Shown here piece by piece: positions 1-47,624 of a stretch of DNA of 47,624 nt. How positions within the stretch are numbered: the stretch's first letter is position 1; each line of letters opens with the position of its first letter. The DNA is from Candidatus Cloacimonadota bacterium. GTDB lineage: Bacteria; Cloacimonadota; Cloacimonadia; Cloacimonadales; TCS61. Below the pieces are notes generated by a model that saw only the letters and a program-made list of their open reading frames with translations, was not told the DNA's origin and searched no databases. The DNA is taken from contig JAUVLU010000019.1 in NCBI GenBank assembly GCA_030600585.1, forward strand, positions 1-47,624, in the 5' to 3' direction. A program made the translations under genes and the position numbers.

Positions 1-138
1 GCCGACGGAGTCAGCTACTCCATATCATGGAACGGAACAGACGAAAATAATCAATCGGTTTCTTCAGGAATTTATTTTTACCAATTGGTAAATGAAATGA
101 ATAGATCAAATATCGAAAAAATGTTATTATTAAAATAA
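1..138 (+). CDS. C-terminal end of a T9SS-sorted surface protein (partial)
   Basis: The window opens inside a reading frame that closes at a TAA after 45 residues. The residues read ADGVSYSISWNG, then SSGIYFYQL and a final MLLLK, which is the end of a FlgD-Ig-like type A sorting domain used by type IX secretion. The tail closely matches the end of the next gene, down to a shared DNA stretch (GGAGTCAGCTACTCC) that itself looks like an inserted palindrome. The two are probably tandem paralogues. The rest of the protein, and therefore its function, is outside the window. Confidence 0.85.
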   Translation, partial: ADGVSYSISWNGTDENNQSVSSGIYFYQLVNEMNRSNIEKMLLLK

Positions 139-151
139 TAAGGAGAAAAAA

Positions 152-2194
152 ATGAAAGTAATAAGGATTATTTCAAAAAGTAAATTTGTATTTTTGTTTA
201 TTTTAGGATTTATCATTTTTTCTACAATTCTTTTTGCAGATGATCAGAAGGCTGATTCAGAAATGATATCGGTGAATGTTTACAGAACGGACATTGATGG
301 AAAACTTGAATTTAAAGAAACAACTCAACAAAACCAAATTAATTTTCGCACTCAACCGGAGCAGATGCCCGGGTGGCCAAAATCAATGGGAATTACCCCT
401 ATGTTTGCACCTGTGGGAGCAAACGTTGCAGATATCGATGAAGATGGCTTTCTTGAAATTCTCGCTGGTTCTACAGACGGCTCATTTCATGTGTGGGATT
501 ACCAGGGCAACTATCTTACAGGATGGCCAAAAACCGGATTGAATCATATTCAGTCCAAATGCGCTATAGGCGATATCGATCCGGCATATCCCGGGTTAGA
601 AATAGTTGCAGCAGGAAAAAACAATACACTTTACGTATGGCACAACGACGGCACAGATGTTCCCGGATGGCCGCAAAATGTCGGTGAAACAGGTGCTTTG
701 AAATCTCCTGTTATTTATGACCTCGATAATAATGGCAGTCTTGAGATAATCCTGGGACAGAGATTATATCCTGATGGACGTGTTCTCGTATTTAATAGCG
801 ATGGTACAACCTTTCCCGGATGGCCTCAATCACTGGATTATATGTGTGTGGCAACTCCTTCCGTAGGCGATGTTGATAACGATGGAATACCAGAGATATG
901 CGCTGTTTCTTATTATTCAGTGTATTTGTGGGATAAAGACGGGATCATCAAACCAGGCTGGCCGAAGTTGAACGTTGCCGGAGGGATGAGTTATGCTCAA
1001 CCAATATTGGCAGACCTTGACGGTGATAATGATCTGGAAATACTTCATTCATATTACTCATCTAATACAGATTATGTTGGTATTTATCATCATGATGGAA
1101 CAAACTATACAAACTGGCCTCAAGTCTTCCCCGGTCCGCAAACCTACGTTATGCCCGTACCTGCAGATATCAATAATGATTACGGTTTTGAAATTTTTGG
1201 TGGTGGACATTCAAACGAGATGAACGCAAAACACCTGGCGGGTGAAACCGTTTTCGGATGGCCTGTTGCAGTTCCCGGTCTGGAATGCTCTTCTATTATT
1301 TTTGACCTTAATGATGATGGAGATAGAGAGATAATTGTTGGAGATAATTCAAGCAGCCTTCACGCATTTAATGGAGATGGCTCTATCGTTGAAGACTGGC
1401 CGATATCCGCCGGAGGTTGTTCCGGTGTAAACAGTGCTGCAGTAGCCGATGTAGATGGAGATGGAGATATCGAGATCGTTCTGGTTGTTAGCACTGGAAC
1501 TGTTAATTTGTGGACAATAGAGAACGTTCAATATCGAAGTTATCTTACTGAATGGGGAACTTATTTTCATGATATCTGGAACACTGGTTTCCTGCATCCA
1601 CAATCACCATCCGACTTGAACGCAGAATATTTATCAGATCATATTTATCTGGTTTGGAATGCAAACTCTGAACCTGATCTTGCGGGATATAACGTATATC
1701 AGAGCGATCTTTCCGGTGGTCCCTACACAAAACTAAATGATACTCCTGTACTTGAAACAACCTATTGTGATTATGAAGGTTCAATGGAAAATTATTATTG
1801 CGTTACTGCACTAATAAAAGCAAACGCAGAATCAAGATTGAGCAATGAAGCATTTGCTCAAGTAAGTGCGAATGATGTATTGGAATCTTTTAATCAAGCT
1901 CTCTATAACTATCCCAATCCTTTCAATCCGACTACAACGATTTCTTTTTCTGTAACACAAAATTCCGATTTTGTGAATCTTGAAATTTACAATATCAAAG
2001 GACAAAAAGTGAAGACTTTTGATATTTTGGAGTCGGCGAGTCCCTCGCCGTTTTTTGCTGACGGAGTCAGCTACTCCATAACCTGGAACGGCACAGATGA
2101 AAATAATCAACCGGTTTCATCAGGGATTTATTTGTATCAACTAAATATCGATGGAAAGACAAAAGCATTAAGAAAAATGATATTAATTAAATAG
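152..2194 (+). CDS. Secreted FG-GAP/VCBS-repeat protein with T9SS type A sorting domain
   Basis: This 680-residue protein starts with a signal peptide (VFLFILGFIIFSTILFA, about residues 12-29). Residues of about 70-460 are FG-GAP/VCBS-like beta-propeller repeats: the motif D-x-D-x-D-G (DIDEDG, DVDNDG, DLDGDN, DVDGDG) recurs with PGWP/GWPQ spacers and would bind calcium. A fibronectin type III-like segment (LVWNANSEPDLAGYNVYQS) follows. The last 80 or so residues are a sorting domain (YPNPFNPTTTISFS to the LIK end). Such proteins are exported through the outer membrane and attached to the surface; the ligand is unknown. The ATG has AAGGAG upstream. The sorting domain contains a palindromic insertion that adds SASPSPFFADGVS relative to the next gene. 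Confidence 0.88.
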   Translation: MKVIRIISKSKFVFLFILGFIIFSTILFADDQKADSEMISVNVYRTDIDGKLEFKETTQQNQINFRTQPEQMPGWPKSMGITPMFAPVGANVADIDEDGFLEILAGSTDGSFHVWDYQGNYLTGWPKTGLNHIQSKCAIGDIDPAYPGLEIVAAGKNNTLYVWHNDGTDVPGWPQNVGETGALKSPVIYDLDNNGSLEIILGQRLYPDGRVLVFNSDGTTFPGWPQSLDYMCVATPSVGDVDNDGIPEICAVSYYSVYLWDKDGIIKPGWPKLNVAGGMSYAQPILADLDGDNDLEILHSYYSSNTDYVGIYHHDGTNYTNWPQVFPGPQTYVMPVPADINNDYGFEIFGGGHSNEMNAKHLAGETVFGWPVAVPGLECSSIIFDLNDDGDREIIVGDNSSSLHAFNGDGSIVEDWPISAGGCSGVNSAAVADVDGDGDIEIVLVVSTGTVNLWTIENVQYRSYLTEWGTYFHDIWNTGFLHPQSPSDLNAEYLSDHIYLVWNANSEPDLAGYNVYQSDLSGGPYTKLNDTPVLETTYCDYEGSMENYYCVTALIKANAESRLSNEAFAQVSANDVLESFNQALYNYPNPFNPTTTISFSVTQNSDFVNLEIYNIKGQKVKTFDILESASPSPFFADGVSYSITWNGTDENNQPVSSGIYLYQLNIDGKTKALRKMILIK

Positions 2195-2207
2195 TGACAC
2201 ATTTTTC

Positions 2208-2281
2208 TTGTATTCAAGCCCCAGTTTGGATACAAATAATTAACTTGACAAGAAGGTTTCCAAGCTGGGGTCTTGGAAACC
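2208..2281. repeat. Pair of intergenic palindromes (CCAAG family)
   Basis: Two imperfect palindromes lie between the T9SS genes. The first, at 2208-2235, pairs TTGTAT with ATACAA around CAAGCCCCAGTTTG. The second, at 2255-2281, has a perfect 10-bp stem, GGTTTCCAAG with CTTGGAAACC. The same two-palindrome arrangement occurs at 17521-17581, so this is a dispersed repeat. No transposase is near. Confidence 0.7.
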
Positions 2282-2352
2282 AGAATAAAAAAAATGTTAT
2301 TATTAAAATAACAGTCTTCCTATGCTGAAGCTGCGGAGGACAAGGAGGAAAA

Positions 2353-5220
2353 ATGTTAGAGCAAAATGGAAATCCTTTCTTTATCTCAGGAAGGAAAGTA
2401 AAAGTTTTATTTTTAATATTCTCGATTTTTCTTTTAACTTCTGTAACTGTATATGCACAGCAAATCGTAAATGGTGATTTTGAAACGGGTGATTTCACAG
2501 GATGGACTGTAACGGGACCTCATTCTGCAAATGTAGAACAACATCAGGGAAGCTATTGCGGTCATATCCACATAAATGCGGGTAGTGCTTCTAATTCCAG
2601 TAGTGCGGGACCTCCAACTGAAATGTGGCAAATGGTAGGACAATCAGTATTTATTCCAGGAGTTGCAGATTCTTTGAATTTCGATATGGAAGTTTCCGGC
2701 TCGGACTGGCATGATGGCGGATTTGTCTGGATCATGGATGCAGATTCTGTCGGTACTTATTTTCGTCTTTTCAATACCGGCGGTGGAGGTGGAACTGCAC
2801 AAAGTTATCCCTGGGAATATCACCAGGTTAATATCGAAGCCTGGGCAGGACGGGAAGCCACCATCTTTTTCTCCGGACATAACTGGAATGGATATAGCGA
2901 CCATGCATGTGATATTTACTTCGATAACATAAGCGTTTCACCCACAATTCCGGACACAATTCCACCCACTGTAGAAGTTGATATTCCAAACGGTGGCGAA
3001 GTGTGGATAGTTGGCGACACACACCAGATAGAATGGACAGCAGACGATGATATGGGAATTCATTCAGACAGTGTTTTTTATTCTATCGATAATGGAACGA
3101 ATTGGACTTTCATTGCTTCTCACAACGGAAATCCTCAGGAACATGAATGGCTCATTCCCAATACACCTTCCACAGAATGTTTGGTAAAAGTAATAGTTTA
3201 TGATGGAGGAGATAATTCTGCAGTCGATGAATCGAATGCTGTATTTACAATCGATGCAGATAACACTCCACCCACAGTAGAAGTTATCGAGCCGAATGGC
3301 GGTGAAGATTGGGGAACGTATGAATGGCATTCTGTTACATGGGATTCTGATGATAATGTTGACGTTGTTTCAGATAGTATATTTTATTCAATAGATAATG
3401 GAGTAAATTGGATTTTTATTGCCAGCCATACTGGTAATCCACAAAATTTTTCCTGGCAGGTTCCCAATACTCCTTCAGAAGAATGTTTGATAAAAGTGAT
3501 GGTATTCGATGCTTCCAATAATTTTACTGAAGATATTTCAGATGGAACATTTATAATTTCTTATGTAGAACCACCACCGCTAACCTATGCGGTTGTTATC
3601 AAACAATCAACTTATAACGACCCGGATTGGCAGGCAGTAGCAGATGCGCTTCTGGCACGTTATGGCGGGCAACTCTTTATTTGGGAAAGCTCACTAAACG
3701 AAGTTCAAAATGATGTTGCTCAATATTATCCAAGTCATATTGGATTTGTTTGTGACATGTCAACAGCATCAGCTAGTTTTGTTCAAAACAGTGTATGGCC
3801 TTTTACCAGAGCGTTGGATGATGATGCATATTGCGATGCAGTATGGGGGATCATCACAGGATATAATGCTCAGGATGCACTTAACCTTGTTTCCGGACCT
3901 ACCGGATTTGAGGTGAAAACCTGTATTGGTGGAACTACTTCCTGTAATGTGAATTATTACACTCAGGGAATATCTTCCAACGAAGCTACATACAACCAAT
4001 ATTTTGTGAAGTATCCCGATTCTATAGATTTAGTTGAATTCAATGATGGACCAACAGATAGAACCGAATGGCTGGTGAATATGGTGAACGAAGGTGTCGA
4101 TATTTTTGATTATGATCCGGTGGATATATTTGTAACCAGTGGACACGGAAATCACGACCAGTGGCAATTACATTATCCCACATCAGGGAATGAAGGATTT
4201 TTCCGCGCCAGCAATGGACAAGCTTATGGAGATCCTTATAGTGGAGATAATATCAATATAAATTCAGATAATCCAAAGATATTTTTTGGACTTGGTAATT
4301 GTTACATCGGTAAAATCTTGGGTGGAAGTAGCATGGCGCCTTGCTGGATTCATACTGCCGGAGCCTATCAATATACAGGTTATGTAATTGCGGAGGGAGG
4401 AAGTTCTTGTCAACATGGAGGAACAAAAGCTTACTTTTATAAAGTTGCCAGAAATAACACATGGGCAGAATCATATTTCCTAAGCAATATCGCTTTGAAA
4501 TTTGATCTGGTAAATGGAACTCCCGGAGCCAATCCTCCCGATCTGAACGGTTCAGCTCTATATGGAGATCCGGGAATGGATATAAAGATGTGCAATGAAG
4601 GTGTATTCATGGAACCGTTATTTACAAATGAACTAACAATAAACGAAGGAACCTTAAGAGATAGCATAACATATAAGATTACCATGAACAGGGAGGGAAA
4701 TCCCGGCTTTACCAGTAAATGGGGAGAACGGCATCCGGCAATAATTCTGCCTTTTAAAGCAGAAGATATTCAAATCATCTATACAGATGCAATGGCAGTA
4801 GTAGTTGAAGATAATTTTGCTTTGATGTATATCTGGTATCAGGGACAACCATCACTGGCTGAAGGAGAAACCAGGGAAGTGGTATTCACATGCAATCATA
4901 CAGGAACCGACATTGAAGAAGAAATGATCCCCAAAATTGCGAAAATAAGATTGTATCAGAATTATCCCAACCCGTTCAATCCGGAAACAACAATTTCTTT
5001 CTCTGTAGCACAAACGTCCTCGTTTGTGACTCTCGACATTTATAACATCAAGGGACAAAAAGTGAAGACACTTGTTAACGAGATCCTTACCGAAGGAGAA
5101 CATTCTGTAATCTGGAATGGAGATGATGATAGCAATAAATCTGTTTCATCAGGAATTTATTTCTATCAGATGAATTCCGGGAAATTTACCAGCACAAAGA
5201 AAATGATATTACTTAAATAA
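2353..5220 (+). CDS. Gingipain-like (C25 family) cysteine peptidase with T9SS sorting domain
   Basis: This 955-residue protein has a hydrophobic export segment at about 18-36 (VLFLIFSIFLLTSVTVYAQ). It then has a jelly-roll, carbohydrate-binding-like module (VNGDFETGDFTGW), two tandem Ig-like repeats (each opening PPTVEV and containing FYSIDNG; about 202-303 and 304-403) and a caspase-fold C25 domain (about 410-740). The likely dyad is H598 in TSGHGN and C650 in LGNCYIG, in the order known for gingipains. The C terminus is a type A sorting domain ending MILLK. The ATG follows AGGAGG at a normal distance. It would act as a surface or secreted peptidase. The export segment begins unusually late, and the true start could be an inner codon, though none has a better ribosome site. 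Confidence 0.85.
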   Translation: MLEQNGNPFFISGRKVKVLFLIFSIFLLTSVTVYAQQIVNGDFETGDFTGWTVTGPHSANVEQHQGSYCGHIHINAGSASNSSSAGPPTEMWQMVGQSVFIPGVADSLNFDMEVSGSDWHDGGFVWIMDADSVGTYFRLFNTGGGGGTAQSYPWEYHQVNIEAWAGREATIFFSGHNWNGYSDHACDIYFDNISVSPTIPDTIPPTVEVDIPNGGEVWIVGDTHQIEWTADDDMGIHSDSVFYSIDNGTNWTFIASHNGNPQEHEWLIPNTPSTECLVKVIVYDGGDNSAVDESNAVFTIDADNTPPTVEVIEPNGGEDWGTYEWHSVTWDSDDNVDVVSDSIFYSIDNGVNWIFIASHTGNPQNFSWQVPNTPSEECLIKVMVFDASNNFTEDISDGTFIISYVEPPPLTYAVVIKQSTYNDPDWQAVADALLARYGGQLFIWESSLNEVQNDVAQYYPSHIGFVCDMSTASASFVQNSVWPFTRALDDDAYCDAVWGIITGYNAQDALNLVSGPTGFEVKTCIGGTTSCNVNYYTQGISSNEATYNQYFVKYPDSIDLVEFNDGPTDRTEWLVNMVNEGVDIFDYDPVDIFVTSGHGNHDQWQLHYPTSGNEGFFRASNGQAYGDPYSGDNININSDNPKIFFGLGNCYIGKILGGSSMAPCWIHTAGAYQYTGYVIAEGGSSCQHGGTKAYFYKVARNNTWAESYFLSNIALKFDLVNGTPGANPPDLNGSALYGDPGMDIKMCNEGVFMEPLFTNELTINEGTLRDSITYKITMNREGNPGFTSKWGERHPAIILPFKAEDIQIIYTDAMAVVVEDNFALMYIWYQGQPSLAEGETREVVFTCNHTGTDIEEEMIPKIAKIRLYQNYPNPFNPETTISFSVAQTSSFVTLDIYNIKGQKVKTLVNEILTEGEHSVIWNGDDDSNKSVSSGIYFYQMNSGKFTSTKKMILLK

Positions 5221-5237
5221 TGACCTGATAAATTAAG

Positions 5238-5272
5238 ACAGCCGTTCCGGAAATTACCGGAACGGCTGTTTT
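5238..5272 (+). terminator. Rho-independent terminator after the C25 peptidase gene
   Basis: A perfect 13-bp stem (ACAGCCGTTCCGG with CCGGAACGGCTGT), a 6-nt loop (AAATTA) and a short T run follow the stop codon by 18 bp. Confidence 0.92.
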
Positions 5273-5410
5273 GTCATCTTATATCCAAGCTACGGCATAC
5301 ATTCTCGTATTGAGCAGAGTGGTTACCAGAGTATCGATTGTTTTTTTCTTACTTGACATATAAATCTAATTAATTTCCCTTTATTAATAATTAATATAAG
5401 TGGGAATAAA

Positions 5411-6106
5411 ATGTCGTTATATGAGAATATAGAAAAAATTAGAGAGAGGATCAATAAAGCTGCAATAAAGGCAAATCGTGATCCTGTTGGCATTAAACTG
5501 CTGACAGTAACCAAAACACAATCAATAGAAACTATTGAAGAAGCACTTTCCAACAATATTGAATTTATCGGTGAAAACAAAGTTCAGGAAGCTGAAGATA
5601 AAATACCATATCTTGAAAACAAATTTAAAGAATTCCATTTTATCGGTCATTTACAATCCAATAAAATTAAAAAATTAATGAAACTCAAACCCGATCTTAT
5701 CCATTCAATAGATAAATATTCCACAGCAAACAAATTGAATAATTATCTAAAGCAAAATATTTTGAAACAAGACATCTTGATCGAAGTGAATACCTCGGAT
5801 GAAGAGAGTAAGTTCGGTGTTACACCGGATGAAACCATTCCGCTTATACGATCCATCAGCCGACTGGAAAATATCAGGATCAAAGGCTTGATGACTATCA
5901 GTATGTTCACCTCTGATGAGAAGATAATAAGAGATTCTTTTATAAAACTAAGAAAATTATTTAATGATATCAATGCTGCTGAAATTCCAAATGTTGAAAT
6001 GAAATACCTGTCTATGGGAATGACAAATGACTTTGAGATCGCTATTGAAGAAGGTGCAAATATAATCCGCATCGGTACTGCGATCTTCGGAGCAAGAAAT
6101 TATTAA
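5411..6106 (+). CDS. yggS: YggS family pyridoxal phosphate homeostasis protein
   Basis: The 231-residue protein is full length for the YggS/PLPBP family, a single alanine-racemase-like TIM barrel that binds pyridoxal 5'-phosphate and buffers its supply. Recognisable parts are the PLP lysine in LLTVTKTQ near residue 36, FIGENKVQEA, HFIGHLQSNKIKKLM, and the C-terminal LSMGMTNDFEIAIEEGANIIRIGTAIFG phosphate-binding region. It acts in the cytosol and has no known catalytic activity. The plsY-like gene follows after 12 bp, suggesting one transcript. The call is firm. Confidence 0.95.
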   Translation: MSLYENIEKIRERINKAAIKANRDPVGIKLLTVTKTQSIETIEEALSNNIEFIGENKVQEAEDKIPYLENKFKEFHFIGHLQSNKIKKLMKLKPDLIHSIDKYSTANKLNNYLKQNILKQDILIEVNTSDEESKFGVTPDETIPLIRSISRLENIRIKGLMTISMFTSDEKIIRDSFIKLRKLFNDINAAEIPNVEMKYLSMGMTNDFEIAIEEGANIIRIGTAIFGARNY

Positions 6107-6118
6107 ATTGGAGAGAAT

Positions 6119-6730
6119 ATGTTAACAATAATAGCCTTTGCCGTTTTGTTGATAATATCATATTTACTAGGATGTTTCTCGACTGCAAAAGTATTTGCAA
6201 AATCATATAAAAATATGAACGTATATAAAGTAGGTTCAGGGCATCCCGACACACAGAATATTTATAACAATATTGATAAAACTCTCGGAATCTTTACGGG
6301 AATAGTTGATTTTGGTAAAATGTATTTTTACATTGTGCTGCTTAGTTTCTTATTAAATTATCCACCTGTAACCAAGGTTATTGGGAATATCGGCACCAAT
6401 AATCATTTGCTGATTTTAGGTTTCTTCATGGTTATCGGTCACTGTCTGCCTGTAACACATCGATTTAAAGGCGGCAGGGGTATTTTCACATATATAGGAT
6501 TTGTCTTATATTTCGCTCCATTCCCGATGATGATAATTATTGTTCTGGCAATAATCCTTGTTATGTTCTTTAAACAGATACGCTTTGCACAATATATGAT
6601 AGTTCTGCTGCCGCCGTTTATTAATTTCTTTTTTGAAGATGATGCTGCCTTTTTGGCAAAAATGTTCATCGCAGCATTATTAATGGGAATCATTAATTTT
6701 ATTGTATCAAAAAAACTGGGTGAGATATAG
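6119..6730 (+). CDS. PlsY-like glycerol-3-phosphate acyltransferase family membrane protein
   Basis: The 203-residue protein has about five membrane helices. It keeps the two PlsY signatures in altered form: YKVGSGHPDTQNIYNNI in place of the usual GSxNxGATN, and THRFKGGRGIFTYIG in place of KGGKGVAT. PlsY moves an acyl group from acyl phosphate to glycerol-3-phosphate in the inner membrane, the first step of phospholipid synthesis. The altered first motif means the acceptor may differ, so I leave the symbol blank. The start follows GGAGAG. Its neighbours are two predicted N-acyltransferases and a PAP2 enzyme, which supports a lipid role. Confidence 0.75.
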   Translation: MLTIIAFAVLLIISYLLGCFSTAKVFAKSYKNMNVYKVGSGHPDTQNIYNNIDKTLGIFTGIVDFGKMYFYIVLLSFLLNYPPVTKVIGNIGTNNHLLILGFFMVIGHCLPVTHRFKGGRGIFTYIGFVLYFAPFPMMIIIVLAIILVMFFKQIRFAQYMIVLLPPFINFFFEDDAAFLAKMFIAALLMGIINFIVSKKLGEI

Positions 6731-6757
6731 TATTTGATTTTGGAAGAAGGAGAAATA

Positions 6758-7939
6758 ATGATAGAAAGAATCACGCATAATGATGTCGATTTAATATCAT
6801 TTGGAAATGAGACTAAAGCTGAACGAAAATTACTTAAACAATTTGTAAATTATCATTGGGAACTTTATAAAGGCGAATCTCAGTACGTTCCACTTTTAGA
6901 TTACGAATATCTTGGTTTTAAACTTATTGGAATGATAGGTTTTTTCGAACCTAAAAATCTCTTCTTCAAGCATGCCAAAATGCGTTTCTTCATGGCACTG
7001 AAAAATGGGAAAGTGATTGGTCGCTGTAACGCATTCGTAAACTATCGGCATAATGAACATTGGAATGATAAAGTTGGTTTTTTCGGGCAGTTTGAGTGTA
7101 TCGAAGATAAGTCGGTTGCAAAAATATTGACCGAGGCTGCGGTGAATTTTTTAAAAACACTGGGAATGGATACAATTCGCGGACCGCAAAATCTTCCCGT
7201 TAATGATGCTACTCCGGGTTTTTTAACTAAAGGATTTGATTCCAGACCGGTGATGTACTATCATTATAACAAACCTTACTATTCTTCCCTTGTAGAAAAA
7301 CTTGGATTTAAAGCTGTAAAAAATGTAAAATCTTGGGAAGTAAAACCAAGCCGTCCCATGGAAGAAAAGCTTGTAAGATTATGCCAGAAAATAATAGACC
7401 GCTATAATGTTACGATCGAAGATTGGGGAGCGCGCACGTTGGAAGTTCGCAAAAAAGAGATGCTGGATATTTATAATGCAGCATGGAATGATAATTATGG
7501 TTTTGTTCCATTCACACAGGAAGAATTCGACCAAATAATTGATGATATGATGCTTATCATGGACAAAAAACTGTTTATATTCCTTTACATAAAAGGGGAA
7601 CCTGCTGCTTTCTTTGGCGGTGTTCCAAATGTAACGGAATGTTCAGGACGCATTGGATCTTTCAGGCACATGGAATTGATCCGTGCCATTAAATTGATAC
7701 CGGGTTCCAAAAAAACCAAAGGATTCCGTCTGGGTTATCTCGGAGTTAAACCCAAATTCCGCCGTCTTGGATTGGATGGCATTATGATATGGAAGCAGAA
7801 ACAGTACTCCCGCACTAAATATGATTATTGTGATATGGGCTGGGTACTGGAAGACAATAAAATGGTTATCCGAATAATTGAGATGATGGAAGCCAAAGAC
7901 AGTAAAACCTATACAATTTACGAAAAGGAGATAGTTTAG
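6758..7939 (+). CDS. GNAT-fold N-acyltransferase, YghO/bacterial ceramide synthase-like (copy 1)
   Basis: The frame opens at a TTG at 6734, but the ATG at 6758 has AAGGAG five bases upstream and is the likely start (393 residues). The N-terminal half holds the GNAT-like core (FFMALKNGKVIGRCNAF, VGFFGQFE) and the block GMDTIRGPQNLPVND…GFDSRPVMYYHYNKPYY. The second half holds GFRLGYLGVKPKFRRLGLD, an acyl-CoA-binding-like loop. From memory, this block belongs to the family of E. coli YghO and the GNAT-type bacterial ceramide synthases; I could not test that. The next gene is a diverged tandem copy three bases away. The substrate is not shown by the sequence. Confidence 0.72.
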   Translation: MIERITHNDVDLISFGNETKAERKLLKQFVNYHWELYKGESQYVPLLDYEYLGFKLIGMIGFFEPKNLFFKHAKMRFFMALKNGKVIGRCNAFVNYRHNEHWNDKVGFFGQFECIEDKSVAKILTEAAVNFLKTLGMDTIRGPQNLPVNDATPGFLTKGFDSRPVMYYHYNKPYYSSLVEKLGFKAVKNVKSWEVKPSRPMEEKLVRLCQKIIDRYNVTIEDWGARTLEVRKKEMLDIYNAAWNDNYGFVPFTQEEFDQIIDDMMLIMDKKLFIFLYIKGEPAAFFGGVPNVTECSGRIGSFRHMELIRAIKLIPGSKKTKGFRLGYLGVKPKFRRLGLDGIMIWKQKQYSRTKYDYCDMGWVLEDNKMVIRIIEMMEAKDSKTYTIYEKEIV

Positions 7940-7942
7940 ATT

Positions 7943-9070
7943 ATGATTAAAATTACAGCAATTCAAACAAAAAAAGATTTAAAACAATTTATCGATCTAC
8001 CATATCGATTATACAAAAATGATCCCTTCTGGGTTCCACCTTTGAGATTTGAGCAGAAAACATTTTTCAATCCGAAAAAGAACCCCTATTATGAGCATTC
8101 TGAAGTACAATTATTCATTGCGGTCAAAGATGAGAAAGTAGTTGGCAGAATATCTGCGCAAACAAATACCCAGCACAATAAATTCCATGAAGACAAGATA
8201 GGTTTCTTCGGATTCTTTGAAGCTATAGATGATCAGGAAATAGCTGATAAACTAGTTGAAGCCGCTAATGACTGGCTAAAAGAAAAGGGTATGGATACAA
8301 TGCGTGGTCCTATGAATTTTTCTACCAACGATGAATGCGGTCTTTTAGTAAAAGGGTTCAATTCTTCTCCGTTTATTATGATGACACATAATTTTGATTA
8401 TTACCAAAAACTACTGGAAAACTCCGGCTTAGCCAAGAGTATGGATCTTCTGGCATATTTCATTCCCAACAAGCCAACACCCGAGAGATTAAAAAGACTT
8501 TCGGGTAAACTGCAAAAGAGAGGTAGATTTACTGTAAAGCAGCTCTCTTCCAATAAGAAAAAATTGCGCAAAGAACTGGAAGAAGTATTTACTGTTTATT
8601 CCAAAGCATGGGAACGCAACTGGGGATTTGTGCCCATGACTGAGAAAGAATTCTTCCATCTTATTGATTCCATGATCGATGTTGTACGTCCGGAATTTTT
8701 CTATCTGGCTTATGTAGAGGACAAAGCGGTTGGGTTTTATGTAGCTCTTCCGGACTATAATCAGATCTTGAAAAAAATGAATGGAAGACTGTTCCCATTT
8801 GGAATATTCCATGCACTTTTTGGGAAAAATAAAATTAACGCTCTGCGTATTATTACTTTGGGCGTGATAAAAGAATATCAAAATCGTGGCATCGATACGG
8901 TGTTTTATACAAAGAACTTTATGATTGCCAACGAACACAAAAAGATGAATATTAAAAATGCTGAGATGTCATGGATACTCGAGAACAATTTAATGATGAA
9001 CCGTATCGCTGAAAATCTGGGTGGTGAAGTTCATAAAAGATATAGAATATTGGATAAGAAGATAAACTGA
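7943..9070 (+). CDS. GNAT-fold N-acyltransferase, YghO/bacterial ceramide synthase-like (copy 2)
   Basis: This 375-residue paralogue of the preceding protein shares VGFFGFFEAIDD in equivalent position, GMDTMRGPMNFSTNDECG, and ITLGVIKEYQNRGIDTVFY, which resembles the acyl-CoA loop of GNAT enzymes. It keeps the more usual NDECGLLVKGF form, whereas copy 1 has NDATPGFLTKGF, so copy 2 is probably closer to the ancestral enzyme. Its ribosome site (AAAAGGAG) lies inside the end of copy 1, so the two are probably translated from one mRNA. Two acyltransferases with different acyl or amine preferences is a reasonable guess, not shown. Confidence 0.74.
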   Translation: MIKITAIQTKKDLKQFIDLPYRLYKNDPFWVPPLRFEQKTFFNPKKNPYYEHSEVQLFIAVKDEKVVGRISAQTNTQHNKFHEDKIGFFGFFEAIDDQEIADKLVEAANDWLKEKGMDTMRGPMNFSTNDECGLLVKGFNSSPFIMMTHNFDYYQKLLENSGLAKSMDLLAYFIPNKPTPERLKRLSGKLQKRGRFTVKQLSSNKKKLRKELEEVFTVYSKAWERNWGFVPMTEKEFFHLIDSMIDVVRPEFFYLAYVEDKAVGFYVALPDYNQILKKMNGRLFPFGIFHALFGKNKINALRIITLGVIKEYQNRGIDTVFYTKNFMIANEHKKMNIKNAEMSWILENNLMMNRIAENLGGEVHKRYRILDKKIN

Positions 9071-9093
9071 TTTTATGAGTTGAATGAGTAAGT

Positions 9094-9182
9094 CAATATC
9101 CAACATTTAAAAAGAAATCGGTTTGCAGCAACAAACGACTTCTCTTCGATATTGGATATTCCGTGTTCGATATTGGGTGTTC
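9094..9182. repeat. Intergenic inverted repeats (ATATCCAA/TTGGATAT)
   Basis: The gap between the second acyltransferase and the PAP2 gene holds AATATCCAA (from 9095) facing TTGGATATT (9153-9161), then a second related copy (TTCGATATTGGGTG). An inner stem, GTTTG/CAAAC, sits at 9121-9136. It looks like a degraded dispersed palindrome. There is no T run, so it is not an obvious terminator. Confidence 0.4.
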
Positions 9183-9272
9183 ATCCTTTTTTATAGTATA
9201 TTGATCTACTAAAAAATTAGAAGGAGAAGCTCAAAGTAATAAACCAAAAAATAGGATAATATAATATAGCTT

Positions 9273-10133
9273 ATGAAAAAAATAAAACTGCTGCCAATAG
9301 ACATTATAACCTTCTGTTATATTGCTTTTAATTTGCTTTATATTCTTTTGGGATGGAGCAAAATAGAAAATCCAATATTACATTTCAGTATTTTCTCTTT
9401 AATAATTCTTATTATTTTACTGCTCGCCAAATACTCACATATTAACCCGATATTGAGTTTTATCAGGGATTCATATCCTGTGTTTATATTTCTATATTTC
9501 TTCAATGCAACTATGGCAATAAACAAAGTTATCTTCCCTGAATTTATAGATGGTTTCTTTCAAAAGATAGATCTGGCAATATTTGGATATCAGCCCTCAA
9601 TAATCTGGGGTAAGATGTTAGATAGTTTCTTTATACAGGAATTAATGCATTTTGCCTACTTCAGTTATTATTTAATGTTCCCAATTCTGGGATTTACGCT
9701 TTATTTCAAGGATAAGAAAGCATTTCGCAAGTTTATATTTGCACTTAGTTTTGTATTCTATTTCTGCTATGCAACTTATAATATCCTGCCGGTTGTGGGT
9801 GGAAGATATTGGGATTCTATGATGGAACTTACCCGCATCTATCGTTACGGAATATTCAGCAGAATAATGGCTGGGATTTATACAATTTCTACTCATAAAG
9901 GCGGCGCATTCCCAAGCTCTCACGTTGCCATAAGTGTTGTCCTCACAATCTCTGCTATTAGGAATTTCCGCTGGTTAGGATATATCTATATCCCGCTTAC
10001 TTTTTTACTGATCATCTCCACAGTTTACTGCCATTATCATTATTTCATTGATGCGGTCTTTGGAATAATTTACGCATTTGCTTTTTACTATCTAAGTTTG
10101 AAATTATATCACAGGATGCAGAAAAATGTTTGA
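9273..10133 (+). CDS. PAP2-superfamily membrane enzyme, inositolphosphorylceramide synthase-like
   Basis: The 286-residue protein has about six membrane helices. The PAP2 active-site pieces are visible: GGRYWDSM, GGAFPSSHVA (the PSSH motif with catalytic histidine), and HYHYFIDAVFG (the final H-x4-D motif). The first, lysine/arginine-rich PAP2 motif is not obvious. This is the pattern of the AUR1/inositolphosphorylceramide synthase branch, which moves a phospho-headgroup between lipids, rather than of simple phosphatases. The position after two N-acyltransferases fits lipid headgroup work. The stop overlaps the next gene by 8 bp, so translation is probably coupled. Confidence 0.8.
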   Translation: MKKIKLLPIDIITFCYIAFNLLYILLGWSKIENPILHFSIFSLIILIILLLAKYSHINPILSFIRDSYPVFIFLYFFNATMAINKVIFPEFIDGFFQKIDLAIFGYQPSIIWGKMLDSFFIQELMHFAYFSYYLMFPILGFTLYFKDKKAFRKFIFALSFVFYFCYATYNILPVVGGRYWDSMMELTRIYRYGIFSRIMAGIYTISTHKGGAFPSSHVAISVVLTISAIRNFRWLGYIYIPLTFLLIISTVYCHYHYFIDAVFGIIYAFAFYYLSLKLYHRMQKNV

Positions 10134-12027
10134 TCTTTCATTTCTTAATTCAGGTATATTATTCTTAAGTTCGGCTGTTATCATCCCGATCTTGATATAT
10201 CTGTTTGCAAAAAAAAAACCAAAGAAAATTGTTTTCAGTTCAATCCGATTCATCAAAGAAAGCCTGCAGAAACAAAAACGTAAGATCAACCTGAAAAACC
10301 TGCTTTTACTTCTTATAAGGATATTAATAACTCTATTTGCGATCATGGCAATTGCCCGTCCTGCCATTAAAGCCGACTTCTTAAAAAAAGGAACTGAACA
10401 TCCCAAAACTGCGATCGCTGTGATAATAGATAATTCCTACAGTATGAACTATCTCGTTGATACTCAGACCAATCTGGAAAAAGCAAAGCAAATTGCGCAT
10501 CAGGTAAATGAGATAATTAGCGAAAACGATAATACAATTCTGCTCACCTTGAACCATAATTGGAATGACCTCCATTCAGTAATTAATGTAGGGAAATTAT
10601 CTGATAAATTAATTGATGAGATCACAATTTCACCTCAGGTGACAGCATTGGAAGAGGTTCTGCAGACTGCAGAAACAAAACTGAAGGAAACTCATCTTCC
10701 CAATAAAGAGATCTATTTTATCACAGATATGCAAAAACAAAAAATTCAAAATAAATTGGAATTCCCCACTTTTATCATTCCTACATCTTCTGTTGAAGAT
10801 AAAAAAAATATAAGCTGTCAGAATGCTGCTGTCCAACATGAGATCGTAAACCGCAATTTGCAGAAACAAATTGAGATCGAACTAATTAACCATTCAAAAG
10901 ACCCGATGCAAGATGTGATCTATGAACTATTTATTGATGGAAACACAGTTTCTCAAAGAGTAACAGATCTGCTTCCTGAACAAAAGAAAAAAATTATTAT
11001 ACCGCTTGAAATAGATAGTCCGGGCTGGCACTCAGGATTTGCATCTGTAAAGAATGAAAGATTGATCTTCGATAACCGCAGTTATTTTAGCTTCTATCTC
11101 GATCCTGACCCACAAGTAGCAATAATTTCCGATGCTCTTCAAATTCCAATTGCACTTGAATCTATTTTGGAGATCTATACAAAAAATGTTTCATTAATAA
11201 ATAGAGAAAATATTAATTATGAAAGCCTGCAAAAATTTGAAAATATCATTATCTATAAAAAGCAAAATCTTTCGGAAAAGTTGCGATCTATCCTGAGAAA
11301 AATAGAAGAAAACAAAGGTAGAATATTATTTATTGCCGATGAAGATCTTACAAAAGAACAGCAGAAATTTGTCTCGAAATTCTTCAACTGTGAATTCCAA
11401 CAATTTAATAATAAAAGTAAAAACATAGATCAAATAAATAAATTCCATCCAATAACAAAGCTTATAAAAGATATGAATAATGTGGAAATCAGAGATTTCT
11501 GGGAAGCAAAAAGCACGTCCAATATTTTGCTTAGATCAAAGAATTTCCCAGTAGCAGTAGAACATAATAATTCTGTTCTCTGGTTGTTTGATATCGACAG
11601 TATGCAAAGTCCATTTCTGCTGGACCCTGTATTTCCAGTTTTCGCCTACAACTGCCTTCAATTCACCGGTGAGCATGATTATAGGTCATTTACTATTGGA
11701 AATAAAATACTCCTTGATTCACCAAATTTGACCCTGCCAGACGGAGCAACGATTACAACTAAAAAAAGCTATTTTTCTCCAACAACAACCGGAATTTATT
11801 TTAATGATAACAATGTATTTGCCGTGAATTTGAATTATGCGGAAAGTGAGTTTAGAAAATGGGATGAGCAAAAAATTAAAAATCTTCAGCTTCTAAATAA
11901 TGACTGGAAAGATAATATTTTGCAGTCACGTTACGGTTTTGAATTATGGAAATACCTGCTGATCGCAGCTCTGTTACTTTTTATTTTAGAGATGTTGATA
12001 ATTAAAAAAGAAGAACGGAAGAACTGA
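10126..12027 (+). CDS. BatA/aerotolerance-type membrane protein with von Willebrand A domain
   Basis: The 633-residue protein begins with the BatA N-terminal module: a helix (ILFLSSAVIIPILIYLF), a basic loop (KKPKKIVFSSIRFIKESLQKQKRKINLKNLLLLLIR) and a second helix ending in ARPAIK. A von Willebrand A-like domain follows, with the metal-binding motif D-N-S-Y-S in VIIDNSYSMN (about residue 103). A long periplasmic part comes next, and a last helix (YLLIAALLLFILEMLIIKK) near the C terminus. Such proteins are common in Bacteroidota-like genomes, usually beside a MoxR ATPase, which is absent here. The exact job is unknown. Confidence 0.82.
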   Translation: MFDLSFLNSGILFLSSAVIIPILIYLFAKKKPKKIVFSSIRFIKESLQKQKRKINLKNLLLLLIRILITLFAIMAIARPAIKADFLKKGTEHPKTAIAVIIDNSYSMNYLVDTQTNLEKAKQIAHQVNEIISENDNTILLTLNHNWNDLHSVINVGKLSDKLIDEITISPQVTALEEVLQTAETKLKETHLPNKEIYFITDMQKQKIQNKLEFPTFIIPTSSVEDKKNISCQNAAVQHEIVNRNLQKQIEIELINHSKDPMQDVIYELFIDGNTVSQRVTDLLPEQKKKIIIPLEIDSPGWHSGFASVKNERLIFDNRSYFSFYLDPDPQVAIISDALQIPIALESILEIYTKNVSLINRENINYESLQKFENIIIYKKQNLSEKLRSILRKIEENKGRILFIADEDLTKEQQKFVSKFFNCEFQQFNNKSKNIDQINKFHPITKLIKDMNNVEIRDFWEAKSTSNILLRSKNFPVAVEHNNSVLWLFDIDSMQSPFLLDPVFPVFAYNCLQFTGEHDYRSFTIGNKILLDSPNLTLPDGATITTKKSYFSPTTTGIYFNDNNVFAVNLNYAESEFRKWDEQKIKNLQLLNNDWKDNILQSRYGFELWKYLLIAALLLFILEMLIIKKEERKN

Positions 12028-12521
12028 TGTCAGAAATCAGAAAGCAGAAATCAGAAAGCAGAAAGCAGAAAGGATAAAGGATAAAGTAACTCAAAGCTCC
12101 TGCTTTGAGAAAAGGAAATCCGGCTTCGTTTCCAACTACACCGTGACAAGATGCCGCAGGAAGAATTGACTCATCCTGCTGTCCTTCTCTCAAAAGAGAA
12201 GGATCATAAGAAGCCGCAGGAAGAATTGATTTGAGATTTTCGATTAACGATTTATGATTTGAGAACAAAAAAAATCTGTCTTTCTGAACCCCATCCCCAA
12301 CCCTTCCCCTTAAACTAATGGGAAGGAAGCTTTACTCGTTCCTCCGGTATTTGACGGATTGTCTTGAACCTAACAATGCCTAATTGCACCGCTTCGACTC
12401 GACGTTTCTCTTTCGAGTCGAAACTCAGAATTATTTTCTAATTGACACCTAACTATCATTTTATCAAATTCGGTTTTGATTTAATAATTAACTTGTGACA
12501 TTGGAATTTAGGAGAGAAGAC
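12028..12521. other. Gene-free stretch with short tandem and inverted repeats
   Basis: No convincing gene is seen. Just after the BatA-like gene, AGAAATCAGAAAGCAG-type units repeat in tandem (about 12030-12080). GCCGCAGGAAGAATTGA occurs twice (12152 and 12213 regions). At 12393-12422 a perfect 10-bp stem (TTCGACTCGA/TCGAGTCGAA) follows CCTAACAATGCCTAATTGC, which looks a little like the left half of an attC site. No T run follows the hairpin. Confidence 0.5.
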
Positions 12522-12632
12522 TTGAGGTTTATACAAAAGATTTTTAGACATAAACGTTCAAAAATAACAAAAAAAGGAATAAGTAGAATAACAAGTCCAT
12601 TAGATATTTTGGATATTGAAAATGAGAATTAA
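12522..12632 (+). CDS. Possible 36-residue basic peptide with TTG start
   Basis: A small frame begins with TTG seven bases after a GGAG site and ends at TAA. It would encode a basic 36-residue peptide (MRFIQKIFRHKRSKITKKG…). It lies just ahead of the attC-like cassette block. Nothing recognisable is in it, and it may be chance. Confidence 0.25.
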   Translation: MRFIQKIFRHKRSKITKKGISRITSPLDILDIENEN

Positions 12633-12702
12633 AAATGTATACATTTTATATTGGCGTGGCGTGCATATGTTATGGGCAATTAGTTTTAATAAGGAGTAGT
12701 TG

Positions 12703-13122
12703 ATGAAAATACTGTTTGCAATTATTTTAGGAATCATCTTTTTATTTTGTTTTACAGCTCTCTTTTTTGGGAATTTTAATACTAATGCCCTCATAGCTTT
12801 TACTCCTGTTAGTTTTATTGCTTTTTTTGGTTATCTCGCTTCTCAATTCTTGGGTTTAGACATAAATTTACCAGCCATATCGATACGAAAGCGAGTGTCA
12901 TATCTGGAAAGTAACCAGAAAGAATTAAAACATATAGTAACAGCATTTTATAAATTTCAGCTAATGAGTATAACTATGCAGAATATGTCTGTTGGTAAAG
13001 AAAAACTCGCTAAAAAGCATAATGAAATTGCTGAAGAAATCAAAGAATACATCGGCGATGACATTAAAGATTTTATGATAGAATTATTATACATAAAAGA
13101 ACATCCTTTTGGAGAAAAATAA
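12703..13122 (+). CDS. Cassette-borne small membrane protein of unknown function
   Basis: I do not recognise this 139-residue protein. The frame opens with TTG at 12700, but the ATG at 12703 is six bases from AAGGAG and is preferred. The first 55 residues hold two membrane helices (LFAIILGIIFLFCFTALFFGNF and LIAFTPVSFIAFFGYLASQFLG). The rest is a soluble, probably helical and partly coiled domain (SYLESNQKELKHIVTAFYKFQ, AKKHNEIAEEIKEYIGDDI). It is the first gene of the first cassette. Confidence 0.7.
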   Translation: MKILFAIILGIIFLFCFTALFFGNFNTNALIAFTPVSFIAFFGYLASQFLGLDINLPAISIRKRVSYLESNQKELKHIVTAFYKFQLMSITMQNMSVGKEKLAKKHNEIAEEIKEYIGDDIKDFMIELLYIKEHPFGEK

Positions 13123-13168
13123 TTTCTCTCGGACTCCAGTGTTCGAGATACAAACAAAGGAGTATTTT

Positions 13169-13393
13169 ATGAAAGACATTAAAGAAACTAAACACACAAT
13201 TTACTTGTCTTCGAATGTTGAAGGTCTCTGTAAAATTTGTGGTTGTAAAATTAATGATTATGATGGGTTGTCTGGTAAAATAAATCATTTTATCGAAGAA
13301 CACGGTTACAAACTCCTTCACATAGGGCAAGAAACTAGTCTCGACCACAAAGGCAATCCTTGGCAAAGCACTGTAGCGATTGTTGGTTGTTAA
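13169..13393 (+). CDS. Small zinc-finger-like protein (74 residues)
   Basis: The open frame extends upstream to a TTG at 13109, overlapping the previous gene, but the ATG at 13169 has AAAGGAG six bases away and is the better start. The 74-residue product has a CxxC knuckle (CKICGCKINDYDG) followed by H-x4-H in NHFIEEHGYKLLH, a likely single zinc site. The spacing resembles C2H2-like fingers seen in small bacterial cassette proteins. The function is unknown. Its end overlaps, by four bases, the end of the gene on the opposite strand. Confidence 0.65.
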   Translation: MKDIKETKHTIYLSSNVEGLCKICGCKINDYDGLSGKINHFIEEHGYKLLHIGQETSLDHKGNPWQSTVAIVGC

Positions 13394-13602
13394 TGAAATA
13401 TCTCGCATAATGTTCTATACCTTTTATTTGCATGATCAACAAGATGTTTGTAATCATTTCGCAGGCTTTTATTTGGTTCGTTTTCAAGTAACCAATTCAG
13501 ACTATTTATCAAATTGCGTAATGCACCTGAATAGTCTCTTTTGTAACCTTTTTGTTTGTCTAAATCTTCCAATAATGGATCATTCTTTTCTTTTTCACTC
13601 AT
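13390..13602 (-). CDS. Small hydrophilic protein encoded opposite to its cassette neighbours
   Basis: This 70-residue protein is probably real despite its size. Its ATG lies eight bases after a strong AGGAGG on the minus strand, and the composition is typical of a soluble helical protein (LLEDLDKQKGYKRDYSGALRNLINSLNWLLENEP). The overlapping plus-strand frame has no ribosome site and an odd composition. A reversed gene in a cassette is unusual but known. No family is recognised. Confidence 0.65.
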   Translation of the reverse strand: MSEKEKNDPLLEDLDKQKGYKRDYSGALRNLINSLNWLLENEPNKSLRNDYKHLVDHANKRYRTLCEIFH

Positions 13603-13633
13603 CTTTGTTTCCTCCTAAAGAATTTGTAGAAAC

Positions 13634-13763
13634 TGCCCATAACAAGTGTGTCTGCGGTGCAGTCTCGTGGTTATTTTCGGCTAAACCTTACGGTTTAACC
13701 TTTGGTCTGTCTGTCTGGGCGAAATCTTCGATTCCGCCGCACACGCCAAACATTATTAGTGGC
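13634..13763. other. attC-like recombination site 1
   Basis: The left arm begins TGCCCATAACAAG and continues GTGTGTCTGCGG. The right arm ends CCGCCGCACACGCC, then CATTATTAGTGGC. The arms pair imperfectly with bulges, as in attC sites. An inner stem, TAAACC/GGTTTA with loop TTAC, lies at 13683-13698. The left core is complementary to 12669-12678, the start of the same cassette. Confidence 0.55.
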
Positions 13764-13788
13764 GATATTAGCAAATTTAGGAGATTAA

Positions 13789-15291
13789 ATGGATTATATG
13801 ATTAAACTGAAATTCATAGTTATTATTGTGTTTGTAATGACTTCATTAAAACTGAATTCAGGTATTGTAAATGAACAAGAAATTGAAAGACTAAGTAGAG
13901 CTTATGGTTACATAATTGGTCAGGATTATCATTTGACTTTAATTGAAAAAGAATACCCTGATTTAAAAATTGAAGTCATAAAAGCGAGACTTCATTTTAA
14001 TTCATCTTTCAGCAAAGCAAAGAAAATAATTGAAAGCGAATTAGAGAGAATCTTTGGAGATTACTTTAATGATTTTAAATCTGAAATACTAAATAAATCT
14101 TATAATATTCTCGATAATCTTGATCTTGATAAAGATTATGCAATAGACTTTTTGCATGAAGTAAATCTTAGAGCTGAGGGATTTATTGAAAGTCCTGTTT
14201 TTGAAACATTGTTAACATATGAATTTATAGATGATCCTTCATGTGAATTATCTAATGGCTTTATTTATACATATACCACAAAAAATCATCCAAAATCCAA
14301 AGGTGTAACAATTAATGCTAAACTTCCATTAAGTTGGAAACAAGAAGAAAGTGATCGCCCAAATATAATTAATAAATTTACGAGCAAAAATTACAACAGT
14401 ATCGGGATTGTGCAATTTATGGTCAAAGATATTGGCTTATCTGATGATTATGTAGTTACAAATGAGGGAATATACGATATTTTTGAGGATAATACAATAA
14501 AGCAAACTATTCCAAAAGGGAGTACTTTTATATCATCAAATAGAATCGTTTTAGATGGTCTTGCTGGAAACCAAATAATCTTCAAAACTACTCAAACAAG
14601 TTTAGATATTGAAAACACATTTCAATCCGTCCACTTTGTAACTATCTATGAAAGTAAAATAATATTTTTGCAATGTTCTGTTTATTCTATTGAAGAAAAA
14701 CAATTAGATGACACATTTAACAAATTTTTACCTTTATTTAGAAAAATTGCTAACTCTTTAGTGTTTCCTGATCAATATAATCAGACAACTAATACAGAAA
14801 AAAAACAGTTAAAAAAAACTGACAACACTTTTGAGCAAAATACAATAAATCATATACCATTAGAAAAATTAGGCAACATCCAAATTGCTGTAACAAGAGA
14901 ACCAACAAACGGTTTAACAGAAGAGCATTTTAAAGATCCTGAAATTGTGAAAATTATCGAAGAAATGTCCATTGAAAAGTTATTGGAAAAAAGTAAGCAA
15001 GTATATCTCAACCAAGGGGGTACAGAAGAATTTGATTTTACTGATTTTTCAATTAACTCAGATTCTTGGAATTTGACTATAGATGATAAAAACTTTGTTA
15101 TCGTAAAAATTAACTTTGAGGATTTAATCCAACTTATAACAATAATTGGTATAAAAAATGATGTTTTTATTAAAATATCAGGAATCAGAAACGGTTCACT
15201 TCCAATTCCTCATTCATATGGTCCTTGTGCAAAAAAAATGGAAGAAGTTTTTGAAATTAATATCCCTAAATTAAACCCAGTAATTAAATAA
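13789..15291 (+). CDS. Cassette-borne exported protein of unknown function
   Basis: I do not recognise this 500-residue protein. It begins with an uncleaved or cleavable signal segment (LKFIVIIVFVMTSLKLNSG, residues 7-25). A helical region of about 100 residues follows, then two similar-looking mixed alpha/beta halves (PLSWKQEESDRPNIINKFTS at about 183 and the EKLGNIQIAVTREPTNGLTEEHF region at about 365). Each could be one copy of a duplicated fold. The start has TAGGAG five bases upstream. The gene heads the second cassette and is followed 12 bp later by a small membrane protein, which may be its partner. Confidence 0.65.
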   Translation: MDYMIKLKFIVIIVFVMTSLKLNSGIVNEQEIERLSRAYGYIIGQDYHLTLIEKEYPDLKIEVIKARLHFNSSFSKAKKIIESELERIFGDYFNDFKSEILNKSYNILDNLDLDKDYAIDFLHEVNLRAEGFIESPVFETLLTYEFIDDPSCELSNGFIYTYTTKNHPKSKGVTINAKLPLSWKQEESDRPNIINKFTSKNYNSIGIVQFMVKDIGLSDDYVVTNEGIYDIFEDNTIKQTIPKGSTFISSNRIVLDGLAGNQIIFKTTQTSLDIENTFQSVHFVTIYESKIIFLQCSVYSIEEKQLDDTFNKFLPLFRKIANSLVFPDQYNQTTNTEKKQLKKTDNTFEQNTINHIPLEKLGNIQIAVTREPTNGLTEEHFKDPEIVKIIEEMSIEKLLEKSKQVYLNQGGTEEFDFTDFSINSDSWNLTIDDKNFVIVKINFEDLIQLITIIGIKNDVFIKISGIRNGSLPIPHSYGPCAKKMEEVFEINIPKLNPVIK

Positions 15292-15303
15292 GGAGAATGT
15301 GAA

Positions 15304-15729
15304 ATGTTGTACAAAATTTTAGCATATTTGCCAATTTTAATTACAATCATATTTTATCAAATTCAAAAACATAACCCAAAGTTTACAACTAGAATGCTTG
15401 TTTTAACTGTTTTTGCGTCTTCGTTTTGCAATGACTTTTTTAATGCATTATTTTGGGGATATAGATTATCTGATCCTTTATTAATTCTGGGATATATTAT
15501 TGGTTTCTCAGGTTTTGGTTTACTTGTTTGTATAGTTTTTTCATTTTTCTTAAGTAAAAAAAGTAAAGAAGGCTGGAAAGAAATCTTTTTAGAGCAAATA
15601 TCTCAAAAATATGGTAATAATAAAATTCTAAAAGTTGAAAGCAAAGATTACAAATTAATCGGTTTACCTTTATATAACCACAGAATGAAATCTGATTTTG
15701 AATTAAAATTTAATAATCTGTTATTGTAA
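15304..15729 (+). CDS. Small membrane protein, second gene of cassette 2
   Basis: This 141-residue protein has three hydrophobic stretches (ILAYLPILITIIFY, MLVLTVFASSFCNDFF, LLILGYIIGFSGFGLLVCIVFSFFLS), a basic cytosolic link (KKSKEGWKE) and a soluble C-terminal segment of about 40 residues. The start follows AAGGAG. It shares a cassette and probably a transcript with the exported protein upstream. The function is unknown. Confidence 0.65.
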   Translation: MLYKILAYLPILITIIFYQIQKHNPKFTTRMLVLTVFASSFCNDFFNALFWGYRLSDPLLILGYIIGFSGFGLLVCIVFSFFLSKKSKEGWKEIFLEQISQKYGNNKILKVESKDYKLIGLPLYNHRMKSDFELKFNNLLL

Positions 15730-15738
15730 GATTTAAAT

Positions 15739-15816
15739 GCAGATAATACACAACTTCACAGCCAAGCAAGAAGAAAAAATGAAAGAACGTGGTAGCTGCA
15801 AAACATTACAGGCAAT
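15739..15816. other. attC-like recombination site 2 (short, degraded)
   Basis: The left side GCAGATAATAC and the right side CATTACAGGCAAT pair over GC..(T)AAT. An inner pair, CAGCCA with TGGTAGCTG, leaves a 2-nt bulge. Pairing is weak by itself; the stronger evidence is that its right core, ATTACAGGC, is complementary to the left core of the next site. Confidence 0.4.
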
Positions 15817-15831
15817 AATTTAGGATAGATT

Positions 15832-16608
15832 ATGATTAAGTCAGAAAGTAGAAGATGTCATATTTGTGGTCATATAAGAAAATTGACTGACGATCACGTA
15901 CCTCCAAAGAATTGTATGACTTTAGAAAAAGTAGATGTTCAATCTTTGCTTTCTGTAATATTAGGTAACAATATAGTTTATGACAATCACAAACTAAAAC
16001 AACAATTCCAAAATGGAATAAAATACAACACCATTTGCGAAGAATGTAATTCTAAACTTGGACTATATTATGATAAAACTTTAGGTAAATTCATAAATGA
16101 TTTAACTGATATATTCGATAGTAAACTTCAAATACCTCCAAATTTTACTTTAAAATCTAAACCTTTCAGATTAATAAAAGGAATTTTAGGACATTCTTTA
16201 TCTGCTTCTTTAAATTTTCCAGATACTGTTTTGGATGAGAAGATTAAACCAATAATTTTTGATGAAAATAATTCCATCCCAGAAGATTTAAACATTTATT
16301 ATTATATTTCTTTTATAAGAAATCCTTATGTTATTCAGAATTTTCTTATAATTCCCAATAATAGTCTTTACTTATCAAATGATGAATTAAACTCAATATT
16401 TTTTAAATTAGTGCATTTTTATCCCATATCATTCATAATAACTGAAGATAATCGTTTCAATTTGAATAATTTAACAAAATTTAGAAAACTTGAGAAAAAT
16501 GAAACGGCTAACATTGACTTCACTAATTCGAAAAGATTACCAGATGATTTCCCATCTACACAAGATTTTATGATTATGCCAGGTGGTGATTCATATGTCG
16601 TTAAATAA
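15832..16608 (+). CDS. HNH-endonuclease-like protein in cassette 3
   Basis: The 258-residue protein starts with an HNH-like metal and nuclease region: C9-x2-C12 in RRCHICGH, DDHVPPKNC with H22 as candidate catalytic residue, and C69-x2-C72 in ICEECNSKLG. This is the compact HNH form seen in McrA-like and cassette-borne nucleases. Residues of about 90-258 form a separate unrecognised domain. A nuclease carried on a mobile cassette suggests a defence role against foreign DNA, though a housekeeping nuclease cannot be ruled out. The gene sits alone in its cassette. Confidence 0.7.
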   Translation: MIKSESRRCHICGHIRKLTDDHVPPKNCMTLEKVDVQSLLSVILGNNIVYDNHKLKQQFQNGIKYNTICEECNSKLGLYYDKTLGKFINDLTDIFDSKLQIPPNFTLKSKPFRLIKGILGHSLSASLNFPDTVLDEKIKPIIFDENNSIPEDLNIYYYISFIRNPYVIQNFLIIPNNSLYLSNDELNSIFFKLVHFYPISFIITEDNRFNLNNLTKFRKLEKNETANIDFTNSKRLPDDFPSTQDFMIMPGGDSYVVK

Positions 16609-16650
16609 TAGAGATTCTTGCGTAAATTGTTTAATAACAAAAAGCGTGAA

Positions 16651-16782
16651 ATGCCTGTAATAAGCGTGTCAGCGGGTAGGCTGGGTGGTTTGTTTGGGCT
16701 GAATCGTTCCGATTCAGGTTTGGTCGGTTTGTTCGGTCGTGATCGTTCCGATCCCGCCGCATACATCAACCATTATAGGAAA
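16651..16782. other. attC-like recombination site 3 (best formed)
   Basis: The left arm, ATGCCTGTAATAAGCG with GTGTCAGCGGG, faces the right arm CCCGCCGCATAC…CCATTATAGG with bulges. Two inner perfect stems lie between: CTGAATCG/CGATTCAG (from 16690) and GATCG/CGATC (from 16741), each with loop TTC. The left core is the exact complement of 15805-15813. Confidence 0.6.
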
Positions 16783-16982
16783 TTTCTAATTTCTTTAGTA
16801 AAAAATAGAGTTGAGGTTAAAAATATTTACAATGAAACACTTTAAATCCGGTAGAAACAGAACCGTGAAAAGCCTTGACACCAAATTAGAAGATTTTACT
16901 TAATCCAAAAGAGGATTTTAAAATGAAAAACATTACTAAAGCCATTGAACAACTATAAGAAAAATAATTAAGGGAGGCAAAC
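16783..16982. other. Leader region before the signalling cluster
   Basis: No convincing gene is seen. Two very short frames with ATG starts exist (16831-16902, 23 residues; 16923-16958, 11 residues, preceded by AGAGGAT). They could be leader peptides or nothing. The STAS gene's own ribosome site (AAGGGAGG) ends five bases before its start. Confidence 0.35.
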
Positions 16983-17423
16983 ATGCCAAAAAGAAAAGAA
17001 GCAGATGCAAAAGTGGCTATCAGCCGTAAAAAAATCGGTGGAGAAATTCCAATTGTTGTAAATAAGATCACCGATAAATGCCTTTATTCCGGGTTCTTCG
17101 GTATTCTGGATTCCTCCAGGATGAAATCAATTACCGACAGGATTCTGGAAATGCTTTATGCTACCGGAATTGAGATAATTATAATTGATCTCTCCAATGT
17201 TGACATTATAGATTCAGCAGTAGCATCACACCTGGTAAGATTGGGAGAAACATGCTCTCTTGTCGGAGTAGAAACTATTTTTTGTGGAATTATGCCGCCG
17301 GTTGCTCAGATTATGATTACCGCCGGTGTTGAAATGAGAGGATTCAAAATAGCCAGAGACCTTAAATCTGCTGTTAAATTGGTGTACGAAATACAAGGAC
17401 TAAAACTGGTTGAAATTGAATAG
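16983..17423 (+). CDS. STAS-domain protein, RsbR/RsbS-like anti-sigma factor antagonist
   Basis: The 146-residue protein has a basic N terminus (MPKRKEADAKVAISRKK) and one STAS domain (about 25-140). The phosphorylation loop reads IIDLSNVDIIDSAVASHLVRLGETC, followed by GVETIFCGIMPPVAQIMITAGVEM. This is close to RsbR/RsbS proteins of the stressosome, where RsbT phosphorylates a serine or threonine in the loop. The next gene encodes an RsbT-like kinase fused to a phosphatase, so the two form a partner-switching pair. No RsbR sensory domain is present, so it resembles RsbS in layout. Confidence 0.82.
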   Translation: MPKRKEADAKVAISRKKIGGEIPIVVNKITDKCLYSGFFGILDSSRMKSITDRILEMLYATGIEIIIIDLSNVDIIDSAVASHLVRLGETCSLVGVETIFCGIMPPVAQIMITAGVEMRGFKIARDLKSAVKLVYEIQGLKLVEIE

Positions 17424-17520
17424 GGATTTTTTGTTATTGTCATCCTGAGTGATTCGGTATTGCCGAATCGTATCGAAGGAAAATGAAGAGTCTTGATTGT
17501 GAACATATTACGAAGATTCC

Positions 17521-17581
17521 GGTTACCAAGCCCCAGCTTGGTAACCAACACATACATTTCCAAGCTGGAACTTGGAAACGA
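17521..17581. repeat. Pair of intergenic palindromes (CCAAG family)
   Basis: GGTTACCAAG pairs with CTTGGTAACC at the left, and TTTCCAAG with CTTGGAAA at the right. The order and sequence match the pair at 2208-2281. Just upstream, GATTCGGTATTGCCGAATC (17452 region) is another palindrome. Confidence 0.65.
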
Positions 17582-17616
17582 GATTCTGTGCCTGAAATGC
17601 AAAAAGGAGAATAAAT

Positions 17617-18624
17617 ATCGACTACTTTGAACCTTTTACAATAGAAATAAAGAATGAGCAAAGCACTGCAGAAGCAAGAGATATGGCTTCCGTTATAGCT
17701 TCCGATCTATGCTTTGATAAAACGGGTTGTGCCGAGATTGCTCTTGCTGTATCAGAAGTTGCAGGAAATGCAGTGAAGCACGCCGGGAAGGGCACATTAT
17801 CCATACGATTATCCGGTAATAGAAAAGGCTTAATATTTATGATGCAGGATAATGGGCAAGGTATAAAGAGCATAAAAGAAGCGATGCAGGAGGGTTATTC
17901 GAGCTTGAAACCCAGTTTGGGTGTTGGCTTGAACGCAGCTCAAAGAGCAATGGACGTATTTGTCATCCGCTCAAAACCCGAATCTGGCACCAAAGTTATC
18001 ATGAAGAAATATCTGCCTATTCCCGAAGAAGAAACTGAATATGGAATATTTTCATTAAATGATGAGCGTTATTCGGTTAATGGCGATGCTTATGTTATCA
18101 AAGAGTTTGAAGGAGATAAAGTACTCCTTGCCGTTATAGACGGAACAGGCAATGGATTACATGCCTATGAAGTTGCTAATTTTGTAAAAAAAATTATAAC
18201 TGATTATTATAGATCTGATCTGGTTACAATTGTAAAGAAATGTCATAGAGAACTAAGAAAAGAATTTGATATTTCCCAGGTTAGAAGTTGTGTATTAGGA
18301 CTATTGCTCTTAAAACCGCGATCTCTGGAATATGTAGGGGTAGGAGATACTTCTATTCATGTTTATGGTAATTCTAAAAAGATCAACCTTAGAAACAGTA
18401 GAGGAATTGTGGGGGATAGATGGATTCCCGATTTAAAATTGCAAAAATTTCGCTGCGGTCGCAAAATCACAATCATAATGTGTTCCGATGGAATTAAACC
18501 ACGCTACACAGAAGATGATCTGCCAATAGACAGTGATGCCCAGCAAATTGCAAATTTCATTATGAAAAATTATCATCAACAATATGGAGATGCGACAGTG
18601 CTGGTGACAAAAAGGAAAAGGTAA
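17617..18624 (+). CDS. RsbT-like ATPase fused to an RsbX/SpoIIE-type PP2C phosphatase
   Basis: The first 130 residues are a GHKL ATPase domain of RsbT type (EVAGNAVKHA, the N box; MMQDNGQGI; SLGVGLNAAQRAMD). Residues of about 145-335 are a PP2C/RsbX-like phosphatase with the metal aspartates in VNGDAYVI, VIDGTGNGLHA and MCSDGI. The product would both phosphorylate and reset the STAS partner encoded just upstream. The first ATG in frame (17683) lies inside the conserved domain and would remove its first strand. Homology runs back to residue IDYFEPFTIEI, where only ATC (17617), seven bases after AAAAAGGAG, could serve as start. The start is therefore uncertain: ATC, or a start lost by mutation. 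Confidence 0.78.
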   Translation: MDYFEPFTIEIKNEQSTAEARDMASVIASDLCFDKTGCAEIALAVSEVAGNAVKHAGKGTLSIRLSGNRKGLIFMMQDNGQGIKSIKEAMQEGYSSLKPSLGVGLNAAQRAMDVFVIRSKPESGTKVIMKKYLPIPEEETEYGIFSLNDERYSVNGDAYVIKEFEGDKVLLAVIDGTGNGLHAYEVANFVKKIITDYYRSDLVTIVKKCHRELRKEFDISQVRSCVLGLLLLKPRSLEYVGVGDTSIHVYGNSKKINLRNSRGIVGDRWIPDLKLQKFRCGRKITIIMCSDGIKPRYTEDDLPIDSDAQQIANFIMKNYHQQYGDATVLVTKRKR

Positions 18625-18630
18625 TGTAAG

Positions 18631-19770
18631 ATGAGCATTATTAATCGTGAACAGGAAAAAGCACTTTTTGAAGTGAAAGAATTTCTAATTTCCATCATTG
18701 GTAATGCACCGTATGGGATCGTTTCTTTCGATTTGGAAGGTGAAATTATCCTGACCAATGCTTTTGCAATTGATTATATTGGAAAGAAAATGTCTGTAAA
18801 CAGCGCTGTCGGAAAAAATATATTGGAGATGTTAACCGATATTCCCATACTGAAAACTACGATTGAAAATAATTTGAAAAGAGGTAGAAGAAAATTCGAT
18901 CTACTATCCGTTAAGGTAAATAAGAAATTCATGTTAATAAAAGGACGATCAATTTTGAACGGCACAATCCTTGTGATAGAGGATATAACCGAACTTAAGA
19001 ACACGGAAGTAAAATTAGAAAAGCAATCCAAAGAATTATCCTCAGCAAATCTCAAACTCCAGGATCTGGATCGCATGAAATCGATGTTCATTGCCAGTAT
19101 GAGCCACGAATTACGGACGCCCTTGAATTCCATAATTGGTTTTACAGGATTAATCCTTCAGGGCATTTCGGGAAAAATAGATGAGGATGCAAGGGATGAT
19201 CTGAATATTGTTTATAATTCATCCAAACACCTTCTCAGCTTAATCAATGATGTTATTGATATTTCCAAGATCGAAGCAGATAAATTTGAATATCATTTTG
19301 AAAATGTAAAATTAGATGATGTATTTGAAGAAGTTGTATCGAATGTTTCCAAAGATGCAGAGAAGAAAAACCTTAAGATCAAGACGGAACTCCCAAAAGG
19401 TCTTTTTATTATCAGTGACAGAAGAAGGCTTTTCCAATGCATATTAAACTTAATGAGCAATGCTGTGAAGTTTACTGAAAAGGGAACTGTCGAATTGAAA
19501 GCAGTGAAAAAAGCTAATGTACTGAAGATAATGGTTACAGATACTGGTATCGGTATAAAAAAGGAGGACATACCAAAACTTTTTAAATCCTTTATCCGGC
19601 TCGATTCACCGCTGAAAGCAATAACAAAAGGTACAGGTCTTGGACTTCATCTCACAAATAAAATTATGATCAGTGTTTTCCAGGGTAAAATAAGTGTGAT
19701 CAGCGAATATGAAAAGGGCAGCACATTTACTCTGGAAATTCCCTTGAGACGAAAGATGGAACACGGATAA
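18631..19770 (+). CDS. PAS-domain sensor histidine kinase
   Basis: The 379-residue protein has no membrane segment and is probably cytosolic. Residues of about 20-130 form a PAS domain (GNAPYGIVSFDLEGEIILTN), followed by a coiled linker. The HisKA domain contains the phosphorylated H159 in MSHELRTPLNSIIGF. The HATPase domain follows (LMSNAVKFTEKG, VTDTGIGIKKEDIPKLF, GTGLGLHLTNKI). It would phosphorylate the receiver proteins encoded downstream. It starts six bases after the phosphatase gene and is probably co-transcribed. Confidence 0.92.
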   Translation: MSIINREQEKALFEVKEFLISIIGNAPYGIVSFDLEGEIILTNAFAIDYIGKKMSVNSAVGKNILEMLTDIPILKTTIENNLKRGRRKFDLLSVKVNKKFMLIKGRSILNGTILVIEDITELKNTEVKLEKQSKELSSANLKLQDLDRMKSMFIASMSHELRTPLNSIIGFTGLILQGISGKIDEDARDDLNIVYNSSKHLLSLINDVIDISKIEADKFEYHFENVKLDDVFEEVVSNVSKDAEKKNLKIKTELPKGLFIISDRRRLFQCILNLMSNAVKFTEKGTVELKAVKKANVLKIMVTDTGIGIKKEDIPKLFKSFIRLDSPLKAITKGTGLGLHLTNKIMISVFQGKISVISEYEKGSTFTLEIPLRRKMEHG

Positions 19771-19881
19771 CATAGATGATGCTGATAAAGACGGATAAAG
19801 AATTTGTTTTGCAATAAAAATTTCCACGAGAAACTGTGTAATTCGTTTAATCCGTGTTCTATATAAATTTGGAGGTTTAAT

Positions 19882-20253
19882 ATGAAAAGAGTGTTAGTGG
19901 TAGAAGACGACATAAACAACATGAGGTTAATAACAAAATTGTTAAAAAATGAGGGATATGAACTCATTATGGCAATAACTGGAGAGGAAGGTGTAAAGTT
20001 TGCAATCGATGAAAAACCTGATCTTATCCTGATGGACATCAAGATGCCAGGTATAGATGGTTTGGAGGCGACCAGAAGGATAAGAGCATCCGAAAATGGT
20101 GACAAAGTTACAATAATTGCCATCACCTCTTATGCCATGGCAGGAGACAGGGAACAATACCTGGAAGAGGGTTTCACCGGTTATATCGAAAAACCGATAG
20201 ATCCTTATACAATAATAAAGGATATCAAGACGATATGGAAAAAAAACACTTAA
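19882..20253 (+). CDS. Single-domain response regulator (CheY/DivK-like)
   Basis: The 123-residue protein is a stand-alone receiver with the acidic pair in VVEDD, phospho-acceptor D52 in LILMDIKMPG, the T/S switch (AITSYAM) and K in YIEKPID. The form (MKRVLVVEDDINNMRLI … GLEATRRIRA … YLEEGFTGYIEKP) is like DivK-type regulators paired with hybrid kinases. It starts after GGAGG and overlaps the next gene by 19 bp. Its last part was copied downstream in a tandem duplication (see 20941-20993). Confidence 0.92.
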   Translation: MKRVLVVEDDINNMRLITKLLKNEGYELIMAITGEEGVKFAIDEKPDLILMDIKMPGIDGLEATRRIRASENGDKVTIIAITSYAMAGDREQYLEEGFTGYIEKPIDPYTIIKDIKTIWKKNT

Positions 20254-20933
20254 TTCTGATAGTGGACGACCTCCAGGAGAACAGACTTCTCCTTCGGAAG
20301 ATAATTGAGAGCATGGATTGTAATGTACAGGAAGCTGCCAACGGCAAAGAAGGATTGGAGATAGCCCGGTTGCACAAACCCGATCTCATTATCTCTGACG
20401 TTCTGATGCCGGTAATTGATGGTTATCGGTTTTGCATAGAAGTAAAGAAAGATGATAAGTTAAAGGATATACCTTTTATTTTTTACACTGCTACCTACAC
20501 TGACAAAAAAGATGAAGAGTTTGCTATGAGTATAGGTGCAGAGAAATTTCTTATCAAACCGATGGAACCGGAAGTACTCCGAAAGCGATTGAAAACTTTT
20601 ATCGAAGAATGCGAGAAGGGAAGTTCTGTTACACCAAGGAAGATCATTGAAGAGGAGAAAGATGTATTCAGGCTTTACAGTGAACGATTGATAAATAAGC
20701 TGGAAAAGAAAATGCTGGATCTGGAAAATGAAGTTACAAATCGCAAACAGGCTGAAAAAGAACTAAAGAAACATCGGGAACACCTGGAAGAACTGGTAAA
20801 AGAACGCACCAAAGAACTGGAAGAAAAGAACAAACAATTAGAACATTATAATAGATTATTTGAGGGCAGAGAATTCAGGATAAAAGAATTGAAAGACAAA
20901 GTGAAGGAGTTGAAAGAAAGATTGGGAGAATGA
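20235..20933 (+). CDS. Receiver domain with C-terminal coiled coil
   Basis: The 232-residue protein has a receiver domain (LIVDDLQENRLLLRKI, DLIISDVLMPVIDG, FYTATYTDKKDE, GAEKFLIKPM; residues 1-125). A long charged coiled coil follows (about 140-232; HREHLEELVKERTKELEEKNKQLE). It has no output or kinase domain. The N-terminal 175 residues are nearly repeated at the start of the next gene, so it is one product of a 759-bp tandem duplication. It may be a truncated kinase or an adaptor that pairs with the hybrid kinase. Confidence 0.85.
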   Translation: MEKKHLILIVDDLQENRLLLRKIIESMDCNVQEAANGKEGLEIARLHKPDLIISDVLMPVIDGYRFCIEVKKDDKLKDIPFIFYTATYTDKKDEEFAMSIGAEKFLIKPMEPEVLRKRLKTFIEECEKGSSVTPRKIIEEEKDVFRLYSERLINKLEKKMLDLENEVTNRKQAEKELKKHREHLEELVKERTKELEEKNKQLEHYNRLFEGREFRIKELKDKVKELKERLGE

Positions 20934-20940
20934 GTTGCGC

Positions 20941-20993
20941 TATATCGAAAAACCGATAGATACTTTTTCGATAATAAAGGAGATCTAGGCGAT
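20941..20993 (+). pseudogene. Leftover tail of the response regulator gene from a tandem duplication
   Basis: These bases match the end of the CheY-like gene at 20182-20234 (TATATCGAAAAACCGATAGA in both, same offset of 759 bp). The frame still reads RYIEKPIDTFSIIKEI but stops at a TAG before the usual end. It has no start, and is a scar of the duplication that produced the next gene's receiver. Confidence 0.8.
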
Positions 20994-23549
20994 ATGGAAA
21001 AAAAACATTTAATACTGATTGTGGACGACATAAAAGAGAATTTACGTTTGCTTCGGAAGATAATTGAGAGCATGGATTATAATGTGCAGGAAGCTGCTAA
21101 CGGCAAAGAAGGATTGGAAATAGCCCGTTTGCAAAACCCCGATCTCATTATCTCCGATATCCTCATGCCGGTGATGGACGGATTCCGGTTTTGCAAGGGA
21201 GTAAAGAAAGATAATAAGTTAAAGAATATCCCTTTTATTTTTTACACAGCCACCTACACCAGCAAGAAAGATGAAGAATTTGCTTTAAAGTTGGGGGCAG
21301 AAAAGTTTATCATCAAGCCGTTGGAGCCGAATAAGTTTATAAAGATTATTCAAAGCATAGTTAGGGATGTGGAGAAGGGTAAGGTGAAAATCAAAGAACC
21401 AGCTTTAAAAGAGGATAAAGAGGTATTCAAGCTTTACAGCGAGCGACTGGTTAATAAGCTGGAAGAGAGGATGCTGGATCTGGAAAATGAAGTTACAAAT
21501 CGCAAGCAAGCTACTAAAACTCTAAAAGAAAGTGAAGAGAAATATCGTACACTTGTTGAAAAAATGGAAGAAGGAATTGCATCCGTTGATGAAAATGAGA
21601 ATTTTACCTTTGTTAATCAAGCAACATGTAAAATATTTGGATATTCTAAAAAAGAAATACTCAAAATGAACTTGAAAGATCTTACAACTCCACAAGAATT
21701 TAAACGAGTCCGTCAGCAAACCTCTGTTAGAAAGACTGGAAAACCAAGTAAATATGAATTAAAAATAATTACAAAAGATGGAAGTCATTCTATAATTTCT
21801 GTAACTTCTTCTCCATTATTTGATAATAATAAGAAATATTTAGGGGCTTTTGGAATATTTCAGGATATCACCGAGCGCAAGCAGGCGGAGGAAAGAATTG
21901 CTTATCTCAACCTTGTTCTGCGTTCTGTTCGAGATGTAAACCAGTTGATAACAAAAGAAAAAGACAGAAATGTACTAATAAAACAATCTTGTGAGATATT
22001 TACCAGAAACAGAGGATACAATAAAGCCTTGATAGCTATATTTGATGAAAACAATAAATTGGATATTGCTGTGCAGTCAGGTATTGGAAGGGATTTCCAG
22101 CTTTTAAAGAATGACATGAAAAGAGGTAAACTTTATAATTGTATCCGGAAAGCATTAAAGCAACCGGAAATTATTTTGATAGAAAATCCTCTAGTTGAAT
22201 GTAAGGATTGCCCTATCTCTGATGTGTGTGAAGGAAGAAGTACAATATCCGTCAGGTTGGAATACAAAAACAAAGTTTATGGTTTATTGAGTGTAAGTAT
22301 AGAAAAAAAATACCTCTGTGATGAGGAAATGTTGGATCTATTCGGAGAGGTTACCGGTGATATTGCTTTTGCATTATATCGTATGGATTTGGAAGCAGCT
22401 CACAAAAAGTCAGAAAAAATACAAAAAGTATTATATGACATTTCCAATGCTCTGAATACAATCGATAAAATGCACGACCTTTACAGCAAAATAAGAGAAT
22501 ACCTGGGAAATGTGATTGATACGACAAATTTCTATGTTGCATTATATGATAAGGAAACAGGAATTATTTCACTTCCCTATATGGTTGATGAAAATAAAGT
22601 CTTTACCTCATTTCCTTCAGGAAAAACACTAACTGACTATGTAATAAGAACAGGTAAACCACTTCTTGCTGATGAAGAGGTTAGCGAAAAATTAACTCAA
22701 GGTGGAGAAGCAGAAACAATAGGACCGCTTTCAAAGATTTGGCTTGGAGTTCCGTTAAAAATAGAGAATGAAGTTATAGGATCGATTACTGTACAAAGTT
22801 ATACAGATGCTTCTCTCTATACAGAAAAAGATATGGAGATATTAGAATTTGTTTCAGGACAAATTGCTATTGCTATTAAACATAAACAAGATGAAGAAAA
22901 GATAAGAAAAAACCTTGCAGAAAAGAATGTCTTACTGCAGGAGATTCACCATCGTGTAAAAAACAATATGCAGGTTATTTCCAGTATGCTCGGATTGCAA
23001 TCTGCATATATCACAGATAAAAGGGTATTGGAACTTTTTCAAAACAGCCGGGGTCGTGTAAAAGCAATGGCACTCATCCACGATGCTTTATATCGTTCCC
23101 AAGACCTGGCTCATATTGATTTTGCAAATTATATCAGACAATTGACTACAAGAATTTTTATTTCGTATGGAGCAAATTCAAGTTTAATAAAGTTGAAAAC
23201 AGATATTCAAGATGTTTGGCTGGATATCAGCATGGCAATTCTCTGTGGTCTTATTATTAACAAACTCGTCAGCAATTCCCTCAAATACGCTTTTCCGGCA
23301 GGAAGAAAAGGAGAGATCAGTGTAAGCCTTACTTACAAGAACGAGATATTTACATTATGTGTAAAAGATAATGGAATAGGGATAGCTGACGAAATTGATT
23401 TTGAAAACCCAAAAACTTTAGGATTGTTGCTGGTACATTCATTAACTCAACAACTTAATGGCTCACTTAATTTGGAAAAAGTAAAAGGAACTTTATTTAA
23501 AATTACATTTAAGAAAATTGAACTTAAAACTTTCGGGAAAAACACTTAA
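20994..23549 (+). CDS. Hybrid sensor kinase: receiver, PAS, two GAF, HisKA_2, HATPase
   Basis: The 851-residue protein starts with a receiver domain (LIVDDIKENLRLL, LIISDILMPVMDG) and coiled coil copied from the preceding gene. A PAS domain follows (about 180-300; KYRTLVEKMEEGIASVDENENF), then two GAF-like domains (about 305-465 and 470-640; the first has CKDCPISDVCEG, perhaps a metal or redox site). A HisKA_2 module with EIHHRVKNN (H652/H653) and a HATPase domain (about 740-840) end the protein. HisKA_2 kinases usually act on stand-alone regulators. The input signal is not shown. The receiver at the N terminus is unusual but occurs in such kinases. Confidence 0.9.
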   Translation: MEKKHLILIVDDIKENLRLLRKIIESMDYNVQEAANGKEGLEIARLQNPDLIISDILMPVMDGFRFCKGVKKDNKLKNIPFIFYTATYTSKKDEEFALKLGAEKFIIKPLEPNKFIKIIQSIVRDVEKGKVKIKEPALKEDKEVFKLYSERLVNKLEERMLDLENEVTNRKQATKTLKESEEKYRTLVEKMEEGIASVDENENFTFVNQATCKIFGYSKKEILKMNLKDLTTPQEFKRVRQQTSVRKTGKPSKYELKIITKDGSHSIISVTSSPLFDNNKKYLGAFGIFQDITERKQAEERIAYLNLVLRSVRDVNQLITKEKDRNVLIKQSCEIFTRNRGYNKALIAIFDENNKLDIAVQSGIGRDFQLLKNDMKRGKLYNCIRKALKQPEIILIENPLVECKDCPISDVCEGRSTISVRLEYKNKVYGLLSVSIEKKYLCDEEMLDLFGEVTGDIAFALYRMDLEAAHKKSEKIQKVLYDISNALNTIDKMHDLYSKIREYLGNVIDTTNFYVALYDKETGIISLPYMVDENKVFTSFPSGKTLTDYVIRTGKPLLADEEVSEKLTQGGEAETIGPLSKIWLGVPLKIENEVIGSITVQSYTDASLYTEKDMEILEFVSGQIAIAIKHKQDEEKIRKNLAEKNVLLQEIHHRVKNNMQVISSMLGLQSAYITDKRVLELFQNSRGRVKAMALIHDALYRSQDLAHIDFANYIRQLTTRIFISYGANSSLIKLKTDIQDVWLDISMAILCGLIINKLVSNSLKYAFPAGRKGEISVSLTYKNEIFTLCVKDNGIGIADEIDFENPKTLGLLLVHSLTQQLNGSLNLEKVKGTLFKITFKKIELKTFGKNT

Positions 23550-23629
23550 AGTGGTCACCTAAGAAGGAAAATTTTGTTACTGTTTTAGAGCGAAAAGAAA
23601 GTAAAAAAGTCGTTGAAGAAATTGAAGAA

Positions 23630-23896
23630 ATGAGAAAGTCGAAATTTGATCAAAATAGAAAACCTGATGTAATTCTAATGGATATAAATCTCGTTGGTGA
23701 GATTGACGGGATTGAAGCAGCTGTAGAAATATCAAAAAAATCCAATATTCCCATAATATTTATGACAGGTTACGACGAGCCAAATATTTTTGAACGTGCT
23801 CAAAAGATAAACCCTGTTGCTTACCTTATAAAACCTGTTGAAATTTGGGACTTGAAACCTATACTTGAATCAATCAACAAACGTGTCAGTGGGTAG
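23630..23896 (+). CDS. N-terminally truncated response regulator receiver (probable pseudogene)
   Basis: The 88 residues cover only the second half of a receiver: PDVILMDINLVGEIDG with the phospho-Asp, IPIIFMTGYDE with the switch threonine, and YLIKPVEIWDL. The acidic pair and first helix of a normal receiver are missing. The frame stays open upstream to 23528 with related-looking residues but has no ATG, GTG or TTG start there, so the gene has probably lost its 5' end. The last codons run into an attC-like sequence, suggesting a former cassette or a recombination breakpoint. Confidence 0.65.
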   Translation: MRKSKFDQNRKPDVILMDINLVGEIDGIEAAVEISKKSNIPIIFMTGYDEPNIFERAQKINPVAYLIKPVEIWDLKPILESINKRVSG

Positions 23897-23950
23897 GCTG
23901 GTCGGTGCTCTTCGTCTGAATCCGGCAGTTGCCGGATTCACGGGGATTCG
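23881..23950. other. attC-like half site after the truncated receiver gene
   Basis: GTCAGTGGGTAGGCTGG at 23885 differs at one base from GTCAGCGGGTAGGCTGG at 16669 in the best attC-like site. An inner perfect 10-bp stem (GAATCCGGCA/TGCCGGATTC, loop GT) occupies the same relative place. The right arm is missing. The remaining bases to 24074 hold TTGACA at 23988 but no convincing -10 box at the right distance. Confidence 0.45.
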
Positions 23951-24074
23951 CAAATTTTTAAGCGAGAAAAGAAATAAACTTTTTTGTTTGACAATTTAGA
24001 ACTTGCTTTATGAAGTAGCTAATAATGAATAAAAGATCCATTTAATAGTTAATTGAGATTTTTAGAGGAATATT

Positions 24075-25169
24075 ATGGCAAAAGTAGTTGTTGAGAATAT
24101 AGACAAGTTTTATGAAAATGGTTTTCACGCTGTAAAAAAAGCTGATTTTGTAGCTGAAGATAAAGAATTTGTAATTTTGGTAGGACCTTCCGGCTGTGGG
24201 AAAACAACCACACTTCGCATGATCGCAGGTTTAGAAACTATCTCTAATGGTGAAATTAAAATTGGTGATAGAGTTGTGAATAATGTACTCCCAAAAGATC
24301 GCGATATTGCTATGGTTTTCCAAAATTACGCACTCTATCCGCATATGACCGTTTATGAAAATATGGCTTTTGCCCTGAAATTAAGAAAGTATAAAAAAGA
24401 AGAGATCGATGAAATTGTAAAAAGATCTGCTGCACTTTTAGAAATTGAAGATCTGCTGGATAGAAAACCCAAACAGCTTTCTGGTGGACAGCGTCAAAGA
24501 GTAGCATTGGGAAGAGCTATTGTGCGTCAGCCAAAGGTTTTCCTATTTGACGAACCGCTCTCTAACCTCGATGCAAAACTTCGCGTTCAAATGCGTGCCG
24601 AGATCAGCAAGCTCCACAAGAAACTCAACACAACCATAATTTATGTAACTCATGATCAGGTGGAAGCAATGACAATGGCAGATAAAATGGTCGTGATGAA
24701 AGATGGTGTAATTCATCAGATCGATTCTCCACTTAATATTTATAACAACCCATACAATCTATTTATTGCAGGATTTATTGGCAGTCCTGCCATAAACCAA
24801 TTAAGAGGAAAGATCACAGCAAAAGGGAAAAAACTTTATTTTACTGTTGAAGATATGCAGTTGGAAATCCCGGATGTAAAAAAATTGGAAAAATTCATTG
24901 ATAAAGAGATCATAATGGGTATCCGCCCGGAAGATATTTATGATGCCGAATTTGATCAGATGGCAGAATTCCCTCAATCTGCAAAAGCTCTTTGCGAAGT
25001 TGTAGAGCCAATGGGAAACGAATTTATTGTATTCCTGAAAACTGCTGATGGTAAATTAACTGCCAGATTCGATCCTAAAAAGTTTCCAACTATAGATGAA
25101 AATATTAATCTCACATTCGATATGAAAAAAGCTCATTTCTTCGATGTTGAGACAGAATTGAAAATTTAG
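24075..25169 (+). CDS. ABC transporter ATPase, MalK/UgpC/MsmX type
   Basis: The 364-residue protein is a full-length sugar-importer ATPase. Visible parts are Walker A GPSGCGKTT (37-45), the Q loop VFQNYALYPHMTV, signature LSGGQ (135-139), Walker B VFLFDEP (155-161), H193 in VTHDQ, and a C-terminal TOBE-like regulatory domain (about 240-364, IMGIRPEDI). It energises import of sugars or glycerol-3-phosphate in this family. No permease or binding protein lies nearby, so it may serve several transporters, as MsmX does. The start is clear. Confidence 0.93.
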   Translation: MAKVVVENIDKFYENGFHAVKKADFVAEDKEFVILVGPSGCGKTTTLRMIAGLETISNGEIKIGDRVVNNVLPKDRDIAMVFQNYALYPHMTVYENMAFALKLRKYKKEEIDEIVKRSAALLEIEDLLDRKPKQLSGGQRQRVALGRAIVRQPKVFLFDEPLSNLDAKLRVQMRAEISKLHKKLNTTIIYVTHDQVEAMTMADKMVVMKDGVIHQIDSPLNIYNNPYNLFIAGFIGSPAINQLRGKITAKGKKLYFTVEDMQLEIPDVKKLEKFIDKEIIMGIRPEDIYDAEFDQMAEFPQSAKALCEVVEPMGNEFIVFLKTADGKLTARFDPKKFPTIDENINLTFDMKKAHFFDVETELKI

Positions 25170-25217
25170 ATTTAAAATATTCTATCATTTATAGAAATAT
25201 ATTAAACAGGAAGTTAT

Positions 25218-25667
25218 ATGGGTGTTTCACAAGTGTTTATGATAATATTGGTAACTGTTATTGTTGCAACCAGTATTACAGTCGGAATGCAGTATTTTGC
25301 GCATGAAACCGTTAAGGCAGCTCGATCAGCTTGTTTATCCGACTTGAACTATTTTGCCAGTGTAGCAAAGTTATGGTGGAATACTCCCCTTCAACAAGGT
25401 GGTGGCGGGAAAGCAACATATCTTTCCGGTAGTGGCGGACCGGGACCCAACAATATAAATAAATTAGGAATTTATATTGGTCACAATTATCAAACAAGCG
25501 GTAATACATTTAACACAAGTAACGGCAGTTTTCAGATACTATATGGTGGCGAAAATTCTGTTAAATTCAATTGTCTCAGCAATACTAATTTTAATGGTGC
25601 GCCAATAAACATAATTTTTATTTATAATATGAAAACCGATTCCATTCAGATAAATTTAGTAAATTAA
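25218..25667 (+). CDS. Pilin-like protein, diverged third member of the family
   Basis: The 149-residue protein starts with a membrane helix almost at the N terminus (MGVSQVFMIILVTVIVATSITVGMQYF) and a small globular part. It resembles the two minus-strand proteins at 28616 and 29149: MG-x-x-Q start, S-D-x-N-x-F-A in the helix, then TPLQQGGGG versus TPANMGGGD, and a G-x-x-x-G-x-N-Y turn. It lacks the GFxxxE cleavage motif of type IV pilins. The layout is nevertheless pilin-like, and a PilT-like ATPase is encoded next to its relatives. A cell-surface fibre subunit is the best guess. Confidence 0.6.
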   Translation: MGVSQVFMIILVTVIVATSITVGMQYFAHETVKAARSACLSDLNYFASVAKLWWNTPLQQGGGGKATYLSGSGGPGPNNINKLGIYIGHNYQTSGNTFNTSNGSFQILYGGENSVKFNCLSNTNFNGAPINIIFIYNMKTDSIQINLVN

Positions 25668-25752
25668 TTTCGGATTAAAAAAAAATATACGCCTTAATTC
25701 TACTTCTTGACCAAGAAGAAATGTTTGTTTAATATAATGAAACGAGGATATT

Positions 25753-26529
25753 ATGAAATTATTTATTATTATTTCCCTTTTGTTTTGCACGATTCTATCA
25801 GCTATCGATCTGCATCTTCCACTTTCTGCTATTCAAAATGCAACTTCAGGATTAGTACTCATTTATCCTTCTCCATCTGCTGCAAATAGTAATCCCGCCT
25901 GTACTTTTTCCGGCATAGAAACTTCCGCAACCTATCTATTCAGTATGGAAGATCTTCCCTTTTACAATTTTCATGTTCAATACAGATATCGTAATTTCGG
26001 CTTTCATGTTGGAAGCTCATTTCTCGCTCATCCTCTCTACAAAGAAAGCAGCAGTATGTTCAGTGTAAATTACACGTATCACGAATTCTCTATTGGTTCA
26101 TCAATCCGGCATTTATATAACATGGTTGAGGAATATCATGAAGATTCAACTCTGCTGGCAGATATGGGATTACTGTGGAAAAATGGTAATATTTCAACAG
26201 GCTTAAGTGTGCGCAATGCAGCTCATTCGAAGTTTTTGGAAGAGCGGCTGCCAATTGTTTATTTATGGGAATCCTGTTTTTCTATCACACCCAAAAGCAG
26301 ACTGTCTGTGGGATTAGAAAAAGAGACCGGTTTCGATTTTGCCTTTAAAATAGCCGGCAGATACGATGTTCATAAAGTTCTCACAATTCTATCGAGTTAT
26401 CAATATGAACCGGACAGGATCGGAGTTGGCGCAATATTCAATCTCAAGGATTTTAGTATTTGCTACAGTGTCCGCACACATCAATATCTTTCACTCAATC
26501 ATTACATTTCATTGAATTATGCGTTCTAA
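25753..26529 (+). CDS. Outer-membrane beta-barrel protein
   Basis: The 258-residue protein has a signal peptide (MKLFIIISLLFCTILSA). Its body has alternating short strands rich in aromatic residues (FHVQYRYRNFGFHVGSSFL, ICYSVRTHQYLSLNHYISLNYAF) and a C-terminal phenylalanine, the usual barrel-assembly signal. It is similar in style to PorV/PorQ-type proteins of FCB bacteria. It overlaps the following HhH-barrel gene by 11 bp, so translation is coupled and the two products may form one complex in the outer membrane. The function is unknown. Confidence 0.7.
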   Translation: MKLFIIISLLFCTILSAIDLHLPLSAIQNATSGLVLIYPSPSAANSNPACTFSGIETSATYLFSMEDLPFYNFHVQYRYRNFGFHVGSSFLAHPLYKESSSMFSVNYTYHEFSIGSSIRHLYNMVEEYHEDSTLLADMGLLWKNGNISTGLSVRNAAHSKFLEERLPIVYLWESCFSITPKSRLSVGLEKETGFDFAFKIAGRYDVHKVLTILSSYQYEPDRIGVGAIFNLKDFSICYSVRTHQYLSLNHYISLNYAF

Positions 26530-28318
26530 AATACTGCTTGTTTTCTTCCTGCTCGCAGTAATTCTTTTTGCCGAAGATTCTGAGGAAAAGATATTTTCAT
26601 TTGAAGATGAAACATATCATTCCACCGAATTAAGTGATCTTCTGCAGAATATTAAAAGGAAACCTATCAATATAAATACAGCAGATGAAAACAAGCTTGC
26701 ACTTATTCCATGGCTTTCGGAAAAAGATATTCAGAAAATCATTCTCAACCGGAATTCCCATAAAATTACAAAACTGGAAAACCTCACTGAGATCGGCATC
26801 GACGCTGTTACTGTGAATGAATTGAAGGATTATATAACATTCCGCTCTACAATAGATTTTAAACTGAAACAAACATCCCGACTCGAATATCATCAGCCAA
26901 AACAGTACCTTCCATCTACCTTAAAATATTTCCAGAAAACCATTTTATCTCTCAATAATTTCAAATTTGGATTTATCAGTCAGAAAGATGAAGGCGAGAA
27001 AGATCCATTTGATTTCTATTCCTATTTTTTGGAATATACACCCGAAAATTTCCTGAATAAATTCCTGCTCGGAAAATATAGATTGGCTTTGGGTCAGGGA
27101 ATTCTATTCGCTCCAAAACTGGGAATGTCAAAAAGCGGGGCTGCTACTTCTGTTCCCATTAAGAAATTCAACCCGATAAAACCTTACACAAGTTCTTATG
27201 AAATTTGGGAGTTGGAAGGAGCTGCGGCAAATATCGAGTTGTCATCTTTCAATTTTATTCCATTCTTCTCCAAAACCGCTCTCAGTGCCAATCTGGACAC
27301 ACTTTCCTGCATAACATCTTTTAATGAAAGCGGGCTGCATCTTGATGAAGATAAGAAAAACAATGTGAAAGAAATTATTTATGGTGTTGCAGCAAAATAT
27401 TCTCCGGTAGATCATTTGTTCGGATTGAATTTTGCCAAAATTAATTTTGATCATGAATTTAGCAATACTGCCCGTAAAAGCGAATATTCAGCAATTTCCG
27501 CAGATTTTGTACTTAATAGGAACGACTTCCCAACCTTTGGAGAAATTGCTTACGCACAAGAGAAAATATCGGGAGTTATGGGTTGTAAATTTGGTGAGAA
27601 TGCTCTGCGGCATTTACTCTTAATCCGCTATTATCAAAAAGATTTTCCAACCTGGCACGGCAATCCGTTTTCCTCGCAAAGCCGCTTTGATAATGAAGTG
27701 GGAATATATTACGGCATGACGGTCATCCCGATGGAGCGAACCAAGATCAATTGCTATTTTGATCTGTGGAGTTTCCCGCAAACTCGCTATTTTGAAAAAA
27801 TGCCAACCGTGGGAAGTGAACAATTTATCCAATTAGAAAGAAAATTTGATGCAAATAGTCTGCGCTTTACTGTTCAGCACAAAGATAAGGAAAAATATAT
27901 TTCATTGGATGAAGCGAAGATCCGTGATTTTGAAAGGACTACTATTCGGGCTGACTGGTGGCAGAATATTAGTAATTTCAGATTTAAAACACGCTGCGAA
28001 TTAGTTACAGAATACCTGGCAAATGACAATATTCACAAAAGCGGTATTTTAGCTTATGAAGAGATCAAATGGAAGATAGATAAGCTCACGCTTATCGGTC
28101 AGGTTTCTGTATATCGCTCCGATGTTCTGCATTATATGTATGAACACAATGTGGATGGAATTATGCAGAATTCCATATTAAAAGGTGATGGCGCGTATTC
28201 TTACTTTGTACTCAAATATAATATTTCACAAGATATGGAATTGCAATTTAAAGTATCCGACCATTGGAATACAAAAGATAAAATGCGAATGTATCTTCAA
28301 GTTGTGAGTAGTTTTTAG
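26519..28318 (+). CDS. Outer-membrane barrel with N-terminal helix-hairpin-helix (ComEA-like) domain
   Basis: The 599-residue protein has a signal peptide (ILLVFFLLAVILFAEDS). A ComEA-like HhH domain follows at about 48-115 (INTADENKLALIPWLSEKDIQKIILNR, then LTEIGIDAVTVNELKDYI). The remaining 480 residues look like a large outer-membrane barrel (many aromatic strands, GQGILFAPKLGMSKSG, C-terminal VVSSF). HhH units bind DNA without sequence preference, so a periplasmic DNA-binding part joined to a barrel suggests DNA uptake or transport, but this is inference. Its last 13 codons are partly repeated twice downstream (28581-28619 and 29111-29152). Confidence 0.78.
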   Translation: MRSKILLVFFLLAVILFAEDSEEKIFSFEDETYHSTELSDLLQNIKRKPININTADENKLALIPWLSEKDIQKIILNRNSHKITKLENLTEIGIDAVTVNELKDYITFRSTIDFKLKQTSRLEYHQPKQYLPSTLKYFQKTILSLNNFKFGFISQKDEGEKDPFDFYSYFLEYTPENFLNKFLLGKYRLALGQGILFAPKLGMSKSGAATSVPIKKFNPIKPYTSSYEIWELEGAAANIELSSFNFIPFFSKTALSANLDTLSCITSFNESGLHLDEDKKNNVKEIIYGVAAKYSPVDHLFGLNFAKINFDHEFSNTARKSEYSAISADFVLNRNDFPTFGEIAYAQEKISGVMGCKFGENALRHLLLIRYYQKDFPTWHGNPFSSQSRFDNEVGIYYGMTVIPMERTKINCYFDLWSFPQTRYFEKMPTVGSEQFIQLERKFDANSLRFTVQHKDKEKYISLDEAKIRDFERTTIRADWWQNISNFRFKTRCELVTEYLANDNIHKSGILAYEEIKWKIDKLTLIGQVSVYRSDVLHYMYEHNVDGIMQNSILKGDGAYSYFVLKYNISQDMELQFKVSDHWNTKDKMRMYLQVVSSF

Positions 28319-28417
28319 GTATTAATTACCCTGCCATTTATGGCTGAGTATAAATAAAAAATTGAATGTCGCCGTTTACGGCGTGACCGCCGTAAGGGTG
28401 TGTTTGGTTTACTTTCT

Positions 28418-28448
28418 ATCTATGCGTAAACGCATAGATTATTTTTTT
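28418..28448 (+). terminator. Terminator after the HhH-barrel gene
   Basis: A 9-bp perfect stem (ATCTATGCG/CGCATAGAT) with loop TAAA is followed by a run of seven T. It lies 100 bp after the stop codon. Upstream, GCCGT/ACGGC at about 28370 forms a second small hairpin. Confidence 0.85.
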
Positions 28449-28513
28449 GTCTCGTCTCCTACTTCTCATTCCCAATCCCCTGTCTGATCATAGTTCCGAT
28501 ATTCGGTGTGTTT

Positions 28514-28572
28514 ATTGTGTTCCCAAAGAGGGCTTTGGGAACAAGGATTGAGAGTGGGCTTTGGGAACAATG
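28514..28572. repeat. Palindromes of the TTCCCAAAG family
   Basis: GTTCCCAAAG faces CTTTGGGAAC with AGGG between them, and a second half copy (GTGGGCTTTGGGAACAA) follows. The layout recalls the CCAAG pairs at 2208 and 17521, with different stem letters. Confidence 0.5.
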
Positions 28573-28615
28573 ATCGCATTAAAATGCGAATGTATTTGCA
28601 GATTGTGAACAATTC

Positions 28616-29035
28616 CTAATTATTAATCGCAGTTACAATCTCGCAGTTCTGTCCTGTAAGTATTAATGTTGCCCTCACATTTTCGCTGCCGTCATTCCCA
28701 ATTGAATTTCCAATTCCTACAATAGTTAATATATCATCGGATAACGAAAATGTATAAGTTCCATTACTATTTGAGATCGAATTATTATCAGCATCATAAT
28801 TATAACCAAACCACATTCCCATTTTATCTACATCCCAGGTTCTATCTCCACCGCCCATATTAGCCGGGGTTTTGTAAAATGTGTTGGCTATTCCAGCGAA
28901 GATGTTCATGTCGGAGATAATTGACTGCCGATTGATCCTCGTCATCTCATGGATATAGATTGTAATCCCAACTGTAACTGAAATGCCGATAATAACAACA
29001 CTCAGAAATAACATTAGAACTTGTTGATATCCCAT
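28616..29035 (-). CDS. Pilin-like protein, tandem copy 2
   Basis: The 139-residue protein begins with a near-terminal helix (YQQVLMLFLSVVIIGISVTVGITIYIHEM). It continues with ISDMNIFAGIANTFYKTP, a GGGDRTWDVDKMGMWFGYNYD core and a Thr/Ser-rich beta tail. It is about 80% identical by eye to the next protein, so it is a recent duplicate. It lacks the classical prepilin peptidase site. It lies downstream of the PilT-like gene in the same direction, and its stop overlaps a relic of the barrel gene's 3' end on the other strand. Confidence 0.7.
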   Translation of the reverse strand: MGYQQVLMLFLSVVIIGISVTVGITIYIHEMTRINRQSIISDMNIFAGIANTFYKTPANMGGGDRTWDVDKMGMWFGYNYDADNNSISNSNGTYTFSLSDDILTIVGIGNSIGNDGSENVRATLILTGQNCEIVTAINN

Positions 29036-29148
29036 AATTAAATTCCTTTTAATTAATAAGAATACAATCCGGAATTACAATTCAATGTGTCCGATCATTG
29101 AAATACTAATGACAAAATACGAATGTATTTACAGGTTGTGAACAATTC

Positions 29149-29568
29149 CTAATTATTAATTATCGTTACTATTCCGAAGTCCTGACCTGTTAAAGTTAAT
29201 GTTGCTTTTACATTTTCGCTGCCGTCATTTCCAATTGAAGTTCCAATTCCTACAATAGTTAATACATCATCGGATGACGAAAACACATAAGTTCCATTAC
29301 TATTTGAGATCGAATTATTAGCAGCATCATAATTATAACCAAACCACATTCCCATTCTATCTACATCCCAGGTTCTATCTCCTCCGCCCATACTTGCCGG
29401 AGTTTTATAATATGCATTGGCTACTCCTGCGAAGATGTTCATGTCGGAGATAATTGACTGACGATTGATACTCATCATATGCTGGGTAAACATTGTAAGC
29501 CCGACCGTAACAGAAAGACCGATTATGATCACAGCAAGAACTAACATTAAAATTTGTTGATATCCCAT
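29149..29568 (-). CDS. Pilin-like protein, tandem copy 1
   Basis: The 139-residue protein has the same design as its neighbour: helix YQQILMLVLAVIIIGLSVTVGLTMF, linker SINRQSIISDMNIFAGVANAYYKTP, and GGGDRTWDVDRMGMWFGYNYD. It starts 18 bp after the PilT-like gene and is probably co-transcribed with it. The conserved N-terminal helix would anchor the subunit or pack as a fibre core. The protein family is not one I can name. Confidence 0.72.
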   Translation of the reverse strand: MGYQQILMLVLAVIIIGLSVTVGLTMFTQHMMSINRQSIISDMNIFAGVANAYYKTPASMGGGDRTWDVDRMGMWFGYNYDAANNSISNSNGTYVFSSSDDVLTIVGIGTSIGNDGSENVKATLTLTGQDFGIVTIINN

Positions 29569-29586
29569 AATTAATGTTCCTCTTGA

Positions 29587-30804
29587 TTAAGTAGAATATT
29601 TCAAAAGATTAGACATCACCTTTTTATTATTACAATAATTCATTGCTGTTGCCATTGTGATAACACCAGCCTTGAAGAGTCTGTAAAGGTCTTGCTGCAT
29701 CGTAAACATTCCACTTATTTTTCCTTCGGTAAGCATCTGGTACAACTCAGTAATATTACCATTCCTAATGGCAGCCTGCACCGAATAATCCACTGATAAT
29801 ATTTCTTTTGCAAGTGTGAGATTATTCTGTTTATTTGGAACTAATTTCTGCGAAATGACTACTTTGAGCACATCTGCCAATCTGTATCGAATACGTTCCT
29901 GCTCATCCGGCGGAAATTCCGCAATGATGCGGTGAATACTATCGATAGTTGAACTTGTATGAAGAGTAGAAAATACTTTATGCCCGCTATCTGTAACTTC
30001 CAGAACTGTAGATATTGTTTTAGAATCCCGCATCTCACCCACAACGATAATGTCAGGGTCCTGCCGCAAAGCTTCAATTGCACCACTCTGGAAATCAAAT
30101 ACATCACTTCCAACTTCACGATGAGTTACAATGCTTTTATCAGAAGCATGAATAAATTCGATAGGATTACCAATAATAATTATGTGAGAATTATTATTAC
30201 GGTTATTCATATCTATAATTGCATCCAATGATGAGCTTTTACCGGAACCTGTTATTCCGGTTACCAGGAACAACCCGGATTTTTCATGTTGTAGATCTAA
30301 TCTCTTTACAATTAACTCAGGTATTCCCAGTTCATCCATGGTGAATAATTTCTGTTTTATAACACGCAAGTTTATCGCCAGGAAATTCCTTTCAAAAAAG
30401 ATATTCCCACGGAAACGGTATTTAGAGTTTGTTCCATCCAATTTTACAGATAATGCAAAATCAAGATTTTTATTTGTGATCAAGAGTTTTTTCTGATCAC
30501 TGGAAAGAATACTGAGTGCTATTGCAGTTGCTTCGTCTTCGAAAATATCTTCAACTTGTGGATTAGGTGTTTTATTACCATAAATCCGATACCAGATCTT
30601 GCCTTTAGACCGGGGACCGCCAAAATCCAAGTCGGAAGCATCTTTGGAAATCATTATTGTCAGTAATTTTTTTAGTAATTCAAAGGATTCATTCCTCCAT
30701 TTAGGATTCTCAGATATTGCTTTATTTATATATTTTACCCTGTTAATCCCAAAAACAAATTCAGGGATAGCAGCTTTAAGTTCTGATGAAAAAGACAAAC
30801 TCAT
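29587..30804 (-). CDS. PilT/PilB-family secretion ATPase
   Basis: The 405-residue protein is a type II/IV secretion ATPase closest in layout to PilT, the pilus retraction motor. Visible are an N-terminal domain (LLTIMISKDASDLDF), Walker A GITGSGKSS (183-191), Walker B IIVVGEMRD (251-259), the arginine-rich LREVG-like stretch (HREVGSDVF), and the His box STLHTSSTIDSIHRI. The usual EDPIE box reads GNPIE (211-215), losing its first acid, an odd change. The N terminus is longer than in ordinary PilT by about 45 residues. A strong AGGAGG lies upstream. No PilB, PilC, PilD or secretin genes are present. Confidence 0.85.
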   Translation of the reverse strand: MSLSFSSELKAAIPEFVFGINRVKYINKAISENPKWRNESFELLKKLLTIMISKDASDLDFGGPRSKGKIWYRIYGNKTPNPQVEDIFEDEATAIALSILSSDQKKLLITNKNLDFALSVKLDGTNSKYRFRGNIFFERNFLAINLRVIKQKLFTMDELGIPELIVKRLDLQHEKSGLFLVTGITGSGKSSSLDAIIDMNNRNNNSHIIIIGNPIEFIHASDKSIVTHREVGSDVFDFQSGAIEALRQDPDIIVVGEMRDSKTISTVLEVTDSGHKVFSTLHTSSTIDSIHRIIAEFPPDEQERIRYRLADVLKVVISQKLVPNKQNNLTLAKEILSVDYSVQAAIRNGNITELYQMLTEGKISGMFTMQQDLYRLFKAGVITMATAMNYCNNKKVMSNLLKYST

Positions 30805-30833
30805 TTTAGCCCTCCTAATTTAATAGATAATGA

Positions 30834-31673
30834 TCAAGGTACGATAAGAGTACCTCTACCGTTTTTATTGCCGGGTGAACTATTATACACCTCCACAACA
30901 TTATAAATAACCGCGATAAAATCTTGTGAGAATTCACCATGAAAATAGCTGTGGATACGGTTTATATATTCAACTACATCCTTTTCGTAATCGGTAAGAT
31001 CAGGATTATCGGGATGCAACAAATATGCTATTGTTTTAAGTTTAAAAGTAGGAATTGCCATAAATACCATCACCGAGGTCGGGTCTGTCATCTGGTTCAA
31101 AAAAGTCTGTGTTCCCCGCTCAGGATTTGCGTAAAGTTCCAACGAAATCTGTTTATTCAAGTCAAATAGAGAATCAGCTTTTTCATACATTCCGATCAGG
31201 ATCTCCAGTTTCTTCATAAAGTGCAATGTATCTGTTTCCGCCAGCATTTGGTTTATCTCTTTTATATTCTCTCTTTTGGGAAGGAAACCGCAGCCTTTGA
31301 TCGCATTGTTAACCTTAAATCTGCTGTCTTCTCTTCGGTAACCGTAAGTTGCTACAATGGCGTTATGAGGACCTTCCAAATTCGGCATTTCACCTTTCGT
31401 AATTCCTTCAAGTGTACCAATTCTTGCCTGTATATTCCAGTGCATAAACATTTCCGGAAAATTTGTGAGTTCAAATTCCTGCCACTTGCCATCTACAAAA
31501 GCTTTAATTTTGTTCTCATCAAGTTTGGAAGCGTCAACTGTCTTTTGCACAAAAGTATCTCCATCCCAGAATGCTTCTCCGTAATGTCCGTCTTCAATCC
31601 TCTCACATGAAACTAACAACAATAAAATCAGCAATAAACAACCTACAAAAAGCTTTCTCGTAATAATCTTCAT
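30834..31673 (-). CDS. Lipoprotein of unknown function in the pilT operon
   Basis: The 279-residue protein has a lipoprotein signal ending LLLVSC, so cysteine 23 would carry the lipid. The remaining part is soluble and mixed alpha/beta (WDGDTFVQKTVDASKLDENKIKAFVDGKWQEFELTNFPEMF). I do not recognise a family. It lies 29 bp upstream of the PilT-like gene and 13 bp after an HD-domain gene, all on the minus strand, so it probably belongs to the same operon. Confidence 0.78.
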   Translation of the reverse strand: MKIITRKLFVGCLLLILLLLVSCERIEDGHYGEAFWDGDTFVQKTVDASKLDENKIKAFVDGKWQEFELTNFPEMFMHWNIQARIGTLEGITKGEMPNLEGPHNAIVATYGYRREDSRFKVNNAIKGCGFLPKRENIKEINQMLAETDTLHFMKKLEILIGMYEKADSLFDLNKQISLELYANPERGTQTFLNQMTDPTSVMVFMAIPTFKLKTIAYLLHPDNPDLTDYEKDVVEYINRIHSYFHGEFSQDFIAVIYNVVEVYNSSPGNKNGRGTLIVP

Positions 31674-31686
31674 TTTCTTCTCCTAT

Positions 31687-32490
31687 TTATAAATATTTTT
31701 TTAATTCTTTACCTTTTACTCCGGCATATAATTCAATATGTTTTTTTACCGGACTGAATGCGATCTTCGGAAAGAGAACCTCCTCCACCTGGAAAAATCC
31801 TACCGATTCAGACATATCAACTCTGATCTGAATAGGCTTCTTTTCTCCTTTGATAATATTCACTTTTTCAATTCCGGTTGAAGAATATCTATGAATATCA
31901 CCAACTCTCGGTTGTTCGGAAAGTATCGTGGAAATACGTGATCTTCCCTGTTCCATATCGCAGCCGTCACCAATGAGAACCAATCCGGCTTCTAAAGTAT
32001 GGATCGCCTGAGTTGCCATATGCCCAAATATACATTCGATGATCAATGATCTCATAATAACTTTTTTATTAATATCGCTGTGATAAAATTGTTCTAATAT
32101 CCTATTTATGATCGGGATACCAAGATTCACTCCCATATATTCGTGTCCTTCACGCGAGACGGTCATACCAATATCATGTATCATCGCTGCTATAAGAATA
32201 GCTATTTTACTATCTTCTGCTGTACCGATATGTTCCTTTTCCAAATTCAATTTTATGTCTGCCTGTTCTAACAGATCAAACATTAAAATAGCATTCAGAG
32301 CTGCTTTTCGCATGTGTACCGGACCATGATCATTATACCCCAACCTTTTTATCGATACAATGTTTGCATAATCTTGAAGTATTTGTATCTCCTTATCTGA
32401 AATAATGTATTCCATTACTGCGAGCGGTCTGCCGGTCAATCGGGTGATTATTTTCCTCTCAAAATTTATCTGTATAACAGATTTACTCAT
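31687..32490 (-). CDS. HD-domain phosphohydrolase
   Basis: The 267-residue protein carries an HD-type metal site: H in DHGPVHMRKAA, the HD pair in AAMIHDIGMT with more histidines in SREGHEYMG and IFGHMATQAIH, and GDGCDMEQGRSR as a late conserved acidic stretch. Such enzymes hydrolyse phosphate esters, often nucleotides. The start has GGAGGG upstream on the minus strand. It is the first gene of the minus-strand run that ends with pilin-like proteins; a regulatory role there is possible but not shown. Confidence 0.82.
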   Translation of the reverse strand: MSKSVIQINFERKIITRLTGRPLAVMEYIISDKEIQILQDYANIVSIKRLGYNDHGPVHMRKAALNAILMFDLLEQADIKLNLEKEHIGTAEDSKIAILIAAMIHDIGMTVSREGHEYMGVNLGIPIINRILEQFYHSDINKKVIMRSLIIECIFGHMATQAIHTLEAGLVLIGDGCDMEQGRSRISTILSEQPRVGDIHRYSSTGIEKVNIIKGEKKPIQIRVDMSESVGFFQVEEVLFPKIAFSPVKKHIELYAGVKGKELKKYL

Positions 32491-32782
32491 TTACCCTCCA
32501 TTTCAAAATCTTTTAAATGAATTCTGCATAATAACAATATTGTCATTGCGAAGAATCTTACAAAGGAATTCTGCTGAAGCAATCTATGTTGCTAACCAAT
32601 AAATATTTAATGAGATTGCTTCGTTTGCCACAATAAGAAGTATATCTCGCAAAGACATCGTTTTTTACTTTTCTCAAGAAAACACTCTATTATGCAGAAT
32701 CTTTTAATTTCTTTAATATAAGAATATTCAAATTTTATTTAAGACAGAAACAATGCAATATATTTTTTTGAAATAAAAAAAA
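32491..32782. other. Gene-free stretch with a dispersed repeat
   Basis: Between the HD-domain gene and the tRNA pair I see no gene. ATTGCGAAGAATCTTAC (32546) faces GAGATTGCTTCGTTTGCC (32611), an inverted arrangement (…TTGCGAAG versus TTGCTTCG…) like widespread bacterial intergenic repeats. Confidence 0.45.
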
Positions 32783-32810
32783 TTGACACAGAAAACGCCC
32801 CTTTTAATTT
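32783..32810 (+). promoter_or_regulatory. Predicted promoter of the tRNA-Lys/tRNA-Glu pair
   Basis: TTGACA at 32783-32788 is followed after 16 bases by TAATTT at 32805-32810. The predicted transcript start would be about 35 bases before tRNA-Lys. The same pair of boxes with the same spacing is found in front of cas9. Confidence 0.55.
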
Positions 32811-32851
32811 GACGTTTCGTTGTGTTTTGAGCGTATTTAACGTGTGTTTTC

Positions 32852-32926
32852 GGGGGTGTAACTCAGCGGTAGAGTATCTGCCTTTTAAGCAGAGAGTCGA
32901 CGGTTCAAATCCGTCCACCCTCACCA
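32852..32926 (+). tRNA. tRNA-Lys (anticodon TTT)
   Basis: The 75-nt sequence folds as a cloverleaf: acceptor GGGGGTG with CACCCTC, anticodon loop CTTTTAA flanked by TCTGC/GCAGA, a T-arm with GGTTCAAATCC, and encoded CCA. The anticodon is TTT. Confidence 0.97.
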
Positions 32927-32936
32927 AAATAGATGT

Positions 32937-33011
32937 GTCCCGTTGGTCTAGTGGTTAGGACTCAGGATTTTCATTCCTGCATCAGGGGTTCAATTCCCCT
33001 ACGGGATACCA
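32937..33011 (+). tRNA. tRNA-Glu (anticodon TTC)
   Basis: Acceptor GTCCCGT pairs with ACGGGAT. The anticodon stem CAGGA/TCCTG holds loop TTTTCAT (anticodon TTC). The T-arm is GGGGTTCAATTCCCC and CCA is encoded. Confidence 0.97.
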
Positions 33012-33019
33012 TTTTTAAC

Positions 33020-33051
33020 AGCCGACCGGTTTTTGCCGGACGGCTTTTTTT
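33020..33051 (+). terminator. Terminator of the tRNA pair
   Basis: AGCCGACCGG faces CCGGACGGCT with one A-A mismatch and a TTTTTG-type loop, followed by a T run. It ends tRNA transcription and is only 12 bp from the end of the tracrRNA, which comes from the other side. Confidence 0.9.
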
Positions 33052-33063
33052 ATTATCCACTAT

Positions 33064-33152
33064 AAAATAAAAGGTGCAAGCCGGAGCCTGCACCCTAATT
33101 TTTTGGTTTAAAACCTTGTTAACTTCTTGACACCAAAACCTGATTTTCTAAT
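33064..33152 (-). ncRNA. tracrRNA of the type II-C CRISPR system
   Basis: The minus strand carries a 26-nt perfect anti-repeat (33126-33151) complementary to positions 8-33 of the CRISPR repeat. The next bases, GAAGTTAAC, can pair GTT/AAC with the start of the repeat, leaving an internal loop, which gives the usual lower stem, bulge and upper stem. A small hairpin GGTTTTAAACC (33105-33115) follows, and a 9-bp terminator hairpin (GGTGCAGGC/GCTTGCACC, loop TCCG, 33073-33094) then TTTTATTTT. Predicted size is about 89 nt. It would pair with crRNA to load Cas9. Confidence 0.85.
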
Positions 33153-33154
33153 TT
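33127..33154 (+). promoter_or_regulatory. Predicted cas9 promoter inside the anti-repeat DNA
   Basis: On the plus strand, TTGACA (33127-33132) and TAATTT (33149-33154) are 16 bases apart. The -35 box is the same TTGACA found in every CRISPR repeat. It would start the cas9 transcript near 33161, giving a leader of about 56 nt. Confidence 0.5.
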
Positions 33155-33158
33155 CAAG

Positions 33159-33187
33159 ATATTAAAGTTTCAACCAAACGATGTCAA
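33159..33187 (-). promoter_or_regulatory. tracrRNA promoter (near consensus)
   Basis: Read on the minus strand, TTGACA (33182-33187) and TAATAT (33159-33164) are separated by exactly 17 bases. The expected start at about 33152 falls right at the first base before the anti-repeat. It overlaps the leader of cas9 and points away from it. Confidence 0.8.
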
Positions 33188-33216
33188 ATTTAGTAAATGA
33201 GACAAAAGGAGTCAAG

Positions 33217-36200
33217 ATGAAAAATTATCGACTTGGAATTGATCTCGGTGCAACTTCTCTTGGATGGAGTTTAATTGAGCTTGATAACAACAATGAACCG
33301 GTAAAATTAGAAAAGGTTGGAGTGCGCATTTTTCCGGATGGCAGAGATGCTAAATCTAAAGAACCATTGAATGTTACTCGTAGAATAGCTCGCGGAATTC
33401 GTAAAAATCGAGACAGGTATCTGCAAAGAAGAAATGATTTGATGGAATATCTGGTTGAAAATAATTTAATGCCAAAAGATATTACCGAAAGAAAAAAACT
33501 TGAACATCTTGATCCATATTATCTGCGCGCCAAAGGTTTAGATGAAAAACTAGAAATGTTTGAATTCGGTAGAGCTATTTTTCATTTGAACCAAAGAAGA
33601 GGATTTAAAAGTAATAGAAAGTTAGATGCACAAGATAATGAAACATCTGTGATGAAAAATGCAATTAAAGAATTAACGGAAAAACTGCAAGAAACAGATT
33701 CACGAACTCTCGGTGAATATCTTTATAATTTGAACAAAGATTTACCCAAAAAAGAAATCGTTAATAGTAAACCAATGAGAGTGAAGAAAGGTGACAAATC
33801 TTATAACTTCTTCCCCGACCGAACAATGTATCTTGATGAATTTGAGCAACTTTGGGAGAGACAACAGAAATTTCATCCTGAGCTAACAAATGAGATAAAA
33901 ACAGATATCGAAAATATTATATTCTATCAAAGACCACTTAAACCACAAGAGAAAGGAAGCTGCCGGTTTGAGGAAGGAGAATCCCGTTGTTCTTTCGCTT
34001 ATATTACAGCTCAAAAATTCCGTATCTTCCAAGAGCTTAACAATCTTGAATTATTAGATTTTGATAAGAAAAGCCATAAATTAACTGATGAACAACGAAC
34101 AATAATTTTGCGCGCATTGTTAACGCAAAAAACTGCGACATTCAAAGCCTTACGTAAAAAATTAGGAAAAGAATATGTAATGGATCATACATTCAATCTG
34201 GAAAGCGAAAAAAGAAAAGATTTGAAAGGTGATGAAACTTCTGCCGTAATGAGAAAAGATAATTACTTTGGTGATAAATGGGATGAACTGGCTGATACAG
34301 AAAAAGATGAGATAGTTACAAAAATCATGAATGAAGACAATGATAAAGAAATTGAAGCAAATCTCGTAAGTTGGCTTGAAAAAAAATATTCTCTGCCGGA
34401 AGAAAATGCTCAAAACATCGCAAATGCATCTCTTTCTAAAAAGATCAGCAATCTCAGCAGAAAAGCCATTTTAAAACTTTTACCATTCCTGCAAGATGGT
34501 CTTATCTATTCTGACGCATGTGAAAAAGCAGGTTATAAACTGACTGATGAAGCACCGGAAGAACCAAAATATTTTAAAGGTGATCTTCCATATTATGGAG
34601 AACTATTTGAGAAAGATGCGCTATTTGGCGACAAAACAGAACTCAATAAAAAATATCCCGAAAAATATTACGGCAAAATTCCCAATGTTACAGTTCATAT
34701 CGCCCTTAATCAATTGCGTAAATTTGTTAATGAACTTACACAAACTTACGGTGCACCAAAGCAGATCGTTTTGGAACTGGCAAGAGAACTCAAACTTGGT
34801 AGAAGTAAAGTTGCCGAGATCGAAAAAATTCAGGCAAAAAACAGAAAGAACAATGAAAACATTGCTGTAGAATTAGAGAAAATAGGAGTTGAAAATAATT
34901 ATACAAATAGAACAAAATACAAACTCTGGGAAGAACTTGATAGCGACCCAACCAAACGCTGCTGCCCTTTTTCCGGTATTCAAATTCCAATACATAAATT
35001 ATTTACACACGAATTTCAAATTGAACATATTCTGCCAAAATCTAAAACATTTAACGATAGGATGGTAAATAAAACAATTGCCCACAGAAAAGCAAACCAG
35101 GATAAAGGTGAACGAAGTCCGTTTGAAGCTTTCGGGCATGATCCAGCAGGATATAACTATAATGAAATTCTTGGAAGAGCAGAATATTTACCATTTGCTA
35201 AAAGAAAAAGATTCTTCCCCGATGCAATGAAATATTATGAAGATGAAGGAGAAGTTTTAAGCCGAATGCTTACGGATACGCAATACATGAGCAGAATTGC
35301 CAGAAAGTATATGGCTTTTGTCTGTGGGAAAAATAATGTCTGGTCAATTAATGGACAGCTTACCGCCAAGCTGAGATCAAAATGGGGACTGAATGAACTG
35401 CTTTCCGATGACAGCACAAAAAATCGTGCCGACCACCGTCATCACGCAGTCGATGCCTTTGTGGTTGCCTGCACTTCTCGTTCTACAATGCAGAAGGTAG
35501 CAAGAGCAATTGGCAATTCACGCGATAAATTCATCGATGAAATGTTACCGCCTTTTGAACAATTTAAACACAAAGAGATGAAACAATTACTCGATGATAT
35601 GGTCGTCTCTTTCAAGCCCGATCACGGAAATGCAAAAAAAGCAATTAGCGAACATAAAACAGTGGGACAACTTCACAAAGAAACCGCTTACGGTTTGGTT
35701 GGCAAAGATGAAAAAAAAGGAAAAATAATTCTCTCTGTGAGAAAGGAATTGGTAAGTTTAGACAGCGTTAAAAAAATTAAAGAAATTGCCGACCCGAGAA
35801 TTCGTGCAACTTTATTGCAGCTAACCGAAGGAAAAACAGGTAAAGAAATAACCGGAATTCTCTCTGAATACTCTAAAGAAACTGGTATTAAACGTGTTAA
35901 AATACAAATTGAAAAATCTTTAGATAGTGTTGTCAGAATTGAAGACAACCTGGGTAATTACAAATACTACGAGTTACGAAACAATTATTGTGCCGATATT
36001 TACTGTCCCGATAAAGGTAAAAAAACCGGCAAGTGGCAGATTGATATTATCCCGATGTTCTATGCTCATAAAGCTAATTTTACACCAAACTGGCAAAGAG
36101 AAAACCCAACTGCAAAAAAGATAATGCGGCTCTACATTAACGATACAGTTGCTTACGAAGAAAATGGTAAAACAGAAATCAGACGTTTGAAAAAAATGAC

Positions 36201-36363
36201 AGGTAACATAATTTATTTACGTGAAAATACAATTGCAAAAAAAGAAAAAGGTAAAGAAGATATTGGTGAACAATTTAGTCCTAATATCTTACAAAATAGA
36301 AACGCACGCAAAGTTGGAGTTGATATTTTGGGTAGAGTAAGCGACCCGAAAAAAGCAAAATGA
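33217..36363 (+). CDS. cas9: Cas9 endonuclease, type II-C
   Basis: The frame opens at 33181, but the ATG at 33217 has AAAAGGAG five bases upstream and begins exactly at the RuvC-I motif, so the protein has 1048 residues, normal for II-C. RuvC-I is LGIDLGATSLGW (D9), followed by an arginine-rich bridge helix (RRIARGIRKNRDRYLQRR). RuvC-II is IVLELARELK (E520). The HNH domain has FQIEHILPKSKTF (H604). RuvC-III is DHRHHAVDAFVVA (H742/H743, D746). All catalytic residues are present, so it should cut both strands of target DNA guided by crRNA and tracrRNA. The last codons overlap cas1 by four bases. Confidence 0.98.
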   Translation: MKNYRLGIDLGATSLGWSLIELDNNNEPVKLEKVGVRIFPDGRDAKSKEPLNVTRRIARGIRKNRDRYLQRRNDLMEYLVENNLMPKDITERKKLEHLDPYYLRAKGLDEKLEMFEFGRAIFHLNQRRGFKSNRKLDAQDNETSVMKNAIKELTEKLQETDSRTLGEYLYNLNKDLPKKEIVNSKPMRVKKGDKSYNFFPDRTMYLDEFEQLWERQQKFHPELTNEIKTDIENIIFYQRPLKPQEKGSCRFEEGESRCSFAYITAQKFRIFQELNNLELLDFDKKSHKLTDEQRTIILRALLTQKTATFKALRKKLGKEYVMDHTFNLESEKRKDLKGDETSAVMRKDNYFGDKWDELADTEKDEIVTKIMNEDNDKEIEANLVSWLEKKYSLPEENAQNIANASLSKKISNLSRKAILKLLPFLQDGLIYSDACEKAGYKLTDEAPEEPKYFKGDLPYYGELFEKDALFGDKTELNKKYPEKYYGKIPNVTVHIALNQLRKFVNELTQTYGAPKQIVLELARELKLGRSKVAEIEKIQAKNRKNNENIAVELEKIGVENNYTNRTKYKLWEELDSDPTKRCCPFSGIQIPIHKLFTHEFQIEHILPKSKTFNDRMVNKTIAHRKANQDKGERSPFEAFGHDPAGYNYNEILGRAEYLPFAKRKRFFPDAMKYYEDEGEVLSRMLTDTQYMSRIARKYMAFVCGKNNVWSINGQLTAKLRSKWGLNELLSDDSTKNRADHRHHAVDAFVVACTSRSTMQKVARAIGNSRDKFIDEMLPPFEQFKHKEMKQLLDDMVVSFKPDHGNAKKAISEHKTVGQLHKETAYGLVGKDEKKGKIILSVRKELVSLDSVKKIKEIADPRIRATLLQLTEGKTGKEITGILSEYSKETGIKRVKIQIEKSLDSVVRIEDNLGNYKYYELRNNYCADIYCPDKGKKTGKWQIDIIPMFYAHKANFTPNWQRENPTAKKIMRLYINDTVAYEENGKTEIRRLKKMTGNIIYLRENTIAKKEKGKEDIGEQFSPNILQNRNARKVGVDILGRVSDPKKAK

Positions 36364-37238
36364 AGATCGTTGAAATATCACAAAGCGGAGTACATTTAAA
36401 ACTTTACCGCGGTTTTATGTTGGTGTATAAAAGCGGTGAAGAGATCGGCAGAGAACCAATAGATGATATTGACTGCCTGCTTGTTTACGGTTATGGTGTA
36501 ACCTATTCTCATAATCTGTTGGTTAAGTTTTGTGAAGTGAATATTCCAATAATTCTTTGCAGTAATAATTTTATGCCGATTGGATTTGTAATGAGCACCA
36601 ATGTTAATTATGAAAGAAAAACCCGTCTTCAGGAACAAATTAATGTTACTCTTCCATTCTCTAAAAAGCTATGGCAAACCATTATCAAAGAGAAGGTACG
36701 TAATCAGCAAATCGTATTAGAAAATGCTGATGCAGAAGCAAAAGATTTTACCTATCTCATCGGTAAAGTAAGATCCGGCGATATTGATAATGTAGAAGCT
36801 GTTGCAGCGCGCAAGTATTGGAAGCGTTTGTTTGGTGAAGGTTTTAAAAGGGATTTTGATCTTGGGGGTATAAATAGCTTCTTAAATTTTGGTTATGCAA
36901 TTTTGCGAAGCTGCGTAGCTCGTTACTTAATTGCAACCGGCTTAGATGCTTCAATTGGTTTACATCACAAAAACAAATTGAATACTTTCTGTTTGGCAGA
37001 TGATATGATGGAACCTTTTCGCCCTTTTGTGGACAATAAAATATTAAAGATGAAAATATGCGATAAAGATGTGCTTTCTCCGAAATATAAAAAGGAACTT
37101 GCAGGTTTTCTCGATGATAGATTCTTAATGAAGTATGAACAATTATCATTACAAAATTGTATTAAAAAATCTGTTCTATCACTTCTCTCTTCATATCGTT
37201 CAAAACAAGATCATTTGAAATTCCCCGAGTTTAAATGA
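36360..37238 (+). CDS. cas1: CRISPR integrase Cas1 (type II)
   Basis: The 292-residue protein has the metal-binding triad of Cas1: E146 in NVEAVAARKYW, H202/H203 in GLHHKN and D215 in LADDMMEPFRPF. It inserts new spacers together with Cas2. It begins on the ATGA overlap with cas9 and overlaps cas2 in the same way, so the three genes are co-translated. It is intact. Confidence 0.97.
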   Translation: MKIVEISQSGVHLKLYRGFMLVYKSGEEIGREPIDDIDCLLVYGYGVTYSHNLLVKFCEVNIPIILCSNNFMPIGFVMSTNVNYERKTRLQEQINVTLPFSKKLWQTIIKEKVRNQQIVLENADAEAKDFTYLIGKVRSGDIDNVEAVAARKYWKRLFGEGFKRDFDLGGINSFLNFGYAILRSCVARYLIATGLDASIGLHHKNKLNTFCLADDMMEPFRPFVDNKILKMKICDKDVLSPKYKKELAGFLDDRFLMKYEQLSLQNCIKKSVLSLLSSYRSKQDHLKFPEFK

Positions 37239-37582
37239 TCAGCGGATTCCGATTGATGTGGATGATGGTTATGTTCGATCTTCCAGTGGTTGAGAAGAAA
37301 GACAGAAAAACTGCTTCCAGGTTTCGTAAATTGTTGCTCGATGAAGGTTTTGATATGTTCCAGTTCTCCGTTTATATGAAATTTTGCGGTACAAGAGAAA
37401 GAACAACCAAATATGTAAACACAATTAAAGATAAAGCACCTTCAAATGGAAAGGTCAGTATCTTGTTTTTTACCGATAAACAATTTGGAAATATTATAAA
37501 TATTTTCAACAGGGAGAGGTATGAATTGCCTAAAAGATCGGAGCAATATGTCCTTTTTGAAGACATTCTAACAGAAAATTGA
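37235..37582 (+). CDS. cas2: CRISPR-associated protein Cas2
   Basis: The 115-residue protein has the ferredoxin-like Cas2 fold: MWMMVMFDLPV with the conserved Asp, FRKLLLDEGFDMFQFSVYMKF, and a C-terminal strand SEQYVLFEDI. It overlaps cas1 by four bases. It forms the spacer integration complex with Cas1. No csn2 or cas4 follows, which defines the locus as II-C. Confidence 0.97.
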   Translation: MISGFRLMWMMVMFDLPVVEKKDRKTASRFRKLLLDEGFDMFQFSVYMKFCGTRERTTKYVNTIKDKAPSNGKVSILFFTDKQFGNIINIFNRERYELPKRSEQYVLFEDILTEN

Positions 37583-37589
37583 CAGGCAT

Positions 37590-37631
37590 ATTGAGTCAAA
37601 GCCCTTACTCGTAAGGGCTTATAAACTCAAT
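37590..37631. terminator. Long inverted repeat between cas2 and the CRISPR array
   Basis: ATTGAGT (37590-37596) pairs with ACTCAAT (37625-37631), and inside them AAGCCCTTA pairs with TAAGGGCTT around loop CTCG. It touches the first repeat base. As cas genes and crRNAs converge here, it may end both transcripts. There is no long T run, so it could also be an RNA-end or processing signal. Confidence 0.6.
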
Positions 37632-38855
37632 ACTTTAGAAAATCAGGTTTTGGTGTCAAGTCGCAACTAATGACTGTGAATTAGGAGTCATGCCAAAACT
37701 TTAGAAAATCAGGTTTTGGTGTCAAGTCGCAACCATTCTCAGTTTGATAGTATTCTTTCATTTACTTTAGAAAATCAGGTTTTGGTGTCAAGTCGCAACC
37801 GGCGGTATCTTTGTTCCGGGAGAAGAGACACTTTAGAAAATCAGGTTTTGGTGTCAAGTCGCAACTTATCCTAACAGCTATATCCTTTTCAGCTTACTTT
37901 AGAAAATCAGGTTTTGGTGTCAAGTCGCAACAACACAACCAACAAACTTGACGATAAGCTTACTTTAGAAAATCAGGTTTTGGTGTCAAGTCGCAACACA
38001 TCGTGCCTGCACGTGCTCGCAAGCAGTACTTTAGAAAATCAGGTTTTGGTGTCAAGTCGCAACTCTGGCTTTACAAGTGAGTTTTATATGATTACTTTAG
38101 AAAATCAGGTTTTGGTGTCAAGTCGCAACGCAGCCAAAGCTCCCAAGCACGGAAAATATACTTTAGAAAATCAGGTTTTGGTGTCAAGTCGCAACCTTCC
38201 GGTGCTGATACTCGCTCTAGTGATAACTTTAGAAAATCAGGTTTTGGTGTCAAGTCGCAACTTACTCTGGAGATCATTATCAATGTTAGAAACTTTAGAA
38301 AATCAGGTTTTGGTGTCAAGTCGCAACACCTGGTCTGCAAAGGTGTCAGCGATGTCGACTTTAGAAAATCAGGTTTTGGTGTCAAGTCGCAACAACAGCT
38401 TGATACAGTCTCAAAACGTCTGTACTTTAGAAAATCAGGTTTTGGTGTCAAGTCGCAACAGATAGAACATGGAAGAGAAGGACTGTTGTACTTTAGAAAA
38501 TCAGGTTTTGGTGTCAAGTCGCAACACGCTTGATCAGCAAGCGAAGTATTTGGAAACTTTAGAAAATCAGGTTTTGGTGTCAAGTCGCAACTTTGTTTTA
38601 TATCGATGGTCACAAGTTTGAACTTTAGAAAATCAGGTTTTGGTGTCAAGTCGCAACTGATTTTGTTAATTTCATTTAATTCTCCCTACTTTAGAAAATC
38701 AGGTTTTGGTGTCAAGTCGCAACTCGAGCCGGCTGAACTGAACTATATGATGCACTTTAGAAAATCAGGTTTTGGTGTCAAGTCGCAACTTAGTCGTACT
38801 AATGCTCTTTATGAGCTTTACTTTAGAAAATCAGGTTTTGGTGTCAAGTCGCAAC
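37632..38855 (-). CRISPR. Type II-C CRISPR array, 19 repeats and 18 spacers
   Basis: Nineteen 36-bp repeats occur every 66 bp without change, so each of the 18 spacers is exactly 30 bp. On the minus strand the repeat begins GTTGCGACTTGACACC and ends TTTTCTAAAGT. The minus strand is the crRNA strand because the tracrRNA, whose strand is set by its promoter and terminator, pairs with it. All repeats look identical by eye at both ends. The spacers show no obvious match to other parts of the window. TTGACA and TAAAGT in each repeat could form a promoter. Confidence 0.98.
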
Positions 38856-38856
38856 T

Positions 38857-39151
38857 ATATTGGGATGTATGGTTTATCGAATTTATATTAAAATCAATTC
38901 GAGATGAATTAATTGTCGGTATAAATGACGGTATAAGTGTCGGTATAAAATTATCAAAAACTGAACATCTCGTTTTAAAAGAAATTGAGATAGATAATAA
39001 TATTACTGCTATTTTATTGGCAGAAAAAACAGGGAAATCAGTTAGAACTATTGAGAGAATCATAAAAAAACTACGCGAAAACCATATTATTAATCGAGAA
39101 GGTTCAAGAAAATCAGGACATTGGGTTTTAATGAAAGATAATAAACGGTAA
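38857..39151 (+). pseudogene. Truncated C-terminal winged-helix fragment of an AlbA_2/ATP-binding-type regulator
   Basis: The bases after the last repeat encode FIEFILKSIRDELIVGINDGISVGIKLS, then a helix-turn-helix (NNITAILLAEKTGKSVRTIERIIKKLRENHIINREGSRKSGHWVLM). This is the usual C-terminal tail of AlbA_2/Schlafen-related regulators, including the VGIN/VGI repeat. The frame has no start codon; it only stays open because it continues into the CRISPR repeats. The array or its insertion has removed the front of the gene. It occupies the place where a CRISPR leader would be expected. Confidence 0.7.
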
Positions 39152-39180
39152 ATGAGCTGGAAACCTGAAAAGATTTCTTC

Positions 39181-39238
39181 AACCCTGAAAAAGTCAATTA
39201 CAAGAATTTAAAAAAAGAGACTTTTTCAGGGTTATTTT
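39181..39238 (+). terminator. Long hairpin after the truncated regulator
   Basis: AACCCTGAAAAAGTC (39181-39195) is the exact complement of GACTTTTTCAGGGTT (39219-39233), with a 23-nt AT-rich loop and then ATTTT. It may serve as terminator for either strand. Confidence 0.6.
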
Positions 39239-39483
39239 CATGTTTTGTTATTTCTAATCCTTTCTTCGTAGTGGCAGAACATCGTTCTGCCTTTGTTGTG
39301 GACAGTACAATTTTATTTCTGAACCCCTCTTAATAAGCCAAAGGCTTATAAATCTCCCCTTTCCGTCTTCTATAAATCGGCTTTGCAAAGCAAAACCATT
39401 TCTTCTTCGTTTCGCCGCGACAAGCCGAAGGGGAGCGGATAATGCGGACAGATCGCTGAAACTGACAGATCGATGATCTGTCA
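39239..39483. repeat. Gene-free stretch with several small palindromes
   Basis: GGCAGAAC-ATC-GTTCTGCC (about 39273) and ACAGATCGATGATCTGT (about 39466) are palindromes of the sort seen between other genes here. CCTCTTAATAAGCCAAAGGCTTATAAATC contains AAGCC/GGCTT. I see no gene; a minus-strand open frame across it has repeat-like composition. Confidence 0.5.
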
Positions 39484-41433
39484 CTACGAGTTTATTTTGT
39501 CTTTATACTTTTTTGTTAAGAATCTGAAATTTCCTTTTCGCAGTGTGATGTTTTCACTATCGAAGAATTCGAGCAGGATCATGGCAGTACCGCGGTTCGT
39601 ATTAAGCAGATCACGCAATTGCGACACTTTAATGCCTTCGGTTGTTTCTATAAGTCGTTCAACTATTATTTTCTTTGCTTCTTCTACAAACTCAGAATGA
39701 AAATACTTCTGCTGGAGGAAGTAGATATTCCCATTATCAATCAGGTAGGATATTATTTGCTCCATTTGTTTTTTAGATATATTTTCATCGACCGCCAGAT
39801 CATTCAATTCGACAGGATCGACTGCGTTATTACCTTTCGATCTTATCAATTTATCGGTTTTCTCGATCATTGTTTTTATCTCATTACTCAGTTTAACTTC
39901 GTGAGAAGCTATAACCCAGGTTTTTCCCTCTTTTCTGAGCTTTGCTTTATCTTCCAAATTCTGTAATATCTGAGTTAACGTGATCTTTGTTACTTGCGTT
40001 TGATCTTCTCCAAAAATTCCCATTAATTCCTTAAATGTTATACCGTTATTTTTTAAGGGATTCTTCTGATGAAAATTTATTAATCCTGTAAGAATTTTAT
40101 TTTGATAAGCAGTATTCATTTTCTTATTTAATAAAATTGTTTCATCATCAGATTGGTAGAAAACTATATCTTCCGGTAATTTTTGGAATATTATTTCGAT
40201 AAGGTCATCAGGTGGCACATCAAGATATTCTGCGATAGTTTTCTGTGAAATTGGCAGTGCGGATTTCCGTACTTCTGCAGCAACCATTTCTTCCAGTTCG
40301 CCACTTGCAATTTTCTTCACGATCTCTACCTGTGTTTCTCTTCTGCGGCGATGATGCAGAGGGTACGGATCTACCACATAACCTCCGCCCAACGTGAGAT
40401 TACCGGATGAATTACGAATAATGAATTTATCGTTATATTGTGTAATTATGGGATGTGGTAGATACACTTGCGCCAGACAACTTTCACCACTTTTTAAGTG
40501 ATCTTTATCCAGCAAGTGTATCCGCACCATTATGCGATTTGTTCCCAATAAAAAAATTACCTGATTCCATAATCCCAAAGTAACATCATTTTGATATATA
40601 CTCAGTTTAATATCAATCAGTTTAGTCGATTTTATCTTTTTATTAGAGAGTACCATTCCGTGTTTAAAATCTTTCTGTTTAAAACCAACCAAATTGAATG
40701 ACGCTCGATCTCCGGCACTAACTTGAGAAACTTCTTTGCCATGATGTTCCAACCTTCTAATTCTCAATTCCTTTTCATTGGGAAGCAGATAAACCGTCTC
40801 ATTTTTCGAGATCATACCCGAGATTATCGATCCGTTCACAATAGTGCCAAAGCCTTCTCGGGTAAAAATGCGATCGATGTACATGCGGAAAAGACCTTCT
40901 GTTTTCCTTTGTGGAACGGAATCAACCAGAGTTGATATTTCATTTATGAGTTCTTCTATTCCCTGCTTTGTTTGGGATGAAACTTTAATTATGGAAGCAT
41001 CTTGTAAAAATGAATTTTTTACAAAATCCATAATTTCTTCGGTAGCAAGTTCTAAAAGTTCTTCATCTACGAGATCAATTTTTGTTAGAACGATCATTCC
41101 TTTTGTAATTCCAAGAGTTTTCATGATCTCAAGATGTTCTTTTGTCTGCGGCATTATTCCTTCGTCAGCGGCGATAACAAGAAGCACAAAATCAATTCCG
41201 CACGCTCCGGCTACCATTGTCTTTATAAAATCCGCATGTCCGGGCACATCCACGATTCCCACACTATTTCCGTTCGGAAGATCGATATGCGAAAATCCCA
41301 GATTAATTGTGATGCCGCGTTCTTTTTCTTGTTTATGTGTATCGCAATCGTAACCTGTGAGTGCTTTTATCAGTGTTGTTTTGCCATGATCTACATGTCC
41401 GGCAGTCCCCATTATCAAGTGTTTAGTTTCCAT
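39484..41433 (-). CDS. selB: Selenocysteine-specific translation elongation factor SelB
   Basis: The 649-residue protein has the GTPase domain of SelB: GHVDHGKT (12-19), the switch region ERGITINLGF, DVPGHADF (62-69) and TKID (117-120). Domains II and III follow, then a C-terminal winged-helix part (about 400-649; KISQ-like VSQLRDLLNTNRGTAMILLEFFDSENITLRKGNFRFL). It brings Sec-tRNA to UGA codons marked by a SECIS hairpin. A tRNA-Sec gene lies 139 bp away on the opposite strand. The start has AAGGAAT upstream. Confidence 0.96.
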   Translation of the reverse strand: METKHLIMGTAGHVDHGKTTLIKALTGYDCDTHKQEKERGITINLGFSHIDLPNGNSVGIVDVPGHADFIKTMVAGACGIDFVLLVIAADEGIMPQTKEHLEIMKTLGITKGMIVLTKIDLVDEELLELATEEIMDFVKNSFLQDASIIKVSSQTKQGIEELINEISTLVDSVPQRKTEGLFRMYIDRIFTREGFGTIVNGSIISGMISKNETVYLLPNEKELRIRRLEHHGKEVSQVSAGDRASFNLVGFKQKDFKHGMVLSNKKIKSTKLIDIKLSIYQNDVTLGLWNQVIFLLGTNRIMVRIHLLDKDHLKSGESCLAQVYLPHPIITQYNDKFIIRNSSGNLTLGGGYVVDPYPLHHRRRRETQVEIVKKIASGELEEMVAAEVRKSALPISQKTIAEYLDVPPDDLIEIIFQKLPEDIVFYQSDDETILLNKKMNTAYQNKILTGLINFHQKNPLKNNGITFKELMGIFGEDQTQVTKITLTQILQNLEDKAKLRKEGKTWVIASHEVKLSNEIKTMIEKTDKLIRSKGNNAVDPVELNDLAVDENISKKQMEQIISYLIDNGNIYFLQQKYFHSEFVEEAKKIIVERLIETTEGIKVSQLRDLLNTNRGTAMILLEFFDSENITLRKGNFRFLTKKYKDKINS

Positions 41434-41572
41434 TATTCCTTCTTTTATTAATTCTCAATATTTAAAATCCGTAATAGTATTTTTTCGTCAAGAACACATT
41501 GGTATATTCTGTTTGGAAAGCAAAAAAAATCTTTACATAAAAAAAAGTGTAAAATTCTTTGTTTCAAATTAT

Positions 41573-41667
41573 AGAGAGGACGGAACTGGTGTTCCAACTG
41601 GTCTTCAAAACCAGTAATAGGCAGCTAAAACTGTTTACGGCAGGTTCGATCCCTGCCCTCTCGGCCA
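41573..41667 (+). tRNA. selC: tRNA-Sec (anticodon TCA)
   Basis: The anticodon loop CTTCAAA flanked by CTGGT/ACCAG carries TCA, which reads UGA. The D-stem is GGAAC/GTTCC. A long variable arm (TAGGCAG/CTGTTTA with G-T pairs, loop CTAAAA) and a T-arm GCAGGTTCGATCCCTGC match a selenocysteine tRNA. GCCA ends the gene. The acceptor is odd: only GAGAGG/CCTCTC pairs cleanly and the first base is A, not G, so the 5' end is placed by fit. SelB next door supports the call. Confidence 0.9.
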
Positions 41668-41954
41668 TTTATTAATAATGAACTTTTCACCGCTGATAGC
41701 AGAAAGATATAACCACTGATACACACCGATAAACACGGAGAGAAGAAAAAGTAAAAACAAACAAGAACGAATCTAACAAACTTTTTTGCCACTAAGAGCA
41801 CTAAGTAACGCTAAGAACATCATTCTTTAATTTAGTGAACCTTCGTGAACTTCGCGGCTAATTACTTCCCTTTTTTTTTACAATGAACAAAACAAAATTG
41901 ACAGATTACTGCACTCTGTTTTTTTGTATAATTAGAAACTCGTAGGAAGGAAAT
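41668..41954. other. Gene-free stretch with dispersed repeat and weak promoter
   Basis: No gene is seen. Phrases like CACCGCTGATAGCAGAAAGA and ACACCGATAAACACGG (41690-41745), and GTGAACCTTCGTGAACTTCGCGG (split at 41837), are of the kind seen as repeats in many bacterial genomes. TATAAT at 41927 lies just before the peptidase gene; TTGACA at 41898 is too far (23 bases) for an ideal promoter. Confidence 0.4.
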
Positions 41955-42845
41955 ATGAGCAAATTAATCTTATTCTTATTTTTGATATTAGTAATATCTT
42001 CTTGTGTAGATAACTATCCAACATTCGATGCAGAAAATGCGTTTGCCCATCTGGAAAAGCAATGTGAACTTGGCGTGAGATACCCCGGTTCCGACGGCAT
42101 TGAACTTTGTAGAGATTACATAATTAATGAGTTAAATAAATGCAGCGCAGAAATTGAATTGCAGAAATTCACTATAGTTCTTAATGGAGAAGAAATTGAT
42201 GGTGTGAATATACTGGCAAGTTTCTATCCTCAAATGAGTCGTCGCATTCTTCTTGGTGCTCATTACGATACCCGCCCATGGGCAGATAAAGAAGAAGATA
42301 CTGCACTTCATAACACTCCAATCCTCGGTGCTAATGATGCTGCAAGCGGTGTTGCTGTTCTACTTGAACTGGCAGAAATTATCTTTATCCGGCAGCCTCA
42401 GCAATTTGGGATAGACATGATCTTCTTTGATCTGGAAGATATGGGAGAATACGGGAAAAATGAAACATGGTGTTTGGGTTCTTCTTACTTTGCAGATAAT
42501 TATACAAAACCAAAACCGGAGAAAGCAATTGTTATAGATATGATCGGTGATGCAGATCTTTCTATAAATATGGAATATTTTTCTTATCATAATTCCCCAA
42601 ATCTGGTTAAGGAAGTTTGGGAGATCGCAGATCAACTTGGATACAATGAATTCAAACATAGAATAACAAATAGGATATATGATGATCATTATCCGCTTAT
42701 TGCTGCAGGTTTTAATGCCATAGATATTATCGATTTCGAATATCCGTCATGGCATACATTGGAAGATACACCGGATAAATGTTCCCCTCATTCTTTGAAA
42801 GTTGTGGGGCAAACTATGGTTAATTTAATATATCAGGAAAAATGA
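41955..42845 (+). CDS. M28-family peptidase/glutaminyl cyclase-like lipoprotein
   Basis: The 296-residue protein has a lipoprotein signal (LILVISSC, C17), so it is anchored on the membrane outside the cytosol. The zinc residues of the M28 fold are visible: H103 in GAHYDTRP, D128 in GANDAASG, E161 in FDLEDMG and H267 in PSWHTLEDT. Its size and the WHT-LEDTPDKCS end are closest to glutaminyl-peptide cyclotransferases, which cyclise N-terminal glutamine, but aminopeptidase activity is also possible. It overlaps the ComEA-like gene by four bases. Confidence 0.87.
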   Translation: MSKLILFLFLILVISSCVDNYPTFDAENAFAHLEKQCELGVRYPGSDGIELCRDYIINELNKCSAEIELQKFTIVLNGEEIDGVNILASFYPQMSRRILLGAHYDTRPWADKEEDTALHNTPILGANDAASGVAVLLELAEIIFIRQPQQFGIDMIFFDLEDMGEYGKNETWCLGSSYFADNYTKPKPEKAIVIDMIGDADLSINMEYFSYHNSPNLVKEVWEIADQLGYNEFKHRITNRIYDDHYPLIAAGFNAIDIIDFEYPSWHTLEDTPDKCSPHSLKVVGQTMVNLIYQEK

Positions 42846-43447
42846 AAAAACTGAATAATCTTCTCACTTCCAATGAACAGAAACTTCTGCTGTTCATAGT
42901 TTTCTTTGCCTTTGCCGGTTTAGTAATGAGATATACAGGGCTTACTGCTGAAGAAGACGCAAATTCAACCGACAGCTTGAATTTCCAACAAGATCACCAA
43001 TTGCAATACGATCTGCAAAATATTACAAAAGAAGAGCTTATCACAATACCCGGAATTGGAGATAAAAAAGCAGAAGACATCCTGCAATATAAAGAAGAGA
43101 ATGGCTTCCAAAAAAAAAGCGAATTAATGAATATTAAAGGTATTGGGCAAAAGACTTATGAAAAGATCGAAAAGTACTTTATTGATCTGGCTTTTGAAGA
43201 TTCTACAACTACAATTATTCCTATTAGACAAGGAATGAATTCCGTTCCAAATATAATAAATATTAACACAGCAGATAAAAACGAATTGACAAAAATTACA
43301 GGTATTGGTCATTCAAAAGCAGATAAAATTATTGCATTAAGAGAGAAGATCGGTAGATTCGAAAAGAAAGAGGATCTCTTGCAGATCAAGGGAATTGGAG
43401 AAAAGACGTTGGAGAAAATAAGCGGTCAAATAACGCTGGGAGAGTGA
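42842..43447 (+). CDS. ComEA-like helix-hairpin-helix protein
   Basis: The 201-residue protein has one N-terminal membrane helix (LLLFIVFFAFAGLVM) and two HhH pairs: ITIPGIGDKKAEDILQYKEENG with IKGIGQKTYEKI, and NINTADKNELTKITGIGHSKADKIIALREK with IKGIGEKTLEKI. Single ComEA units bind incoming DNA in transformation. This protein carries two units, so it is larger than ComEA. Neighbouring coupled genes are a peptidase and an acidic protein, not competence genes. Confidence 0.85.
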   Translation: MKKLNNLLTSNEQKLLLFIVFFAFAGLVMRYTGLTAEEDANSTDSLNFQQDHQLQYDLQNITKEELITIPGIGDKKAEDILQYKEENGFQKKSELMNIKGIGQKTYEKIEKYFIDLAFEDSTTTIIPIRQGMNSVPNIININTADKNELTKITGIGHSKADKIIALREKIGRFEKKEDLLQIKGIGEKTLEKISGQITLGE

Positions 43448-43449
43448 TT

Positions 43450-44550
43450 ATGTCTGATAAAGCAACACCTACAATTACTTTAGCTGAATTATATGAAAAT
43501 CAAAATCAGTATATCGATGCTTTGGTAATTTATAAAAATCTATATAAAAAAAATCCGACGGAAGAATTGCAAAACAAAATAGATGAATTAAAAGATAAAA
43601 TTTTCAAAGAGAATACACTGGAATATTCTGCGATCATCGACAAAATATTTACAGAAGAAGAAAAAAGACTTTTTCATATCCTGCCTCACGAACAATATAA
43701 GGCATACAAAGAATCGCAAGCTGAACTGAAAAATGATGAAACATATCCTGAGGAATTGATAGAAGTAAAAGAAGAAGTCACTCCTGACGACACAAAAAAA
43801 CCTGAAATTGAAGAAGAACTTACAATTAACGAAGAAGAAACTTTAGATAAAGAAAACACAAAAGAGACTGAAGAGGAAATTGACACCGAAGAGACAAAAG
43901 AAGAACTTATACCTGAAATTGAAGAAGAACTTCAAATTGATGAAGAAGAAACTCCGGATATCGAAGATACAACAGAAATTGAAGAAATAATTGATACCGA
44001 AGAAACAAAAGAAGAACTTGTTCCTGAAGAGGAAGAAGTAGCCCGGATTGATGAAGAAGAAACTCCGGACATCGAAGATACAAAAGAAGAACTTGTTCCT
44101 GAAGAGGAAGAAACGATCGAGCTTGAAGATACACTAGAAAATGATGATACGTTGGAAGATGACATCTCGCTTGAAATCGACGAAGATATTTCGGATGATC
44201 TGAAAAAATCGGAAACCATCACCGAATTGAATACCCAAACTGAAGATTCTAATTCCATAGAAGATCTCGTAGAAAAGAAAAAGGAAGCTGAACAAAATGA
44301 ATTAATTGATACTGAAGAAACTGATCAATCAATTAATAACGAAAACGAATTTGATACAATCGTGAAATCTCATGATGATAATCAGATATTAAGTTTATTA
44401 ACAAAACTTTCCAATATAAGACCCGATATTGTAGAAAGAGTTCTTAAAGAAAATGTTGGGTCAGATACATCTCTTGCAGACATAAAATTATCTGATTTGA
44501 ATTATGTAGTTGAATTACTAAAAGTTTCAGAAAATGTCGAAAGAGAATAA
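43450..44550 (+). CDS. Acidic low-complexity protein with N-terminal TPR-like segment
   Basis: The frame opens with GTG at 43444, but the ATG at 43450 is the more natural start (366 residues) after GGGAGAG. Residues 1-70 look like a TPR pair (TLAELYENQNQYIDALVIYKNLYKKNPTEEL). The middle (about 95-270) is very acidic and built of repeats such as EEELQIDEEETPDIEDT and IDTEETKEELVPE. A short helical C-terminal domain (residues of about 310-366) ends it. No family is recognised. A flexible scaffold or tether is plausible. Confidence 0.75.
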   Translation: MSDKATPTITLAELYENQNQYIDALVIYKNLYKKNPTEELQNKIDELKDKIFKENTLEYSAIIDKIFTEEEKRLFHILPHEQYKAYKESQAELKNDETYPEELIEVKEEVTPDDTKKPEIEEELTINEEETLDKENTKETEEEIDTEETKEELIPEIEEELQIDEEETPDIEDTTEIEEIIDTEETKEELVPEEEEVARIDEEETPDIEDTKEELVPEEEETIELEDTLENDDTLEDDISLEIDEDISDDLKKSETITELNTQTEDSNSIEDLVEKKKEAEQNELIDTEETDQSINNENEFDTIVKSHDDNQILSLLTKLSNIRPDIVERVLKENVGSDTSLADIKLSDLNYVVELLKVSENVERE

Positions 44551-44692
44551 AACAATTAATAAACTGTGCATTAAATGCACTCATAAATGTAAGCAGTCAG
44601 CCGAGACACTTCTGCTGAGTTGTCCTCATTTTGAGATGGAACCTCAGCAGTTGGAAATAAAATTTTCATTCTCGGGTAAAGGCAGCAAATGA
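44534..44692 (+). CDS. Cys-rich small protein (52 residues), probable zinc-binding
   Basis: The ATG lies inside the end of the acidic protein gene and the TGA overlaps the rsmD start by four bases (ATGA). These overlaps on both sides argue for a real gene. The product has five cysteines (LCIKCTHKCKQSAE, LLSCPHFE), a layout suited to one zinc ion. I know no named family. It is too short for usual length cut-offs, so it is easily missed. Confidence 0.7.
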   Translation: MSKENKTINKLCIKCTHKCKQSAETLLLSCPHFEMEPQQLEIKFSFSGKGSK

Positions 44693-45231
44693 GAATAATA
44701 ACAGGAAAATTCAAGAAAGCAAATCTGTTTGCTGTCCCCGGTAAAACAGCCCGTCCTACAACAGATTACATCAAAGAAGTTATCTTCTCTGTTATCTCAT
44801 CCTGCTCAAATAAGAACATCCTCGATCTCTATGCCGGAAGCGGTTCACTCGGGTTTGAAGCTCTCAGCAGGAATGCCGTTTTCGTGGATTTTGTAGATTT
44901 TTCCGATAAATCTATTAAAACAATGAAACGCAATATTGAGAAACTAAAATGCACTTCCGATTGCAGGATCCACAGGAAAAAAGTAAGTGCTTTTTTGAAT
45001 AGCTGTGAGAAACAATTCGATCTGATCTTTTTGGATCCGCCTTATAATAAAGACTTGGTGAATAGTACAATTGAAAAAATTGTTGATAATGAGCTGTTAA
45101 CCGAAAACGGCTGCATCGTGATAGAACATTCTCCCAGAGAAAAGTTATTAGAAAAATGGGATGTGATGACAAGATATCACAAAAATTACGGAAGCAGTGT
45201 CATAACTGTTTTGGCAAATGAAAATTTGTAA
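44689..45231 (+). CDS. rsmD: 16S rRNA (guanine966-N2)-methyltransferase RsmD
   Basis: The 180-residue protein has the RsmD start (MRIITGKFKKANLFAVPGKTARPTTDYIKEVIFS), the AdoMet loop LDLYAGSGSLGFEALSR and the catalytic LDPPYNK of N2-guanine methyltransferases. It methylates G966 of 16S rRNA in the small subunit. Translation is coupled to the small Cys-rich gene. The length is normal. Confidence 0.94.
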   Translation: MRIITGKFKKANLFAVPGKTARPTTDYIKEVIFSVISSCSNKNILDLYAGSGSLGFEALSRNAVFVDFVDFSDKSIKTMKRNIEKLKCTSDCRIHRKKVSAFLNSCEKQFDLIFLDPPYNKDLVNSTIEKIVDNELLTENGCIVIEHSPREKLLEKWDVMTRYHKNYGSSVITVLANENL

Positions 45232-45290
45232 GGTTTGACTTGATAAAGAATTAAAATAGTAATGTGCAAAATTATTGAACGGAGTTTGTA

Positions 45291-46667
45291 ATGAAAATTT
45301 ATAATACGCTATCTAATAAAAAAGAGGAATTTATTCCGATAGAAGCGGGTAAAGTAAAAATGTATGTCTGCGGACCTACAGTATATAATTATTTCCATAT
45401 TGGAAATGCAAGACCGCTCATCTTTTTTGATGTTGTAAAAAAATTCTTTGAATATATTGGAAATGAAGTTACCCTTGTGCGGAATATTACCGATATTGAC
45501 GATAAACTTATCAATCGCTCTATAGAAGAGAAAATTCCTGTAGCAGAAATCGCAGAAAAATATACCAAAGCTTTTTTTAATGATTGCAAAGCCTTAGAAA
45601 TAAATCCGGCTGATCATCATCCAAAAGCTACAGAATATATTGATGAGATGATCAAACTTATTAAGAAACTTGAGGACAAAAAGTTTGCTTACAATGTAAA
45701 TGGTGATGTCTATTTTTCTGTTTCGGAGTTTAAAGAATACGGCAAACTTTCCGGTAAAATATTGGAAGACCTGCAAGCCGGCGCTCGTGTTGAAAGTAAT
45801 GAACAAAAGCGACATCCTGCCGATTTTACACTCTGGAAAAAAGCAAAACCAGGTGAGCCAAAATGGTCAAGCCCGTGGGGTGAAGGACGCCCCGGCTGGC
45901 ATACCGAATGTGTGGTTATGTCCCGCAAATTACTCGGTGAAACTTTCGACATCCATGGCGGTGGAATCGATCTTATTTTCCCACATCATGAAAATGAGAT
46001 AGCACAGGCTGAAGCTTCTAATAACCAAAAACTGGCAAATTATTGGATGCATAACGGATACCTTAATATCGAAGGTGAAAAAATGTCTAAAAGTTTAAAT
46101 AATTTTTTCACTGCGCGGGATATTCTCAAAAAGTACGACGCCGAAGCGATCAGGTTTTTCTTCCTTTCCAAACATTATAGAAGTCCGATAGATTTTAACG
46201 AGAATATCATTAAAGAATCAAGTCAGGCTGTTAAGAATTTTTACAATACAATAAAAAATGCTGACTATTTAACCATAAAAAATAATGATTTTGAATATAC
46301 AGAAGTTCATCTTCAACATAAAAATAATTTTATAACTGCCATGAATGATGACTTTAATACGGCAAAAGCAATATCTGTGTTATTCGATATTAATAAAGCT
46401 TACAATAAAACAAAAGATACAAATTTCATTCACCTTCTAATTGAACTGGGAAATATACTTGGATTCTTTTATGATCTGAAAGAGAAACTCAGCAATGATC
46501 TTAGTGATATTTCCGGCGAATTGATAGAGCTTCTTATAAGTTATCGGCTTCGCTTCAAAAAGGAGAAAAACTGGGAAATGGCAGATGCAATTCGCGATGA
46601 TCTGAAAAAAATGGGTATTACCCTAAAAGACACACCCGAAGGGACAGATTGGAATATTGAAAAGTAA
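45291..46667 (+). CDS. cysS: Cysteinyl-tRNA synthetase
   Basis: The 458-residue class I enzyme has YVCGPTVYNYFHIGNARP (C27 zinc ligand and HIGN at 36-39), GWHTECVVMS with further zinc ligands, and KMSKS at 264-268. It charges tRNA-Cys. The C-terminal anticodon-binding part is complete (EKNWEMADAIRDDLKKMGITLKDTPEGT). TTGACT and TAGTAA (45235-45262) with 16 bases between could be its promoter. Confidence 0.97.
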   Translation: MKIYNTLSNKKEEFIPIEAGKVKMYVCGPTVYNYFHIGNARPLIFFDVVKKFFEYIGNEVTLVRNITDIDDKLINRSIEEKIPVAEIAEKYTKAFFNDCKALEINPADHHPKATEYIDEMIKLIKKLEDKKFAYNVNGDVYFSVSEFKEYGKLSGKILEDLQAGARVESNEQKRHPADFTLWKKAKPGEPKWSSPWGEGRPGWHTECVVMSRKLLGETFDIHGGGIDLIFPHHENEIAQAEASNNQKLANYWMHNGYLNIEGEKMSKSLNNFFTARDILKKYDAEAIRFFFLSKHYRSPIDFNENIIKESSQAVKNFYNTIKNADYLTIKNNDFEYTEVHLQHKNNFITAMNDDFNTAKAISVLFDINKAYNKTKDTNFIHLLIELGNILGFFYDLKEKLSNDLSDISGELIELLISYRLRFKKEKNWEMADAIRDDLKKMGITLKDTPEGTDWNIEK

Positions 46668-46925
46668 GAAATTCCAGTAAAGACATTGAATTGTTTCACT
46701 TTATTGTAAATTCTTGTATAGAGCCTTTCTTTGGTATTTGTATCTTATGAAATAAAATAATTTTATTACCAATATTTTTTTATTTGAATATACATAAAAA
46801 GATTTGACACATATAGGCAAAGAAAATTTTTTGTCTATTCGGTTAGTTTTGATCTTTTTATGAACATAAAAGTGATATTTATTGACGGAGAATTACCCGA
46901 AAAATTCTCTGTTTCAACATCAGAT
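46668..46925. other. AT-rich region before the tRNA-tuf cluster
   Basis: No gene is seen. TTGACA at 46804-46809 is a likely -35 box for the tRNA operon, but the bases 16-18 further on are mostly T, not a clear -10 box. Plus-strand frames here run into the tRNAs and are not genes. Confidence 0.4.
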
Positions 46926-47001
46926 TGCCGACATGGCTCAACGGTAGAGCACTCGACTTGTAATCGAGCGGTTGTGGGTTCGATTCCTACTGTCGGCACC
47001 A
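46926..47001 (+). tRNA. tRNA-Thr (anticodon TGT)
   Basis: Acceptor GCCGACA pairs with TGTCGGC. Anticodon stem CTCGA/TCGAG holds loop CTTGTAA (TGT). CCA is encoded. It is the first of four tRNAs ahead of tuf. Confidence 0.97.
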
Positions 47002-47043
47002 TTAGTTTGAATAATATTTTGCAGTGCAAAATATTTTATTATT

Positions 47044-47129
47044 GGAGGGGTTCCCGAGTGGTCAAAGGGAACAGACTGTAAATCTGTCGGTGGATGCCTT
47101 CGGAGGTTCAAATCCTCCCCCCTCCACCA
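47044..47129 (+). tRNA. tRNA-Tyr (anticodon GTA)
   Basis: Acceptor GGAGGGG pairs with CCCCTCC. Loop CTGTAAA between CAGA and TCTG carries GTA. The longer variable arm (CGGTGGATGCCTTCG) is as expected for tRNA-Tyr. CCA is encoded. Confidence 0.97.
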
Positions 47130-47150
47130 TTTTTTTAAATTTCAATAAAT

Positions 47151-47226
47151 GCGGGAGTAGCTCATTTGGTAGAGCATTAGCCTTCCAAGCTAAGGGTAGC
47201 GGGTTCGAGCCCCGTCTCCCGCTCCA
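47151..47226 (+). tRNA. tRNA-Gly (anticodon TCC)
   Basis: Acceptor GCGGGAG pairs with CTCCCGC. Loop CTTCCAA between TTAGC and GCTAA carries TCC. CCA is encoded. Confidence 0.97.
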
Positions 47227-47234
47227 TTTTTTTT

Positions 47235-47311
47235 GCTCATGTAGCTCAGTACGGTAGAGCGCATCCTTGGTAAGGATGAGGCCATCGGTTCAAGTCCGAT
47301 CGTGAGCACCA
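47235..47311 (+). tRNA. tRNA-Thr (anticodon GGT)
   Basis: Acceptor GCTCATG pairs with CGTGAGC (one G-T). Loop TTGGTAA between CATCC and GGATG carries GGT. CCA is encoded. It ends 45 bases before the tuf start. Confidence 0.97.
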
Positions 47312-47356
47312 GTAAGCATATAAATAAATAAACAAAAAATTGCCAAGGAGGGAGAA

Positions 47357-47624
47357 ATGGCTAAAGAAAAATTTGTGAGAAGTAAACCTCACGTGAACGT
47401 TGGTACAATTGGTCACGTAGATCATGGTAAAACCACACTTACCGCAGCTATTACGCTTTACCTCAGTAAGAAAGGTGGAGCAAAATTTATAAGTTTCGAT
47501 AATATCGATAATGCTCCTGAGGAAAAAGAGCGTGGAATCACAATAGCTACAGCCCACGTAGAGTATGAGACAGAGAAGCGTCATTATGCTCATGTGGATT
47601 GTCCGGGACATGCTGATTATGTAA
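47357..47624 (+). CDS. tuf: Elongation factor Tu, N-terminal part (cut by window end)
   Basis: The ATG follows AAGGAGGGAG. The first 89 codons read [20 protein letters not shown], then VDHGKTTL (Walker A/G1), [14 protein letters not shown] (switch I) and [10 protein letters not shown] (G3), the invariant start of EF-Tu. It delivers aminoacyl-tRNA to the ribosome. The four tRNA genes just upstream, in the order Thr, Tyr, Gly, Thr, form the same group as in front of E. coli tufB. Confidence 0.98.

Follow-up and report, generated by a model that had tools for sequence, protein, structure and literature searches.

In the 47,624-nt window (the whole stretch of DNA that was analysed), a type II-C CRISPR locus very likely carries, in each repeat of its array, a complete sigma-70 promoter of the type found in front of the host's tRNA genes (TTGACA, an A-rich spacer and an AT-rich -10), and the guide RNAs are probably transcribed one by one. 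On the minus strand, each 30-nt spacer would hold an RNA polymerase start site about 7 nt from its beginning, and the 5' end of a guide of about 24 nt would be made by transcription; the downstream repeat would pair with the tracrRNA, and RNase III would probably trim the 3' end of the crRNA. New spacers would join on the side of cas2, which lies downstream of transcription, and each new unit would thus bring its own promoter. The genome is a 2.58-Mb draft from the phylum Cloacimonadota, and shares its genus with Candidatus Tenebribacter burtonii.

Two promoter-like boxes in the repeat

The array, and the predicted promoter in the repeat copy nearest to cas2, are as follows:

37632..38855, minus strand (crRNA sense): CRISPR array with a 36-nt repeat in 19 identical copies, 18 spacers of 30 nt and a 66-nt period
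37632..37659, minus strand: predicted promoter in the cas2-side repeat copy, with TTGACA at 37659-37654, TAAAGT at 37637-37632 and a predicted start at about 37625; each of the 19 copies has it, at 66-nt intervals

The minus-strand sequence of the repeat is GTTGCGACTTGACACCAAAACCTGATTTTCTAAAGT, in which TTGACA occupies positions 9-14 and TAAAGT positions 31-36, separated by 16 bases; the boxes, like the whole repeat, are exact in 19 of 19 copies, and the preliminary description had given these coordinates and boxes correctly. It had also credited TAAAGT, the TAnnnT -10-like hexamer at the 3' end of the repeat on the crRNA strand, with T1, A2 and T6 of the -10 consensus; these are indeed kept, but the count was too low, as A4 is kept as well (four matches in six). 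Repeat bases 28-30 are TTC, and hence there is no TGn of an extended -10. The minus strand was set as the crRNA strand by the anti-repeat of the tracrRNA candidate (see below); a search for protospacers that would confirm the orientation through a PAM gave no match in phages, nor, for three of the spacers, in viral contigs.

In shuffles of the repeat, TTGACA falls in register by chance in 0.17%, and TTGACA together with a terminal TAnnnT in 0.004%. The pattern TTGACA-N15-18-TANNNT was found 23 times in the 47.6 kb, against 3.7 expected; 19 of the 23 are the repeats, and of the other four, one is at a tRNA operon, one precedes cas9 and one precedes the tracrRNA. Genome-wide, however, the pattern is not enriched (119 occurrences, the 19 repeats included, against 167 for the reversed pattern). 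The pair of boxes alone is therefore weak evidence, and a matrix derived from the tRNA promoters of the host is the stronger test.

Promoters of the host and of related loci

Regions 2.4 and 4.2 of the host RpoD, the boundaries of which we take to be those of established knowledge, are canonical, and promoters of the TTGACA/TATAAT type are therefore expected in this organism. A TTGAC-like box is present 36-69 nt upstream of 18 of the 22 leading tRNA genes of the genome, and after it come an A-rich stretch and then an AT-rich -10; this shows that the host uses a -35 of the TTGACA type. Plain TATAAT scoring of the tRNA upstream regions gave no separation from shuffles and was abandoned; the host -10 is loose and alignment on TTGACA is needed. 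More generally, Cloacimonadota tRNA promoters (L126-L155 in the array's own genome, and those of G066 and G112) combine a TTGACA that is almost perfect, some 40 nt ahead of the tRNA, with a very loose -10, which is why standard TATAAT scoring misses them.

The likeness between repeat and tRNA promoters goes beyond the -35. A residues at both +9 and +10 are found in 14 of 16 tRNA-promoter boxes versus 23 of 108 other TTGACA sites, and the repeat columns after TTGACA fit the tRNA promoters better than 95% of the other TTGACA sites; the repeat, TTGACACCAAAACCTGATTTTCTAAAGT, is very similar to the promoter of tRNA-Phe, TTGACACAAAAACCCGATTTTTTG. A weight matrix was trained on 14 tRNA promoters of the same genome, none of them from the window, and 95,194 positions were scored with it. 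The highest scores in the window were those of the anti-repeat read toward cas9 (21.4) and then of the 19 repeats (18.1), followed by the three sites listed below, among them the tRNA-Lys promoter of the window (16.5). The promoter that had earlier been proposed for each repeat along the crRNA strand is supported, together with its predicted start and guide length. The top sites outside the array, 33127 (discussed below) and the three that follow, all lie between genes and point in the right direction:

16875: 108 nt before an ORF
32783: tRNA-Lys promoter
46804: before the tRNA cluster at 46927

On the crRNA strand, no leader promoter was detected upstream of the array, the best matrix score there being 2.2. 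Six arrays, of relatives and of plasmid loci used for comparison, show terminal repeat degeneration, in each case at the cas2-distal (5') end; in the window array, all repeats are identical. Published type II-C acquisition is at the 3' end (PMC12638026, PMC12080349). Since the degenerate end is cas2-distal, acquisition here too would probably be on the side of cas2, where crRNA transcription has its 3' end and from where a leader could not drive the array.

The comparison covered nine Cloacimonadota loci, the Cas9 proteins of which are about 42-100% identical. TTGACA is kept in eight of them and is TTGACG in the ninth (G016); in the -10, T36 is present throughout, whereas T31 and A32 are each found in seven loci, the hexamer dropping to TGATTT, TGATAT, AAAATT or AAAGAT. 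A near-invariant block, CTTGACACCAAA, extends past the -35 and is equally kept in the anti-repeats, even of divergent loci, and a second constraint on it, pairing or Cas9 recognition, is therefore likely. In the extreme, TTGACA would be kept only for the reading of positions 8-19 by Cas9 or for the repeat:anti-repeat stem, its likeness to a -35 would be incidental, and the array would be transcribed from a promoter outside it and then processed by RNase III, an enzyme that is present. The length and spread of the block are in line with this explanation, as is TGGACC at the same place in alphaproteobacterial relatives. Pairing alone, however, would permit compensated changes, which are seen within positions 20-33 and not at 9-14; moreover, the columns past the -35 also match the tRNA promoters of the window's own genome, no upstream promoter of the tRNA type was found, and a perfect 15-bp inverted repeat separates selB from the array. 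We thus regard an exclusive role in recognition or pairing as unlikely, and favor a promoter in each repeat.

In two distant relatives, tRNA promoters also have TTGACA (10 of 12 in G066 and 10 of 14 in G112). In both, the repeat is near the top of the scores of its locus from TTGACA only, the rest adding nothing, and their tRNA promoters do not share the nnAA feature. A TTGACAnnAAA grammar was accordingly rejected as a phylum-wide trait: TTGACA is phylum-wide, the A-tract is not. Because the rest of the repeat is unlike the tRNA promoters in G066 and G112, the promoter reading is strongest in the array's own genus and family, and elsewhere draws only on the -35.

cas genes, tracrRNA and flanks of the array

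The following features surround the array:

33181..36363, plus strand: cas9 (type II-C), 1060 aa as listed; TIGR01865 (E 8.9e-186), PF13395, PF18541
36360..37238, plus strand: cas1; TIGR03639 cas1_NMENI (E 2.1e-77)
37235..37582, plus strand: cas2; TIGR01573
33126..33151, minus strand: tracrRNA anti-repeat, pairing with repeat positions 8-33 (26 of 26 nt, no mismatch)
33068..33158, minus strand: tracrRNA candidate with anti-repeat, nexus-like hairpin and terminator hairpin; fold z-score -4.06
33159..33187, minus strand: predicted tracrRNA promoter, TTGACA-N17-TAATAT; matrix score 10.3
33127..33154, plus strand: predicted cas9 promoter, the anti-repeat DNA read toward cas9, TTGACA-N16-TAATTT; the window's best matrix score (21.4)
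37590..37631, minus strand: stable hairpin directly adjoining the cas2-side repeat, at the 3' end of crRNA transcription; z-score -6.29

Among the ORFs around the locus only cas9, cas1 and cas2 were found, and csn2 and cas4 are absent; with the array, this gene content makes the locus type II-C. Cas9 has RuvC and HNH domains and, at 1060 aa, is within the type II-C range of about 1000-1100 aa; to judge from the conserved AAAGGAG that precedes it, a start at 33217 is more likely than one at 33181.

The repeat and the anti-repeat co-fold as a 26-bp duplex, and the terminator hairpin of the tracrRNA candidate, GGTGCAGGCTCCGGCTTGCACC at 33094-33073, is kept in sequence in the relatives. The preliminary description had guides arising without RNase III cutting; this part is not upheld, given the 26-bp duplex, the RNase III gene (rnc) in the genome and the situation in C. 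jejuni, in which crRNAs start inside the spacer, at position 5 by dRNA-seq, but their 3' end is still generated by RNase III (PMC3656092).

Read in the opposite direction, the anti-repeat DNA is probably the cas9 promoter. L055, L058 and L040 have a shorter anti-repeat and a different -10 in the repeat itself, yet TAATTW is kept at N15-16 toward cas9, which argues for a real promoter. The predicted tracrRNA promoter (33187-33159, minus strand) overlaps the predicted cas9 promoter face to face, from which we infer that transcription of cas9 and of the tracrRNA would be mutually exclusive. For an anti-repeat acting as a cas9 promoter nothing relevant was found in the open-access literature; such a role, if true, would tie the output of Cas9, tracrRNA and crRNA to one sequence.

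Hairpins are predicted at the place of the 37590-37631 hairpin in related loci as well, with differing sequences, the weakest in L058; the structure is a probable terminator, possibly bidirectional, and/or an adaptation leader. It also bears on whether the array could be read from the opposite strand, in the cas direction, by transcription from the cas operon or from the short gap between cas2 and the array. The cas genes do point in that direction, and the putative acquisition end adjoins cas2. But the tracrRNA candidate would then be on the wrong strand, the stable hairpin stands between cas2 and the first repeat, and no promoter in the gap scores above -1.9; transcription in the cas direction is thus very improbable, and the minus strand is retained for the crRNAs.

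At the distal end of the array, the C-terminal remnant of a winged-helix (HTH_24) protein (38856-39151), which has distant homologues in other Cloacimonadota, runs straight into the last repeat, and no leader-like sequence was found in this interval. The 15-bp inverted repeat (39181-39233, with a 23-nt loop) possibly insulates the array from selB read-through. The selB gene is at 39484-41433 and a tRNA-Sec gene at 41574-41662, and the organism probably makes selenoproteins. Elsewhere in the window, two closely similar pilin-like proteins are encoded in tandem (28616-29035 and 29149-29568) beside a PilT/PilB-like ATPase (29587-30804), to judge from the ORF translations.

Relation to known type II-C systems

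In N. meningitidis, crRNA transcription begins a few nt inside the spacer, and the likeness to a type II-C promoter-in-repeat arrangement pointed out in the preliminary description fits, such systems being known from Neisseria and Campylobacter. With these the locus shares the gene order cas9-cas1-cas2, with the array convergent with the cas genes (PMC3656092, PMC4607530, PMC12080349), a -10-like hexamer formed by the last six repeat bases and a start, predicted here, a few nt into the spacer, and probably also acquisition at the 3' end (PMC12080349). Published type II-C repeats end in gnTAnaaT (PMC4607530). That the whole promoter lies inside the repeat, which had been put forward as the peculiarity of this array, is not new as such, as the -10 of Neisseria and Campylobacter is also at the very end of the repeat and any -35 would be inside too. 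What does set it apart is a consensus -35 in place of the extended -10: the Neisseria and Campylobacter repeats have TGn before TAnaaT and no -35, whereas this locus has a perfect TTGACA and no TGn. The TGn is a mark of the Neisseria-like variant and does not define promoter-in-repeat systems in general.

An upstream promoter element of the host type inside the repeat is shared with the type II-C systems of Flavobacterium columnare and F. psychrophilum (PMC8092290, PMC10309648). The putative TTG element at -33 of the F. columnare repeats (PMC8092290), which is of the Flavobacterium type, is a partial precedent; it has thin transcript support, whereas the present repeat has a full sigma-70 -35 that the tRNA promoters of its host match. 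Alphaproteobacterial type II-C repeats (Dinoroseobacter shibae, Azospirillum, Sphingobium) have the same layout, GTTGC-GC-TGGACC-N16-TAnnnT, also without TGn; their -35 is weaker (four of six) and their -10 as strong or stronger, and the Cas9 proteins of the plasmid-borne relatives are only about 35-39% identical.

TGn before the -10 goes with at most three of six -35 matches in the published type II-C repeats and in those of the Subdoligranulum, Ilyobacter, Tistrella and Pigmentibacter plasmids. Repeats without TGn match the -35 at four to six positions in Cloacimonadota, D. shibae, Azospirillum and Sphingobium, and at three in Limnohabitans. Over 22 repeats, -35 and -10 match counts are inversely related (Spearman -0.62), a correlation confounded by clade that serves as a hypothesis only. 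Type II-C repeats look like two promoter designs, in a split that follows clades and is not independent evidence.

No report of TTGACA in connection with CRISPR repeats was found in the open-access literature. While repeat promoters are already known in type II-C, a repeat with a full -35, reused ahead of cas9, appears to be new. At its fullest, our account has one sequence doing three jobs in this clade, as the crRNA promoter in the array, as the anti-repeat that pairs with the crRNA and, reversed, as a cas9 promoter that faces and excludes that of the tracrRNA, with type II-C repeats falling into -35 dependent and extended -10 designs that trade strength between the boxes; for this account as a whole, we judge the case to be evenly balanced. 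From the comparison, it seems that type II-C repeats take on the promoter grammar of the host, an extended -10 in some hosts and a full -35 in others, which, if true, would help to explain how far arrays transfer between hosts and which hosts express them.
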